Shown piece after piece: positions 1 through 64,000 of a stretch of 64,000 nucleotides of DNA. This DNA comes from Spiroplasma clarkii. Its GTDB lineage: Bacteria; Bacillota_I; Bacilli_A; Mycoplasmatales; Mycoplasmataceae. Both the position numbers and the translations under genes were made by a program. The notes beneath the pieces are model-generated. The model was not told where the DNA came from, searched no databases, and saw only the letters and a program-made list of their open reading frames with translations. Numbering within the stretch: the stretch's first letter is position 1; each line of letters starts with the position of its first letter. The stretch spans positions 248,001 through 312,000 of the forward strand of contig NZ_CP024870.1 of assembly GCF_002795265.1 (NCBI RefSeq). The letters run 5' to 3'.

Positions 1-127
1 TGGATATGTGGGACCAAAAGATGGTGAAACAAACACTGCTTTTGAATCAACCAGAGATAAAATAGTGACTTCAAACTTAAGTACTATTAAAGAAATAAAA
101 GATTTGGTAGCAGAAATAGCTGCATAA
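1..127 (+). CDS. C-terminal end of a transporter substrate-binding protein (presumed PhnD-like), partial
   Basis: Open frame entering from the left edge and ending with TAA at 125-127; about 41 residues are visible (GYVGPKDGETNTAF...LVAEIAA). The visible piece has no diagnostic motif. The call rests on context: it lies 55 bp upstream of a PhnC-like ATPase and a PhnE-like permease, and such operons usually begin with the substrate-binding lipoprotein. That is inference; the fragment itself only shows a hydrophilic C-terminus. Confidence 0.4.
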   Translation, partial: GYVGPKDGETNTAFESTRDKIVTSNLSTIKEIKDLVAEIAA

Positions 128-182
128 AAAGATATTTAAAAAATATGTGATTACAATTACATATTTTTTTATAGGAGTGAAT

Positions 183-944
183 ATGATTAAATTTGAAAAT
201 GTTAATAAGGTTTGACCAAACGGTAAATATGCATTAGAAAACATTAATCTGGAAATTAAAACAGGTGAATTTGTAGCTATTGTAGGTTTATCTGGTGCTG
301 GAAAAACCACTTTATTAAAAACTATTAATAAATTTGTACCAATTAGTTCAGGAGCAATTCAAATAAATTTTGATAATGAACAATTTGATGTAAACAAAAT
401 TAAAGGTAAAGAATTAAAAAATTTAAGAAAACATATTGGATTAATGTCACAAGAATATAACAACATTGAAAAGCAAGTTGTTTTAAAAAATGTTTTAAAT
501 TCACGGGTTTCAAAAATGGGATTCTTACGTGCATTAATTGGGTATTTTAATAAACAAGATAAATTTATTGCTCTGCAAAATTTAGAAAAGTTAAATTTAC
601 TCGATTATGCATATGTGAGAGCTGAAAATTTAAGCGGAGGTCAGCAGCAAAGAATTGCTCTTGCAAGAACTTTAGCACAAGAACCGAGTTTAATTATTGC
701 TGATGAACCAGTTTCAGCTCTTGACCCTGTTCTTGCAAACCAAGTGATGCAAGATTTTCAAAGAATTAATAGTGAAGACAAAATAACAATTATTATTAAT
801 ATTCATCATATTGATTTAGCATTAAAATATGCAACTAGAATAATAGGTTTAAAAGATGGGAAAATTTTATTTGCTGGAGACCCAGCTGAATTATCTACAA
901 CTAGACTTGAACAAATTTATGGAAAAGAGTATTCGAAAAATTAA
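183..944 (+). CDS. phnC: Phosphonate-type ABC transporter ATP-binding protein
   Basis: 253 residues, the usual PhnC size. Start ATG follows a GGAGTG ribosome site. Walker A is GLSGAGKTT at residues 35-43, the signature is LSGGQQQR, and Walker B is LIIADEPVSALDP. It would power uptake of a phosphonate-like or phosphate-like solute through the permease encoded 3 bp downstream. The dedicated substrate cannot be read from sequence; in mollicutes this system is usually annotated as phosphonate or phosphate uptake. One TGA codon is read as Trp near residue 11. It forms an operon with the preceding fragment and phnE. Confidence 0.85.
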
Positions 945-947
945 ATT

Positions 948-3536
948 ATGTTAAAAAGAAAATGAAATAAACTAACATCAAGAGATGTTTTTAAAGTTAA
1001 TGACCATTATACTAAACCTCCATCAAAAATTTTTGCTTGAACTTTAATTACTGTGGCAGTTACTATGGCAATTTTTGGTTTTATTTTTATTAATGCTAAT
1101 TGAGTTGAGTTCTTTAGTAGCTTCAACCAACTTGGTGAAACTATAAAAAAAATGTTGTCATGAAACTTCAAAAATTATGCAACTCCGAATTCATTTGGTG
1201 ATACTTTCTTTGCAAAAGCCTTCACTTCATTGAAGACTACAATTATTATGTCATTTGCTGGAACTATTCTTGGAGTTGCAATGGCAATTCCTGTAGCAAT
1301 GTTAAGCTCAAATAATATTATTCACAATCGTACTGTTAACAATATTTTTAAAACTTTACTAGCAGTTTTAAGAACACTACCGGCATTTACTTTTGCTTTG
1401 ATTTTGATTGGTTACTTTGGTCAAACAACTTTGTCAGTAACAATAGCCGTGGCAATATTTACTTTTGCAATTACTGGTAAATTATTTTTAGAAAGAATTG
1501 AACATGTTAATTTTAAAATTTATGCAGCAATTCAAGCCACAGGGGCTTCAAAACCAAGGGCATTTAGAACTGCAGTGGTACCACAAATTTCTCACAATAT
1601 TCTTTCAATCACATTTTACTCACTTGAAACTAATGTTCGTTACATTGCAATTGTGGGAGGAATGTCTTCTGTAGGTTTGGGTGAGTTAATTCAAAACAAT
1701 ATTAATTTACAAAATTGAGATAAGGCAGGCTTCTTATTATTTTTACTTATTTTAGTAGTATTAATTTTAGAATTACTAATCTATGTAATCAAGAAATTTA
1801 TTCTTAAAGATAGAGATTTTATTTTAGATAAAAGTGAGCAAGATGAAATTTTAAATAAAGTTAAACGTCAACTTGCAAAAAATAATTTAAATTTTTATAT
1901 TAGTAATACCATCAAAGTAAATTTTAACTTTAAGAAAAAAAGTTTAAGAGAAAAATTTAAGTTATGAAGCAAACAAAGAGAAGCTGTGAAAAGTTTTAAA
2001 CAAGAACATAAGCAAAAATTAAAATTAGATAAAGATAGTTTTTTAGCTATTAAAAAACAAGAACTAGACTATAAAAAATGATTTGTTTACAACCAAACAA
2101 TTAGTCAAGATGTTCGTCTCGACAAAATTTATTTAACTAATTTTAATGTAGAAGTTGAAGAAATGAAAAGCAGAATGTATTTGGCAACAAAACAAGAAAT
2201 GCAAAGTCAACATGAAAAGTTTTTACAAAGTCTAACCGTTGAAAAAGTCTATAAGAAGGCGCCACTAAAATGAATCAAGAGAGCCATTTTTTATAGTTTA
2301 ATCTTTGCATTATTTGTTTACTCAGTATCTTTAATAGATTACAACTTAGAAACCGAAGATGTTATTGCCTCAACCAATAAAAACTTGGCAAGTATTTTTA
2401 AAATTAGTTGAGCTTCAATATTTTCAAAAACTGATATTGCCCCTTATTCAGTTGTCTACTTATTATTTGAAACACTGTCAATTGCAATTGTGGGAACATT
2501 CCTTGGAGCAATTCTAGCATTCATTCTTGGTTTATTAAGTTCTGAAACAATAGTTAATGTCTATGTTGCGAAAATATTTGTAACCATAACATCAATGTTT
2601 AGAGCAATTCCCACTTACATTTATGCTATAATTTTTGTCTCACTTGTTGGTCTAGGACCATTTAATGGAGCAATTGCTTTAGCAATGGGAACAACTGGAA
2701 TGTTAACAAAATATAATCGAGAACTATTTGAAGATGTTAACTTTAAAATAGTGACACAATTACAGGCAACAGGATTAAATGCTTGAGAGCGTTTTAGATA
2801 TGGAATTATGCCTCAAACAACAAGTGGTTTAGTTTCTTATGTAATTTATCGATTTGATATCAACTTCAAAGAGGTGGTTTCACTAGGAATTGTTGGGGCT
2901 GGGACGATGGGGTACTTGTTAAACACTTATTTTGGAGATCATTATTTTGCTGAGTTTGGTGCACTATTATTTGGAATTATGATATTTACTTTATTTGTTG
3001 AAACAGTTTCAACAACAATTAGAAACAAAATTAACTTAGGAGTTAATCCTAAATTTATGGATAACTTAATTTTATTCATTAAGAATAAAAATTGAATAGT
3101 TTATAAAGCTAATGCAGAAATTATTGCCTATCCAGTTAAATTAAACTATGATGAATCAAGAGCACTTTATGCTTATACAAATCAACAGTTGTTTATTTTA
3201 GTAAAAAAACTACAAAAAACTGAAAGATTAAGTTACAAAACAGCTTATGTTAGAGGGTATTGCGCTTACTTTAAATTAGATTTAATGACTTATGCTGAGC
3301 TTAAAACCTGAGAAAAAAACAAGATTTTAAAATATAAAATTCAAAGAAAAGACTATTTGTCATCATTGAAACAAAAATATCAACAAGAATTACAGAGCCT
3401 ACAACAAAATTTACATAAAAAATTAAGTGAAACTAGTGATAAGACTGAGGTAAAAAGTTTAAAAAATGAATTTAAAAAGACTAAGAAAAATTCAACAAGA
3501 ATCTTAAAGTATATGAAAAGTAATTTAAGCTTGTAA
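948..3536 (+). CDS. phnE: Phosphonate-type ABC transporter permease, fused double PhnE
   Basis: 862 residues, roughly three times a normal PhnE. Two complete permease modules are fused. Module one lies around residues 25-290 with an EAA-type loop near 196 (QATGASKPRAFRTAVVPQ). Module two lies around 440-715 with a loop near 605 (QATGLNAWERFRYGIMPQ) followed by the PhnE-like GIVGAGTMGYLL. Between them is a lysine-rich cytoplasmic stretch of about 150 residues, and a similar charged tail follows. The fusion would supply both membrane halves of the transporter in one chain. Many TGA codons are Trp. It begins 3 bp after phnC and ends 11 bp before the next gene. Confidence 0.82.
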
Positions 3537-3547
3537 GGAGATTGCAA

Positions 3548-4495
3548 ATGTTTAAAGAATTATTAGAGCAAATCAAATACCATGACACAATTATTTTATT
3601 GCGACACATTTTCCCAGATTATGATGCTATTGGTTCACAAATGGGTTTAGCAAGTTTTATTCAAGATAATTTTACAGATAAAAAAGTCTTAATTGGGGGC
3701 AAACTGCCACTTGAATATGAGACAATTGGGAAAAGTGACAGACTAAGTGCCAGAGATTTTAAAGGGGCACTAGTCATCATAACAGATACAGCCACCAAAG
3801 CTAGAATTGATGTTGAAAATCAGGATTTTTTAAAATCAGCTAGCATGGTTTTTAAAATAGACCATCATATAAATGAAGAACATTATGGAGATTTTGAGAT
3901 TGTTGACCCCACCTATCCAGCAACCTGTGAATTATTAACAAAGCTTTTTGCTGAATCTAAGTTAATTTTTTCAAGACTAACAGCATTTTGCTTATTTCAT
4001 GGACTTGTAACAGACACAGGCAGGTTTATGTATCGCAGTGTTAGTGCCAGAACTTTTGAAATGGCTGCGATTTTGTTAAAAAATGGTGCAGATTTCAAAA
4101 AGGCATATGAAAATATTTATCAAATTGATGCAAAGTTAATGTATTTAAAGGGATATATTCTTTCAAATTTTAAAATTACTGAAAATCAAGTGGCCTACAT
4201 TGTTATTACACAAGCAATTTTACAAAAATTTCAGATAGATAACCCTCACCAAGTTGCTTTATGAGTCAATATTCTTGGTGAATTAAAAGCAGCTAAAATG
4301 TGACTATTTTTTGTTGAAACTTCTGATCACATTAGAGTAGAATTTAGATCAAATTCAATCTCTGTTCGTGAAATGGCAGTTCAATTTAATGGTGGAGGAC
4401 ACCAAACTGCAGCAGGAGCTAGGTTAAAAACTTTAAATGAATGCCAAAAAGTTGTAGAATTTTGCGACCTAATGGTCAAGAAAAGTCTGCTTTAA
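3548..4495 (+). CDS. nrnA: DHH/DHHA1 phosphoesterase, NrnA-like (nanoRNase / pAp phosphatase)
   Basis: 315 residues, typical of NrnA/MgpA proteins. The N-terminal DHH domain shows RHIFPDYDAIGSQ near residue 20 and the metal-binding DHH triad at 105-107. The C-terminal DHHA1 domain has GGGH at 282-285. Such enzymes degrade 2-5 nt RNAs and dephosphorylate pAp in the cytosol. I chose ATG 3548, 7 bp after AAGGAG, over an in-frame TTG at 3542. Two TGA codons are Trp. A clear intrinsic terminator follows, so this ends the phn transcript or is read from its own promoter. Confidence 0.85.
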
Positions 4496-4516
4496 ACCCT
4501 ATTTTTAGGGTTTTTA
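4495..4516 (+). terminator. Intrinsic terminator after nrnA
   Basis: Inverted repeat AACCCTA / TAGGGTT followed by a T run, overlapping the nrnA stop codon. Confidence 0.8.
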
Positions 4517-4592
4517 TTATAAATTATTGTAAAAATACTGTTGCTATTTATAAAAAATATAATTAAAATTAATAAAATGACTGTGAATTTGA

Positions 4593-4598
4593 TATAAT
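4593..4598 (+). promoter_or_regulatory. -10 element for the ecfA operon
   Basis: Perfect TATAAT, 26 bp upstream of the ecfA1 start, after the nrnA terminator. No convincing -35 box lies 16-18 bp upstream. Confidence 0.5.
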
Positions 4599-4623
4599 TT
4601 TAGAGTATGAGAGGGAGTTAATA

Positions 4624-5820
4624 ATGGCAAAATTTCTAACAGCTAGCGATTTGAATGAATTTAAATTACTAATTAATGAGTACAGAGATAAATTAAATAG
4701 ATCTGGACAAAAATTAGTGGTTGCAAAGGCAAAATACTCTAAAAAAGAAGTAGAGCTTGAATTTGTTCAACGTTATGAAACTGAATATAGAGAAAATAAA
4801 GCAAAATATAAAGCTAATGCCCATACTAAAAAGTTTGTGGACAACATTAATTTAGTTAAAACTAAAATTAGTAAAGCAAAAGCCAACAATTCAGATTTGA
4901 CTGAATTGTTAACTGAGTTACAAACTGCAAAACAGTTGTTAAAAGATGCTAGGTTTTCACTAAGAGACAAAGGAAATAGTGCTGAACTTTCAAAAATTAA
5001 CAAAGTAGCCCTAAAACTTGAGGATATTAAATTTAGATATAAAGATGACTTCCCCTTTGCAGTTGATGGAGTAAGTGTGGAAGTAAAACATGGTGAGTAT
5101 GTAGCAATTATTGGTCACAATGGTAGTGGTAAATCTACCTTATCAAAAATCATTATTGGGGTTTTAAAACCAACCTCAGGAGCCATAGCAGTTTATGGAA
5201 ACCGAGTAACTTCAAGTAATTTAAGTGTTATTCGTAAATTTATGGGAATAGTTTTTCAAAACCCAGATAACCAATTTATTGGTTCAACAGTTAAAGATGA
5301 TATAGCTTTTGGTTTAGAAAACCGTAGAGTTGAACCTGCTGACATGGAAGAGATCATTCAAAAAGCAGCAAAAAAAGTAAATATGCATGAGTTCTTAGAC
5401 CATGAACCATTAATGCTAAGTGGTGGGCAAAAGCAACGTGTTGCTATTGCCTCTGCTTTAGCTTTATCTCCAGATATTATGATTTTTGATGAAGCCACAA
5501 GTATGTTGGATCCAAAAGGTAAAACTGAAGTTAAAAACATTATGGTTGAATTAAAAAATACTCGTGAAAAAACAATTTTTTCAATCACTCATGATATGGA
5601 TGAAATTTTAAATGCTGATAAAGTTATGGTGATGAATGCAGGACAACTTGTTAAATTTGGAACTCCAAGTGAAATTTTATCAGATAAGAATTTTTTAAGA
5701 TCAATTCACTTAGATATTCCTTTTGTGGCTCAGGTGGAAGAAGCACTTGAAGAAGTTGGTCTTAAATTAGAGCACAGTGAAAGTTTAGAAGAGTTGGTGG
5801 AGAGAATATGTCAAAAGTAA
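4624..5820 (+). CDS. ecfA1: Energy-coupling factor transporter ATPase EcfA1, with N-terminal extension
   Basis: 398 residues against about 280 for the usual EcfA. The ABC domain begins near residue 135 with Walker [10 protein letters not shown] (164-172), a FQNPDNQF Q-loop, LSGGQKQR (265-272) and Walker [14 protein letters not shown]. The first ~130 residues are lysine/glutamate-rich, charged and probably coiled coil. With EcfA2 and EcfT it forms the shared ECF module that drives vitamin-binding S components. GGGAG precedes ATG 4624. Its end overlaps ecfA2 by 13 bp, which suggests translational coupling. Confidence 0.9.
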
Positions 5821-7007
5821 ACAATTCAGTAGATAAAAAAGAGTTAAAAGCTAGACGTAAACAACACTCAAAAAACCTAGCCCTGGCTCAAAAAGAGGAA
5901 ATTCGAAGAACCAAAGATTTACATAAAAATACTATGAAGTTGATTAAAGAAGATTTACCCAATCAAAAAATCTTTAAAGCTGAATTTAATAAACTAAAGA
6001 AAGATAAACTACAAGATTCTCCTGTCAGGGTCAAAAAAGTTCAAGATTGATGAAACAACTTGACTCCAGAAGAAAAACTTGAAAAAACCAACATTAGACA
6101 GCACAAGGCCAAAATGGAGAGTGCTAAAAAACCACATTTTAATTTTGAAGATGATATTAAATTTGAAAATGTTTCTTTAACATATAGTAAAGACACACCA
6201 TTTGAGTTTAGAGCTTTGGATGGAACAGATTTAACTATTAAAAAAGATAGAATTACAGCAGTTATTGGAATGACAGGAAGTGGAAAATCAACCTTAATCC
6301 AATTAACAAATGGTTTATTAGTAACTGAAACTGGACGTACCTTAGTTGGTGATTATCCTTTATTTGCCTCAATGAAAAAAATTAAGGAAGTTAAGGATTT
6401 AAGAAGGGAAGTTGGATTGGTATTTCAATTTCCTGAATACCAATTATTCCAAGACACAATTGCTAAAGATATTGCTTTTGGTCCAATTAATCTTGGTGGT
6501 GATAAAGTGCTTGCCTTTAAGAAAGTACCAGAATTACTAAGAATGGTTGACTTACCTGAAGACTATGCAAAACGTAGTCCCTTTGACCTTTCTGGGGGTC
6601 AAAAAAGAAGAGTGGCAATTGCTGGAATAATTGCTATGGATGGGGGAACCTTGGTGTTGGACGAACCAACTGGAGGTTTGGACCCACAAGGTGAAGAAGA
6701 TTTTATGAGATTGTTTTATAATCTCAATAAAGAAAAAAATAAGCGAATTATTATTGTAACCCACAATATGGATCATGTTTTACAAATTGCTGATGATGTT
6801 GTGGTTATGCATAAAGGAAAAGTTATTGAGACTGGATCACCATTTGAAATCTTTTCAAATCAAAAGTTACTTGAAAAAATTGAAATTGAACCACCAAAAT
6901 TGTACAAGTTAGCATATAAATTAAAAGCAAAAGGTCTAGATATAACTGGTGAAAAATTTAGAACCGTTGAAGAAGTGGCTGCAGCAATTAAAGCAGCCAA
7001 AAAATAA
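5808..7007 (+). CDS. ecfA2: Energy-coupling factor transporter ATPase EcfA2, with N-terminal extension
   Basis: 399 residues. A basic N-terminal extension of about 110 residues contains two consecutive TGA(Trp) codons near 6048-6053. The ABC domain has Walker [10 protein letters not shown] (154-162), the Q-loop [17 protein letters not shown] and Walker [14 protein letters not shown]. It pairs with EcfA1 as the ATPase heterodimer under EcfT. The start is ATG 5808 inside the end of ecfA1. Both ATPases of this pair carry unrelated charged extensions, a lineage feature rather than an assembly fault because the frame is clean. Confidence 0.9.
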
Positions 7008-7022
7008 AGGAGTGAACTAAAC

Positions 7023-7979
7023 ATGAGAATGGTCTTTGGAAGATACATGCCCTATAATTCTACAATTCATAAAATGGACCCTAGGGTTAAATTATTTATG
7101 ATTGTTTGTTTGATTATAGTTGTATTCTTTCCAGTAGGATTTACTGGTTTTGCACTTCTTGGTGTAGCAATTTTGGCACTCTATGCAGTGAGTCATTTGA
7201 ATTTTAAAATGTTATTTAAACTTTTAAAACCATGTATTTTAATTTTTATTATGTTGTTATTAATTAATATCTTTATGCTAAGTCCACATACAGACAATAA
7301 TATTGAGTGACACAGTACTGGTGGCGGAGCTTTTTGGGCTTTGGATTATGGAGAAGGGTCAAGTAACTTTGGATACATCTTTCGTTGAAAAAGTCTTTAC
7401 TTCTCAGAGCGTGCAGCCTATCGTGCAATCTATATGACTATCAGAATTTTCTTGATGATTACTTTGACTACAATTTTAACAGGGACAACTCAACCTCTTG
7501 AGTTAACTTTAGCAATTGAAGATCTTTTATGACCATTAAAATTAATAGGAATCCCAGTTTATATTTTCTCAACAATTATCTCAATTGCATTGAGAATGAT
7601 TCCAACCCTAATTGATGAAGCAGGAAGAATTATGAAGGCCCAGTCTTCAAGGGGAATTGATTTTAAGAATGGTAAATTTAAAGATAAAATTAAATCTATG
7701 ACTAGTTTAATTATCCCTTTACTTGTTAGTTCCTTTCAAAAGGCTGAGGACTTAGCTTATGCTATGGACTCACGAGGGTATAACCCACATGCAAAAAGAA
7801 CAAGATATAGACAAGTTCAATTTAGAATTATTGACTGATTAATTTTTGTGTGTTATATTGCTGTTGCAGCTTTATTAATTTTTTATGCATTTGAAAGCAG
7901 TTTTATTGATGCACCATTATTCCACCGTTTTGAAATTCCTAGAATTGATAGAATTCTAGCTATGAGCAAAATTCAATAG
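7023..7979 (+). CDS. ecfT: Energy-coupling factor transporter transmembrane protein EcfT
   Basis: 318 residues with several hydrophobic segments. The two EcfT coupling motifs are visible: AQSSRG at residues 206-211 and AMDSRG at 247-252. In ECF transporters these arginine-glycine helices dock into the grooves of the two ATPases. GGAGTG precedes ATG 7023, 15 bp after ecfA2. The stop codon abuts the truA start (TAGATG). It is the membrane scaffold shared by several vitamin S components, none of which is encoded nearby. Confidence 0.9.
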
Positions 7980-8717
7980 ATGAACTACTATTTATTTACA
8001 ATTCAATATGATGGCACAGATTTTTGTGGCTGAGCCAAACAAACAAAACAACGAACTATCCAAGGAGAAGTTGAAACTGCAATTAGTCAAGTTACTAGAA
8101 ATGCCCAGTTTCGAGTTGTTGGAGCTTCAAAAACTGATGCTGGAGTTCATGCTGTTGATCAAAAAGCCTGAGTGGAATTGGAATTTAGCCCAAATTTACC
8201 AGGCTTTTTAAATGGCTTAAATAGTGCTCTCCCGGTTGGAATCAAAATTACAAAAATAGAACCAATAAAACCTGAGTTTCGGGTTAGAAATTGTCAACAA
8301 AAAACCTATCATTATCAAATCAATTTAGATACACCAAATGTTTTTGAAAACCGCTATTATTTGCAACCTAAATTTAAGTTTGATCAAAATAAGTTAAATG
8401 AGGCATTACAACTATTTGTGGGTACACATGACTTTTTCAATTTCTCAGGTTTAAAAGAATTTGAACTGGCAGCAATTAACTCAATAAGAATAATTGATTC
8501 AATTAGGTTAAAAGAAGAGCAAAAAAAATTAATTATTGAATTTAAAGCTAAAGGTTTTATTAGATACCAAATCAGAATGATTGTCGGAGCTGCATTAGCT
8601 TATGCTGCTGGCAAAACTAGTCTAAACAAGATTATTGCAACATTAAAAAGAACTCATGAAAAATTACCATTTTTAGCAAATCCAGAAGGATTAACTTTAT
8701 TTGCTATTGAATATTAA
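7980..8717 (+). CDS. truA: tRNA pseudouridine(38-40) synthase TruA
   Basis: 245 residues, normal length. The catalytic aspartate is D53 in SKTDAGVHA, and the N-terminus has the family YDGTDFCGW stretch. It converts U38-U40 in the anticodon arm of many tRNAs to pseudouridine. It directly follows ecfT with no gap, the classical ecfA-ecfA-ecfT-truA order. In many Firmicutes rplM comes next; here it is 6.7 kb away. TGA codons at residues 22 and 63 are Trp. Confidence 0.92.
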
Positions 8718-8735
8718 AAAAATTAATGGTATGCT
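8707..8735 (+). promoter_or_regulatory. Strong promoter for the small RNA candidate
   Basis: TTGAAT at 8707-8712, 17-bp spacer, TATGCT at 8730-8735 with an upstream TGG that makes an extended -10. The predicted start, about 8741, coincides with the first base of a long-range RNA stem. The -35 box overlaps the last codons of truA. Confidence 0.65.
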
Positions 8736-8740
8736 TATTG

Positions 8741-8903
8741 AGTGGTTATTTTAAAAAAGCTAAATAACGTCATATTTTGTAAATACAGTAAAATTAAGTT
8801 ATAGACCTTGTATTCTTGCATAAGCAAATTGCGAGAAGGGGATACATAACCATAACTTCTTGTTACTAATAACCACACTTAAGGCACAGAATTGTGCCTT
8901 TTT
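8741..8903 (+). ncRNA. Structured small RNA candidate (6S-like architecture), about 160 nt
   Basis: This stretch between truA and an ABC transporter gene has no reading frame. It holds a promoter, nested pairings and an intrinsic terminator. A 9-bp closing stem pairs 8742-8750 with 8868-8876 (GTGGTTATT / AATAACCAC). A 7-bp stem pairs 8796-8802 with 8852-8858 (AAGTTAT / ATAACTT). Then come TGTAT/ATACA and a terminal stem 8814-8819 with 8831-8836. The region ends in a terminator at 8881-8903. A closing stem, a large asymmetric bubble and a terminal hairpin is how 6S RNA is built, but I see no sequence signature that proves this. It is not SRP RNA, RNase P RNA or tmRNA by their hallmark motifs. 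Confidence 0.5.
8881..8903 (+). terminator. Intrinsic terminator of the small RNA
   Basis: AAGGCAC / GTGCCTT hairpin with a 6-nt loop followed by seven T. Confidence 0.85.
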
Positions 8904-9034
8904 TTGCTTTTCCACATTTAAATTTTTCCCACAAATACCTTGTCTTAATCAAGTTTTGGACTACACTTATACTTTACAAATACGTAATTAAAATATATAA
9001 TAATTTTTGGCAGGTAAATCGAAAGGATTATTTA

Positions 9035-9721
9035 ATGATACAAATTAGCAATCTTACAAAAAAATATGGAGACAAAGAAGTTCTTAAAGAACTAGAGTTA
9101 AAAATTGAAAAAGGAACAAGTGTTGCAATTTTGGGTGCTAATGGTGCGGGAAAAACTACACTTGTAGAAATCATTGGAGGAATTCAGAACAAGACAAGTG
9201 GCGAAATTATTTTTTCAAAAAACATCAATGAACGGATAGGAATTCAATTTCAAGAAGGTGTTTGACCACCAAAAACAAGAGCTTTAGATTTAATTAAATT
9301 TTTTAAAGGCAAAAAATGAAAAGAAGACCAATACACAATGGAGATTTTTGAAGTTTTTGAAATTGAGAAAATTTTAAAAGAAGACATCACTAAGCTATCA
9401 GCAGGTCAAAAACAGAGATTTAATTGTTTTTTAGCAATAATTAATAAGCCAACACTTTTGATATTAGATGAGTTAATTACAGGGTTAGATATTAAGATGC
9501 AAATTAAAATCTTAAACTATATTAACAATTTACGAAAAAGGGATAAAATCACTCTTTTAATAATTTCACATATTCCAGATGAGATTGAGCAGCTTTGTGA
9601 AAGAATTATCTTGTTAAAAGATGGTAAAGTGGTTGAAAACAAAACAACCCAAGAAGTTATTAAGCAAAATGGATCTGTAAGAAAATACATGGAGGAATTT
9701 TTCAACAATGATAAAAGTTAA
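9035..9721 (+). CDS. ABC transporter ATP-binding protein (ABC-2 type)
   Basis: 228 residues, a single short ATPase domain typical of ABC-2 systems. Walker A is GANGAGKTT at residues 34-42; Walker B is LLILDELITGLD. The signature reads LSAGQKQR rather than LSGGQ, a tolerated variant. GAAAGGA precedes ATG 9035. An earlier in-frame ATG at 8894 is rejected because it lies in the terminator of the small RNA. It overlaps the next gene by 14 bp, and the cluster continues with two membrane subunits, a lipoprotein and a GH85 enzyme. The substrate and direction of transport are unknown. Confidence 0.85.
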
Positions 9722-10574
9722 AAGTGAATTGAAAACCTTTGCAAAAACTTTTACCTTTCTCAGTCTTTTGTTGTTAAAGTATCCAAAATTTTACATTTTC
9801 TCATTCTTAATTCCATTAGTATTATCATTTGTTTTATACTCAGTTTGATTCAACCTTGATATCAATGCAGTTTATCCTCCACAATTTTTAGGTTTTTTAT
9901 GTGTTGGAATTTTCACAATATCATTTTATCTTTCAATATTGATTAATAATTGAAAGGCAACACTATTTTTAAAACAATTAAAATTACAGGGAGTTAATTC
10001 AATTAATCTAGTTTGTGCCATGATGGTAATTGGCGTGTTAACTTCTTGATGCTCATTTCTCTTGAATGTTTGTGGTGCATTAATTTTCTTAAACATCTCT
10101 CTTTCAATTCAAGTTACAAATAGCATTATTGATGACATTAACTGGTACATTTGAATGCTTTCAGTTTTTGCTTTAACACTGATGTCACTGTCTTCAACTG
10201 CAACTTTCTTGCTGGTTACAAATTTTGCAAAATCAAAAATTTTAGCCAATTTGTTAGCATTAGTGGTTTTGATAATTTTACTACTATCAAGTGATATGAT
10301 TATTATTCCACAAGTAACTTCAAAACACATGGCAGTTTCAGTAATCCAATATTTAAACCCAATGAAGTATAGTGTCTGAGTGTTTTTTATGATTACTTCA
10401 TATCAATATATAGACTATCAGGGTATAACGCAAATTATTGGTACCAACAATTTACTAGGAGCTGATGTTTTTATATCTTTTAAAAACATTTGAATTCCAT
10501 TAAGTATTACCACATTAATATTAGGTGGGTACTTTATTCACAATTATTTTTACTTTAAGTGGGGGGTGAAATAA
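9708..10574 (+). CDS. ABC transporter membrane subunit 1
   Basis: 288 residues with about six hydrophobic segments; the first begins near residue 25 (FYIFSFLIPLVLSFVLYSVW). It has no conserved motif I recognise beyond the ABC-2 permease character. It overlaps the ATPase gene by 14 bp and the second permease gene by 1 bp (TAATG), so the three are almost certainly co-translated as one transporter. Several TGA codons are Trp. Confidence 0.7.
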
Positions 10575-11515
10575 TGAACACCAATCTAAAAAAAGACAAC
10601 ACATTTGCTGAGAAAAAAGGTTTTTTAGAAAAATACTGAAAAACCTTAGAATATGGATTTAAGTCTACTTTCAAGTCTGCAAGACTGTATGTTTTCTCAG
10701 TCTTTTTACCGATTTTTATTTATCTTTTTGTAAATTTATTACAAAGTAACTTTGACAAACAAATGATAAATCCAGGTATTATTATGACCTTTTTATTTAT
10801 TCCAAGTTTGTGCTCAATATTTCTAGTCTCAGCAGTTGTAACAGATTGACGAGAATCAATATTCTTTAAACAAATGCACTTATTTAAGATCAATAAAGTT
10901 ACATTTATTTTAGCTTTTTTAGCTGTCTTTATTGTAATTAACATTATTTTTTTACTAGTCTTCATTCTTTTAGCCTTAGGAATTGACTTATTTTTAACAA
11001 ACAAGTCTTTCACAGTGGCACTAACCTTAAAAAGTTACAATACACTTATGCTTCAAGAACAGGTTGCTACTGTAGCAACTTTTAGAAGAATTTTAGGAAT
11101 CTTTTATTTGTTGATGTTAAGTTCAGTATTTTACTTTTTTGTTGGTTTCTTCTTTGCTTTTGCAATTAAAAACATTGCCTTTATTCAAATAATTAATCTC
11201 TTAATTGTCTCAATTTCTTTAATTGCTGGAGACATCATGTTTAATCCCAATAGTGGAGTGTTATACAATGAATTGTATTATTTTGGTTTTTTGATACCAC
11301 AAAAATACTTTACTTGATTTATGTATGGGTTATATGTTGATTTACAGACCAATGACAATCTAATTAATTTAGTAATAGTTAATTTAGCAACAAAACTTTT
11401 TCTTATTGATTACTATTTCTTAGTTCCTTTCACTTTATTATGAACTGCACTAATATCTGTTGTAGCTATCTTTAACTTTAATGGAGGTAAAAAACATCAT
11501 GAAAAAATTACTTAG
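10574..11515 (+). CDS. ABC transporter membrane subunit 2
   Basis: 313 residues. A cytoplasmic N-terminus of about 30 residues is followed by hydrophobic segments near 38-58, 73-90, 110-132, 180-205, 208-225 and 280-300. Similar in layout to the preceding subunit but not obviously homologous by eye. It ends 17 bp inside the next gene, whose ribosome site (GGAGGT, 11483-11488) lies within this frame. It probably forms a heterodimeric channel with the preceding gene product. Confidence 0.68.
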
Positions 11516-12608
11516 TTTAATTGGAACATTAACCCCAATGTTAGCAATAACAGCAACTAGTTCTTTAACTGTTGCTTGCACAGCTAAAAGACAATTTGAA
11601 AAAAATATAGATTACATTTTACGAATTAGAGATATTGGTTATGATTACAAATTCATTTCAAGTTGAAAAAATGAAATGGACAGAAATGGTAGAATTTTAA
11701 ACAGTTACTTAATTCAATTCCAATATGCAGTTATTAATCATGCAATTAGATGAGGGTTTGATGAAGAAATTGATTTAACCAATTATTATGTTCCCAAAGA
11801 ACAATTCATAATTTCAGACCCTTTACTAGAAGATAAAATAGTTCCAGATTTTGAATTACCGTATCGAGATTGAGCCACTCCATTTGGATCGATTTCTATG
11901 AGTGCTTCAACTCTAGGTGAAGAAGAATTTTTTCAAATCTATAATTACAAAACTTTACAAAACTTAGGTTATGAATTCTCAGTGACTTCTTCAATCCCAG
12001 ATAGTATTGAAATTTTAAGATTAGATGACCGAGGCGCTGTTTGGTTTAAGGGTACTAAAAAACCTGGTGATGGTAATATAATTGTTGAAGCCTCACATCC
12101 AGCTAAAGAAACCTTAAGATTGAGTTTAAGTGTTTCAAACAGTGATAGAGAAAGTCAAAATTTCTTACAATGAAGAGCCTATCAATATTTAAAATTTGAA
12201 TACAATAGTTCGGAAACAATGCAATACATAATGGCCGCTTACTTACAACAAATTTATGCTCAAATGATGTATAATGCATCATACAATTCTAACCCAGCTC
12301 ACATTGATAAACTTGGTTTACTAGATTCAAGAATGATAGATAGATTATTTTGTTTTTACAAGTATGATGAAATGATAAGTTACTTTGAAATTTGGCCTCC
12401 AGGAGATAGTGAACTATCAGGATATTACTTTTTCTTCTCCTTTGATTTTTATGTTCATCCATCAATTGTTAGAAATGATGAAAGCACTTTACCAGCTGAT
12501 CGTAGTCAATTATACAGCAATCCATTAACAGTTTTGAACAATTATTCAAAAAAATATGTAAATAAAATTTATCAACAGTATTTAGAATTAAAAGAAATGA
12601 AATGATAG
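11499..12608 (+). CDS. Lipoprotein of unknown function, Ig-like segment in the middle
   Basis: 369 residues. A lipoprotein signal peptide ends at Cys27 in the lipobox SLTVAC. Around residues 150-215 there is a beta-rich stretch resembling a bacterial Ig-like (BIG_2) fold: RLDDRGAVWFKGTKKPGDG, then a run of alternating hydrophobic residues. The rest is hydrophilic and aromatic-rich with no motif I know. ATG 11499 is 10 bp after GGAGGT; the upstream in-frame ATG 11481 overlaps that site and is rejected. It sits in the ABC/GH85 cluster and may bind the glycan or help anchor the machinery. Function is inferred only from position. Confidence 0.72.
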
Positions 12609-12616
12609 GAGGCAAT

Positions 12617-15277
12617 ATGAAAAAATTATTATCTAGCTTTTCAGCAATAACACTATTGACTTCATTGTCATTCAATGCAGTTGCTTGTAACATTGGCGAA
12701 CAATCTACTCACAAATACTTAAGTTCACTTGAAGATTTTGATTGATCTAATGGCTCAACTGGTTATGACTTAGAATTAAAAAATCTAAATAACAAAGCAG
12801 TTTTAGCTGAAAGTAACACCAACATTAATGGTGAGGTTATTAACAGCCAATCAAACTATGTTGGTAGTCACTTTGACTTTGATCAATACAATACTAATTT
12901 TAAAGAGGGGCCCTCATTAATTAAACAAGCCACAACCGGAGCACCAATTAATAAAATCTATGCAGCAGGTAATTTTTGAAGTGACTTTGGAGTCACTTCA
13001 AAGGCTCGAAAATACTTAAGAGCAAATTCTATTTGACAATGAAATGATGTTAGTGACATTGATTACAATTATGCAAAAGCCATTCAACCATTATTAGCTC
13101 GTTCCAAGACAGCACTAAAATCTGTTTCTAGTCAAGATGAAAGACTTTCATTTGGAGATATCCGAGACCATTCACGTTCAAATGGATCATTTCAAAATAC
13201 AAATAATGGTACAAAAAATCCTTTTGAAAAATCAGTCAATAATTTTCAGTACCGAGATTATTTATTTGATTGAGGCCAACATGGAAATATCTCACCCCCA
13301 GCAGCAGATGTAATTGATGCTGGGCACATTAATGGTACACCAGTTTTTGGTTTAATGTTTTTTTCAGGTTATGGAGGTTTAACTAGAGCTGAAATGATAG
13401 ATTTTTTAGAAACAAATGCTGATGGAACTTATAAACTAGCAGATACCTTAATAGACATGGCCTTAGATTTAGGGTTTGATGGTTGATTTTATAATGATGA
13501 AACAAATGGAGGTTGACCAAACGGGACAGTTGTACCAGCCAATTATGCATATGATTTACTAAAAGATTTTCAAGCAAAAAAAGCTAAGCACCAAAATCCT
13601 TTGGCAAAAAACTTAAAAATTATTTATTATCGAGATGGTGGGTCATTGGCAAGTATTAATAATACTCCAAATTTCACTGACTATGCAAGAATGCTAGATT
13701 ATGTGGATATTTTACAAAATGATTTTCGAGTAACTCCAGATATGAACAAAGATTATATTGCTTCAAGAAATATTGATGCTAGTAAAGTCCATTCACTATT
13801 AGAAACTGCAGCAGCCTACCAGTATATTGGTAGTTATGATTGAAGACAAATGGTTTATGGTTTAGACCACACTGGTGAATTTGAATATGATAAAAACGTG
13901 TACCAGTCTTTTTCTTCTTTTTCAGGAGAAGGTTCAGGAAACTTTGGCTCACAAGCTTTTCAAATTGCCAATATTAACGGTGACTTAAATGAATATGATT
14001 ATCGTTTAAAATCTTGATTATTTGCCCAGCAAGTAACAAACATGTATGACAATTACATGTTTACTGGATTAAATGGAGGTTTAAGTGAAAGTGATACTGG
14101 ATCAAAATCAACTTCTGGTATTAACACTAGAAACATGTTATATGCAGATCCAAGAATTGAAACACCAAATAGCCCCTTAGAACCAGGAAGTATTACTTAT
14201 CGCGATTTATTTGATTATGAAGTAAATGCTGGATTAATTAGTAAAAGCTATGGGATTGGTTCATTAATTCAAGAATACACCCCAATAACAGATGAAGAAA
14301 TTGATGGAGTTGCAAATACGCCTTTAATTGAAAGTTCATTTTCACTTGGAAATGGAACAAAGTTTCTTACTCGAGATAAGCTGGGGAATGTTTTACAAAC
14401 AGTTTCAGATTATCCATGGACTAATCGTCGTTTAACTTCAACTCTACCAACTTATACATGAGATATTAAAAAAACAGGAGAAAATAAAGTTCTCCCTATT
14501 GATGCAAAAGTTAATGGTTTTTATGATTATTATCACCCTTATCAAAAAGGTAATTCACTAGCAATTGGGGGTAAAGTTTTACCTGATGGATCAGTTACAA
14601 ATGCAGAATTTGCACCAAACTCAAATTATGACTGAAATATAATGGGTGCAAATATTTCAAAATCAGGTTATGAAACAAGCTTTGTATTTTCAGCATTTGA
14701 TGAAACTACAGGTGAAGTAGTTGAAGATGTTGCTAACTCAGTACAAGTTTTAGCTACATATACAAATGATGGAGAAAATAAAATTGCAGAAGTTTTAGGA
14801 ACTCCTCAAAAATTAGCTGCTGGTTGATACAAAATAGAGGTTCCTATTAGTGCATCAACATCCAAAAAACTTGCCAAACTTGGGTTAAGATTTAACTCAA
14901 AAGTTAATGGTAATTTTAAATTTAATGTTGGTCACTTCACTTTTAAAAAATCAAGTCAAACTAGCAATACTGAACTTCCTGAAATTTCAAACATTACTTC
15001 AGAACTTTCAGTGATTAGAAGTAAAAATAATGTAAATGTGCGTTTGGCTTGAACTAGTAATGCAGTTGATATTGATTACTATGAAATTTATTATCATTAT
15101 GATAATAAATATTACCGAGTAAATGAAACCTCAAATACTGAAGTTTTTGTTGCAGAATTACCAATTAGAGGAAACAAAATGCAATTTGGTGTTATTCCCG
15201 TTTCAAAAAACGGGAATCAAGGAGAAATGAAATTAATTAACCTAGATTATTCAAATTACTCAAATTTAATTACTTAA
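12617..15277 (+). CDS. Lipoprotein endo-beta-N-acetylglucosaminidase, glycoside hydrolase family 85
   Basis: 886 residues. The signal peptide ends at lipid Cys24 (NAVAC). The catalytic barrel covers about residues 195-560. It shows the GH85 pattern: a WGQHGNISPPAADVIDAGH stretch, GTPVFGLMFF, and GFDGWFYNDET with N293 and E295, which match the Asn-x-Glu pair used in family 85 for substrate-assisted catalysis. After about residue 620 come beta-rich domains of carbohydrate-binding or Fn3 type. The enzyme would cut the chitobiose core of host N-glycans outside the cell. It lies 9 bp after the preceding lipoprotein gene in one operon with the ABC transporter, so glycan release and uptake may be linked (inference). 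A terminator follows. Confidence 0.8.
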
Positions 15278-15283
15278 TTTAAC

Positions 15284-15312
15284 AAAACCTTGTTATAAAG
15301 CAAGGGTTTTTT
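15284..15312 (+). terminator. Intrinsic terminator after the GH85 gene
   Basis: AAAACCTTG / CAAGGGTTTT hairpin with one bulged G, followed by T residues that merge into the IS end relic. Confidence 0.7.
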
Positions 15313-15348
15313 GATAACATTTAGTCCTTTTTTGTTTTGATAACAATG
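15309..15348. mobile_element. Solo 40-bp end of the IS present at 60.5-62.0 kb (relic)
   Basis: All 40 bases are identical to the right terminus of the IS at 61968-62007, including two TTTTGATAACA copies, and identity stops exactly at the IS boundary. No transposase or left end is present here. It sits between the GH85 terminator and the rplM promoter and looks like what remains after deletion. Confidence 0.8.
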
Positions 15349-15399
15349 GATTGCCAAGCATTTTTTTACAAAAAGTCTAGAATCTATGTAAAAATAAGA

Positions 15400-15451
15400 T
15401 ATAATATATTTGCTTACTCACAAGCCCCGGAAGCGAAGGAGAAAAAGCACA
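15400..15451 (+). promoter_or_regulatory. rplM promoter -10 and short leader (possible L13 leader)
   Basis: TATAAT at 15400-15405, then a leader of about 40 nt. In the leader, GCTT at 15412 can pair with AAGC, and GC-rich CCCCGGAAGCG stands out from the AT-rich background. Firmicutes often carry an L13-binding leader at this place. The match here is positional and weak. Confidence 0.4.
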
Positions 15452-15907
15452 ATGAAACAAACTACACTTATTAAAACAGCAGATATTGCTAAAAAATGAT
15501 ATGTAGTTGACGCAACTGATGCAATTTTGGGACGTTTATCTACTGAAGTTGCTACAGTTTTAAGAGGAAAACATAAACCAAATTATACACCTCACATTAA
15601 TAATGGCGATCACGTGATCATTATTAATGCTGAAAAAGTTGTTTTATCAGGTAAAAAAGAAACTGATAAAAATTACTACCACCACTCTATGTATCCTGGG
15701 GGATTAAAATCAAGAAATGTTAAAACTCAACGTGAATTGTTCCCAGAAAGAATTGTGGAAAGAGCAGTAAGACTAATGTTACCTAAAAATGTTCAAGGTG
15801 GAAACCAATATCGTGCCTTGCATGTCTATGCAGGACCAGAACACCCACACCAAGCTCAAAACCCAGAGGTTTTAGTAATAAATACCAGAAAAGGAGATAA
15901 AAAATAA
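15452..15907 (+). CDS. rplM: Large ribosomal subunit protein L13
   Basis: 151 residues, normal length. Family stretches are clear: [16 protein letters not shown] at the N-terminus, [15 protein letters not shown], and [12 protein letters not shown] in the middle. Part of the 50S subunit, an early-assembly 23S rRNA binder. The stop and the rpsI start share one base (TAATG), so the two are translationally coupled. A purine-rich AAGGAG precedes ATG 15452. Confidence 0.97.
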
Positions 15908-16311
15908 TGGCTGCAAAAAAAGAATCAGTTATGTATAGAGGCACTGGAAGAAGAAAATCTTCAACTGCCCAAGTAATTTTAACTCCAGGTAATGGTAAAA
16001 TTGTTGTCAATGGAAAGCCAGCTTTAGAGTTCTTCCCATATGCAACATTAGTTCAAGACATGGAACAACCACTAGTAGCTACAGGTACAAAAACAGACTT
16101 TTCAATCAGAGTCACTGTTAAAGGTGGAGGATTTACAGGGCAAGCTGGAGCAGCTCGCTTAGGAATTGCTCGTGCTTTATTAGAAGCAAGTAAAGACTAC
16201 AAGCCTGATTTAAGAGGAAAAGGTTTATTAACCCGTGATGCACGTGTTAAAGAACGTAAAAAATATGGTTTATATGGAGCACGTCGTGCACCTCAATTTT
16301 CAAAACGTTAA
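15907..16311 (+). CDS. rpsI: Small ribosomal subunit protein S9
   Basis: 134 residues. Ends with the conserved basic tail [10 protein letters not shown], whose terminal Lys-Arg reaches the P-site tRNA. The central [19 protein letters not shown] is typical of S9. Coupled to rplM by a 1-bp overlap; a terminator follows. Confidence 0.97.
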
Positions 16312-16320
16312 TTTACAATA

Positions 16321-16336
16321 TCATATGCGCATATGA
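16321..16336. repeat. Perfect 16-bp palindrome after rpsI
   Basis: TCATATGCGCATATGA is its own reverse complement. It lies between the rpsI stop and the terminator, so it could be an extra hairpin or a protein-binding site. Confidence 0.7.
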
Positions 16337-16358
16337 CACCCAATTTTGGGTGTTTTTA
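16336..16358 (+). terminator. Intrinsic terminator after rplM-rpsI
   Basis: ACACCCA / TGGGTGT hairpin followed by TTTTTATT. Confidence 0.85.
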
Positions 16359-16434
16359 TTATTACTTTAAAAAGTCTAGTATTTTGTATTAAAAAGTTTT
16401 AAAATTAGAAAGATTAGACAATAGGAGGCAAAAA

Positions 16435-17742
16435 ATGAAAATAGGGATAATTGGGGCAGGAATCTCAGGTCTAGCCTCTGCAATGAAAGCTAAAGAATTA
16501 GGTATGGAATTCACAGTTTTTGATGGTAGAGACCAAGTTGGAGGGCGTTTACTTAATAAAGATTTAGTTGATGGGTCAATCATTGAACTTGGAGGTCAAT
16601 GATTTAATCACCACCACAAAGAGGTACAAAAGCTAATTGATAACTTAGGTTTATTAACATTTGCTACACCAGTAAAAGCAGATTTTGAACATCTATTTGA
16701 ACGTGAAGTAAAAATGGGCTTAGATCTCCCGAAATTTAAAGCACTAATTGATGAAATTTGTTACATGGCAGATCAGCTAGATTTAAATGATTTAATGAAT
16801 CATCCAAAAGCAAAAAATTGGGATGCCATTGATTTCAATGAGTGAATTATGTATCAAACAAATGATCAACTGATAAAAGACAGTGTTAATGTTTTATTTA
16901 ACTGGCATTTTTCAAACTTTCAAGTTGATAACACTTCATTACTTAATGTGTTATTCTTTATTAAATCAAATAACGCAGTCAAGTATTTCTTTGAGTTTAG
17001 TGCAGGTTTAAATGAACAAAGAATTGTTGGTGGATTGGTGTTGCTAGCAAAAAAACTAGCTCGCCAAATTGGTCTTGAAAACATTTTGTTAAATTCAAAA
17101 GTTTTAAAAATTGAACAAAAAGGTAACAAAGTAATCATTCATACCAACCAAGATAGCTATGAATTTGACCATGTTATTATTGGTTTGGCACCAGAAATGA
17201 CCAAAGAAATTAATTTTGAACCACCATTACCACCAGAAAACATTGCTTTAATGAAAGCATTTTCAAAAACAAAAGTTTATAAATTCTCATTCACGTACGA
17301 AACCAAATTTTGAGATGGTCATGGTTTTAATTTAAAAACTAGTGGCTATATTTCAAAGTGTATCGAAAACACCACAGTTATTAATAAAGATTATGTCTTT
17401 GTTGGGTTTGTAATTGGAGACAAAAAAGATGTAATCATGAGCAAATCAGTTGAAGAACGTAAACAGATTTTGCTAGATGAAATTAAAACTATTTATGATT
17501 CAGCTGAAGCATATAACTACAGTGATTTTTCAGAATACAATTGAGATGATGAAATATTCAAAGATGGTTATTTTGTTTCTAAACTTGGAATTAATGACTG
17601 AAACAAGTATCATAAAATTTGATCAAAACCAGTAGGCAATATCCATTTTAGTGGGGCAGAATTTAGCAAAAACTATAATGGTTTTGTTGAAGGTGGAGTT
17701 CAAAGAGGATATGAAGTGATTGATGAAATCCTTAAAAAATAG
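16435..17742 (+). CDS. FAD-dependent amine-oxidase-like oxidoreductase
   Basis: 435 residues. The N-terminal dinucleotide fold is GIIGAGISGLASA (residues 4-16), followed by FDGRDQVGGRL, the amine oxidase GG-doublet motif. The C-terminal FAD contact region reads GNIHFSGAEFSKNYNGFVEGGVQRG. This is the flavin monoamine oxidase/protoporphyrinogen oxidase superfamily; the substrate cannot be told. No membrane helix. AGGAGG precedes ATG 16435. It is monocistronic between two terminators. Confidence 0.78.
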
Positions 17743-17753
17743 CTAGTAGCTAT
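17737..17753 (+). terminator. Intrinsic terminator after the oxidoreductase
   Basis: AAATAGCT / AGCTATTT around AGT, overlapping the stop codon, then a T run. Confidence 0.75.
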
Positions 17754-17885
17754 TTTTTTTAAAAAAATTTTCAACATTTTATTTTTTTAGCAAATTTTTG
17801 GTAAAAAAAAGTCTAGGTTTTTTGACAATAGATGAAAAAAAATTTCAAATTAGGACTATAATAAAAATGGAGGCTAGTTACTTAG

Positions 17886-20492
17886 ATGGAAGAATTAAAA
17901 AAATTATTTGATCAAGCTAAAGAAGCTTATGAAAAATTTTCAACTTTTTCACAAGAAAAGGTTGATGAAATCTTCAGGAATGCTGCACTTGTTGCAAGTG
18001 AAAATCGTATACCATTAGCAAAAATGGCACACGAAGAAACAAGTATGGGAATTGTTGAAGATAAAATTATGAAGAATCATTTCGCTAGTGAAATGATTTA
18101 TAACAAATATAAAGACTTGCAAACAGTAGGTACATTTTATAGCAATAAAGCACTAGGGATTCAAAAAGTCTATGAACCAATTGGGGTGGTTGGTGCTGTT
18201 ATTCCTACAACCAATCCTACATCAACTGCAATTTTTAAATGTCTTATGGCATTGAAAACTCGTAATGCAATTATTATTTCTCCTCACCCAGGAGCAAAAA
18301 AATCAACAATTGCAGCAGCTAAAATTGTTTTAGATGCAGCAGTTGCAGCAGGAGCACCAAAAGGTATCATTGCTTGAGTTGACAATCCAAGTCTTGAAGG
18401 TACAGAATATGTTATGAAAAATGCAAACATTATTCTAGCAACTGGTGGACCAGGTATGGTAAAAGCGGCTTATTCATCAGGAAATCCAGCAATTGGAGTT
18501 GGAGCTGGGAATGCCCCAGCAATCATTGATGATAGTGCAAACTTAGATGTTGCAACTTCATCAATAATTCAGTCAAACACATTTGACAATGGGGTTGTTT
18601 GTGCAACAGAAAACTCAATTGTTGTTTTAGAAAGTGTTTATGATCAAGTGGTTAAACTATTTGAAAGTAAAAACACTTATGTTGTAAGAAAAGAAGAAGA
18701 AAAAAATAAATTTAGAAAAGCTATGTTTAAAGAGGGTAAATATGGCCTTCTGAATGCTGAAATTGTTGGTAGAACTGCACTAGTTGTTGCAAAAACAGTG
18801 GGAATTTCAGTTCCAGACACTACTCGTTTTATTTTAGTTGAAGCAAGTTCAACATCATATGATGAACCATTAGCACATGAAAAACTTTCAACTTATGCGG
18901 CTATTTACAAAACCAAAAACTATGATGATGCCATTAAAATTTCAAAAGAAATTTTAACAATGGGACCAGGTCACACAGCATCATTATGAGTTGATGTTGC
19001 AAAAAATGAATCAAAAGTTGAAAAATTCAAAGGACTTAACCCAGGAAGATTATTAATCAACTCACCTTCATCACTTGGAGGAGTTGGAGATTTATATAAC
19101 TTTGGTCTAGATCCAAGTTTAACTTTGGGTTGTGGAACTCATGGGGGAAACTCATTTTCACAAAATGTGGGTCCTTTAAACTTATTAAATGTTAAAACAG
19201 TAGCAGAAAGAAGGGAAAATATGCAATGACTAAGATTGCCAGAACGTATTTATCATAAATATGGGGCACTTGAATTTGCTTTTGATGACTTAAAAGAATG
19301 AGGAATCAAAAAAGCATTTATTGTAACTGATAAAGTTATTAACCAACTTTATGGGAAAAGAATCACTCAACAATTAGACAAGTTAAAAATTCAATACTCA
19401 ATTTTTGATGATGTGGAACCAAACCCAATGTTATCTACCACTTCAAAAGGTGCAGAAATAATGGCTAAATTTGGACCAGACTTAATTATTGGATTTGGTG
19501 GAGGTTCATCAATGGATGCTGCTAAATTAATGTGATTAATGTATGAAAATGATGGTAAAGCAATTGACTTTAAAGATCTAGCAGTAACTTTTGCAGATAT
19601 TAGAAAAAGAATAGTTAAATACCCAAGAACAGGTAGAAAAGCTAAAATGTTGTGTATTCCAACAACCTCAGGAACAGGTTCAGAAGTAACACCATTCTCT
19701 GTTATTACTGATGACAAAACTCATAAAAAATACCCACTTGCAGATTATTCATTAACTCCGCAAATGGCAATTATTGATCCTGAGCTAACTATGACTGTAC
19801 CAAAAATGGCTACAAATGCACCAGCACTTGATGCTTTAACTCACTGTTTAGAAGCATATGTTTCTGTAATGTCTACTGAGTACACTGATGGTTATGCAGT
19901 ACAAGGGGCAAAAAATATTATTAAATTCTTGCCAAAAGCATACCACAATGGTAGTGAAGACCAAGAAGCTAGAGCAAAAGTTATGGATGGTGCAGCCTTT
20001 GCTGGAATCGCCTTTGCTAATGCTTTCTTAGGAATTGTCCACTCAATGTCACATAAAGTTGGGGGATACCATGATGTTATTCATGGGGCTGCTAATGCTA
20101 TTTTGTTACCATATGTAATTCGTTACAATGCAGCTTGTGTTTTAGAAGGTGGAAAACAAGCCTACTTCTCACAATATGCAACTCAAAATTCATTAGAAAA
20201 ATATGCTCAAATGGCAAAAGAACTTGGATTAAAAGGTAAAACTAATGCAGCACTCGTGGATGAACTAATTGTAACTGTTCAAAAATTAACAAAAGAAGTT
20301 GAATTAAAAGCATCATTTAAAGATTATGGTGTTAATGAAAAAGCTTTCTTAGACTCATTGGATAAAATGGCAGAAGATGCATTTGACGACCAATGTACAG
20401 GAGCAAACCCAAGATATCCTTTAATTGAAGATTTAAAACAAATTTACTTAGATGCATATTATGGTAAACCAATACCTAAATTTGAAAAATAA
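17886..20492 (+). CDS. adhE: Bifunctional acetaldehyde-CoA / alcohol dehydrogenase
   Basis: 868 residues, normal AdhE length. The N-terminal aldehyde dehydrogenase half carries catalytic Cys239 in DNGVVCATEN and the nucleotide stretch AIGVGAGNAPAI. The C-terminal iron-dependent alcohol dehydrogenase half (from about 445) has the metal-binding DALTHCLEAY and HSMSHKVGGYHDVIHG histidines. It reduces acetyl-CoA to ethanol, reoxidising two NADH. This balances the pyruvate formate-lyase route encoded immediately downstream. TGGAGG precedes ATG 17886; the gene is flanked by terminators. Confidence 0.95.
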
Positions 20493-20540
20493 TTTCATTT
20501 TTTTAAAAAATCAAGATTATTTTATATAAAAACACTTTAA

Positions 20541-20575
20541 AACAAGGTATTTTTTCCATAAAAACCTTGTTTTTT
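20541..20575 (+). terminator. Intrinsic terminator after adhE
   Basis: AACAAGGT / ACCTTGTT stem with a 15-nt loop, followed by TTTT. Confidence 0.85.
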
Positions 20576-20632
20576 GCTTAAATGATAAAAAATTTCACTT
20601 ATAAATGAGATAATAAAACTGGAGGTAGTAAA

Positions 20633-22705
20633 ATGAAATATAAACAATGAGAAGGATTTGAAACAGGTTTCTGAACTGAAGAAGTTGACGTTAGAGACTT
20701 TATTCAAAAAAATTATACCCCTTATGATGGGGGAGATGATTTTTTAGCTGGTCCAACCAAAGCCACAACTAAATTGTGAGACATGGTTATGGATTTAACT
20801 AAAAAAGAAAGAGAAGCTGGTGGGGTTTTAGATGTTGATAGTGATGTACCATCAACAGTTACCTCACATGCTGCTGGATTTATTGATAAAAAACTTGAAA
20901 AAGTTGTTGGTTTACAAACAGATAAACCATTTAAAAGAGCATTAATGCCTTGAGGTGGAATTAGTATGGCAGTTCAAGCGAACGAATCATATGGATTCCA
21001 AGTTTCTGATCGTGTCAAAGAAATCTTTACAAAATACAGAAAAACTCACAACCAAGGTGTGTTTGATGCTTATACTCCTGATATGAGAAAAATTCGTCGT
21101 AGCCATATTGTAACTGGTTTACCTGATACTTATGGACGTGGGAGAATTATTGGTGACTACCGTAGGTTAGCACTTTATGGAACAGATTTTTTAATTGAAC
21201 AAAAAATTAAAGATGCAGAATTAATTGACGGGGAAATGTTTGAAGAAAAAATCAGATTAAGAGAAGAAATTACAGAACAAATTAATGCCTTAAAAGACAT
21301 TACCAAAATGGCTGCAAGTTATGGGTTTGATGTTTCAAAACCTGCAAGTAATGCAGTTGAAGCTTTCAACTTTACTTACTTAGCATATTTGGCAGCTATT
21401 AAACAAAACAATGGTGCAGCTGAATCATTTGGGAGAACTTCATCATTCTTAGATATCTATTTAGAAAGAGATTTAAGAAATAAAGTTATTACTGAAGAAC
21501 AAGCTCAAGAATTAGTTGACCACTTAGTAATGAAATTAAGAATTGTTAAATTTACAAGAACCCCTGCTTACAATGAAATTTTTTCAGGTGACCCAGTTTG
21601 AGCCACTGAATCAATTGCAGGAATGGGATTAGATGGTAGAACACTTGTAACTAAAACTTCATTTAGATACATTCACACCCTATCAAATATGGGACCATCA
21701 CCAGAACCAAACTTAACAATCTTGTGATCTACAAATTTACCAGAAGGATTTAAAGAGTTCTGTGCCAAATACTCAATTATGTATTCATCAATGCAATATG
21801 AAAATGATGACATTATGAGAACAACTCATGGTGATGATTATGCCATTGCATGTTGTGTTTCTCCAATGAAAGTTGGAAAACAAATGCAATTCTTTGGAGC
21901 AAGAACTAATCTTGCAAAAACTCTACTATATGCAATTAATGGTGGGGTGGATGAAATTTCAAAAGATCAAGTTTCACCAAGATTTGAACCAGTAACTACT
22001 GGTGATGGTCAATTAAACTATGATGAAGTTTGAATGAAATTTAACAATATGATGAAATGAGTTGCAGACAAATATGTAAATACATTAAATGTAATTCATT
22101 ATATGCATGATAAATATTATTATGAAAGTGCAGAAATGTGTTTCTATGACACAAATGTACATAGATTCTTCGCCACAGGTATTGCTGGATTAAGTGTTGT
22201 AGCTGACTCACTATCTGCTATTAAATATGCTAAAGTTTTCCCAGTTCGTGATGAAACTGGAATTGTCACATCTTATCGTACAGAAGGAGATTTCCCAAAA
22301 TATGGAAATGATGATGACCGAGTAGATCAAATTGCCAAAGATGTGGTAAAAATCTTTATGAACTATGTGCGTTCACACTTTACATACAGAAATTCAGAAG
22401 CTACAATGTCAGTATTGACAATTACATCAAATGTAGTTTATGGTAAATCAACAGGTGATACACCTTGTGGTAGAAGATTCCCAGAAGCTTTTGCCCCAGG
22501 AGCAAACCCAATGCATGGAAGAGACTGTACTGGAGCTATTGCTTCACTGGCATCAGTTTCAAAAATTCCATTCAAACATGCAGCTGATGGTATTTCAAAT
22601 ACCTTCTCAGTGATTCCAAATGCTTTAGGAAAAGATGATGACCTAATCATTAACGGAGACTTCCAAGTTTCAGGAGAAATTCCTGAAGATGCAAAAATAA
22701 AATAG
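20633..22705 (+). CDS. pflB: Pyruvate formate-lyase catalytic subunit lacking the glycyl-radical domain
   Basis: 690 residues; the usual PflB is about 750-760. The catalytic Cys-Cys pair is C407-C408 in AIACCVSPM, and the barrel sequence is typical. The frame stops at TAG (22703-22705), just before the segment that in E. coli PflB begins NNLVAMMDGYF. That C-terminal glycyl-radical domain is encoded by the next gene. The enzyme splits pyruvate plus CoA to acetyl-CoA and formate under anoxia. GGAGGT precedes ATG 20633. The end looks like a natural boundary rather than a frameshift, because the next gene has its own ribosome site. Confidence 0.92.
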
Positions 22706-22733
22706 TTGAAAAACTAAAAAGGAGTAAAAAATT

Positions 22734-22979
22734 ATGGAAAAATTCTCAAAACAACAAGTTGGTAACTTAGTTAATATGTTAGATGGTTATATGGCAAATG
22801 GTGGACACCATTTAAATGTCAATGTTTTACGCAGAGAAGTTTTAAGGGATGCCCAAGCACACCCAGAAAACCACCCACAATTAACAATTAGAGTTTCAGG
22901 ATATGCAGTTAACTTTGTTAAATTGACAAAACAACAACAAGATGAAGTTATCTCAAGAACTTTTCACGAATCAATGTAA
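22734..22979 (+). CDS. Separate glycyl-radical domain of pyruvate formate-lyase (GrcA-like)
   Basis: 81 residues. It holds the glycyl-radical motif [11 protein letters not shown] with the radical site at Gly56, preceded by [10 protein letters not shown] and ending in ISRTFHESM like full-length PflB. Its start follows AAGGAG with proper spacing, 28 bp after the pflB stop. Together the two chains (690 + 81) equal one normal PflB. In enterobacteria YfiD/GrcA is a similar stand-alone domain that repairs oxygen-cleaved PFL; here it appears to be the only radical domain, so it must act as an obligatory subunit (inference). Confidence 0.88.
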
Positions 22980-22981
22980 CT

Positions 22982-23016
22982 AAAAAAGGGAGCACTAATT
23001 TAGGTTCTCCTTTTTT
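22982..23016 (+). terminator. Hairpin terminator or attenuator between pfl and pflA
   Basis: AAAAAGGGAG pairs with CTCCTTTTTT (one G-T), loop of about 14 nt, ending in a T run. It lies just ahead of the pflA ribosome site, so it may reduce pflA expression relative to pfl. Confidence 0.65.
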
Positions 23017-23032
23017 ATAAGGAGGTGTCATT

Positions 23033-23782
23033 ATGGAACAACCAATTGGATATTACAGTAGTATTGAAACCTTTGGAGCAGTTGATGGTCCAGGGGTAAG
23101 ACTTGTAATCTTTTTACAAGGCTGTTATTTACGTTGTAAATACTGTCACAACCCTGAAACTTTAGAATTCAAAAGAGATAAACCAATCACAGTTGATGAA
23201 GTTATTAGACTTTATCAAAAAAATAAATCATTTTATCGTAATGGTGGAATTACTTTATCTGGGGGAGAAGCTACTGCTCAAATTGATTTTTGTATTGCAC
23301 TTTTTAAAAAGACTAAGTCATTAGGAATCAATACTTGTTTAGATACCTCATATGGAACTTTTCAAAATATTCCTAAAATTAAAGAAAAATGAAGAGAACT
23401 TTTATTACATACTGATTTGGTTTTAGCAGACTTAAAACATATTGATAATGAAAAACATATTAAATTAACTTCGCGCCCTAATGACAATATTTTACAAGGG
23501 ATTTTGTTGACAGATGAAGTTGGTACAAAAATGTGAGTTCGTCATGTTTTAGTTCCTGGTTGAACTGATGATAAAGTAGATCTTGAAAAACTTGGAGAAT
23601 TTGTAGGTAAGTTAAAACATATGGAACGTTTAGAAATGCTCCCATACCATAATATGATGATTCCTAAATATGAAAATTTAAAAATGAAATTCTACTTGCG
23701 TAATGTTCAACCACCAAGCAAAGAATATGTAACTGAATGTCGCAAAATTATTGAACAAGGTATTGCCGCAGTCAGAAGTTAA
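23033..23782 (+). CDS. pflA: Pyruvate formate-lyase activating enzyme (radical SAM)
   Basis: 249 residues. The 4Fe-4S cluster motif is C31-x3-C35-x2-C38 within [16 protein letters not shown]. It generates the glycyl radical on Gly56 of the separate small subunit. AAGGAGGT precedes ATG 23033. It follows the pfl genes in the same direction. Confidence 0.94.
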
Positions 23783-23783
23783 A

Positions 23784-23811
23784 AAAAGATTCAAGTATTT
23801 GAATCTTTTAA
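23784..23811. terminator. Bidirectional terminator between pflA and coaX
   Basis: AAAAGATTCAA / TTTGAATCTTTT stem, T run on both strands; the two genes converge here. Confidence 0.8.
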
Positions 23812-24569
23812 TTAGTAATGTTTTTAGCAATTGCCACAATTCCTTCAAAAATTAATTGTTCATTAAATTTTCCTAGCCCATTAGCTATTTCAGTTTCAAA
23901 GACTAGGGAGTTACCTCCAGTGTAAATTACTTGACCAATTTTAAAGTTTTTGCGTAAATTGTTAATAACAGCAGTTGTCATTCACAAATGAGCATTATAG
24001 GCTCCAAGATTAATGGCATCAACTGTGTTTTTACCAATTATTTTGTCTGATTTTTCATAGTGAAAATTTTGTAATAAAGCAGCATTACTAATTAAACCAT
24101 TTAAAGCTGTGGTTAATCCAGGAGCAATAATGGTTCCGACAATACAAGCATCTTGAACAACTAAAAATGTGGTGGCAGTGCCCATTGAGACAATGACACC
24201 ATTTTCTAAGTTATACATTTTACGAGCAGCAAAATAATTACAAATAAAGTCTGCTCCAATTTTAGCAGAGTTATCAATTGCAAAAATTTCAGATTCTAGG
24301 TCAACTAAGTTTCTCACATTAAACACTTCAACTTTTAAAAGGACAGCCAGTTCACGAATTAAATCATTTCAAACTGGAACAACTGAAACATAAAGAATTT
24401 TGTTAATAACAATTTCTTGATCTTTTAAAAGTTGAACTATCTGTTTTGGTGAGTCAGTTGCCACTGAATTTGTTAGTGGTCTAGTTAATTTGGTGATGGT
24501 TTTAGTTTGGGAATCTCAAACTCTAAAATCAGCAGTAGTATTCCCAACATCAATCATAAGTATTTTCAT
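23808..24569 (-). CDS. coaX: Type III pantothenate kinase
   Basis: 253 residues. N-terminal MIDVGNTTADFRVW is the phosphate-binding motif of the CoaX/acetate-kinase fold. SAKIGADF and GTATTF also fit the family. It phosphorylates pantothenate, the first step of CoA synthesis, and unlike type I it does not respond to CoA. Three TGA codons are Trp. It is divergent from coaD, which carries out a later step of the same pathway. Confidence 0.87.
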
Positions 24570-24666
24570 ATTTTTTCTCCTAACCTAATAATTTTACACA
24601 AATTTAAGAATAATAGAAATTATATCAACAATTGTTTTAAAATAATAACATAGAAAAGGTGAGCTT

Positions 24667-25089
24667 ATGAAAGCAATCTATCCAGGTAGTTTTAACCCCT
24701 TCCATGAGGGACACTTACAAATCTTAAAAAAGGCTAGAAAAATCTTTGACTTAGTTTACTTAGTTATTAGTAAAAACATTTTTAAAGATATTACCCCAGA
24801 TTTGGAGTCACGAATTGCTGCAATTAAAGCTAGTACCTCTGGAATGACAGGGGTTGAAATTATCATCAATGAAGACAAGCTAACTGCAGAGTTAGCTGCA
24901 GAATTAGGGGTTGACTTTATTATTAGAGGAATTAGAGATAAAGATGATCTTGAATATGAAATGGAAATTTCAGATGCTAATAAAACCTTGAATCCTGGTT
25001 TGGAAACTGTTATTTTTATAGCAGATAGTCCAACTAGAAAAATCTCATCAACTCGTCTTAAAGAAATACAAGCATATAGAAAAGGATAA
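24667..25089 (+). CDS. coaD: Phosphopantetheine adenylyltransferase
   Basis: 140 residues, slightly shorter than the usual ~160. GSFNPFHEGH (residues 7-16) is the nucleotidyltransferase HxGH motif, and ISSTRLKEI near the end is the second conserved block. It makes dephospho-CoA from phosphopantetheine and ATP. AGGTGAG precedes ATG 24667. pta follows within 6 bp. Confidence 0.9.
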   Translation: MKAIYPGSFNPFHEGHLQILKKARKIFDLVYLVISKNIFKDITPDLESRIAAIKASTSGMTGVEIIINEDKLTAELAAELGVDFIIRGIRDKDDLEYEMEISDANKTLNPGLETVIFIADSPTRKISSTRLKEIQAYRKG

Positions 25090-25094
25090 AAATT

Positions 25095-26075
25095 ATGTTT
25101 TGAATCAAAGAAATTAAAAGTGAATTACAAAAATCTACAAAAAAAATGAAATTAGTTTTTCCAGAGGGAAAAGAGGATAAAATTATAGAGGTAGCCAACC
25201 GCTTGCAAACTGAGGGTCTTGCTGATGTGGCTGTGTTATTTGGAACTGAAGCTGAAATTCCCAATAATTTAGTGGCTGGAATTAAAACAATTGCTATTAA
25301 AAATAATATTAACCAAGAGATGTTAAATTTATTACTAACTATCAGAAAAGGTAGATTAGAAGAAGATGAAGCCACTCTTTTAGTTCAAAAAAGAAATTAT
25401 TATGGGGCAATGTTAGTGCAAATGGGTTTAGCAGATGCTATGGTCTGTGGGTTAAATTACTCAACCGCAGATACTTTAAGACCTGCACTACAAATTATTA
25501 AAACTCATGAAGATTATTCAATTGCTTCTTCAGTCTTTGTGATGACAAAAGGTGAAGAACAATACATCTTTACAGATTGTGCTTTAAATGTTGATCCAAA
25601 TTCAAAACATTTATCTGATATTGCTTTAATGGCTGCAAACTTTGCCAAAGATCTAAAATTTACAGATATTGAAGTGGCAATGTTAAGTTATTCAACAGTT
25701 GGTTCAGGTTCTGGTCCAATGGTTGATAAAGTTAGCAAAGCTGTTAACCGTTTAAAAGCACATAATGAACCCGGATTGCTTTTTGAGGGAGAAATGCAAT
25801 TTGACTGTGCCTATGATCAAGCCACTAGAAACAAAAAATACCCAAAATGTAAATTTAAAAATGCCCATCCAGATATTTATGTCTTCCCAGATTTAAATGC
25901 TGGAAACATAGGTTATAAAATAGCACAAAGAATGGGTGGTTTTGAGGCTGCAGGTCCATTTATTTTAGGATTAAAAAAACCTGTCAATGATTTATCTAGA
26001 GGTGCCACAGTTGAAGATATTTACCAAACATCAATTTTAACAATTTATCAAGCTTTACAAAAGGAGGCAAAATAG
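25095..26075 (+). CDS. pta: Phosphate acetyltransferase
   Basis: 326 residues, matching the short single-domain Pta of Gram-positive bacteria. The start ATG TTT TGA(Trp) at 25095 adds the N-terminal MFWIKEIKSELQKSTKK that the family has. MKLVFPEGKEDKI, VGSGSGPMVDKV and NAGNIGYKIAQR are typical. It turns acetyl-CoA and phosphate into acetyl phosphate. Only 1 bp separates it from ackA. Confidence 0.94.
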
Positions 26076-26076
26076 A

Positions 26077-27270
26077 ATGATACTAGTTGTAAATGCAGGT
26101 AGCAGTTCAATTAAATTTAAATTATACAAGAGCACTGGTCAAGCAGAACCAACACCCTTTGTTGAGGGGTTGGCAGAAAGAATTACAGTTGATGGTGCTT
26201 TAACTTTAAAAATTGAAGGTATCAAAAAAGAATATAATGATAAAATGCCAAATCACGAAGCAGCAGTGCAAGCAATCTTAAATCGTTTCCAAGAAAATAA
26301 TGTTATTAAAGATGTTAATGACATTAAAGGAGTTGGTTTTAGAATTGTGCATGGAGGAGTAAAAGTAGTTAAACCAGTAGTTTTAGATGCTACAATGAAA
26401 AAAGTGGTTGAAGATAATATTAAATTAGCACCACTACATAACCCAGGAGCTTTAACTGCAATTAATGCTTTTGAAAAAAATATGCCTAATGCAAAATTGG
26501 TGGGTTGTTTTGACACTTCATTCCACCAAACTATGCCACCAAAAAATTATTTATACCCAATCCCTTATGAATGATTTGAAGAATATTCAGCTCGTAAATA
26601 TGGTTTTCATGGAATTAGCTTTGATTACATAACTCAAAAAACAGCTAAGATTATAAATAAACCAGTGGATAAAATTAACCTAATTATTTGTCACTTAGGG
26701 AATGGGGCCAGTCTTTGTTGTGTTAAAGCAGGAAAATCATTTGACACTTCAATGGGGTTAACCCCATTAGCAGGTATTATGATGGGAACACGAACAGGAG
26801 ACATTGACCCATCACTACATCAATATATTGCCAAACAAACAGGTTTAGATTTAGAACAAATTACAGATATTTTAAATAAAAAATCTGGACTTTTAGGAAT
26901 TAGTGGGATTTCAAGTGATATGCGTGACATTACTGCAGCAGTTGAACAAAACAACCAAAAAGCAGCTTTAACTCTTGATATGTGATCCCAAAGAATTGCA
27001 GACTTTATAGTTAAATATGCTAACCTTTTAGAAGGGAAAGTTGATGCTATAATTTTAACTGCAGGAGTTGGTGAAAACTCAAGAGTAGCCAATGAATCAA
27101 TCTTAGATAAAGTAAAAATCTTAAATATCAAATATGATGACAAAGCTATGGCTTCAGGATATGATGATTACATTAAGGTTTCAAGTTCTCAATCTCAATA
27201 TGAAATTTATAAAATTAGAACTGATGAAGAACTAATGATTTGTAATGAAACTTTAAAATTTTTAAAATAA
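26077..27270 (+). CDS. ackA: Acetate kinase
   Basis: 397 residues. N-terminal VNAGSSSIKFKLY, middle FHGISFDY and GASLCCVKAGKSFDTSMG, and GTRTGDIDP are the acetate kinase signatures. It makes ATP and acetate from acetyl phosphate. With pta it is the energy-yielding branch after pyruvate formate-lyase. AAGGAGG of its ribosome site lies inside the end of pta, so the two are coupled. Downstream I see only a weak imperfect hairpin before a T run near 27320-27330. Confidence 0.96.
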
Positions 27271-27351
27271 ATGCAAATAAAGCCTTTAATTTTTAAGAAT
27301 ATTTCTTGAAGATTTGTGAGGTTTTTTTATTTATCTAAACTAAGATTATTT

Positions 27352-27379
27352 TTGACAAAAAATAATGATATCATAAAAT
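27352..27379 (+). promoter_or_regulatory. Promoter for the 27.4 kb membrane protein gene
   Basis: TTGACA at 27352-27357, 16-bp spacer, TAAAAT at 27374-27379; 16 bp before the start codon. Confidence 0.6.
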
Positions 27380-27395
27380 AAATGGAGGTGTATGC

Positions 27396-28682
27396 ATGAA
27401 ATTTAGTAAAAGTACAGAATTTTCAATAAAACTAACAGTTTTAATTTTTTTAATGGCTTTTTTAATTTTTGATTTTTTTGTGCAGTTATACTCCCCAAAA
27501 CATAACCTCACAGGTGTGCCATACTATCAAAGGTTAAATATTAACTATGCCTTTTTTACAACTCAATCTAACTATTTAGTGGTTGCTTACCTATTTTGTG
27601 TAGTTTTTTTAAAACAAAGTTACAACAAAAAACCACCCTTTGGAATTGAACTGGCAATTACAGTTTACATCACAGTGACAATGCTGGTTTTTTGATTTGG
27701 TTTGCTAGCCAGTCGAGATGAAATGAGTGCATATAACGCTATTAACTGAATTTCAACAGTGATGCTTCATGCAATCATTCCTTGTTTAATGATTGTCCAG
27801 TTTATTTTATCAAGTGGTGACTATTATCATGGAATGCGAACTCATGCAAGATTTGGAATGATTGGAATTTCTATGTATCCACTTTTCTACTTGATTTATT
27901 CAGTAATTAGAGGTGAATTTAGGTTCCAAGAATATGGTCCAAGTTTCTTTTCTAAGGTTTACTCATATAATTCAGTCACGAATACGTTTATTGCTGACTG
28001 AAATAAGGTCACAGGAGGAGGTTTTGGAGTTTATGTTGGTCCAAATATGCAACCCTTTACCTCACAGATGTGGTATCCATATTGATTCTTTAACTTACAC
28101 AAATATGATTTAGTGGCCTTTGATGAATTTGGAAACCCACATATTTGAGCCTCTTCTCAATTTAGTATGGGTTTGATGATTTTCTTCTTTATCTCAGCTT
28201 GCATAATTATCACTACTTTAGTAATTAGTTTACAGTTTTTTTATATTGCTATTAACAATAACAAGTTCTATCGTTGACACGATATTAATGAAAATCTTTT
28301 AACAAAAGCAGAACATGATTATCGTATGGCATTGCAAAGACAAAACCGTTATCAAAAAATACAAGAGTGAAAGAATGTGATTAAGTTACAAAGAACTGAG
28401 ACACAAGTTTTTAAACAAAACTTAGAAGGGCTTTCCACAGAAGAAAAAGCCCAATTAATTCTTGAAAGAAAGAATAAAAAAATACTACAACGAAAATTAA
28501 AAGTGGCTGAAATTAGAAATGCGCGGAATAAGAAACGCCAAACTCGTCGTGAAATTCGTTCAATGTTAACCAATGTTAAAACAGCAGATCGTGTTTTTAT
28601 CAAAGAAAATATCCGTGAGGCTGAACGTTACAAAAAACTTGTTAAAAAAGGTGTCTTGATTAGTAAATTAGAACCAGATTAA
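27396..28682 (+). CDS. Multi-pass membrane protein, DUF1600/Pr6Pr-like, with basic C-terminal tail
   Basis: 428 residues. Six or so hydrophobic segments in the first ~290 residues, including the stretch NINYAFFTTQSNYLVV, reminiscent of DUF1600/Pr6Pr membrane proteins. From about residue 300 the protein is cytoplasmic and strongly charged, rich in Lys/Arg/Glu, likely helical (QILERKNKKILQRKLKVAEI region). I do not know its function. GGAGGTG precedes ATG 27396. It is monocistronic between its own promoter and a terminator. Confidence 0.6.
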
Positions 28683-28708
28683 AAAAACGGCCAAACCGTT
28701 TTTTTTGT
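28682..28708. terminator. Bidirectional terminator
   Basis: AAAACGG / CCGTTTT stem with T run on + and A run upstream; serves the converging membrane protein gene and the M13 peptidase gene. Confidence 0.8.
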
Positions 28709-30609
28709 TATCAAATTTTAATTCTTTCCTCTTTGACTTTATACATTAAGTCACCAGGTTTAGTTTCATAAACTTCATGATAAAGATCAATGTTTACTAG
28801 CACTCCATTACATCTAAAAATTTCAGGTGAATGGGGGTCAATCATTAAACGAGTATTCATGTTTTCTGGTGTTGAAATACGTCTTCAAACAAAGGCATAA
28901 TTTTCAAAAAATTCTTTAACTTCATTTGGACATTGTTCTAGACAAATATCCAAAGCAGCATTTAATCCACCAAGGTCTCCAATATTTTCACCAAGAGTTA
29001 ATTTTCCATTAAGTTTTGAGCCATCAACTTCATATTGACTATATTGTTCAACTAGTTTTTGAGTTCTTAAATTGTATTGTTTGTAATCTTCTTCAGTTCA
29101 TCAATCATTTAAGTTTCCATCTTTGTCAAATTTACTTCCTTCATCATCAAAACCATGACTAACTTCATGACCAATAACTGCTCCAATACCACCAAGGTTT
29201 TTTGCATGTGATTGGTTTATGTCATAGAATGGTGCTTGTAAAATTCCTGCTGGAAAACAAATCTCATTTGATAAGGGATTGTAATAAGCATTTACAGTTT
29301 GGGGTGTCATATACCATTTAGTTTTATCAACAGGTAAGTTGATTTCTGCCAAAGCTTTTTTGGTAAAGTGTTTTGAAATATTTAAGATATTTTCAAATAA
29401 AGACCCACCTTCAGCATATGATCTAATTGTAATTTTTGAGTAATCTTCAAATTTATCTGGGTAACCAATTTTGATTGCAAAAGTTTTAAGTTTCTCAATT
29501 GCTTTTGTTTTTGTAGCAGAAGTCATTCAGTCTAGATTTAAAATCCTTTTTTCATAAACTTTAATTAAATCATTAACAATTTTTAAAACATCTTTTTTTG
29601 AAGATTCAGAAAAATGTTCTTTAACATATTCTTGGCCAACAAGTTCACCAACTAAACCATTGGTAAAACTAACAGCTCTTTCTTTAACTGGTTTCATTTC
29701 TGTAACTCCATTGAAAACTGAACCATAATTGAAAGCAATTTGTTCCATTTCAGCAGTTAGCATACCAGTATAACCGTCAATGATGTCAAAATAAATTAAA
29801 TCTTTAATATCATCAAGGCTTATTTTATCAAGCATTTGACTTAAATCTTCAAAAAATTTAGGTTCTGAGACAATTATTTTCTTAGCTTTGTCATATCCTA
29901 AGGTTGCTAAGTATTTTTGTCAGTCAATAAAAGGACACATTTTTTGTAAATCTGCAATTGTATAGACATTGTAGATTCTTTCAACATCTCTTAACTCTTC
30001 TTGACGTAACATTCCTTTTGTCAATGTTTCTTCAAAGTCATAAATTAATTTAAACAAATCATTAGTTTTAAATTTTATTTTTGAATAATTTGCTAGTTCA
30101 ATAATGTATTTTTCATAAGCTGTTTTGATTTCTATATGTCTTGGGTGAGTTGGGTCATAAAAGTCTTTATCACTCATACCCAAACCCATAGAGTTGATAG
30201 TAACTGCTCTAAGGTTACTATCTTTAAAATCTGAATCAATCCCTTTTGAGTGGAAAAATGAAATACAATATTTTTGATTCATTTTAATCAAAAAATCTGT
30301 AAAATCTTTTTTATCTGTTAAGGTTTCAACCTCATTTAAAACATCTTGAATTGGAGTTAATCCAGCTTTGTTTCTAGCATCATAATTTAAGTAGTTTTTA
30401 TAAGTGTTTACAATTCTACTTTGATCACTTGTTAAAGAACTACTTGCAGCTAATTTATCAATTAAATTATTAACATCAGTAACTGCTTTTTTGCTTAGTT
30501 TTTCAAAACTACCTCAAGATGAATATCCTGGTGGTAAACATGCTCCATCACATCAATCTTTATTAACAAAGTTATAAAAATCATCTTGTGGTCTTATTTT
30601 TTTATCCAT
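28708..30609 (-). CDS. pepO: M13 family zinc metallopeptidase (PepO/neprilysin-like)
   Basis: 633 residues, normal for bacterial M13. The zinc motif is HEVSH at residues 481-485, followed by GENIGDLGG, which supplies the third ligand. The C-terminus is IKIW, as in the family, where the final TGA(Trp) must be read through to the TAA. No signal peptide, so the enzyme is probably cytosolic or released unconventionally. It would cleave oligopeptides. ATG 30609 follows a GGAGCGA ribosome site. It is divergent from the E2-like gene. Confidence 0.92.
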
Positions 30610-30731
30610 AATTAAAATCGCTCCTTCACAAAATAATTATAATCTATTTTTAATGTAAAACCCCTTGAATGTTATATAATTAATAATGGTTTTATGTCAG
30701 TTAAGCACCTGAAAAAATCTAAAAAAAATGG

Positions 30732-30737
30732 TATAAT
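30732..30737 (+). promoter_or_regulatory. -10 element for the E2-like gene
   Basis: Perfect TATAAT, 21 bp before the start codon at 30759; no clear -35 box. Confidence 0.5.
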
Positions 30738-30758
30738 ATGTAGGAGTGGGGATTATTT

Positions 30759-33485
30759 ATGGTACACCAAAGGGCTAGAAATTTACCAACTAAAGGAATT
30801 GTTGTTGAATGGTTATTCACAGATGATACCATTGCCTTTGGTGCTGACTTTGCTCGAGTTTTGCTTGAAGATGGGACTGACTTTATTGTTAAATCGAATT
30901 ACAATGGTGTTGTAGTTAAAACCATAAGACTAAATTCTCCCATTAAAAATGGCAGCATTTTAGCTAATGTACTTGTTGGGGAAAAAGAAATAGCCAAGTA
31001 TAAAAATAGAAATTTTTTAAAAGAGCATGTGCCTCCGCAAATAAATGAATTTATGCCAGAGGACTTTAAGGTTAGTGAAACCAATGGTTTTAATGATCTT
31101 GATGCAGAAACTAGTGGGGCACTAGTTTCTGGTGAAATCAGCGAACCTCAACCAGCTCTTTTACCAAAAGTTGAGGGGGAAACTATGCCAAGTCAAAGCT
31201 TAGACAGATTTGCACAAATGCGAGCAAATATTCGTGACTCAATTAAAAATGCTCCCCAAATTAAAAATGAAACACCCATTAGTCAAGAAGAACTTTTAAA
31301 AATGGATAAAGCAGCCATTGCCAAAGATGAGGGTGCCATTTTTTCAAAAAAAGATGGAGTAGGTCCAAGTAAATTTCGTCAACTAGTTAATGCTCGTAAA
31401 GAAGCCTTATTACAAGAAAATAACTTTAGAGAAGTTCAAGAAGAACCTGAACTTAATGCAATGTCAAAGACTGATGAAAAAGGTAGACCACTTATTATGA
31501 GAAATATTATTGCTGCCAGAATGGAAAAGTTAAATGATGCTGGTGGAGATGTCAATGTTTTAAGTAATGAGACAAATGATTCAACAAAGATTGGAGGTCA
31601 GAGTGAAATGATAAATAATAATATCAATGATCAAAATAAGGCACAAACTGATTTTCAGTCTGAACCCCAAGATATTGGTTCAACAACTTACAGAGGGACA
31701 GTTTTACCATCAGTAAACCCAAATCAATTAATGGGTGCAATTCAAAATAAGTCAAATAAAACTTATGCTGAAGCTAAACTAACAAATTTGTATGATCCAA
31801 CTAAAAGAAACTCAATTATTGCCAAAGGTAATGAGAGAAACATCATAAATCAAAGACGTCAAGCAGTTGAAGCTGGTTTATTAGATGGTAGCGAACCAAA
31901 AAACCCTGATTTGGCTTTTTGAAAAGGTAATTTACCAAAAGAGTTTGCTCAAGTTGTGCCTTATCAAACAGAGAGTGGTGACATTAAGTATGTTTCTTAT
32001 GATCAAACCCCTCAGGGAAAAATTGAACTAGCTGAGTGAATTAAAAATAATCAAAATAAAAAACCCCAACAGTATCAAAATCAAGCAGTTACACCCCAAA
32101 CAACTCCTAACTATAATTTTCAACCCCAAAGTTCTCCTTTGGATGTTACTCAAGAATGAGATCTTCATAATGCAACCCCAAAAGTATTGCAACAAGATTT
32201 AAACCAAAAATTAAACCAACAAGAGGTGCAATTAAAAGCGGTTGCTGGCAAAGAGGTAGCGAATGAAGCTATTGAGTTATTAAAAAAACAAATTGCAGAT
32301 TTACAAAGTTCTTTAGAAAAACAAAATCAGTTAAATGCAGCTACTCAAAGATTAAATGCAGCACCAACCTTTGGAGGAAACTATGCAGGTGGAACTGATA
32401 CATTTTCACAATTATTTCAATATATGATGATGCAAAATATTATGCAAAGTATGCCTATGAATAAAAATTCAAGTGAAGATGTTAAGGATGTTATTCGTCG
32501 TGAAATTGACAATTTCAAAAATGAATTAAGACCAGGTAATCAACATTATCACAATAGTCCCAATCAATGTTATTGTCAACAATCTCAACCTTACAATAAC
32601 TTTCCACCTCATGAACACCAATTTCACCAACCAAATTATCCAGGATTTGACCCTCACACCACACAACAATTTGGTGCTCAAAAGAAAAATTATGCTAATC
32701 AAGATTGAAATCAAATGCAAGCAGTCAATTTTGAAAAACCTCAAACAGAAACCACAGGCTATTTAGATTTTGAGGGTAGTGATGCTAACAAGATTGTTAA
32801 AAGAGAAAAAGTCAATAAAAACAGAAATGCTGCTGTAAAGTCAATGATTTTAAGCCAAAATTATATTCCACCATTGACTATTTCAACTGAAATTGATATG
32901 TCATCAATTTTGAAGTTAAAGCATGTTTTGAAAAAAACTCAAACAGAATTAAAATTTCCTTCAATTGCTTTTATAGCTAAAGCTATTTCTTTAACTTTAG
33001 GAGAATATCCAAAGTTAAATTCAAGTTATGATCCTGAAAGTAATGAAGTTATTATTAAAAAATACCACAATATTGGTTTAGCAACTGAAACAAGTGAGGG
33101 TTTAATAATTCCTGTCTTAAAATTTGTTGAAAAACTATCTGTTAAAGAAGTAGCAATTGATATTAAAGAGATGACACAACGTTTAAGAACAGGTGAACTT
33201 TACAATTATGAAACTGAGGGTAGTACTATTACAATTGCAAACTATGGAAGTATTGGAGCAATTCAAGCAACACCAACAATTTTTTACCCCAATGCTGCTG
33301 TAATTGGAGTTGGAAAAGTAATTAAAAAACCAGTGGTTGTTAGTGATGAAAAACTAGCAATTAAAGCCATTATGAATATGACTTTAACTGTTGATCAACG
33401 AATTATTGATGCAGCAGAAGCTGGGCAATTCTTAGCTAGGGTTAAAGAGATTTTAGAAAAACCTGAATTCTTAACAATGTCTTAG
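30759..33485 (+). CDS. E2 acyltransferase-like protein without lipoyl lysine or catalytic histidine, long Q/N-rich linker
   Basis: 908 residues. The N-terminal ~75 residues look like a lipoyl/biotinyl-type domain, but the usual TDK reads T40-D41-F42, so no lipoylation site is seen. Residues ~80-640 are a low-complexity, Gln/Asn/Pro-rich linker with a helical patch near 475-530. The C-terminal ~250 residues are an E2 (2-oxoacid dehydrogenase acyltransferase) catalytic fold: GLATETSEGLIIPVL, ITIANYGSIGA, AVIGVGKV. The catalytic HxxxDG reads QRIIDA (Q880, D884, A885), so transferase activity is unlikely. No E1 or E3 genes are nearby. A structural or scaffold role is possible. TAGGAG precedes ATG 30759. 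Confidence 0.75.
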
Positions 33486-33526
33486 AAAAAGAAAACTCTA
33501 GAGCTAAAATTTTTAAGATTTAAATT

Positions 33527-33556
33527 AACCCACACAAACCTGTGTGGGTTTTTTTA
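33527..33556 (+). terminator. Intrinsic terminator after the E2-like gene
   Basis: Ten-bp stem AACCCACACA / TGTGTGGGTT with a 4-nt loop and a T run. Confidence 0.9.
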
Positions 33557-33569
33557 TTAAGTACTTTTC

Positions 33570-33866
33570 AAAAGGCTAATTATATTAATTTTGAATAAAT
33601 TCTCAGTTTTTAAGAATATGTAGATTTGTTTTTGGTTATTTTAAAAAAAATTAGATTTATTTTAATTGTTTTTAGATTATCAAGATACTGATAGTGTATA
33701 ATAAATACGTAAAAACAAGAAACACTAAAATTAGATCAAAATCATGCAAGTCACTTAGTATTTTACTACAAACAATAGATTCAAATTATGGGGACAAATT
33801 ATGAAGTTAGAAGAAAAAATTGCAAAGTATCATCTTGAAGATTTAATAGATTTTAAACAATTAAAG
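33570..33866 (+). repeat. Duplicated leader plus gene start, copy 1
   Basis: About 230 bp of noncoding DNA and the first 66 bp of the following gene. Nearly identical to 34845-35131 except for a short variable patch near 33711-33745. It includes TATAAT at 33697-33702 and a conserved ~100-nt leader ending in a GGGGAC ribosome site. It accounts for most of the non-genic stretch 33486-33800; the rest is the terminator. Confidence 0.85.
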
Positions 33867-34721
33867 ATTGCTGCAAAACCTTTTTTATATGCAACTTTGG
33901 TCATAGCTATGGCATTATTAATTGAATTAATTTTGTCAACTTTTAGTTTTTTATTTCTTCTAATAGCACTTAATTTTTTGCAGAAACAAGAAGCCTTTGA
34001 TATATTTCAATCATTTGCTATTGCACTATTCTCTACATTAGCATTTTTAACAATTCTGCTTCAAATTAATATGGGAATCTATTTTTTAAAAATTTTAATT
34101 CAAGGAGAGTTACTTAAAAAAAATCAAAAACTTCAAGCTGAGGTAAAAAAAATTGACAAACAACAAATTTACAATAATATACTTACAGAAATACTGGGTG
34201 AAAAATCCTCAAGTTTTTTATCGACAGACTTGCTAATGAAAGACCTTTATAATAAGGTAGAAAATTTTCAAAACCAAGAAGTTGAAAAATATAATAATCT
34301 TAAAAGAGTTTTTGAAGTAAATAATCAGAGATTTGTTTTGGCCTTTTATTTTGAAAAAGCCAAAATTAGTGTTTGAAAAATCATTATTTTATCAATCATG
34401 TATCTTGCCTTTGCCTTTGCAGGAACAGGTCAAGATTTAGATCCCATGATAAATGATTATTCAAATGCAGATATAGATTTTGAAGCAGATTCTTGGAAAG
34501 TAAACAAGATCCCAGTCTATAGTGGGGTTTTATTATTTTATGATCAACAAAAGCAAACTAGTTCAGAATTTGTTAATTTAAATTGTACTAAAGTTAAAAA
34601 CTTTAAAATTGAAACCTTTTGTAAACTTGGACCTAGATTTACTGTCAAAAGGTCAATTTCAAGATTGATAAAAAGTTATGAAAAGGAAATTCTAGCCATT
34701 AAAGAAATCATTAATTCATAG
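33801..34721 (+). CDS. Membrane protein of unknown function, tandem paralogue A
   Basis: 306 residues. Two membrane segments near residues 28-55 and 68-98, a charged cytoplasmic region (about 105-190) with QIYNNILTEILGEKSSSFLS, a third hydrophobic segment near 196-210, and a hydrophilic C-terminus. The following gene is a paralogue with the same layout; only the first 22 residues are identical. I do not recognise the family. The start ATG 33801 is inside the duplicated block, preceded by GGGGAC. Confidence 0.65.
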
Positions 34722-34844
34722 TTTTGCTTATCTCTTAATTTTAAATTTATCAGGAGGTTTTGTAATTTTAAATTAGCTTGATATCAATACAATAACATTA
34801 TTGAGAATTTATAATGATATTTCTTTGAGTTGCTTTTAGAAATA

Positions 34845-35131
34845 AAAAGGATAATTATATGAATTTTGAATAAATTCTCAGTTTTTAAGAATATGTAGAT
34901 TTGTTTTTGGTTATTTTAAAAAAAATTAGATTTATTTTAATTGTTTTTAGGTTAACAAGGCACTGATAGTGTATAATAAATACGGAATACACAAAAATCA
35001 TTAAAATCATGCAGGGTACTTAGTATTTTACTACAAACAATAGATTCAAATTATGGGGACAAATTATGAAGTTAGAAGAAAAAATTGCAAAGTATCATCT
35101 TGAAGATTTAATAGATTTTAAACAATTAAAA
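34845..35131 (+). repeat. Duplicated leader plus gene start, copy 2
   Basis: Second copy of 33570-33866, including the TATAAT, the leader and the first 66 coding bases of paralogue B. The stretch 34722-35065 between the two genes is otherwise AT-rich with no reading frame. Confidence 0.85.
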
Positions 35132-35992
35132 GCAGCAACAAGACTTAAACAACATATAATTTTGACCATAGCCTTCTGAATATTATCTGAGTTGGGCATG
35201 TCACTTTTGGGTTGATTACTTGTCTGAGAAACAATTATTTTTATGAAATTCTGAAATTCAAGTGGTACAGGATACAAAATAATTGTTATATTATTTATTT
35301 CTGCAATATTTTTACTATCTGTTTTTCAAATCTGTATTTTTGGAAACTTTTTAAAAAGTTTAATTCAAGGAGAACATTTTAAAAAAAATCAAAAACTCAA
35401 GTATGAGGTAAAAAAAATAGATACTGAACAAATCTATAACAATATTCTAAAAGAAATACTGGGTGAAAAAAGTTCAAGTTTCTTATCATTAAACTCAAAC
35501 ATTAAAATATTTTCAAGTAGTGAAGAAACTTATAGTAATCAAGAATTTGAAAAATATAAGGATCTTAAAAGAGTTTTTGAAATAAACAACCAAAAATTTG
35601 TTTTAGCTTTTTATCTCGAAAAAGCTAAATTAAATATTTTTAGAGCAATGAGATTGGTTGCTTTGTATCTAACAATGGGAATATTGGTAGTTGCTGCGGT
35701 GACAAATCCAGCTATACTCTCAAGAGGTAATTTAACTTATACACCTGAGTCATGAAAAAAGAATTGATTCCCAATTTATGGAGGAACAATATTTTTTAAA
35801 AAGACTAGTCTTGATCAAGATAACTTAGCTGAGAATGAGTTTACTGATTTAAATGCAATTGAGATTAAAAAATTCAAGGTTGATGCTTTTCGTGAACTAG
35901 GACCTAGATTTATTTTAAAAAAATCAATCTTAAAACTAATAAAAAATTATGAAACTGAAATTCTCACAATTAAAGAAATAGTTAATTTATAA
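35066..35992 (+). CDS. Membrane protein of unknown function, tandem paralogue B
   Basis: 308 residues once TGA is read as Trp. The first 22 residues equal paralogue A. After that the similarity is moderate: two membrane segments near 28-55 and 70-100, then the shared QIYNNIL.EILGEKSSSFLS, FVLAFY.EKAK and C-terminal LGPRF blocks. The third hydrophobic segment is near 195-215. Function unknown. A duplication followed by fast divergence of the membrane part is the simplest history. Confidence 0.62.
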
Positions 35993-36039
35993 TTTAAAAT
36001 TATCAAAATATCAAGAGTTAACTCACAAAGGAGCAAAAT

Positions 36040-36252
36040 ATGAGAGGTTGTTATTATTGTGCTAAACCATTTGAAACTGATGAAAAATTCTTTATTGTTG
36101 ATTGAACTTCACCTCAAAAGAATAAGTGTCTATTTCATAAGAAGTGTTTGATGAAGATGATTATTAGAGAGATTGGTTATTTTCTAATATTTTTTAGTTG
36201 TTTGCTTGTCTTTATACTTTTACTGTTGTTTATAAAATTTTGACTAATATAG
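36040..36252 (+). CDS. Zinc-ribbon membrane microprotein 1
   Basis: 70 residues, too short for most gene finders. CYYC at residues 4-7 and CLFHKKC around 30-36 form a possible zinc-binding knuckle. A single hydrophobic helix (about 45-68) ends the protein. AAAGGAG precedes ATG 36040. It is followed after 19 bp by a second protein of the same design. The pair follows the paralogue A/B genes with a 47-bp gap and is probably co-transcribed. Function unknown. Confidence 0.6.
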
Positions 36253-36271
36253 TTTGAAAGGAGTTAAAAAA

Positions 36272-36595
36272 ATGGAAGGTTATAAAATTTGTAAAAATTG
36301 TAAGTGAGAAATACTAGATTTTTTGGACCCAGATGTTTTGTGTCAGCATTGCCTGAGTGGAACACCAACCACAAAACCAGTTGCAGTTTTATGTTTTAAA
36401 TGTAAAAATTTTATTAAAGATGATGAAATCTTATTGATGCGTAATTCAAGAAGAGGGGTGTCTCAAGCCCCATACCATGACAAATGTTTTTTAAAGGCAC
36501 AAAAATGAAGATATGCTTGAAGATATATTATGTGCACTTCTATTAGTATTATTTTAACACTGAAATTTTTGATAACATTTCTTAAATTCTTATAA
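36272..36595 (+). CDS. Zinc-ribbon membrane microprotein 2
   Basis: 107 residues. Three cysteine groups: CKNC at 7-10, CQHC at 24-27, CFKC at 41-44, and a later YHDKCF. This suggests two zinc knuckles. A hydrophobic helix occupies the C-terminal ~20 residues. GAAAGGAG precedes ATG 36272. Same arrangement as the preceding gene, larger. A terminator follows. Confidence 0.6.
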
Positions 36596-36918
36596 TTATT
36601 ATTAAAACCAGATTTTGACAACTTTTGATATAAGCAAGCATTTAAAAAAGACTAATTCTTAGTCTTTTTTTTGAATGATTTTGAATGATTTTCTTGTATT
36701 AGTGATAATAATTTTTAGTTATTTAAAACTCTTAACACTGATTAATTGATAATTTTGCTTACCTATTTTATCACAGTGGTATTTTTTGAAAAAATTTAAA
36801 TAATTTGTGTTAAAACCCTTAAAACACACTCGTTAGTTGAAAAAAATTTTTAAAAATAATTAAATGCGTTATAATTTTTTTGGAGGTAAGTGATTATTAT
36901 TTAATCATAAATTTGAAA
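36596..36918. other. Non-genic stretch: terminator, short direct repeat, -10 box
   Basis: Holds the terminator at 36644-36672, a GAATGATTTT direct repeat just after it, and TATAAT at 36870-36875 ahead of the lipoprotein gene. The rest is AT-rich without a credible frame. Confidence 0.6.
36644..36672 (+). terminator. Intrinsic terminator after the zinc-ribbon pair
   Basis: AAAAGACTAA / TTAGTCTTTT hairpin followed by T residues. Confidence 0.85.
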
Positions 36919-39465
36919 ATGAAGAAATTATTGAGTATTTTAGGAACAATAATGTTTTGTTCCACTTCAACAATTACTGTCATTTCATGTGGAAGAGCAG
37001 TACCAGATTTTTCTGGTTCTGTAAGTAGTCCCGAAACTGAACATGGGAATGACAACTACTATTATGAGCTTTTTGGTAAAAAATTTAGTACAAAAACTGA
37101 TGCAATTAATCATTTTACAAAAGTTGAAAGTGGAGTTGAGATAGATTAAACTAAATCATACAGTAATAATCTGAAAATTAATGAAACTAAATTTTCAGAT
37201 TCCAATTCTTTAATGAATTATATTAATGAAACTGTTCCAATCAAAGAGTTAGTAACAAATAAAAATGTTGATAAGTATATAATTGATGGAATGAATCAAC
37301 TATCACCAAATGTTGTTGGTGATAGTAATGAGGAAATACTAGTTTATAAGGATAAAAATGGCAATGCAATTTACGATAAAAATTCTGAAATTGCAAAAGA
37401 GTATGCTAAGAATTCATATTATTCAAGTATTAATGAAAATTTTTATGTTGACGGTAGAGTTTTTAAAACTCTAAATGAAGTTGCAAACTACTACCAAACT
37501 AATTTTTTAAATAATAAAGATAATGTTATTAAACAAGATCTTTATTCATTTAATAGTGTTTCATATAACAAAAATGAATTAAAAAGTAAAATTGAGTCTT
37601 CAGTAAAAGCAGCATATAAATATGATGAAACAATATTTCTTGACTCAGAAATTAATCAACCAAATTTGATAACACCAAATTATATTGATAAACAAGCGAT
37701 TAAAAAATACTTTAAGTCACCAGGTAAATATTTAGTGGAAGCACGATCAAGTGCTGGAGGAACTTATACTGGGGATTTAATTATTGATTCAGAAACTAAT
37801 CTTGAAGATGTAATTCATAATGAAAATAATTGAATAAAAACTGGTGAGTATTCAGAGGACATTTATAAAGTTGTGCAAAATTCAGCAGTTTCTGCAATTA
37901 TGATGGGTGTGGCCCCATTAGTGGAAAGACTGTTAAACATCAAAGAAAATGATGACAATAATGGAATAAAAGCATGTTTCAATAATGGTGATGATTTTAC
38001 TTTAAAATCAATGATAACATGTTTTTCAAGTGAAAGTGACTACAGTAGTTTATTGTCTATCATTCAAAAAGAAGAATTAATGGCAGAAACCACTCACATA
38101 ATTAGAAATCTTAATAATGTTGAGTCATTACCAATTAATGAAAAAGCTACAATTTTTATTTATCAAATGAGAGAAATGTTTAGAAATGTTGAAATTAGTT
38201 ATGTAGATAATTTAGAATGAAACCGTATAGTAAAAGTTATGTTTAGTAATTTTATTGTGGGAATCAATTCATGAAATGCTTTAATTGAAGAAATTGGTGA
38301 AGCAGATATTTTACTACTTGCTGATTACTTTGTTGATAAGAATTCATTTGATAGCATTATTAACCAGTATGTTAATAAAGCTCAAATACAAGCAAAAGTA
38401 AAAGACTTTGCAACTGAATTAAGTATTGCTATGGATTCAGAAAAACTAGCATTTAAGAAAAAAATATTTGATACTTCAATGGAATTAATCAGTCAAGCAG
38501 CAGATATTGCAATCAATTATATAATGGAAACTGCTTTGGATTTAGCAGAAGCAATTCCTGTTATTGGAGATATCTTAGAGTTTGCAAGAGACTTTAATAT
38601 TAGAACTACAATGATTTATGAGTTAATTTTACCAAATAGTGATAAAAAATTAACTTACCAAATGAGTCAATGGTTCTTTGAAAATAAAAAGTTTAAACCA
38701 AAAGAAATATTTAATGTTTTTGAAATAAAAGAACCAAGAAAAAATGAAACATATATTTTAAATGGTAGATACTATTCAACCTATGAAGCTGCAAATGAAC
38801 AATTAGTAAAAGATATTGTTACAAGAACAGTTTTACAAGGACCATATTATTATTTCATCCGAGGACAAGTTGCAATTAAAAAAGAGAATAAAGAAGAACT
38901 AGTTGATTATTGGATGGATAAAATAATTAGTGAAGGACAAGTGGAACCAAGATACTTAGATTATTTTGGTGGGGTATTTGATTCTAGGGATGAAGCCTTA
39001 GTATCAATGCGTGAAAAAATTAAAGATGAAGATAATTTTAAAAAAACTTATTCTTACAGATATGGACAACTGAATGACAATGAGATTTTCTTTGATAGTT
39101 TAGATGAAGCAAAGGCCTTTGTTGATGAAGACAATCCACTGACTGTAAAAAAAGTGAGTGTCACAGAGTTTATTTCAAATTCAAAATTTGATGAACTTTA
39201 TGATTTAAGTCAATTTGAACAAAAAATTTGTAGTTTTGAACTATATGGTATGGAGTACTTTTACAAAAATAAAGATGACGCTTTCTTTGCCATTCTAAAA
39301 ATTCTTAATTTTAGAAATGAACTAGTTACTACAGAAACTCTTAGCTATTCACTGAATGGTTTGGAATTTGAAAACATAATTAAATATGTAGAGTATCTAG
39401 AAGAAAATATTGTTTTGGTTGAAACCAAAACACAAAATAATAAATATGAAGGGGTGAATTTATAA
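36919..39465 (+). pseudogene. Large lipoprotein gene interrupted by an in-frame TAA, repeat-containing
   Basis: The frame from ATG 36919 to TAA 39463-39465 has 848 codons with one internal stop, TAA at 37147-37149 (codon 77). The first 76 residues carry a lipoprotein signal ending at Cys24 (TVISC). The remainder continues in the same frame with no shift. A short module recurs about seven times, roughly Y-x-x-x-G-x-x-[YF]-x-[ST]-x-x-[DE]-A, for example ELFGKKFSTKTDA, YVDGRVFKTLNEV, LNGRYYSTYEA. The strong GGAGGT (36882-36887) lies 31 bp before the ATG, unusually far. If the TAA is real, translation would need readthrough or restart at ATG 37213, which lacks a signal peptide. Downstream overlap of 1 bp with the next gene suggests an operon. 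Confidence 0.65.
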
Positions 39466-41801
39466 TGTTAATACATAAATTAATTATAGCCGGACTTAGT
39501 TTATCTATTTCAACACCATTGGTAGCTTCAACTTATCAAGTTGGTAGTGCAAACACAAATCTAGTCATGGATCAGCTAAAAAAAGATATTTTAGATAATT
39601 CAAGGTTAATTGGTTCTGAAAAAAAATATGTTTACAATAACAAAGAATATAGAAACAAAGACAGTATTGTGGCCGAAGAGTTGAAAAAGAATCCAATAAA
39701 AGTTAAAAAAACTTTAAGTGATCCTTTAAAAATTGTTTCAAATTATGCAACCAACCAACTGGATGAAACTAAAATTTATGATACTAATGCAAGTAATTTA
39801 GTTAAAGTTTATGAAAATGCCTTAGGAAATATAGTTTTACCAAGTTGTCGAGAAATTGGTGACATAAAAGGGTGTGTAAATTCAACTGAAGATGCTCACT
39901 CAAGAGCTGTTAACAGCTACATAAATCAAGGACTTTTAAGACCAGAATATTCATATGATTATGTAAATTGATTTGAATCAATTGATGAAGCAGACATTGC
40001 TTACAACAAGGCAAACTATACTGTAAATGATTCACTATTTTATTTATATAATGGTCAATACTTTAATGCTTTTAATGCAACAGATAGAGAAAAACTAAAA
40101 ACCTTACTGGTTCCTGGTTATAGATATGACCCTATTAAAGGATTGAACCCAAGTTCAAGTGAAAATGAGGTTGGCAACTTTTTAAAACCATTTAGATATG
40201 CAAGAACACATTTTGCAGATTATTTTAAAAATAATTTTAAAGAATACTTTATGAGTAATGCATATCAACAACCTGACATTGTTGAAGACAAAGTGAACCA
40301 GAACAATCTATTAAACTTCACCCGTGAATTTGAATTTACAATTCAATCAAACAAAAGCGAAGCAGATAGAAATCAGTGATTTGATATTACCAATTATGTT
40401 GGTGAAGACATTGTTGAGTTTGATACATCAAACTCTAATAATGTAAAAATAAAAATTAAAAGTAATGTTGGAAAAGATTTTAACATTAATCTTTTTGAAA
40501 AAGAATTTAAGGATAAATCAAATTGAGAATCAGAAATGGTTACTGGACGTTGCATTTTAACCACATCAGATAAAAGAAGAAAGCATCATTTTACTTTTAA
40601 ATCAAATGATGAAGAGTGATTTAAAATAACTTTGGATACTACAAATGATAGTGGTGATGGTTGTCCAGAAGGTTATCATGATACAACTCCATTAAATACC
40701 AAAATTGATGTTGGTGGATTATCAAATTCAAATTTCAATTTTTCATGAAACGATAATAACAAGTTGCTTGGTTTATTTAAAAAAACATATGGTCTAGAAA
40801 ATGAATTCTCATCAAATGATATTTTAGAACACATGAGAGCTGAGTCTATTAAAAATAATAATTCAGGTTATGGAGATGCAAATTTTTATAAAGATTTAAC
40901 ATTAAAACAAAATATTGCTAATATGAGTGCTTTTAACAAAAATAGTATCTTTGAATTTGTTTGACAGAGATTTGCAGAAAAAATAACTAGCATTAATCAT
41001 AAAGATGCTCCTGTAACTGATGACTGATTATATGGAGAACAAACAGGATCTGATGGACAAGATTATGCATATTCATATGTAGAATCAAATCTGAACTTTA
41101 GTGGACAACTGCTTAAAGAATCTGCTGGACTTAAAGATAGTGATGAATTACCTTATTCATACAATAAAATTAATTTTACAACTAACTTAAAAAAATGAAA
41201 AAATGATTTTTATGCATTAAGTTATGAAAATAACTCTGGAATACCAATGCAAAGAATGTATTATGTAAATGATAATGAAGACATAACAAAATATTCAGAT
41301 AACTTTGGAAACAATGTTTCTTCATCTCACAATCAAGCAGTGCAAATAGCACAAGATAGAGAAAACAAAGTATTAATAAAAAGATACAAAATGTATGACA
41401 TCAATGGTAAAGAAATAGTAATTGATGAATCAGATTTACAAAAAGCAATAAAAAAATTAAAAGAACAAATTAGTCTTGAAAATATCTTAATTCATAAAAA
41501 TGAATTAAGTAATATGGTTGATCAAAAAACCAGTAGATCAAATTTAATAACAAGCAAAGAAAGTTATGTATATTATTTTAATGGTTTAAATAATAGAGAA
41601 ATGTATTTTGGAGACTACAGTAGTGCCAGAGAAATTTTTGAAAATCAAATTTCATTAATTACTGGAATCTCTGAAAAAATGGTTTCAAGTTATGTCTACT
41701 CATTTGTTTATGAAGGAAAAGAGTATACATATAATTATACTAATGAAGATAATATTGATGATTTAGTAAACAAAATCAAAAAAGATTTGAATAGAGATTA
41801 G
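39465..41801 (+). CDS. Secreted or membrane-anchored surface protein with the same repeat module
   Basis: 778 residues. The N-terminus MLIHKLIIAGLSLSISTPLVAS is signal-like but has no lipobox cysteine. Copies of the module seen in the preceding protein recur, such as YVYNNKEYRNKDS, YLYNGQYFNAFNA, YYFNGLNNREMYF and YEGKEYTYNYTNED. No enzyme motif. Asn-, Lys- and Asp-rich, and many TGA(Trp) codons. It starts on the last base of the upstream stop codon and ends 12 bp before the next frame, so the three surface genes form one unit. Function unknown; a role at the cell surface is inferred. Confidence 0.65.
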
Positions 41802-41813
41802 GAGAAATTTATT

Positions 41814-42818
41814 ATTAAAAAAATATTAGCTATTTTGGGTACTTTAACTTTTATTGTACCTTCTGCTTTAACTTTGGTGTCATGTAATACACCAAAAACT
41901 GATGAAGAAGACAAGACTCCTTCAGTAAAAACCGAATACTCAGATGAAGATTACTTGAATGTAATTGGAGAATTTGAATATGAAGATTTAGGTGGTGGAA
42001 ATATTAAATTAACTTCTAAAGGTAACAAGATTGCCTTTGGAAAAAATGGTCCATCAAACCTTGCCTATTCAATGAACATGAGTGAAGAAAAAAGAGATGA
42101 AATATTTTTCTTACCATATGAATTAGATTTACCAACAGATACTTCAAAACCATATCCAACTGAAATTATAAGCTTTTTTACATTTAAAGAAGTAGATCTT
42201 GATGATTATGATGGCTTTTGAAAGGATACAGTGGAGAAATCACGAGAGGAGACAAATCTAAATACAAGAAAAAACGGAGAAATGCTCTATTATACAAATT
42301 GAAGTCCTGGAACTTATCAAGCAAGTAACAAATTTAAGCATTTCCAAATTAATGTTAAAAATATTGATTCAAGTGGTCCGGATTTAATGTTAAATTGAGT
42401 GACAGTTACCAAGAGTTTTCAACTTGCCAACTTCCATTTCAATTTTATAGACAATATAGAAAAAGTTTTTAAAAAACTATGAGAAAAAGCAGAGTTTAAA
42501 GATGTGTCTGAATACTTTTTAAAATTACCCAAAAGTGGAGAAATTCCTGAAGTTAAACTTGCTTATTTTAGTAATGCAAGTTCTTTTAGAAGTAGTTATA
42601 TTTATAGTGATTTTGCAGAAGTATTTGCTAGTAGTTATATGGCTGATTATGATGAGCTTAAAGAATTGGGTGTTTTAAAGGAAATGTGAGAATTTAAAAA
42701 TTTAAATTATGAATCATATAAATATGATGGGTATAAAGAAGAGTTTAGTATTACCTATAGATTTAATTTTTCTGGAATAACTGACCTTTGATATTTACTT
42801 CATATTTCATCAATTTAG
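41814..42818 (+). CDS. Lipoprotein with apparent ATT start codon
   Basis: 334 residues if read from ATT 41814, which stands where sibling lipoproteins have ATG: (M)KKILAILGTLTFIVPSALTLVSC with lipid Cys24. TAGGAG lies 9-10 bp upstream. No ATG, GTG or TTG lies between the ribosome site and the signal peptide; the next TTG (41835) would cut the signal. The mature part is acidic and aromatic with no recognised domain. Either ATT is used as a weak start or the start codon has been lost. Confidence 0.6.
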
Positions 42819-43156
42819 AAATCTATTTTATTTAGATCTTTATTCTGAATAAAAATTGTTTCTAAAAATAATTTTTTTGAAGTTTAGTATATATTAAACA
42901 AAACATAATAGAAAAATTAAAACCTGCTAATTTAGTTATTGTCATAATCATAAAGTTTTTTATTCATGATTGATATATTGATTAAGTAAAAAATTTTAAT
43001 TTTCAAAAATTACAGTTTTGAAAATTAAAGACAATTAATAATCCAAAAATTAAACTAGATTTGATAACTGTATTTTTGCTATTTTGATTAGATTAAGGTA
43101 GCAAGTATTATAGATTAATCATTCAAATTAAAAAAGATAAACTTGGAGAGAAAATT
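42819..43156. other. Non-genic AT-rich stretch
   Basis: No frame or RNA gene seen. It contains the inverted repeat at 42996-43028 and, just before the next start codon, a GGAGAG ribosome site. Confidence 0.5.
42996..43028. repeat. Perfect 13-bp inverted repeat with 7-nt loop
   Basis: TTAATTTTCAAAA and its exact reverse complement. A T run follows only when read on the minus strand, where no gene ends, so its role is unclear; it could be an operator or a chance AT-rich hairpin. Confidence 0.55.
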
Positions 43157-43354
43157 ATGAAGTGAATATTTGAAAATAAGGCATTATTTTATTTTAAATG
43201 ATCTAAGAGTTTTGTATGGATAATTTCTTTAAGGTGAATTTATAGTTTATACAAAATTAGTGCTGGTCAAATGGAACAAGTATATAAACAAGTCACAAAT
43301 TTCTTAATAACTTTTTATCAACAAAAATATCTTTTAGATTGTTATATAAATTAA
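43157..43354 (+). CDS. Small hypothetical protein, Trp-rich
   Basis: 65 residues with five Trp, four of them from TGA. N-terminal half hydrophobic and aromatic (ALFYFKWSKSFVWIISLRWIYSLY), possibly membrane-associated. GGAGAG precedes ATG 43157. The stop directly abuts the next gene's ATG, which supports a real coupled gene. Not recognised. Confidence 0.5.
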
Positions 43355-45139
43355 ATGAAATTTATTTTTATCAAAGAATTTAAGAATAAATATTTGTATA
43401 TTTCTAGTTCTCTAGTTCTACTAATCTACTTAATAATGTTTTTAACATATTATTTCATAGAGATATTTGACTTAGGCTTAGAAAGTTATGACAGTATTAG
43501 TAAAAATCATGAGTTTTTAATGGAGTTTAACTTTAATAAAATCAATTGAATTTTATGGTTTTGTTTGACATTTATTTTAACACTAAATTCACTATTATCA
43601 TTGGGTAATGTAAAGAGAGATATTTTTAAAGAAAATTATGGTTTTAAAAGCTTAGTAAAATGGTATTTAAATTATTTTCTTGTAAATAGTTTAATGTTAC
43701 TTGTAACTATCTTGTTATTTTATTTAAGTACAATGGGGATTTTTATCCAACATTGAGTTTTTTACTTACAAATTTGTGGCTACTTATTTATATTTGCTTT
43801 AACAAGTTACACATTTGTAAGTTTAACTGCCTACTTAATTTATGTAGTTTCAGACTTTAAAATTTTTATAATAACCTCAAGCTTATTTTGTTTTATTATA
43901 AGTCCTTTGCTTTCAACTTTACCTTTAAATTCAGTTGAATTTAAAAATCTCTCAAAAACCTATTCATATAACTTTGACACAAATGATTATCAACTAGATA
44001 TTAAGAATTCAGATTTAATTTATTTAAATTCATTTTTAAATGAAAATAATCTGATTTTTTTAAATTTTGATAAAGCCTATAGTGTTGTCACAAGTCATGT
44101 CAAAAAATTTTGTGTAAATTCAATAAATGTAGTCTTAGTTAATAATGAAATCTACAATACTTGTATTGTAGAAAAAACAGTATTAAATGAAGCTTTTAAT
44201 GATAATGCAAATATCAATATTATTTGAAAGAATTCAATTTTTAATAAAGATACTCTAATAAAATATGGAGATATAATTAGTTGATTTCAAACCAAAGGAG
44301 ATTTGAAAGAAAAATTAGCTATAATTAGTGACTTATTTTCAGATTATGATTTTCAAGTAGATTTTGAAGCACTTCAATATGTTGTTTATGAAATTAATAT
44401 TGACAAAGATTTTGGTTTCAATTTTGGTGACCAAAGGTTACCACCATATTATGACACTCAATTACAAATTTTTGCAAAGGTTATTTTTTATTACTATCTT
44501 ATTAATTACATGAAAAACCCAGGTGCATATGATCAGATGACAAAATTAACCTATGGTAAAGTTTTTGAAAGGTTTTTAACTTCACAAATTTATGAAACTA
44601 GACATTTTCGCACCTTAGTTAATGAGTTAATGTGAGAACTTCCTGAAAAAAATTCAGAACAATACCAAGACTTGCAAAATCAAAACTATTCTCTAGGAGA
44701 TATAAATCTATTTTTTAAAGAAAATTATAATCCAATTCTATTAATTGGAATTATTAATGAATTCAAAGTGGATCAAAATCAAATGGATGAACTCAAAAAA
44801 TTCAAAAACAAAGTTAAAGAAAACTACCTGTTTAATTTTTTTGCCTACAATAATTCTTGATTTAATCAAGTAAATTTAGACTATCAGGGAAAATATTTGA
44901 GCATTTTAAAAGAAAACAGTTACTTTGCAAAAAAACAACCATTTTACTTATTAGAAAACAATCTCTTTTTAAATAAAGATAACTTATACTTGTATCCAGG
45001 CAAAATTGACCACTATTTTTGAATATTAATTATAATTTACCTATTCATAATTTTTTCTCAAATTGGGGCAATTTGAATTTTTTCAAGGTTAAAACTTAAA
45101 GAAAAGGTTCATTCAAGAAGTTTTCCAATTATTATTTAA
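43355..45139 (+). CDS. Large membrane protein, ABC-2 permease-like, unknown function
   Basis: 594 residues. The N-terminal ~200 residues have about five hydrophobic segments (near 15-35, 68-85, 110-130, 140-165 and 170-190). A long hydrophilic, extracellular-type region follows (~195-555), then one final membrane helix (ILIIIYLFIIFSQIGAIWIF). The layout resembles ABC-2/bacteriocin-export type permeases with a large outer loop, but no ATPase is encoded alongside. It begins immediately after the 65-residue gene. Confidence 0.6.
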
Positions 45140-45230
45140 ATAGACTTTGGCAACTCTGATAGAAACATAAAATTTTAAAAAAATGTCAAACATTAGTAGA
45201 TTTTTTTGTATAATATTATAGTTAACATAT

Positions 45231-45307
45231 GGCGTATATGGCGAAGTGGTTAACGCTCCGGATTGTGGTTCCGGCATTCGAGGGTTCAATTCCCTTTATA
45301 CGCCCCA
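45231..45307 (+). tRNA. tRNA-His (anticodon GUG)
   Basis: Cloverleaf with anticodon loop TTGTGGT between CCGGA and TCCGG. An encoded extra G at 45231 pairs with C73 (45304), the identity hallmark of tRNA-His. Acceptor 45232-45238 pairs with 45297-45303. CCA is encoded at 45305-45307. Confidence 0.96.
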
Positions 45308-45321
45308 TTTATTTAGAAATT

Positions 45322-45347
45322 AAAACTCATTTCACAATGAGTTTTTT
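45322..45347 (+). terminator. Intrinsic terminator after tRNA-His
   Basis: AAAACTCATT / AATGAGTTTT stem with a 4-nt loop and T run. Confidence 0.8.
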
Positions 45348-45395
45348 ATATTTTTTGTTAAAATAAAGTATATAGTAAATAAAAAGAGGTAAATT

Positions 45396-46940
45396 ATGAA
45401 TCCGACACAATTAATTATCTTAGACTATGGTAGTCAATATACACAGCTTTTATCTAGAAGGATTAGAGAATTGGGAGTTTATAGTGAAGTTGTTAGTTTT
45501 AAAATAACAGCAAAAGCTATCAAAGAAACATTCTCAAACTTAAAAGGCATAATTTTGTCAGGAGGTCCAGCAAGTGTTTATGAACATGATGCATATACAG
45601 TTGATCCTGAAATCTTTGATTTAAATATCCCAGTGCTTGGAGTTTGTTATGGTTTACAACTGCTTTGTGAATTATTTGGTGGTAAAGTAGAGCAAGCCAC
45701 AAACAAAGAATTTGGAAAAGCAGTTTTACATCTTGATGATGCAAACAGTCAGTTATTTGCAGACATTAAAGATCAAAGTTTGGTTTGAATGAGTCATGCT
45801 GACCACATCACCAAATTGCCACCAAATTTCCAGCAAATAGCACATTCACAAGCTTCAATTGCTGCAATCAAACATCAAGAAAAGCCTTTTTATGGAATTC
45901 AATTTCATGCTGAAGTAACTCATAGTGAACAAGGTGGAACTATGTTAAAAAATTTCTTGTTTTTAGTTTGTCAGGCTCAACCAGATTGAAATATGCAAGA
46001 CTTTATTGTTAAAAAAGTTGCTGAAATTAAAAAAGTTGTCGGTGCAGACCAAGTAATTTTAGGCTTAAGTGGGGGAGTTGATTCCTCAGTGGCAGCTGCC
46101 TTAATTGCCAAAGCTATCGGTAAGCAACTCACTTGTATTTTTGTAGATACAGGCTTATTGAGAAAAAATGAAGCCAATCAAGTTATGACAAAATACCAAG
46201 AGTTATTTACTATGAATATTAAATTAGTTGATGCTAAAGAGAAGTTTTTTAAAGCTTTAAGTGGTGTTGCAGAACCAGAAGCAAAAAGAAAAATCATTGG
46301 TAAAAATTTTGTAGACATTTTTAATGATGAAGCAAAGAAAATGCAGAAGGCAAAATTTCTAGCGCAAGGAACCATTTATCCAGATGTTATTGAATCATCA
46401 GCTCATGGTCATAGCTCGAAAACAATTAAGTCACACCACAATGTAGGTGGTTTACCAAAAGAGCTAAAATTTGAACTCTTAGAACCCTTGCGTAATTTAT
46501 TTAAAGATGAGGTTCGAGAAGTTGGTCGTCAACTAGGCTTAGACAACACCATTGTTGATCGTCACCCTTTCCCAGGACCTGGTTTGGGAGTTAGAGTTAT
46601 TGGTGAGGTCACTGCTGAGAAAGTGAAAATTTTACAAGAAGTTGATGATATTTTTATTAGTAAACTATATGAAGCTAATTTATACCAAACAGTTAGCCAA
46701 GCATTTGCCACCATTCTACCTGTCAAAACAGTAGGAGTTATGGGTGATAACCGGACTTATGATTATGTGGTAGCTTTAAGATCTGTTAATACAATTGACT
46801 TTATGACAGCCACTGCTACTCACTTACCATGAGATTTTTTAGAAGCAGTTGTTAATGAAATCATTAACAAGGTTGATGGTGTTAACCGAGTGGTTTATGA
46901 TATAACTTCAAAACCACCAGGAACAATTGAATGAGAATAA
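45396..46940 (+). CDS. guaA: GMP synthase (glutamine-hydrolysing)
   Basis: 514 residues. Class I glutamine amidotransferase domain with nucleophile Cys84 (GVCYGLQLL) and FHAEVTHSE, then the ATP-pyrophosphatase P-loop LSGGVDSS near residue 225 and the C-terminal dimerisation domain. It converts XMP to GMP with ATP and glutamine. guaB follows after 13 bp, and hpt with its riboswitch lies further on, so this is a guanine nucleotide supply locus. Confidence 0.96.
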
Positions 46941-46953
46941 GGAGTAAAAAAAT

Positions 46954-48419
<1,466 letters not shown>

Positions 48420-48420
<1 letters not shown>

Positions 48421-48482
48421 AATTCTAAATAGAGACTTGTAAATAAAAAAACTTTTTATATATCTATCATTAGAATTTTTTG
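48420..48482 (+). terminator. Probable terminator after guaB
   Basis: AATTCTAA (48421-48428) pairs with TTAGAATT (48470-48477), with an inner A-run/T-run helix, followed by T residues. Confidence 0.55.
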
Positions 48483-48503
48483 TTAGAATAAAATTGTAGT
48501 TAA

Positions 48504-48575
48504 TAGTATTTATATATGTCAACATAATGGGTTGATGTCTCTACGTCTAGACCAATCTAGAAGCTATGAGTACTA
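48504..48575 (+). promoter_or_regulatory. Purine riboswitch aptamer, guanine type
   Basis: P1 is a 10-bp helix 48504-48513 with 48566-48575. P2 is TCAAC/GTTGA around the loop ATAATGG. P3 is TCTAG/CTAGA around ACCAAT. Junction J2/3 reads GTCTCTAC, keeping U47, U51 and C50 of the class with C in place of U48. J3/1 reads GCTATG, placing C at the base-pairing position 74, which predicts guanine recognition rather than adenine. It lies about 70 nt upstream of hpt. No terminator follows the aptamer, so control is probably at translation start (inference). Confidence 0.85.
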
Positions 48576-48645
48576 AAAATTAGAATTAAACATTAGTTAT
48601 TCGAGGTAAATATCTATTAGTTACACTTATAGGGGTAAAATATAT

Positions 48646-49179
48646 ATGATGAAATTTAAGCATAACTTGCAACTATTACTTTCAAAAGAGGAAATTAGTG
48701 CAAAGATTAAAGAATTAGCAGAAGAACTAAATGAAAAATATAAAGACAACGAAAGTTTATCATTTGTAGCGATTATGAACGGGTCACTATTCTTCTTTAC
48801 TGATTTATTAAAACAAATTAACATTCCTATTAAAATGGACACTGTAACAGTTTCAAGTTACTCAGGAATGGCTTCAACTAGGGAAGTGACTTTCCACAAA
48901 GAAATTACAAAACCAATCGTTGAGGGACAGGATGTAATTATTATTGAAGACTTAATTGATACAGGTTTAACTTTAACTGCAGTTTATGAACATATTCTTG
49001 CATTAAAACCAAAAACTTTACAAATAATTACACTTGGAGATAAAACACCTTGTCACCCAGACTTCAAATATGAATATAAAACATTGTTTGATTTTCCCAA
49101 CAAATTCGTAGTGGGTTATGGTTTAGAAACTGACGACCTATACCGTCAATTACCAGAAATTTATTACGTTGTAGACTAA
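48646..49179 (+). CDS. hpt: Hypoxanthine (guanine) phosphoribosyltransferase
   Basis: 177 residues. The PRPP-binding motif is VIIIEDLIDTGLTL near residue 105; FVAIMNGSLFF is the pyrophosphate loop. It salvages hypoxanthine and guanine to IMP and GMP, and is placed under the guanine-type riboswitch. Two adjacent ATG codons (48646 and 48649) fit the AGGGG ribosome site; I kept the first. A terminator follows. Confidence 0.95.
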   Translation: MMKFKHNLQLLLSKEEISAKIKELAEELNEKYKDNESLSFVAIMNGSLFFFTDLLKQINIPIKMDTVTVSSYSGMASTREVTFHKEITKPIVEGQDVIIIEDLIDTGLTLTAVYEHILALKPKTLQIITLGDKTPCHPDFKYEYKTLFDFPNKFVVGYGLETDDLYRQLPEIYYVVD

Positions 49180-49197
49180 TACCTATCTCAAATTATT

Positions 49198-49226
49198 AAT
49201 TGCTCTTTTTAGAGCAATTTTTTTTA
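49198..49226 (+). terminator. Intrinsic terminator after hpt
   Basis: AATTGCTCT / AGAGCAATT hairpin followed by eight T. Confidence 0.9.
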
Positions 49227-49231
49227 TTTTT

Positions 49232-49266
49232 TTGGCGAACTTTTAAATTTGACGACGATTAAATAA
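49232..49266 (+). promoter_or_regulatory. Shared promoter-like element, copy 1 (array gene 1)
   Basis: TTGGCGA at 49232 and CGATTAAATAA at 49256, start to start 24 bp, 48 bp before the start codon. The same two blocks with identical spacing occur at 50463 and, in slightly altered form, at 57455, while the sequence between them differs. The look is that of a non-standard sigma-type promoter. Confidence 0.5.
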
Positions 49267-49279
49267 TTAGGAGGTAATT

Positions 49280-50440
49280 ATGAATCAAAATTTAAATCAA
49301 ATTGTAAAATTTAAAGCAGAGAATCAATTTGATAACAAAAAACAAACAGTTAAACTAGACACTGATTTAATTGTTGAAGTTAAGGGAGTCGCATTTAATG
49401 TTTATCAAGTTATTGACAAACAAGAATACTACAGATTTGTTGTGCTTATTAGAATGGGAGGTAAACAAATTTCCTTTTATCGACTTTCAGAAGAAAGTAC
49501 AGTATCATCAGCTGATTATTCTGAAGTTATCCATCCTGATAATAGATTTGGAAAGTTTCCAACAGATGTTTTTGGGGGAGTTACAAAGAATCTAAGTGCA
49601 ACTTACTTGATTCCTGCTGAACTAGTTAAGTTAAACCATTATGATCTTAAAACAGATTTTACAATAGTAGATAAATCATTTATATTAACATTTAAACATT
49701 ACTTTAAATTAAATTTTTCAGTAAACACTTCATTAAAAACAGAGGTTAAAGACAAAACTATTGATGTTGCCAATGTTTTTACAGAGTTTAACATTGAAAG
49801 TAAAGCAGATTCAGTCTGACATAGTTCAAGCATTTTCCCAATTGTTGGCATGAAAATAAACAATGCTGTAAAAAATTGAAATGATAGACTTGATTTTGCT
49901 TTATCTTTAAATTGAGATTATTATGAAATTCCTGATGATCGCAAGAAATTTTCAAATGAACGAATACCTGAAGAAATAATTAGTTTATTTAAGCAAATTA
50001 AAATTGAATTCAATCTTGATGATAGTAGTGAAATAAAATACTTTAAAAATAATTATATTGTTCAAAATCTAACTAGTTCAAAAAATTCTAGCAAATTTGC
50101 TGCAGAAATTACAACAGCTAACAAAACGATTTTTGACAGTGATACAAGAAAAGTTGAATAAAGTATTGATGCTAAGCCTGGAATTTTAATAAATCCCTAT
50201 GACAAATGACAAAATGAATTTGTGAGAAATATTCAAATAAGTAATATCAATTACAGTGTAAGTCAAATTACACTTATTCCCCAAAAAACTTATGAAATAA
50301 TTGCTGTGCCACAATTAAATTTTGCTAAGGTTAATGAGTATGCGATAAATTATCAAATGAATGCTTGAAATAAATTCTTAGAAAATCAACAAGATCTAGC
50401 TTTGAAATTTATTAAAGCTCATGAAAAACAGTTACAGTAA
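49280..50440 (+). pseudogene. Array family member 1, interrupted by an in-frame TAA
   Basis: 386 codons from ATG 49280 to TAA 50438-50440, with an internal TAA at 50159-50161. At the same column intact paralogues 3 and 4 have GAA (Glu), so this is a single-base nonsense change. Reading stops after 293 residues and would lose the conserved C-terminal block GILINPYDKWQNEFVRNIQI. No signal peptide or membrane helix; the protein would be cytosolic, beta-rich and Lys/Asn-rich. Family not recognised. GGAGGT precedes the start. Confidence 0.7.
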
Positions 50441-50462
50441 TTTTAAAAAAAGTTTAAAAAAC

Positions 50463-50497
50463 TTGGCGAGAAAGCAAATTTCTCAACGATTAAATAA
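50463..50497 (+). promoter_or_regulatory. Shared promoter-like element, copy 2 (array gene 2)
   Basis: TTGGCGA at 50463 and CGATTAAATAA at 50487, the same 24-bp phasing and the same 48-bp distance to the start codon as copy 1. The middle contains a different sequence that can form a small GAGAAA/TTTCTC hairpin. Confidence 0.5.
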
Positions 50498-50510
50498 TTA
50501 GGAGGTAATT

Positions 50511-51665
50511 ATGAATCAAAATCAACAGCAAGTTATAAAAGTAAAAGCAGATAATCAATATGATAACAAAAAACAAGCAATGTCTTTAAGCGGTAAACTT
50601 CCTCTTGAAGTTAAAGGTGCTGCTTTTAATTTAACAGAAACCATTGGTTTAAAAAAATATTATAAGTTTATTGTCTCACTTAAACAAATTGAGGAAAAAC
50701 CAAAAGGGTATTTTGTTGAAGAAAAAAGCACCTTGACTTCAGACAATTATTCTGAAGACATTCATCCAAAAGAAAAGTTCATTACAGATAAAAAAAGAAA
50801 TTTTTTATATAAAGATCCAATGAGTGCAACATATATGATTCCACTAGAGGCAATACAACAAAATTACTACAAGCTTAAAATAAAGTTAACCCTAACAAAT
50901 TTAGTGTTTCTTAATTCATATATTCTCACAGAAGAAGTAACTTTCTCAGTAAATTCTTCATTAAAAACAGAGGTTAGCAACAACACTGTTGATGTCAGCA
51001 ATGCTGTAACTGAATTTAATGCCACCTTAAAGAAAGGGGTAGAAATTCCTGAATATAAAATCACTCCAGTTGTAGGTATGAAAATTAATAACACTGTACA
51101 AAATTGAAGGGAGAGACTTGATTTTACTCTACTAGTAGATTGAAACTTTTATGAAATTGGAGATGAGCGAAAACATTTTCCTGGTGAACCAATTCCAGAT
51201 GTCATTGATAACTTAACTAATACACATGATTTAAAATTTGATTTTACTGATGCTTGTAATATCAATTATTTTAAAAATAATTATGCTATCAACAAGATTA
51301 TTAGCAAAACAAATGTAAATTTATACACAGCAAAACTTGCAGTTGAAAATAAAACTGCTATTGATTATAACCAAAAAAAAGTTTTTGATAGTCAGGAAGG
51401 TGTTGATGGGATTTTAATAAATCCATATGATAAATGACAAAATGAATTTGTGTGAAATATTCAAATAAGTAATATCAATTACAGTGTAAGTCAAATTACA
51501 CTTATTCCCCAAAAAACTTATGAAGTAATTTCAGTACCACAATTAAATTTTGCTAAGGCTAGTGAGTATGTAATAAATTATCAGTTAAATGCTTGAAATA
51601 AATTCTTAGAAAACCAACAAGATCTTGCTTTAAAATTTATTAAAGCTCATGAAAAACAGTTATAA
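50511..51665 (+). CDS. Array family member 2, unknown function
   Basis: 384 residues, intact. N-terminal MNQNQQQVIKVKADNQYDNKK resembles member 1, the middle diverges, and the last ~85 residues are nearly the same as in members 1, 3 and 4 (NPYDKWQNEF...ALKFIKAHEKQL). No signal peptide, no membrane segment, no catalytic motif. Other shared stretches are SATY-IP, FSVN-SLKTE and VGMKINN-VQNW. Its own promoter-like element and GGAGGT lie upstream. Probably a soluble cytoplasmic protein of a lineage-specific family. Confidence 0.65.
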
Positions 51666-52853
51666 AAATTTATCAACAATTAAATAATTTAGGAGGTAAT
51701 TATGAATCAAAATCCAGATCATGTAGTTAAGATTAAAACTAATAATAATTATGATCAGAAAAAACAATCAGTTAGTATAAGTAGTAATTTGCCTATCAAT
51801 GTTTGAGGAATTGCATTTAACGTTTATCAAATTATTGACAAAAAAGAGTATTATAAATTTATTGTCAACATTAATCTTGCCAATCTTTTATTGACAAAGT
51901 ATGCACTTACTGTAAATAGTACTTTGGTTTCCGCAGATTCATCAGTAGCAATCCATCCAGAAGATGATTTCAAAACAGGTACTGGTGAAACACTTTTGTC
52001 TAAAGATGTAGTCAGTGCAACATACTTAATTCCAGTTAAGTTTGTCAAATTAAATTATTATAATCTCAAACTTAATTTAGGGTTAAAACTAATAGGATTT
52101 TTTGGACAAGACTTTGATGGTAAAATAGATTTTCCAGTAAACACTTCATTAAAAACTGAATCTAAGGATAACTCTGTTGATGTTACTAATGCAATAACAG
52201 AATTTAGCATGACCACTAGAAAAAATGGAACAGGACGTCAAATTAAAACTTTCTCAGCCGCTGGAATGAAAATAGATAATGTTGTACAAAATTGAAATGA
52301 CAGGCTTGACTTCACATTGACAATCCAATGAAAATTTTATGGTATCCTTGAAAAAGATGAGAAGTTCTTGGATGTAAATATTGATCGTCTCGTGTCTGAG
52401 TTGAATGAAGGAAAGCAAGTAGAATTTAATCTTGATGATAGTAGTGAAATAAAATATTTTAAAACCAATTATCTGATCCCAGTTTTAGCTAGTTCAAAAA
52501 CAGCTGAAGGTTTTTCTGAAAAAATTAGTACGACTAATCAAACTGTTTTTGATAGCATAGTTCAAAGGGTTGAAGAAAGTGATTCAGGTACTTCTGGAAT
52601 TTTATTAAATCCAAATGATAAATGACAAAATGAATTTGTGAGAAATATTCAAATAAGTAATATTAATTATAGTGTAAGTCAAATTACACTTATTCCCCAA
52701 AAAACTTATGAAGTAATTTCAGTACCACAATTAAATTTTGCTAAGGCTAGTGAGTATGTAATAAATTATCAGTTAAATGCTTGAAATAAATTCTTAGAAA
52801 ACCAACAAGATCTTGCTTTAAAATTTATTAAAGCTCATGAAAAACAGTTATAA
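51666..52853 (+). repeat. Tandem duplication, unit 1 (1188 bp)
   Basis: Contains array gene 3 and its 36-bp leader. Highly similar, base for base and in the same phase, to 52854-54041; differences cluster around 51871-52020 versus 53059-53208. Confidence 0.85.
51702..52853 (+). CDS. Array family member 3, unknown function
   Basis: 383 residues. Almost identical to member 4 over its whole length, with changes concentrated near residues 57-100. It keeps the family blocks: NVYQIIDKKEYYKF, SATYLIPV, FPVNTSLKTES, EFNLDDSSEIKYFK and the C-terminal KWQNEFVRNIQISNINYSVSQ. The leader is 36 bp with TTAGGAGGT and has no TTGGCGA element, so it is probably read from the promoter of member 2. Function unknown. 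Confidence 0.65.
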
Positions 52854-54041
52854 AAATTTATCAACAATTAAATAATTTAGGAGGTAATTATGAATCAAAA
52901 TCCAGATCATGTAGTTAAGATTAAAACTAATAATAATTATGATCAGAAAAAACAATCAGTTAGTATAAGTAGTAATTTGCCTATCAATGTTTGAGGAATT
53001 GCATTTAACGTTTATCAAATTATTGACAAAAAAGAGTATTATAAATTTATTGTCAACATTAATCTCGCTCATCCTATATGAACAATGTACACTATTACTG
53101 CAAATAGTACTTTGGTTTCTGCAGATTCATCAATGGTGATTCATCCAGAAGATGATTTCAAAACAGGTACTGGTAAAACAATTTTATTTAAAGAAGCGGT
53201 CAGTGCAACATATTTAATTCCAGTTGAGTTTGTCAAATTAAATTATTATAATCTCAAACTTAATTTAGGATTAAAACTTATTGGAGCTTTTGGACATGGC
53301 TATGATGGTAAAATAGATTTTCCAGTAAACACTTCATTAAAAACTGAATCTAAGAATAACTCTGTTGATGTTACTAATGCAATCACAGAATTTAGTATGA
53401 CCACTAGAAAAAATGGAACAGGACATCAAACTAAAACTTTTTCAGCTGCTGGAATGAAAATAGATAATGTTGTACAAAATTGAAATGATAGACTTGATTT
53501 CACATTGACAATCCAATGAAAATTTTATGGTATTCTTGAAAAAGATCAGCAGTTCTTGGATGCAAATATTGATCGTCTCGTGTCTGAGTTGAATGAAGGA
53601 AAGCGAATAGAATTTAATCTTGATGATAGTAGTGAAATAAAATATTTTAAAACCAACTATCTGATCCCAGTTTTAGCTAGTTCAAAAACAGCTGAAGGTT
53701 TTTCTGAAAAAATTAGTACAACTAATCAAACAGTTTTTGATAGCAGAGCTCAAAGGGTTGAAGAAAGTGATCCAGGTACTTCTGGAATTTTATTAAATCC
53801 AAATGACAAATGACAAAATGAATTTGTGAGAAATATTCAAATAAGTAATATTAATTATAGTGTAAGTCAAATTACACTTATTCCCCAAAAAACTTATGAA
53901 ATAATTTCATCTGAGCAATTAAACTTCACAAACTTCAGTGAGTATCAAATAAATTATCAGATGAATGCTTGAAACAAATTTTATGAAAATCAACAAGGTT
54001 TAGCTTTGAAATTTATTAAAGCTCATGAAAAACAATTGTTC
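52854..54041 (+). repeat. Tandem duplication, unit 2 (1188 bp)
   Basis: Second copy of 51666-52853 in direct orientation; the similarity weakens in the last ~150 bp, where the end of gene 4 differs (SSEQLNFTNFSEYQINYQ). Confidence 0.85.
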
Positions 54042-54044
54042 TAG
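52890..54044 (+). CDS. Array family member 4, unknown function
   Basis: 384 residues, recent duplicate of member 3. Its final ~45 residues depart from the shared tail (SSEQLNFTNFSEY instead of VPQLNFAKASEY), which suggests a conversion or older sequence at the end. No signal peptide or membrane helix. Same short leader with TTAGGAGGT as member 3. It ends in TAG, followed by a different, unrelated intergenic sequence. Confidence 0.65.
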
Positions 54045-54108
54045 TACAAATACTATTGTAACAATTTCAAGTATTAAAAAAATTTGAAATGACCAAAGGA
54101 GGTAGGTT

Positions 54109-55302
54109 ATGAATGAAATAGCAATTATCAATAATCATTTGCCTGAAAGCAATTACCCTGAAGACTTTAAAAATATTTCAGCAGTTGTAATTGGTGCTAA
54201 GGTTTTTGATCTTAAAATATATTTTTTAAATGGCCACACAAAATTCAATGACAAAGATTCATATGAGGTTATTACAGTTTTTGAAGACAACCAAACTCAT
54301 GATTTTTCTAGTTCAAATAAAATCGAGTTTAGAGCTCAAGTATATGTAACAGATGATAATCAATTAGATTCACCAATTTCTTCTAACTTAGAAAATGCAT
54401 CTATGAAAAAATTCAATGAAAGTGAATTTTATAAAAACCCAAGAGTTCTTACTACTTGGGTTTTGGATACTGAGTTTATTAATAATAAGTCTAAAATTTT
54501 AATTACTGTTTCAATTAAAGAACCAACTAGTGAAAAAATAAATTATTATACTAGTTCTGTAATTGTAAATCTTGATAGAACAAAATTTCTTAATTTTCAA
54601 AACGGACTAATTGAAGATAAGAATTATTTTACTGAATTGGCAATGACTTATAACAAAGACACAGATTCATATGATGAAGATTTTCATAGTTTAGTTAGTT
54701 TCAGAATTTATTATGAATTCCAAGCAAAACCAAATTTATTAGATTTTAATTTGGTTATCAACTGATCTTTATTTGAATGAAAAGTTGAAGAGCGAAAACA
54801 TCTAAACAAAATAGTTCTAAAACTTTTAAAAAATATTTATAATCCAAGTTATTGTAAAGTTATCTTTGAAACAAAAACTTATCTAAAAAATAATAGGAGA
54901 AATTATGATTTTGAAATTACAAGTGCTGGAGATTTCCCTTATGAAAATGGTTCTGCAATGTATACAGATATTTGAACTAAGTATGATGCCGATCTTGGTG
55001 AAGTTGTTGAGACAAAAAAAGACAAAGCTGCAAAAAATGGAATAGTTCTAAACCCTAATGACAAAACCCCAACAGTTTTTGTTAGGGAAGTTACTATTGG
55101 TACTTTTAAACTTGTGTTTTCCCAAACTGGGGACAACATCACAGATCAATATAGCATTGTTGGAACTTCAAATATAGACCTTAAAGATTATGCAGAATAC
55201 CAAATTAATTATTCACTAAAAGAATGAGAAAAAATCAGTAGTAGTGCTAAGGGTGTTACCAAGTTTCTTGAAAAATATGAGAAAGTGATTTTTGGTGTTT
55301 AA
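54109..55302 (+). CDS. Array family member 5, divergent
   Basis: 397 residues. Divergent but recognisable: TTWVLDTEFI in place of SATYLIP, FHSLVSFRIYYEFQAKPNLLDFNLVINW, GIVLNPNDK...FVREVTIGTFK and the final YAEYQINYSLKEWEKI, equivalent to EYVINYQLNAWNKF of members 2-4. No signal peptide. AAAGGAGG precedes ATG 54109. No TTGGCGA element. Intact. Confidence 0.6.
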
Positions 55303-55352
55303 AAACTTCTCAACTTGAATTAACAAGGTCTCTCTATGAAAGGAGGAAAAAA

Positions 55353-56528
55353 ATGCAATTAGCAGCAAATTCATTGATTGAAAAAAATAGTTATGACTTT
55401 AATGAAACTCAAACACTTACTGGAGAGTAATCTTATGGTTTGCCGTATAATTTAAATGTTTTCTTTATAAATAATCCAGTTGGGATTGAGGGTAAAAATT
55501 TTTATAGACTTTATCTTTTCTTTGAATATGGCCATCAAAATCATTACGAGTTCCCATATGATTTTTACATAAAAGGTAAAGGTTACTTGAGCAGTAATGG
55601 GCAAAACTATGAGTTAACCCCAGATGAAAAAAATAACTTTGTAAATAATTCAGGGGAGAATAATTATTATTCTACCCCAGTTTGGGCTTTTTACTTGATT
55701 CCAGCTGAAAAAATTAGCAACGATCAATTTGACTTTTTGATTTCAGTTACAGTAAAAATTAAGGAAAAAACTAAAACTACTAATAATGATAGTTCAGTTA
55801 GAATTCATGTTGACACAACTCCGAAATATGTAAGAGTTGATAACACAATTTTAGATTATGGACTAGTTTCAAATTATGCAATAGTTTTTAATGAGAAACT
55901 TAACAAAATGATAGATAATTTTCATTATCTATCTGGACTCTTTATCAGATATGAGATAATTCAAAAACCAGGGTTTCTTGATTTTGACCTTAAACTAAAC
56001 TATTGATTTTACCAACCTTATATTTGAGATTGAAACAAAGTTTTTAAACAAATTCAAGATATTCTTCGGCAAATTAAAATGGGAATTATCATTCCTGTGG
56101 TAGTTAGTGAATCAAGTCATATTGTAAAAAATGAACAAAATTACCAAATTAAAAAACTTGAAACCAAAGAGGCTGGGGATAAAAACTTTCGCTATTATCA
56201 AAGTGCTAATAAAACTACTTTTGACTGAAAAACAGGTAAAGTCATTGAAACAGTAAATGGATCTGAAGGAATCACTTTAAATCCAACTGATCTTTCAGAA
56301 ACAAGTTTTGTTAGAGAAATAGAAATTAACCAAATTAAATTTGTTTTAGAACAATCAAGTCGTCATATTATTAAGGATTACACAATTACTGCAACCTCAG
56401 AGTTAAATTTCACAAATTATGTTGGTTATCAAGTCAATTATTTGGTAAGTGAGTGAAATAAGTTGGCAAAGGATAAGACATCAGAAGTAATTAAGTTCAT
56501 TAATGGAAAGGAGAAAGAACTAAACTAA
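55353..56528 (+). pseudogene. Array family member 6, interrupted by an early in-frame TAA
   Basis: 391 codons from ATG 55353 (after AAAGGAGG) to TAA 56526-56528, with TAA at 55428-55430 (codon 26). The frame continues unshifted after it with family blocks: PVWAFYLIPAEK, DFHYLSG-type FHYLSGLFIRYEI, GITLNPTDLSETSFVREIEI, and YQVNYLVSEWNKL. Restart is only possible at distant or weak codons. Closest to member 5. Broken by a point change rather than an indel. Confidence 0.65.
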
Positions 56529-56548
56529 CAAGTTGATGAATAAAACAA

Positions 56549-56580
56549 TAAATCCAAGAAGTAATTTTTGGATTTTTTTA
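56549..56580 (+). terminator. Intrinsic terminator at the end of the paralogue array
   Basis: AAATCCAA / TTGGATTT stem with a ~10-nt loop and T run. Confidence 0.8.
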
Positions 56581-56637
56581 GTAAAGATGCTGTATTTACA
56601 AAACTTGTGAAAATCTTCATTTCTCCTGGGGTATTGT

Positions 56638-56666
56638 TTGAATTTTCATCACAAAAAAGATATAAT
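56638..56666 (+). promoter_or_regulatory. Promoter for acpP-fur
   Basis: TTGAAT at 56638-56643, 17-bp spacer, TATAAT at 56661-56666. It rules out a start upstream of 56683 because that would place coding sequence inside the promoter. The transcript would have a leader of only about 10 nt. Confidence 0.7.
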
Positions 56667-56682
56667 CAACTTGGTGATAGAA

Positions 56683-56916
56683 ATGAACTACTTTGAAGAA
56701 ATCAAAAAAGCACTAATAGCAAAAGGTGCAAAAGGAAATATTACAAAAGAAACTGAATTTAGGTCACTGGGCCTAGATTCATTGGATCTAATGGATATGG
56801 TAATTACTTTAGAAGAAAAACTAAATATTTCTCTGTCAGATGATCAAGTTATGTCAATGCAAAAAATTAGTGACTTAATACAAATCTTAGAGGAATTATT
56901 AAATACTAATGAGTAA
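56683..56916 (+). CDS. acpP: Acyl carrier protein
   Basis: 77 residues, acidic. The phosphopantetheine attachment site is Ser33 in GLDSLDLMD. It carries acyl chains for lipid metabolism in the cytosol. The prosthetic group derives from CoA made by the CoaX/CoaD route elsewhere in the window. Ribosome site weak (GGTGATAG); the leader is very short. It overlaps the next gene by 8 bp. Two DegV (fatty-acid-binding) genes lie 2 kb away. Confidence 0.9.
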   Translation: MNYFEEIKKALIAKGAKGNITKETEFRSLGLDSLDLMDMVITLEEKLNISLSDDQVMSMQKISDLIQILEELLNTNE

Positions 56917-57367
56917 AGAATTACTTGATGAGTACATCAAAACTTTTAAAGAAAAAAAAATAAAATTAACAGATATTCGTTTAGTCATTTTAAAATGCGT
57001 TGCTTCACGAAAACATTTCACAATTAATGAGTTAATTAGTGAAATTGAAAAGGAATTAGGTACAGTGAATGTAATGTCAGTATATAACAACATTGACCTA
57101 TTATTAGATTTACATTTATTATTTTCAAACACCATCAACGGAAAGCAAATTATTTATGAAGCTATAACAAACCAGCTAATACATATAAAGTGTCATGAAT
57201 GTGATAGTTATGAACATATTAATAGTCCAATTTTATCTGGTGAATTATGATCAAGTTGTCAACAATTTTTAGATTCAATTGGGTTTACAATGGACCATTT
57301 TAAATTAGAAATGCATGGAATATGCAAAAAATGTTCTCAAAAAAACAAGGTTGAGCCAAGTAAATAG
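56909..57367 (+). CDS. Fur-family transcriptional regulator
   Basis: 152 residues. N-terminal winged helix (KLTDIRLVILKCVASRKHFTINEL...VMSVYNNIDLLLDLHL) matches the Fur pattern of helix-turn-helix plus recognition helix. The C-terminal dimer domain has two zinc CxxC sites, CHEC and CKKC, which suggests the structural Zn of Fur/PerR/Zur. The usual HHHH stretch is degenerate (NQLIHIKCHEC). Overlaps acpP by 8 bp. The metal it senses cannot be predicted. Followed by a strong hairpin. Confidence 0.8.
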
Positions 57368-57393
57368 AATTTTTGAAAATGACAGACAATTTA

Positions 57394-57433
57394 AACAAGC
57401 ATTATTGGGTGAAACCCAAGGGCTTGTTTTTTA
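57394..57433 (+). terminator. Compound hairpin terminator after fur
   Basis: Outer AACAAGC / GCTTGTT stem enclosing an inner TTGGGT-GAA-ACCCAA hairpin, then a T run. Confidence 0.85.
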
Positions 57434-57454
57434 TTTTAAAATTTTGAAGAAATA

Positions 57455-57488
57455 TTGGCGAACTTTTGTTTTTCCATACGATAAATAA
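57455..57488 (+). promoter_or_regulatory. Shared promoter-like element, copy 3 (lipoprotein gene)
   Basis: TTGGCGA at 57455 and CGATAAATAAG at 57479, 24 bp start to start as in copies 1 and 2. The distance to the gene is longer (about 150 bp) and the leader contains a 7-codon frame starting at an ATG near 57508. Confidence 0.45.
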
Positions 57489-57635
57489 GTAGGGGTTAAA
57501 ATCAATAATTATGATTAATATAACCTCGACATAATTAGTTTCAATTTAATTTTTCCCTATTAATTGGAGAGATTAAATTTAACATTTTAAAACAAACTAG
57601 AAAGCAAAATAATGCAAAAAGGAGTAAATTTAATA

Positions 57636-58130
57636 GTGAAAAGAAAAAAATTATTTTTAAAGATTGGTCTGGCCTTATTGATTGTCCTTTCAGCTGGAGC
57701 AGTTGGTGGCTGTATTTATTGAAGGTTAAAAACAGTAGATAATACATCAGTTGACCAAGTTGACCCAAAATCTTCTGATGGTACAGATGGCAACCAATCT
57801 CCAGGTGAAGATGATCCAAAAAACCCATCAAACTCAGATGGGAAACCAGATAACCATCAAGAACCTGCCTTTAAAAAGGAAAATCTGAAAATTGGTTTTG
57901 ACCAATCTGAAACTTTGCAAATGATAAAGTTTGAAAATTATGATGCAAGTCTAAGAATTGATATGTTTAAATACTTTTTTATGAGTAAGTTTGCAAAATT
58001 AGGACCAACCAATGATTCAATAAGTTTAAATTTCAAATTTGATAGTAAATTACCAACTAAAGTTAGTGTTAAATACATTGATATTTTAAAAAACCCATAC
58101 ACATGAAACTTTGAAATTCACAAGAAATAG
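57636..58130 (+). CDS. Small membrane-anchored or lipoprotein with acidic linker, GTG start
   Basis: 164 residues from GTG 57636 (GGAG 12 bp upstream). An in-frame ATG at 57612 overlaps that ribosome site, so GTG is preferred. KRKKLFLKIGLALLIVLSAGAVGGC gives a basic start, a hydrophobic helix and a possible lipobox cysteine. Next comes an acidic, Pro/Ser/Asp/Asn-rich linker of about 45 residues, then a ~75-residue domain (IKFENYDASLRIDMFKYFFMSK...) I do not recognise. It has its own leader with the shared TTGGCGA element. Confidence 0.6.
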
Positions 58131-58146
58131 GCCCAATTATTCACTT

Positions 58147-58177
58147 AAAAACATACAGATATCTGTATGTTTTCTTT
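58147..58177 (+). terminator. Palindromic terminator after the lipoprotein gene
   Basis: ACATACAGAT / ATCTGTATGT perfect 20-bp palindrome flanked by AAAA and TTTT. Confidence 0.75.
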
Positions 58178-58344
58178 ATTTACTAAACTCTTTAAAATTT
58201 GGCTTGTAAAAATTGTAAGTTTTTTTGCAAAAATCATCAAATATGGACAAACATTATCTAAAACTATTGTAATATTAATATGGTTTATTGTATAATAACT
58301 CTTGTGATAAAACATAGTATTAATATAAAGCATATTATCACAAT

Positions 58345-58420
58345 AGGGGTATAGTTCAGTTGGTAGAACATCGGACTTCAAATCCGAGTGTCGTGGGTTC
58401 AAGTCCTGCTACCCCTGCCA
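58345..58420 (+). tRNA. tRNA-Trp (anticodon UCA), reads UGA
   Basis: Cloverleaf with acceptor AGGGGTA/TACCCCT, anticodon loop CTTCAAA between TCGGA and TCCGA, discriminator G and encoded CCA at 58418-58420. The UCA anticodon decodes UGA as tryptophan, which explains the many in-frame TGA codons in this window. Confidence 0.97.
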
Positions 58421-58430
58421 GTCAGAAACC

Positions 58431-58455
58431 AAAGCCTCAATTTGAGGTTTTTTTT
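58431..58455 (+). terminator. Terminator between the two tRNA-Trp genes
   Basis: GCCTCA / TGAGGT stem with a tiny loop and a long T run. It overlaps nearly up to the second tRNA, so expression of the second tRNA may be reduced. Confidence 0.7.
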
Positions 58456-58457
58456 AT

Positions 58458-58533
58458 AGGGGTATAGTTCAGTTGGTAGAACATCGGACTCCAAATCCGA
58501 GTGTCGTGGGTTCAAGTCCTGCTACCCCTGCCA
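58458..58533 (+). tRNA. tRNA-Trp (anticodon CCA), reads UGG
   Basis: Same sequence as the preceding tRNA except one base in the anticodon (loop CTCCAAA). Encoded CCA at 58531-58533. The tandem pair arose by duplication and anticodon change. Confidence 0.97.
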
Positions 58534-58550
58534 AATTTGATTAAACACTA

Positions 58551-58580
58551 AAAAACGATGTTTATTAACATCGTTTTTAT
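58551..58580. terminator. Bidirectional terminator after the tRNAs
   Basis: AAAACGATGTT / AACATCGTTTT hairpin with T runs on both strands, between the tRNA genes and the converging degV genes. Confidence 0.8.
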
Positions 58581-59431
58581 TATATTAAGTTTTTATCAAC
58601 AACAATAAAGGCAATTGTTTCAGTACCAGCATGACAAACAAATGGCATTGGCACAAATTTTTCTGAATAAGCTAATTTTAGCTCAGCCAATTCAGTTTTA
58701 ACTGCCTCAATTAATTTCTCAGAAGTAAAAGGAGTATATAGGAAAAACACTTGAATATTTTTACCACATTTTTTTTCAACTGCTACTTTGATTTTTGGTA
58801 ATAATGAACCTACTGTTCTACCCATTACAATCTTTGAGGGTTTATAACCTCACATTATAGCAAGTTTTGTTTTTAACATTTTTAAAATTGAAAACAAAAT
58901 AGATTTAGCACGGCCGCCCTTTGAGAGTCTTGATAAATCACCTGGGATTATCACTGATGCTGAATGTTTCATTCATTGGTCAGACTCTTTTTGAAAGTCC
59001 TCAATTTTAACATTCTTATTATCGCTCATTTTATTAAATTTAAGAGCAAGTTCACCAATTACATTGGCTGCATGACAATGTTCAAGGATGGTTACTTTAC
59101 CTTTAAATTGATCATCATTTGCAACCATCATAGCAGTTTGTTTCATGCTTGATAAATTTTCACTAATTGTTATGTGAATTAAATGATCATATTTTTTTAA
59201 CATTGCTTCATATTTTTCAATAACTTCACCTGGTGAAGCTTGACTTGTTGTTACTTTACCACCTTCACTAACTATTTTTAGTGTTTGGTGTTTTTCATTG
59301 TTTTCTGGAGTATCAGGGAAGCTCAACTCATCACTTAATACAATTTGTAAAGGTAAAACCTCAATGTTTGTTCCATTTAGATTTTCACTTTGTAATCCAG
59401 CAGAGCTATCTACTAGTATTCCTATTTTCAT
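58580..59431 (-). CDS. DegV family protein (fatty-acid-binding), copy 1
   Basis: 283 residues. N-terminal MKIGILVDSSAGL and the TSQASPGEV motif are DegV hallmarks, as is the GGRAKS segment. In Firmicutes such proteins (FakB) bind a fatty acid for phosphorylation by FakA. The FakA kinase is not in this window. It lies 25 bp downstream of the other degV and probably shares its transcript. Two TGA codons are Trp. Confidence 0.88.
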
Positions 59432-59456
59432 ATTTTAACCTCTTTCTTTTATATGC

Positions 59457-60293
59457 TTATTCATCAAAAATCGCAAATGCAAATGTTTCCTCTCCTGTGT
59501 GACAGATAATGGTATTTGGTAATTGCTCAAACATTACCACATTTAGTTTTTTATCTGCAAGTAAGTTTTTAACAAGTTCCATAGTTTCATCATCACACCT
59601 TGAGTATGATACATAAACATTATTGTTTTTAGTTGTTGTTCTTTTAATTAGCAGGTCAAGTGAATCCTCAACTGCTTTTTTAAAAGTACGGGTTTTTGTT
59701 TCTTTATCAATTGTTCCATCATATCTCAAAATTGGAGTGATTTTAAACAATTTTGCCATGGCAGCTGCAGCTTTTGTAATTCTGCCCCCTCTTACAAGTT
59801 GAGTTAATGATTTAGGGATGATAAAGCAATTAAATTGTTCATTTTTTGAATCCAAAATTGCTTTAATTTCTGCACCACTTTTATTTTCTTCATCTCTCAA
59901 CTTAATAGCTTCAAGTACTTCTTTTTTTAAAACAATACTTACACCGTTAGTGTCAACACAAAAGACCTTTCCTAAATATTCTTCTTCTTGAGCTAACATT
60001 TGGAAGGTGTTAAATTGTCCACTCAAACCTTTCGATAATAATAAACAAACAACTTGATCGTAGTCTTTTAATAACTTATCTCACATTCCCATCATAACTC
60101 CAGGGATTGATTGCGAGGTTTTTAACAACTCTTGTTTGTTCATTTTGTAAAATTCTTCATGTGATAGGTTTTCATCATCACTAATTTGTTCTCCATTTTC
60201 AGTGGTAATCATTAGTGGGACTAAAAACAAATCTTTGTAGTTTTCTGTATCCTTAATACCGGCCGAAGAGTCAATTATAATTGCTGTTTTCAT
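59457..60293 (-). CDS. DegV family protein (fatty-acid-binding), copy 2
   Basis: 278 residues. MKTAIIIDSSAGI, TSQSIPG and GGRITKAAAA match the family. Paralogue of the following gene but clearly diverged, so the two may prefer different fatty acids (inference from the known FakB1/FakB2 division). AAGGAGAAC precedes ATG 60293. The IS element lies just upstream and may have altered its promoter. Confidence 0.88.
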
Positions 60294-60426
60294 ATTTTGT
60301 TCTCCTTATACACTTATTCTATCAATAATACTTACTTATTTGTTATAAAAATAAGAATTTTTCAAGAAGAAGTTTACTTTGTAAAAGCAATTTTTAAGTT
60401 GTTTAGAAAAAAAACAGTTTTTTTGA

Positions 60427-60456
60427 AACATAACTACAATTCCCATGGTGTTTTTA
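60427..60456 (+). repeat. Target-site duplication, left copy (30 bp)
   Basis: Identical to 62008-62037 in direct orientation, and the adjoining bases on both sides differ. It brackets the IS exactly. Confidence 0.9.
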
Positions 60457-62007
60457 TGTAGCTATCAAAACAAATTTGGACTTTTAGTAATTTTAATACA
60501 ACTTTTAATAAATTGCTAGTTTAATAGGAGTGCTTTTTATATCAACTTGAGTATTTTTTCTTAAAAAAGATAAAGTTTGATTGAGCTCAGACAGAGTTGT
60601 TTTTAATTTTTTGTGGCATATCTTCAGGTTTCACTCCTTCATTTTCAAGAACAACTTTTGATTTGTAGAGCATTTCATTATCAAATTCAATCATACTATA
60701 ATAGTTATCACCAAGTGATGCGATAAGGTTACCATCACAACATTGAATTATCATAATCTCTCGTCTAGGTATATTTAATGGTGTTGTGAAATTGCATATA
60801 AAGTACTTTTTCTTTTCATAGGTAACAGTTAGATCTCTTGCAACCACTCTAATTGATTTGTGTCCCAAAATAATATTTAGATCTCCCTCAAATTTTTTGA
60901 ATGAATTTGTAGTAAAATCTTTTTGAAGGGTTACAACATGATTATTTAAATACTCAACAAATTTTGGTAAGACTAGATTGGCCTCATTAATATTTGTGAC
61001 TTTATTTTGTTCCATAAAGGTAGTGATTGTACCTTTAATGGTTTTTCAGAGCCTTTCAATCCTTGGTTTGAATTGTGGTGAAATTGATGATTGGATGTCA
61101 ATACCTAAGTTTTTAGCTACAAATGCAAACTGAATTCGAGAATCTTCGGGCGAAGATTCTTTTTTTTCACTCCAAAAAGTTCTGCGTTTGTCAGTTCTTA
61201 GCACTTCAAAAGTCCCATAATTTTTTAAGACCGGTTTCAAAGCATTGAAATAACCTTCAGTAGTTTCTTGATGATCAAAATATAATCCTAAAACCTCTCC
61301 ACTTGCCTCATCAATATAACCATGCAATGCCCAAATCTCCTCATCACTGAATCTTCAAAATGTAGCATCAGCTTCAACAACATGACCACGCCTTTGGGTT
61401 CTTGGCCTTGCAATATGGATATTTTCTTTTGCTCTTTCTGTAGCTGAGGAGGGAACCAGTAGACTTTGAGGTCTATTTTTCAACTCTTCTTCTTTTGCTA
61501 ACAATTTGATAGTTTTTTTATGTGCCAGTTTTGAGCAATGATTTTTAGATCTTAAAATATTGTAAATATATGAATAACTCACCCACTGATAGTCATATCT
61601 TTTATCTGCTTTTAAATAGCGCATAAAATCCCTAAAATTACAGTTTAAGTACTCATCCCTAAAAATCCTGCTAATCTCTAGTGCTTGCATATGGGTTCGC
61701 TTTTGAGCATGCTTATTGTTTTTATTTTTGTGGATAAAGAAGGCCTCACCAATTTCTTTGTATTTTTTAATGGCATCATAAAACCATGATCTACTACCAC
61801 CACTTTTTATCAAAAGTTCTCTTTTGGCTGCTTTATCCCTGGATAAAGCAGCCTCCCTAATAATATCTTGTATATGTTTGTTGGTTTTCATTTGTCTTTT
61901 ACCTCTATAATTTCTTTTCATTTTTATTCCCTGATTTCCTTTATTATTATAATCAAGTCCAAATTTGTTTTGATAACATTTAGTCCTTTTTTGTTTTGAT
62001 AACAATG
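60457..62007 (-). mobile_element. Insertion sequence, IS1202-family-like, 1551 bp
   Basis: Bounded by a 30-bp direct repeat. The imperfect terminal inverted repeats (60457-60487 and 61977-62007) share TATCAAAACAA and GGACT at equal distance from both ends. A second copy of the left-end sequence lies inside the right end (61955-61975 is a 21-bp perfect inverted repeat of 60463-60483). It encodes one DDE transposase on the minus strand. Target duplications of this length are characteristic of IS1202-type elements and rare elsewhere. The right boundary is confirmed by the solo end at 15309-15348. Confidence 0.88.
60521..61921 (-). CDS. DDE transposase of the IS1202-like element
   Basis: 466 residues, family length, and intact once TGA is read as Trp. 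N-terminal helix-turn-helix region (AALSRDKAAKRELLIKSGGSRSWFYDAIKKY), then the RNase H-like core with D185 (VEADATFW), D244 (LRTDKRRTF) and E289 (KPRIERLW). HGYIDEASGEVLGLYFDHQET is typical of IS1202-type transposases. I chose ATG 61921 (KRNYRGKRQ); an internal ATG at 61891 is the alternative. The final stop is TAA at 60521-60523. It contains TGA codons, so it is adapted to the mollicute code. Confidence 0.88.
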
Positions 62008-62037
62008 AACATAACTACAATTCCCATGGTGTTTTTA
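62008..62037 (+). repeat. Target-site duplication, right copy (30 bp)
   Basis: Direct repeat of 60427-60456, immediately after the right IS end. Confidence 0.9.
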
Positions 62038-62059
62038 ACATATAATTGGTCTTTTATTA

Positions 62060-62065
62060 TATAAT
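62060..62065 (+). promoter_or_regulatory. -10 element for ytpR-pncB
   Basis: TATAAT, 35 bp before the start codon. A TTAACA lies upstream with 19-bp spacing and straddles the end of the target-site duplication, so the IS inserted right at this promoter. Confidence 0.5.
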
Positions 62066-62100
62066 CTAGTTAAGAAAATCACATTTAAAGGAGAAATTTT

Positions 62101-62691
62101 ATGAAATTTTTTACAAGATATGTACCAAATTTTTATACATTAGTTGTTACATTTAAAAACTTACCAGTTACTAGTACCAAGTCTGTACCAAACTGTGAGT
62201 TATTATACAATGAGGCAGAACTAATTGGGGCTAATCTTTTGCAACCAAAAATTGACAAACACAAGACTTATTATTTAGAAGATGCTCAATTACAAGCATA
62301 TGCTAGTAAAGAGTTAAAAAAATATATCAAAATTGAGGGTTGTGAACCTCAATTTCTAGTGGTTGAGGTAAAACAGTGTGAACCAATTGAAGGTACTCAC
62401 TTATCACTTTGTCAGGTTAGTGATGGTGTCAACACTTGACAAGTGGTGTGTGGAGCTAGTAATGTTAAAACTGGTTTGTTAACCTGTTTAGCAACAGTTG
62501 GAGCATTTATGCCTAATGGTTTACAAATTAGCAAGGGAAGTTTAAAAGGACATGATTCTTTTGGAATGTTATGTAGTGCCAAAGAACTCCAAGTTTTTGC
62601 AGCTAAATGAGACAAACCTGGTATCATTGAAGTTTCACAAAAAAAATATATGGGAAAACCAATTTGAGAGGTGTTTGCAAATGAAATTTAA
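62101..62691 (+). CDS. ytpR: YtpR family tRNA-binding domain protein
   Basis: 196 residues, same length as B. subtilis YtpR. The second half (about 80-170) is the EMAP/tRNA-binding OB fold also found at the N-terminus of PheT: LCQVSDGVNTWQVVCGASNV, then LISKGSLKG. It would bind tRNA or related nucleic acids; the cellular role is not defined. AAAGGAG precedes ATG 62101. Its end overlaps the start of pncB by 11 bp. Trp TGA codons confirmed. Confidence 0.87.
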
Positions 62692-63721
62692 TTTTACAAT
62701 TGATGAAAGAATTTATGAAGACTATTATTGTGCTGATTACTTTAAAAAAACTAAAGCTATTATTCAAAAATTTCACCCTAATCAAGTAGTGACAATGCAG
62801 TGATTTCAAAGAAAAAACCAAACAGTTTTGTGTGGGATTGATTACATCAAAGCAATTTTAAAACACAGTCAAGTTCAAGATTTGCATGTGGAGGGGTTAG
62901 AGGATGGAACCCTTGTTGATGCCAATGAACCTGTACTAAAGATTACAGGTAAGTATTGTGACTTTGCTCATTTTGAAGGACTATTTGATGGTATTTTATC
63001 AAGAGCTTCATCAGTGGCTACTGCAGCTGCTCGTTTGAAAAAGGCTGCCAATAATAAAACCATCATTAACATGAATGATCGTATGGATGTCTTTTCAGCT
63101 CAACAAATTGATGGTTATGCCTCAATTGTGGGTGGAATTGAAAACCTAGTTACACCAGCAAGTTTTGAATATGTTCTTGAAAAGCCAATACTTAATGGCA
63201 CAATGCCTCATGCCTTAATTGCTGCTTTTGATGGAGATTTAGTAGCTGCAACAAATGCATATCTTAAAACTTTTCCAAACCATAACTTAGTGGCTTTAAT
63301 TGATTATAATAATGATTGTATTACTGATGGTCTAAAAGTGGCCCAAGTCTTTCAAGAAAAACTATTTGCAGTTCGTTTAGACACCTCAAAAGCGTTAGTT
63401 GACAAGTCTTTGGAGGGTTTAACTGAAGTTAATGATGAATTACATGGGGTTAATCCAACCTTGGTGAAAATGTTGCGTCAAACCTTTGATGATAATGGTT
63501 TTAAACATATTAAAATAATTGCTTCTTCAGGTTTTGATGAAGCAAAAATTACTTGATTTGAAGCTGAAAAAACCCCAGTGGATATTTATGGAGTTGGTGA
63601 AGCACTCACCAAAACCAAAATTCATTTTACAGGTGATTTAGTCCAAATTAATGGTAAAGACCAATCTAAATTTGGAAGGAAAAACACTTTCTCTAGTAGA
63701 TTAAAAAGTATAAAATATTAA
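62681..63721 (+). CDS. pncB: Nicotinate phosphoribosyltransferase
   Basis: 346 residues, the short form typical of Firmicutes and mollicutes. Visible family blocks: EDYYCADYFKKT, GLFDGILSRASSVATAA, ASFEYVLEKPILNGTMPHAL, VRLDTS, and IIASSGFDE. It makes nicotinate mononucleotide from nicotinate and PRPP with ATP, the entry step of NAD salvage. ATG 62681 lies inside ytpR, so the two are coupled. TGA codons at about residue 45 and 292 are Trp. Confidence 0.93.
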
Positions 63722-63748
63722 TAGACAACAATAAGGGGGTAGTTAATT

Positions 63749-64000
63749 ATGGGTAAAAATAAGCAAAAAAAACTATCAGAAGAAGCAAAAAGCGAATATG
63801 AAAAGCTTGAAGAACAAAGAGTACCCAACCACTGAGCATATAGTGATGATCCCATCTTAAATATTGACCCAGTTTTTACAGATCAACCAGCAGTAAAAGT
63901 GGCAGTTGAAACAGAAACCAGCCCAGCACCAACAGTTACAGAAAAGGAACCTGAAATTGAAAGTCCAATTATTGCACCAAAACCAAAAAAAAGCTTTGGA
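63749..64000 (+). CDS. Start of an unidentified gene, cut by the window edge
   Basis: 84 codons visible. Starts ATG GGT AAA AAT after a GGGGGT ribosome site, 27 bp after pncB. The N-terminus is charged (GKNKQKKLSEEAKSEYEKLEEQ), followed by an acidic, proline- and threonine-rich linker (TETSPAPTVTEKEPEIESP). Such tails occur on several mollicute proteins, including FtsY-type N-termini, so I give no function. Confidence 0.55.

Follow-up and report, generated by a model that had tools for sequence, protein, structure and literature searches.

The window, a 64,000-nucleotide stretch of the Spiroplasma clarkii genome (1.56 Mb, translation table 4), carries at 30759..33485 on the + strand a gene for a 908-aa E2-like protein, and the features of the protein described below lie on the same strand. 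Four UGA codons within the reading frame are read as Trp (W388, W427, W467 and W650). The protein consists of a lipoyl-like domain, a linker of ~600 residues rich in N, Q and P, and an E2 acyltransferase core. This order, together with the open reading frame, had been proposed in the initial annotation and was borne out by the profile searches and AF2 models.

Residues 1–75 (30759..30983) form a lipoyl/biotinyl-type barrel-sandwich domain without the attachment Lys. A Pfam search of the protein gave no match for these residues, and a six-sequence profile of them detected BCCP and lipoyl domains at 2e-5. The AF2 model of the domain reached a pLDDT of 91–95, and VIA comparison with lipoyl/BCCP domains returned Z scores of 10–11.5 over about 70 residues. 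Alignment with 12 PdhC lipoyl domains placed a hairpin turn, D38-G39 (30870..30875), at the position of the lipoyl Lys, which PdhC carries within ETDK; members of the citri group have N-G at this position. No lipoylatable Lys was found in the hairpin anywhere in the family, a D/G/N turn standing in its place, and the only two members with a Lys adjoining the turn (L147 and L157) have it without the DK motif. The initial annotation, which had the lipoyl Lys replaced by Phe42, was right that a lipoylatable Lys is absent, and the same alignment ruled out Phe42 as the site, since this residue lies three to four residues past the turn.

The core (residues 680–906; 32796..33476) matched the 2-oxoacid_dh family (PF00198) with an E value of 4e-64, and matched G. 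stearothermophilus E2p (1b5s) at 1e-41 with 32% identity and the same fold. Structure prediction of this C-terminal region as a single chain likewise returned an E2 fold (AF2 pTM 0.72, mean pLDDT 69), with all top fold matches being E2 cores; as the mean pLDDT is only 69, the sequence match bears most of the weight for the identification. Judged by its residues, the core is catalytically dead. The DHRxxDG motif has become DQRxxDA at D879-Q880-R881-I-I-D884-A885 (33393..33413), so that Q880 and A885 had been read correctly from the start (QRIIDA for HxxxDG). The position of the catalytic His is occupied by Gln in 31/32 dead cores and by Arg in the remaining one (1/32), the Gly of HxxxDG is lost in all of them, and the Asp is kept in 29/32. 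A827 (33237..33239) probably corresponds to the Ser/Thr that stabilises the oxyanion in active E2, an assignment made from the motif and from PDB titles naming Ser558 and His610; this residue is Ala in 26/32 dead cores. In contrast, the H, D, G and T/S were all kept in the PdhC controls (41/41). No relative combines a His at position 880 with a lipoyl Lys. By hydropathy, no transmembrane segment was predicted in the 908-aa protein (maximum KD19 1.33), suggesting that it is not a membrane adhesin. The conserved C-terminus is hydrophobic, which is no more than suggestive of a putative assembly of the core into trimers or a cage.

The linker (residues 79–675) contains 27% N+Q+P and is far longer than in true E2, in agreement with its first description as Q/N/P-rich. 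Its dN/dS of 0.12–0.56 is looser than that of the core, with conserved islands within it, and four of its residues (F206, P244, R248 and R254) do not vary across 23 members. The best-conserved linker element of the family is the helical motif KFRQLVNARKEALLQE (residues 205–220; 31371..31418), which AF2 modelled as a helix over residues 205–220. A motif scan located a second copy, IMRNIIAARMEKLNDA (residues 246–261; 31494..31541; AF2 helix 247–261), and a weaker third copy, NERNIINQRRQAVEAG (residues 358–373; 31830..31877), which has a stronger counterpart in S. poulsonii at 522 (NQRELIKKRMEQIAKG). The 205–220 motif recurs in S. poulsonii at 420 and 522, in the Nebria symbiont at 215 and in G036 at 63, and in 5/5 proteins tested the second-best motif site scored above the 95th percentile of the second-best sites of shuffled sequences. 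Further along the linker are a heptad-like, coiled-coil-looking stretch read by eye from the sequence (residues ~478–535; 32190..32363), a Met-rich conserved stretch recognised by family comparison (TFSQLFQYMMMQNIMQSMP, with MMQYMLMQQMLKTM in S. poulsonii; residues 548–566; 32400..32456), and a poorly conserved tether rich in N/H/Q/P ahead of the core (residues 593–655; 32535..32723).

The gene stands outside the PDH operon and away from E1/E3 genes, as had been noted initially. A normal, live pdhC (TDKM, DHRIIDG) was found 56 kb away in the same genome, and the dead protein is thus not the sole E2. Around the dead-E2 gene lie pfl, adhE, coaD, pta and ackA, together with genes for a Pr6Pr-type membrane protein and an M13-type peptidase, all named by reading the sequence except Pr6Pr; uncharacterised genes lie downstream. 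In many Apis-group genomes and in genus g11, an ortholog of the Pr6Pr-type gene (27396..28682, + strand; 428 aa) lies immediately before the dead-E2 gene, and its product is a possible partner; the citri and Ixodetis groups do not keep this gene order. A link to the pta-ackA operon was dropped because that neighbourhood, too, is not conserved in these two groups. In Apis-group loci (L036, L042, L033 and others), two uncharacterised genes of about 320–430 aa and 140–220 aa follow the dead-E2 gene, an arrangement seen in about 18–21 loci; the two do not occupy this place in the window genome. The window also encodes tandem paralogous membrane proteins of ~306 aa with the same first 22 residues (MKLEEKIAKYHLEDLIDFKQLK) at 33801–34721 and 35066–35992, the first of which had no Pfam or NCBIfam match. 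ARAGORN reported a 'tRNA-SeC (tca)' at 58345–58533 beside tRNA-Trp (cca); under table 4 the former is the expected tRNA-Trp that reads UGA.

The core profile was then run against 320 genomes from 50 genera of the order. Forty-three genomes scored 338–468 bits, all of Spiroplasma lineages (genera g1, g6, g7, g8, g9 and g12, and family f9), and every PdhC scored at most 221 bits; the Spiroplasma assignment of all G-numbered genomes is inferred from their kinship with named ones. The dead E2-like protein was carried by every helical wall-less spiroplasma examined, and in the same scan the gene was absent from PDH-bearing Mollicutes outside the Spiroplasma lineages. Two divergent members (G029 and G036) were placed by phylogeny, the DQR/DRR motif and shared linker motifs. 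In G013, the gene appears as two overlapping ORFs (L045:5432-8005 and L045:7993-8265), through a frameshift or a sequencing error. The active-site substitution is kept in >40 orthologs and is therefore not due to chance. In a tree of 75 sequences, a single branch set the dead cores apart (93/88) and another did so for PdhC (89/93), so that one old inactivation is the simplest reading. The E3_binding domain (PSBD; PF02817) was detected in 0/23 members at E ≤ 0.1 and in 3/3 control PdhC. Core dN/dS was 0.01–0.10 in ten pairs, similar to that of the live PdhC of the same genomes, and across 18 genomes of the genus the dead protein averaged 85.1% core identity and live PdhC 84.0% (two genomes with divergent PdhC left out). 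By these substitution rates, purifying selection acts on the dead core as strongly as on live PdhC. A recent pseudogene was ruled out by the dN/dS values and the many intact orthologs. We found no description of a dead E2-like protein in Spiroplasma in the open-licence literature, an absence that is not proof; the family is real, conserved and, as far as could be found, so far undescribed.

Among the 14 genomes of the citri group, nine had E1-alpha and PdhC, and five had no intact E1-alpha: G065, G067 (taken as S. phoeniceum P40), G068 (S. phoeniceum PmM2021), G071 and G072. In these five genomes, PdhC was absent or contained two stops, and the lipoate ligase was broken in G065, absent from G068, G071 and G072, and intact in G067. 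The dead E2 was full length (985–997 aa) in 5/5 of them, and each had 5–6 PF06723 matches. Among these five, the pairs with enough changes (those with G071) gave a core dN/dS near 0.1, the PDH loss itself being undated, and the G065–G067 pair differed by 4 synonymous and 8 nonsynonymous changes, too few to judge dN/dS. Judged from gene content, the dead E2 has proved independent of PDH, in the sense of dependence, on which retention after PDH loss bears, rather than of physical association. The protein is thus an E2-type pseudoenzyme that no longer depends on PDH. In four other genomes (G018, G020, G029 and G021; loci L095, L098, L106 and L114), the PdhC ORFs begin past the lipoyl domain and the adjoining PdhD (E3) carries one; in these genomes E3 seems to bear the sole lipoyl arm of the complex.

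We compared the dead-E2 gene with MreB in 74 genomes, scoring MreB as PF06723 matches, some of which are DnaK. The 42 genomes with an intact dead-E2 gene had 4–9 such matches with a best E ≤ 1e-120, except G044. Nine genomes of the same family without the gene, from relatives of Mycoplasma/Mesoplasma type, had weak PF06723 matches only, and 7/9 of them keep PdhC; these genomes look like the non-helical Mycoides-Entomoplasmataceae descendants described previously (PMC8025503). In the Ixodetis-type family, MreB and the dead-E2 gene were both intact in G055, the MreBs had stops and the dead-E2 gene was intact in G044 (the Nebria riversi symbiont), an MreB remnant accompanied a broken dead-E2 gene in G060, and both were missing from G050 and G061. 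The latter two have lost PdhC as well, and general genome decay is therefore a confounder in this family. Fib was absent from G044 and G055, both of which carry the dead-E2 gene, indicating that MreB is the better correlate; Fib, considered as the partner, was ruled out as the sole correlate by these two genomes. Separately, the Fibril gene of G014 appears as two overlapping frames (G014:C1:424284-425815) in an otherwise complete genome. Counter-cases without the dead-E2 gene were G045, which has one strong MreB-type match, and three genomes of f5, where about five such matches were weaker (~1e-60). The dead E2 is co-distributed with the MreB set, with f5, G045 and G044 as exceptions, in a plain genome-by-genome count over few independent losses (each of two families contributes one or more). 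Among the 16 proteins of the S. eriocheiris fraction insoluble in Triton there is no E2-like protein (PMC5289999, Table 1), which argues that the dead E2 is not an abundant ribbon core under 0.8% Triton. A polar or membrane-side organiser stripped by detergent would still fit this list.

We give somewhat better than an even chance to the reading that a dead E2 has taken on a new role as a multivalent hub in the cytosol, linked to the MreB motility skeleton. An E2 gene would have been duplicated early in Spiroplasma evolution, and the duplicate would have lost the lipoyl Lys, the subunit-binding domain and the catalytic His and been kept as a large cytosolic scaffold. Studied E2 cores assemble into trimers or cages, and the dead core would still self-assemble into trimers, probably a cage, as those cores do. 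Two or three short FRxLVxxRxxxL helices would thereby be presented in many copies on the ~600-residue tethers, which would also bear the coiled-coil-like stretch, the Met-rich helix and the lipoyl-like head. Such a hub may cluster and anchor parts of the skeleton on which MreB-based shape and motility rest, perhaps at a pole or along the ribbon. Reuse of a dead scaffold as a structural or cytoskeletal element had been suggested initially; inactivity by sequence, independence from PDH, and co-distribution and parallel decay with MreB agree with the suggestion, and the scaffold role and cytoskeletal link are the best-supported guess, not a demonstration. Against this reading, walled bacteria use MreB and are not known to need a hub of this kind. 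A more specific version, which we consider unlikely, is that the dead E2 is the missing organiser of the tip ('dumbbell') or the ribbon anchor, its cage arms holding polar MreB filaments and setting the site where kinks start. M. capricolum supplied with MreB and Fib formed helices that kinked but did not swim efficiently, and it had no polar dumbbell (PMC9663586), which leaves a place for a polar organiser.

A scaffold that is independent of PDH and lies outside the MreB skeleton, such as a hub of metabolic or condensate type, an assembly related to symbiosis or a factor in division/segregation, is possible but doubtful. Neither PDH independence nor conservation names a partner, the N/Q-rich linker could drive assembly alone, and the protein is missing from the Triton-insoluble cytoskeleton list (PMC5289999). 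However, such a scaffold does not itself predict the match with MreB presence or the parallel decay in G044, G060, G050 and G061, and with no transmembrane segment by hydropathy it would not be a membrane adhesin. Less probable again is a non-catalytic PDH accessory subunit like mitochondrial E3BP, whose dead core would mix with PdhC in the cage and whose linker would recruit or organise PDH components. E3BP is an inactive E2 paralog retained inside PDH cores (PMC10156792), the cores are homologous, and the gene lies near pta-ackA in Apis-group genomes; against this, the protein has no PSBD, its gene is outside the PDH operon and absent from Mollicutes having PDH, and it is full length in five genomes without a working PDH, four of which have no intact lipoate ligase. 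Because the protein stays full length once PDH is lost, the E3BP model fails as the sole explanation, and PDH accessory work as the only function is already largely refuted.

A residual or altered acyltransferase with a new substrate or chemistry appears very improbable: the core is strongly constrained and retains the Asp of HxxxDG in 29/32 members, but the general base His is gone from every member and the oxyanion residue from most, and neither a lipoyl-Lys donor nor a PSBD is present. The MreB-linked hub remains our preferred reading. The dead E2 would also be an E2 pseudoenzyme released from its metabolic complex, unlike E3BP. Helical swimming spiroplasmas have rebuilt their shape and motility from few parts, and the dead E2, distributed nearly as MreB is, is a direct candidate for a missing part of this machinery. 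Automatic annotation can name the dead E2 pdhC, and some PDH-less spiroplasmas may then wrongly seem to retain a part of PDH. In a 2025 paper, 'pdhC complete' is reported alongside a pseudogenised pdhA and missing pdhB and pdhD (PMC12453411), and the gene so named is presumably the dead E2.

Compared with the PDH E2 (PdhC/AceF, PF00198; closest solved core 1b5s), the dead E2 has the same domain order and core fold, whereas it lacks the lipoyl Lys, the PSBD and the catalytic His, and its oxyanion Ser/Thr is mostly Ala. Its linker is several times longer, and its gene lies apart from those for E1/E3 and persists in their absence. Mitochondrial E3BP (PDHX/protein X), an inactive E2 paralog retained in PDH for structural reasons (PMC10156792), is, like the dead E2 as judged from its residues, a catalytically inactive E2-type paralog. 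However, E3BP acts within PDH and carries a PSBD that binds E3, whereas the dead E2 has no detectable PSBD and outlives PDH. The citri group encodes a second dead E2 paralog (L062:3262-5517, L063:4777-6633), which likewise has a lipoyl-like head, a long linker and an E2 core with a degraded motif (YNEAVVDV); it forms a separate long branch (100/100), occurs in the citri group only, often lies beside and upstream of the PDH operon, and is kept in PDH-less genomes too, being truncated in G071. Fibril and MreB1–5, which serve helicity and swimming in Spiroplasma, have nearly the same phylogenetic distribution as the dead E2 and are also lost in non-helical descendants, whereas the dead E2 is unrelated to them in sequence and fold, is not in the Triton-insoluble list, and occurs without Fib in the Ixodetis-type clade.
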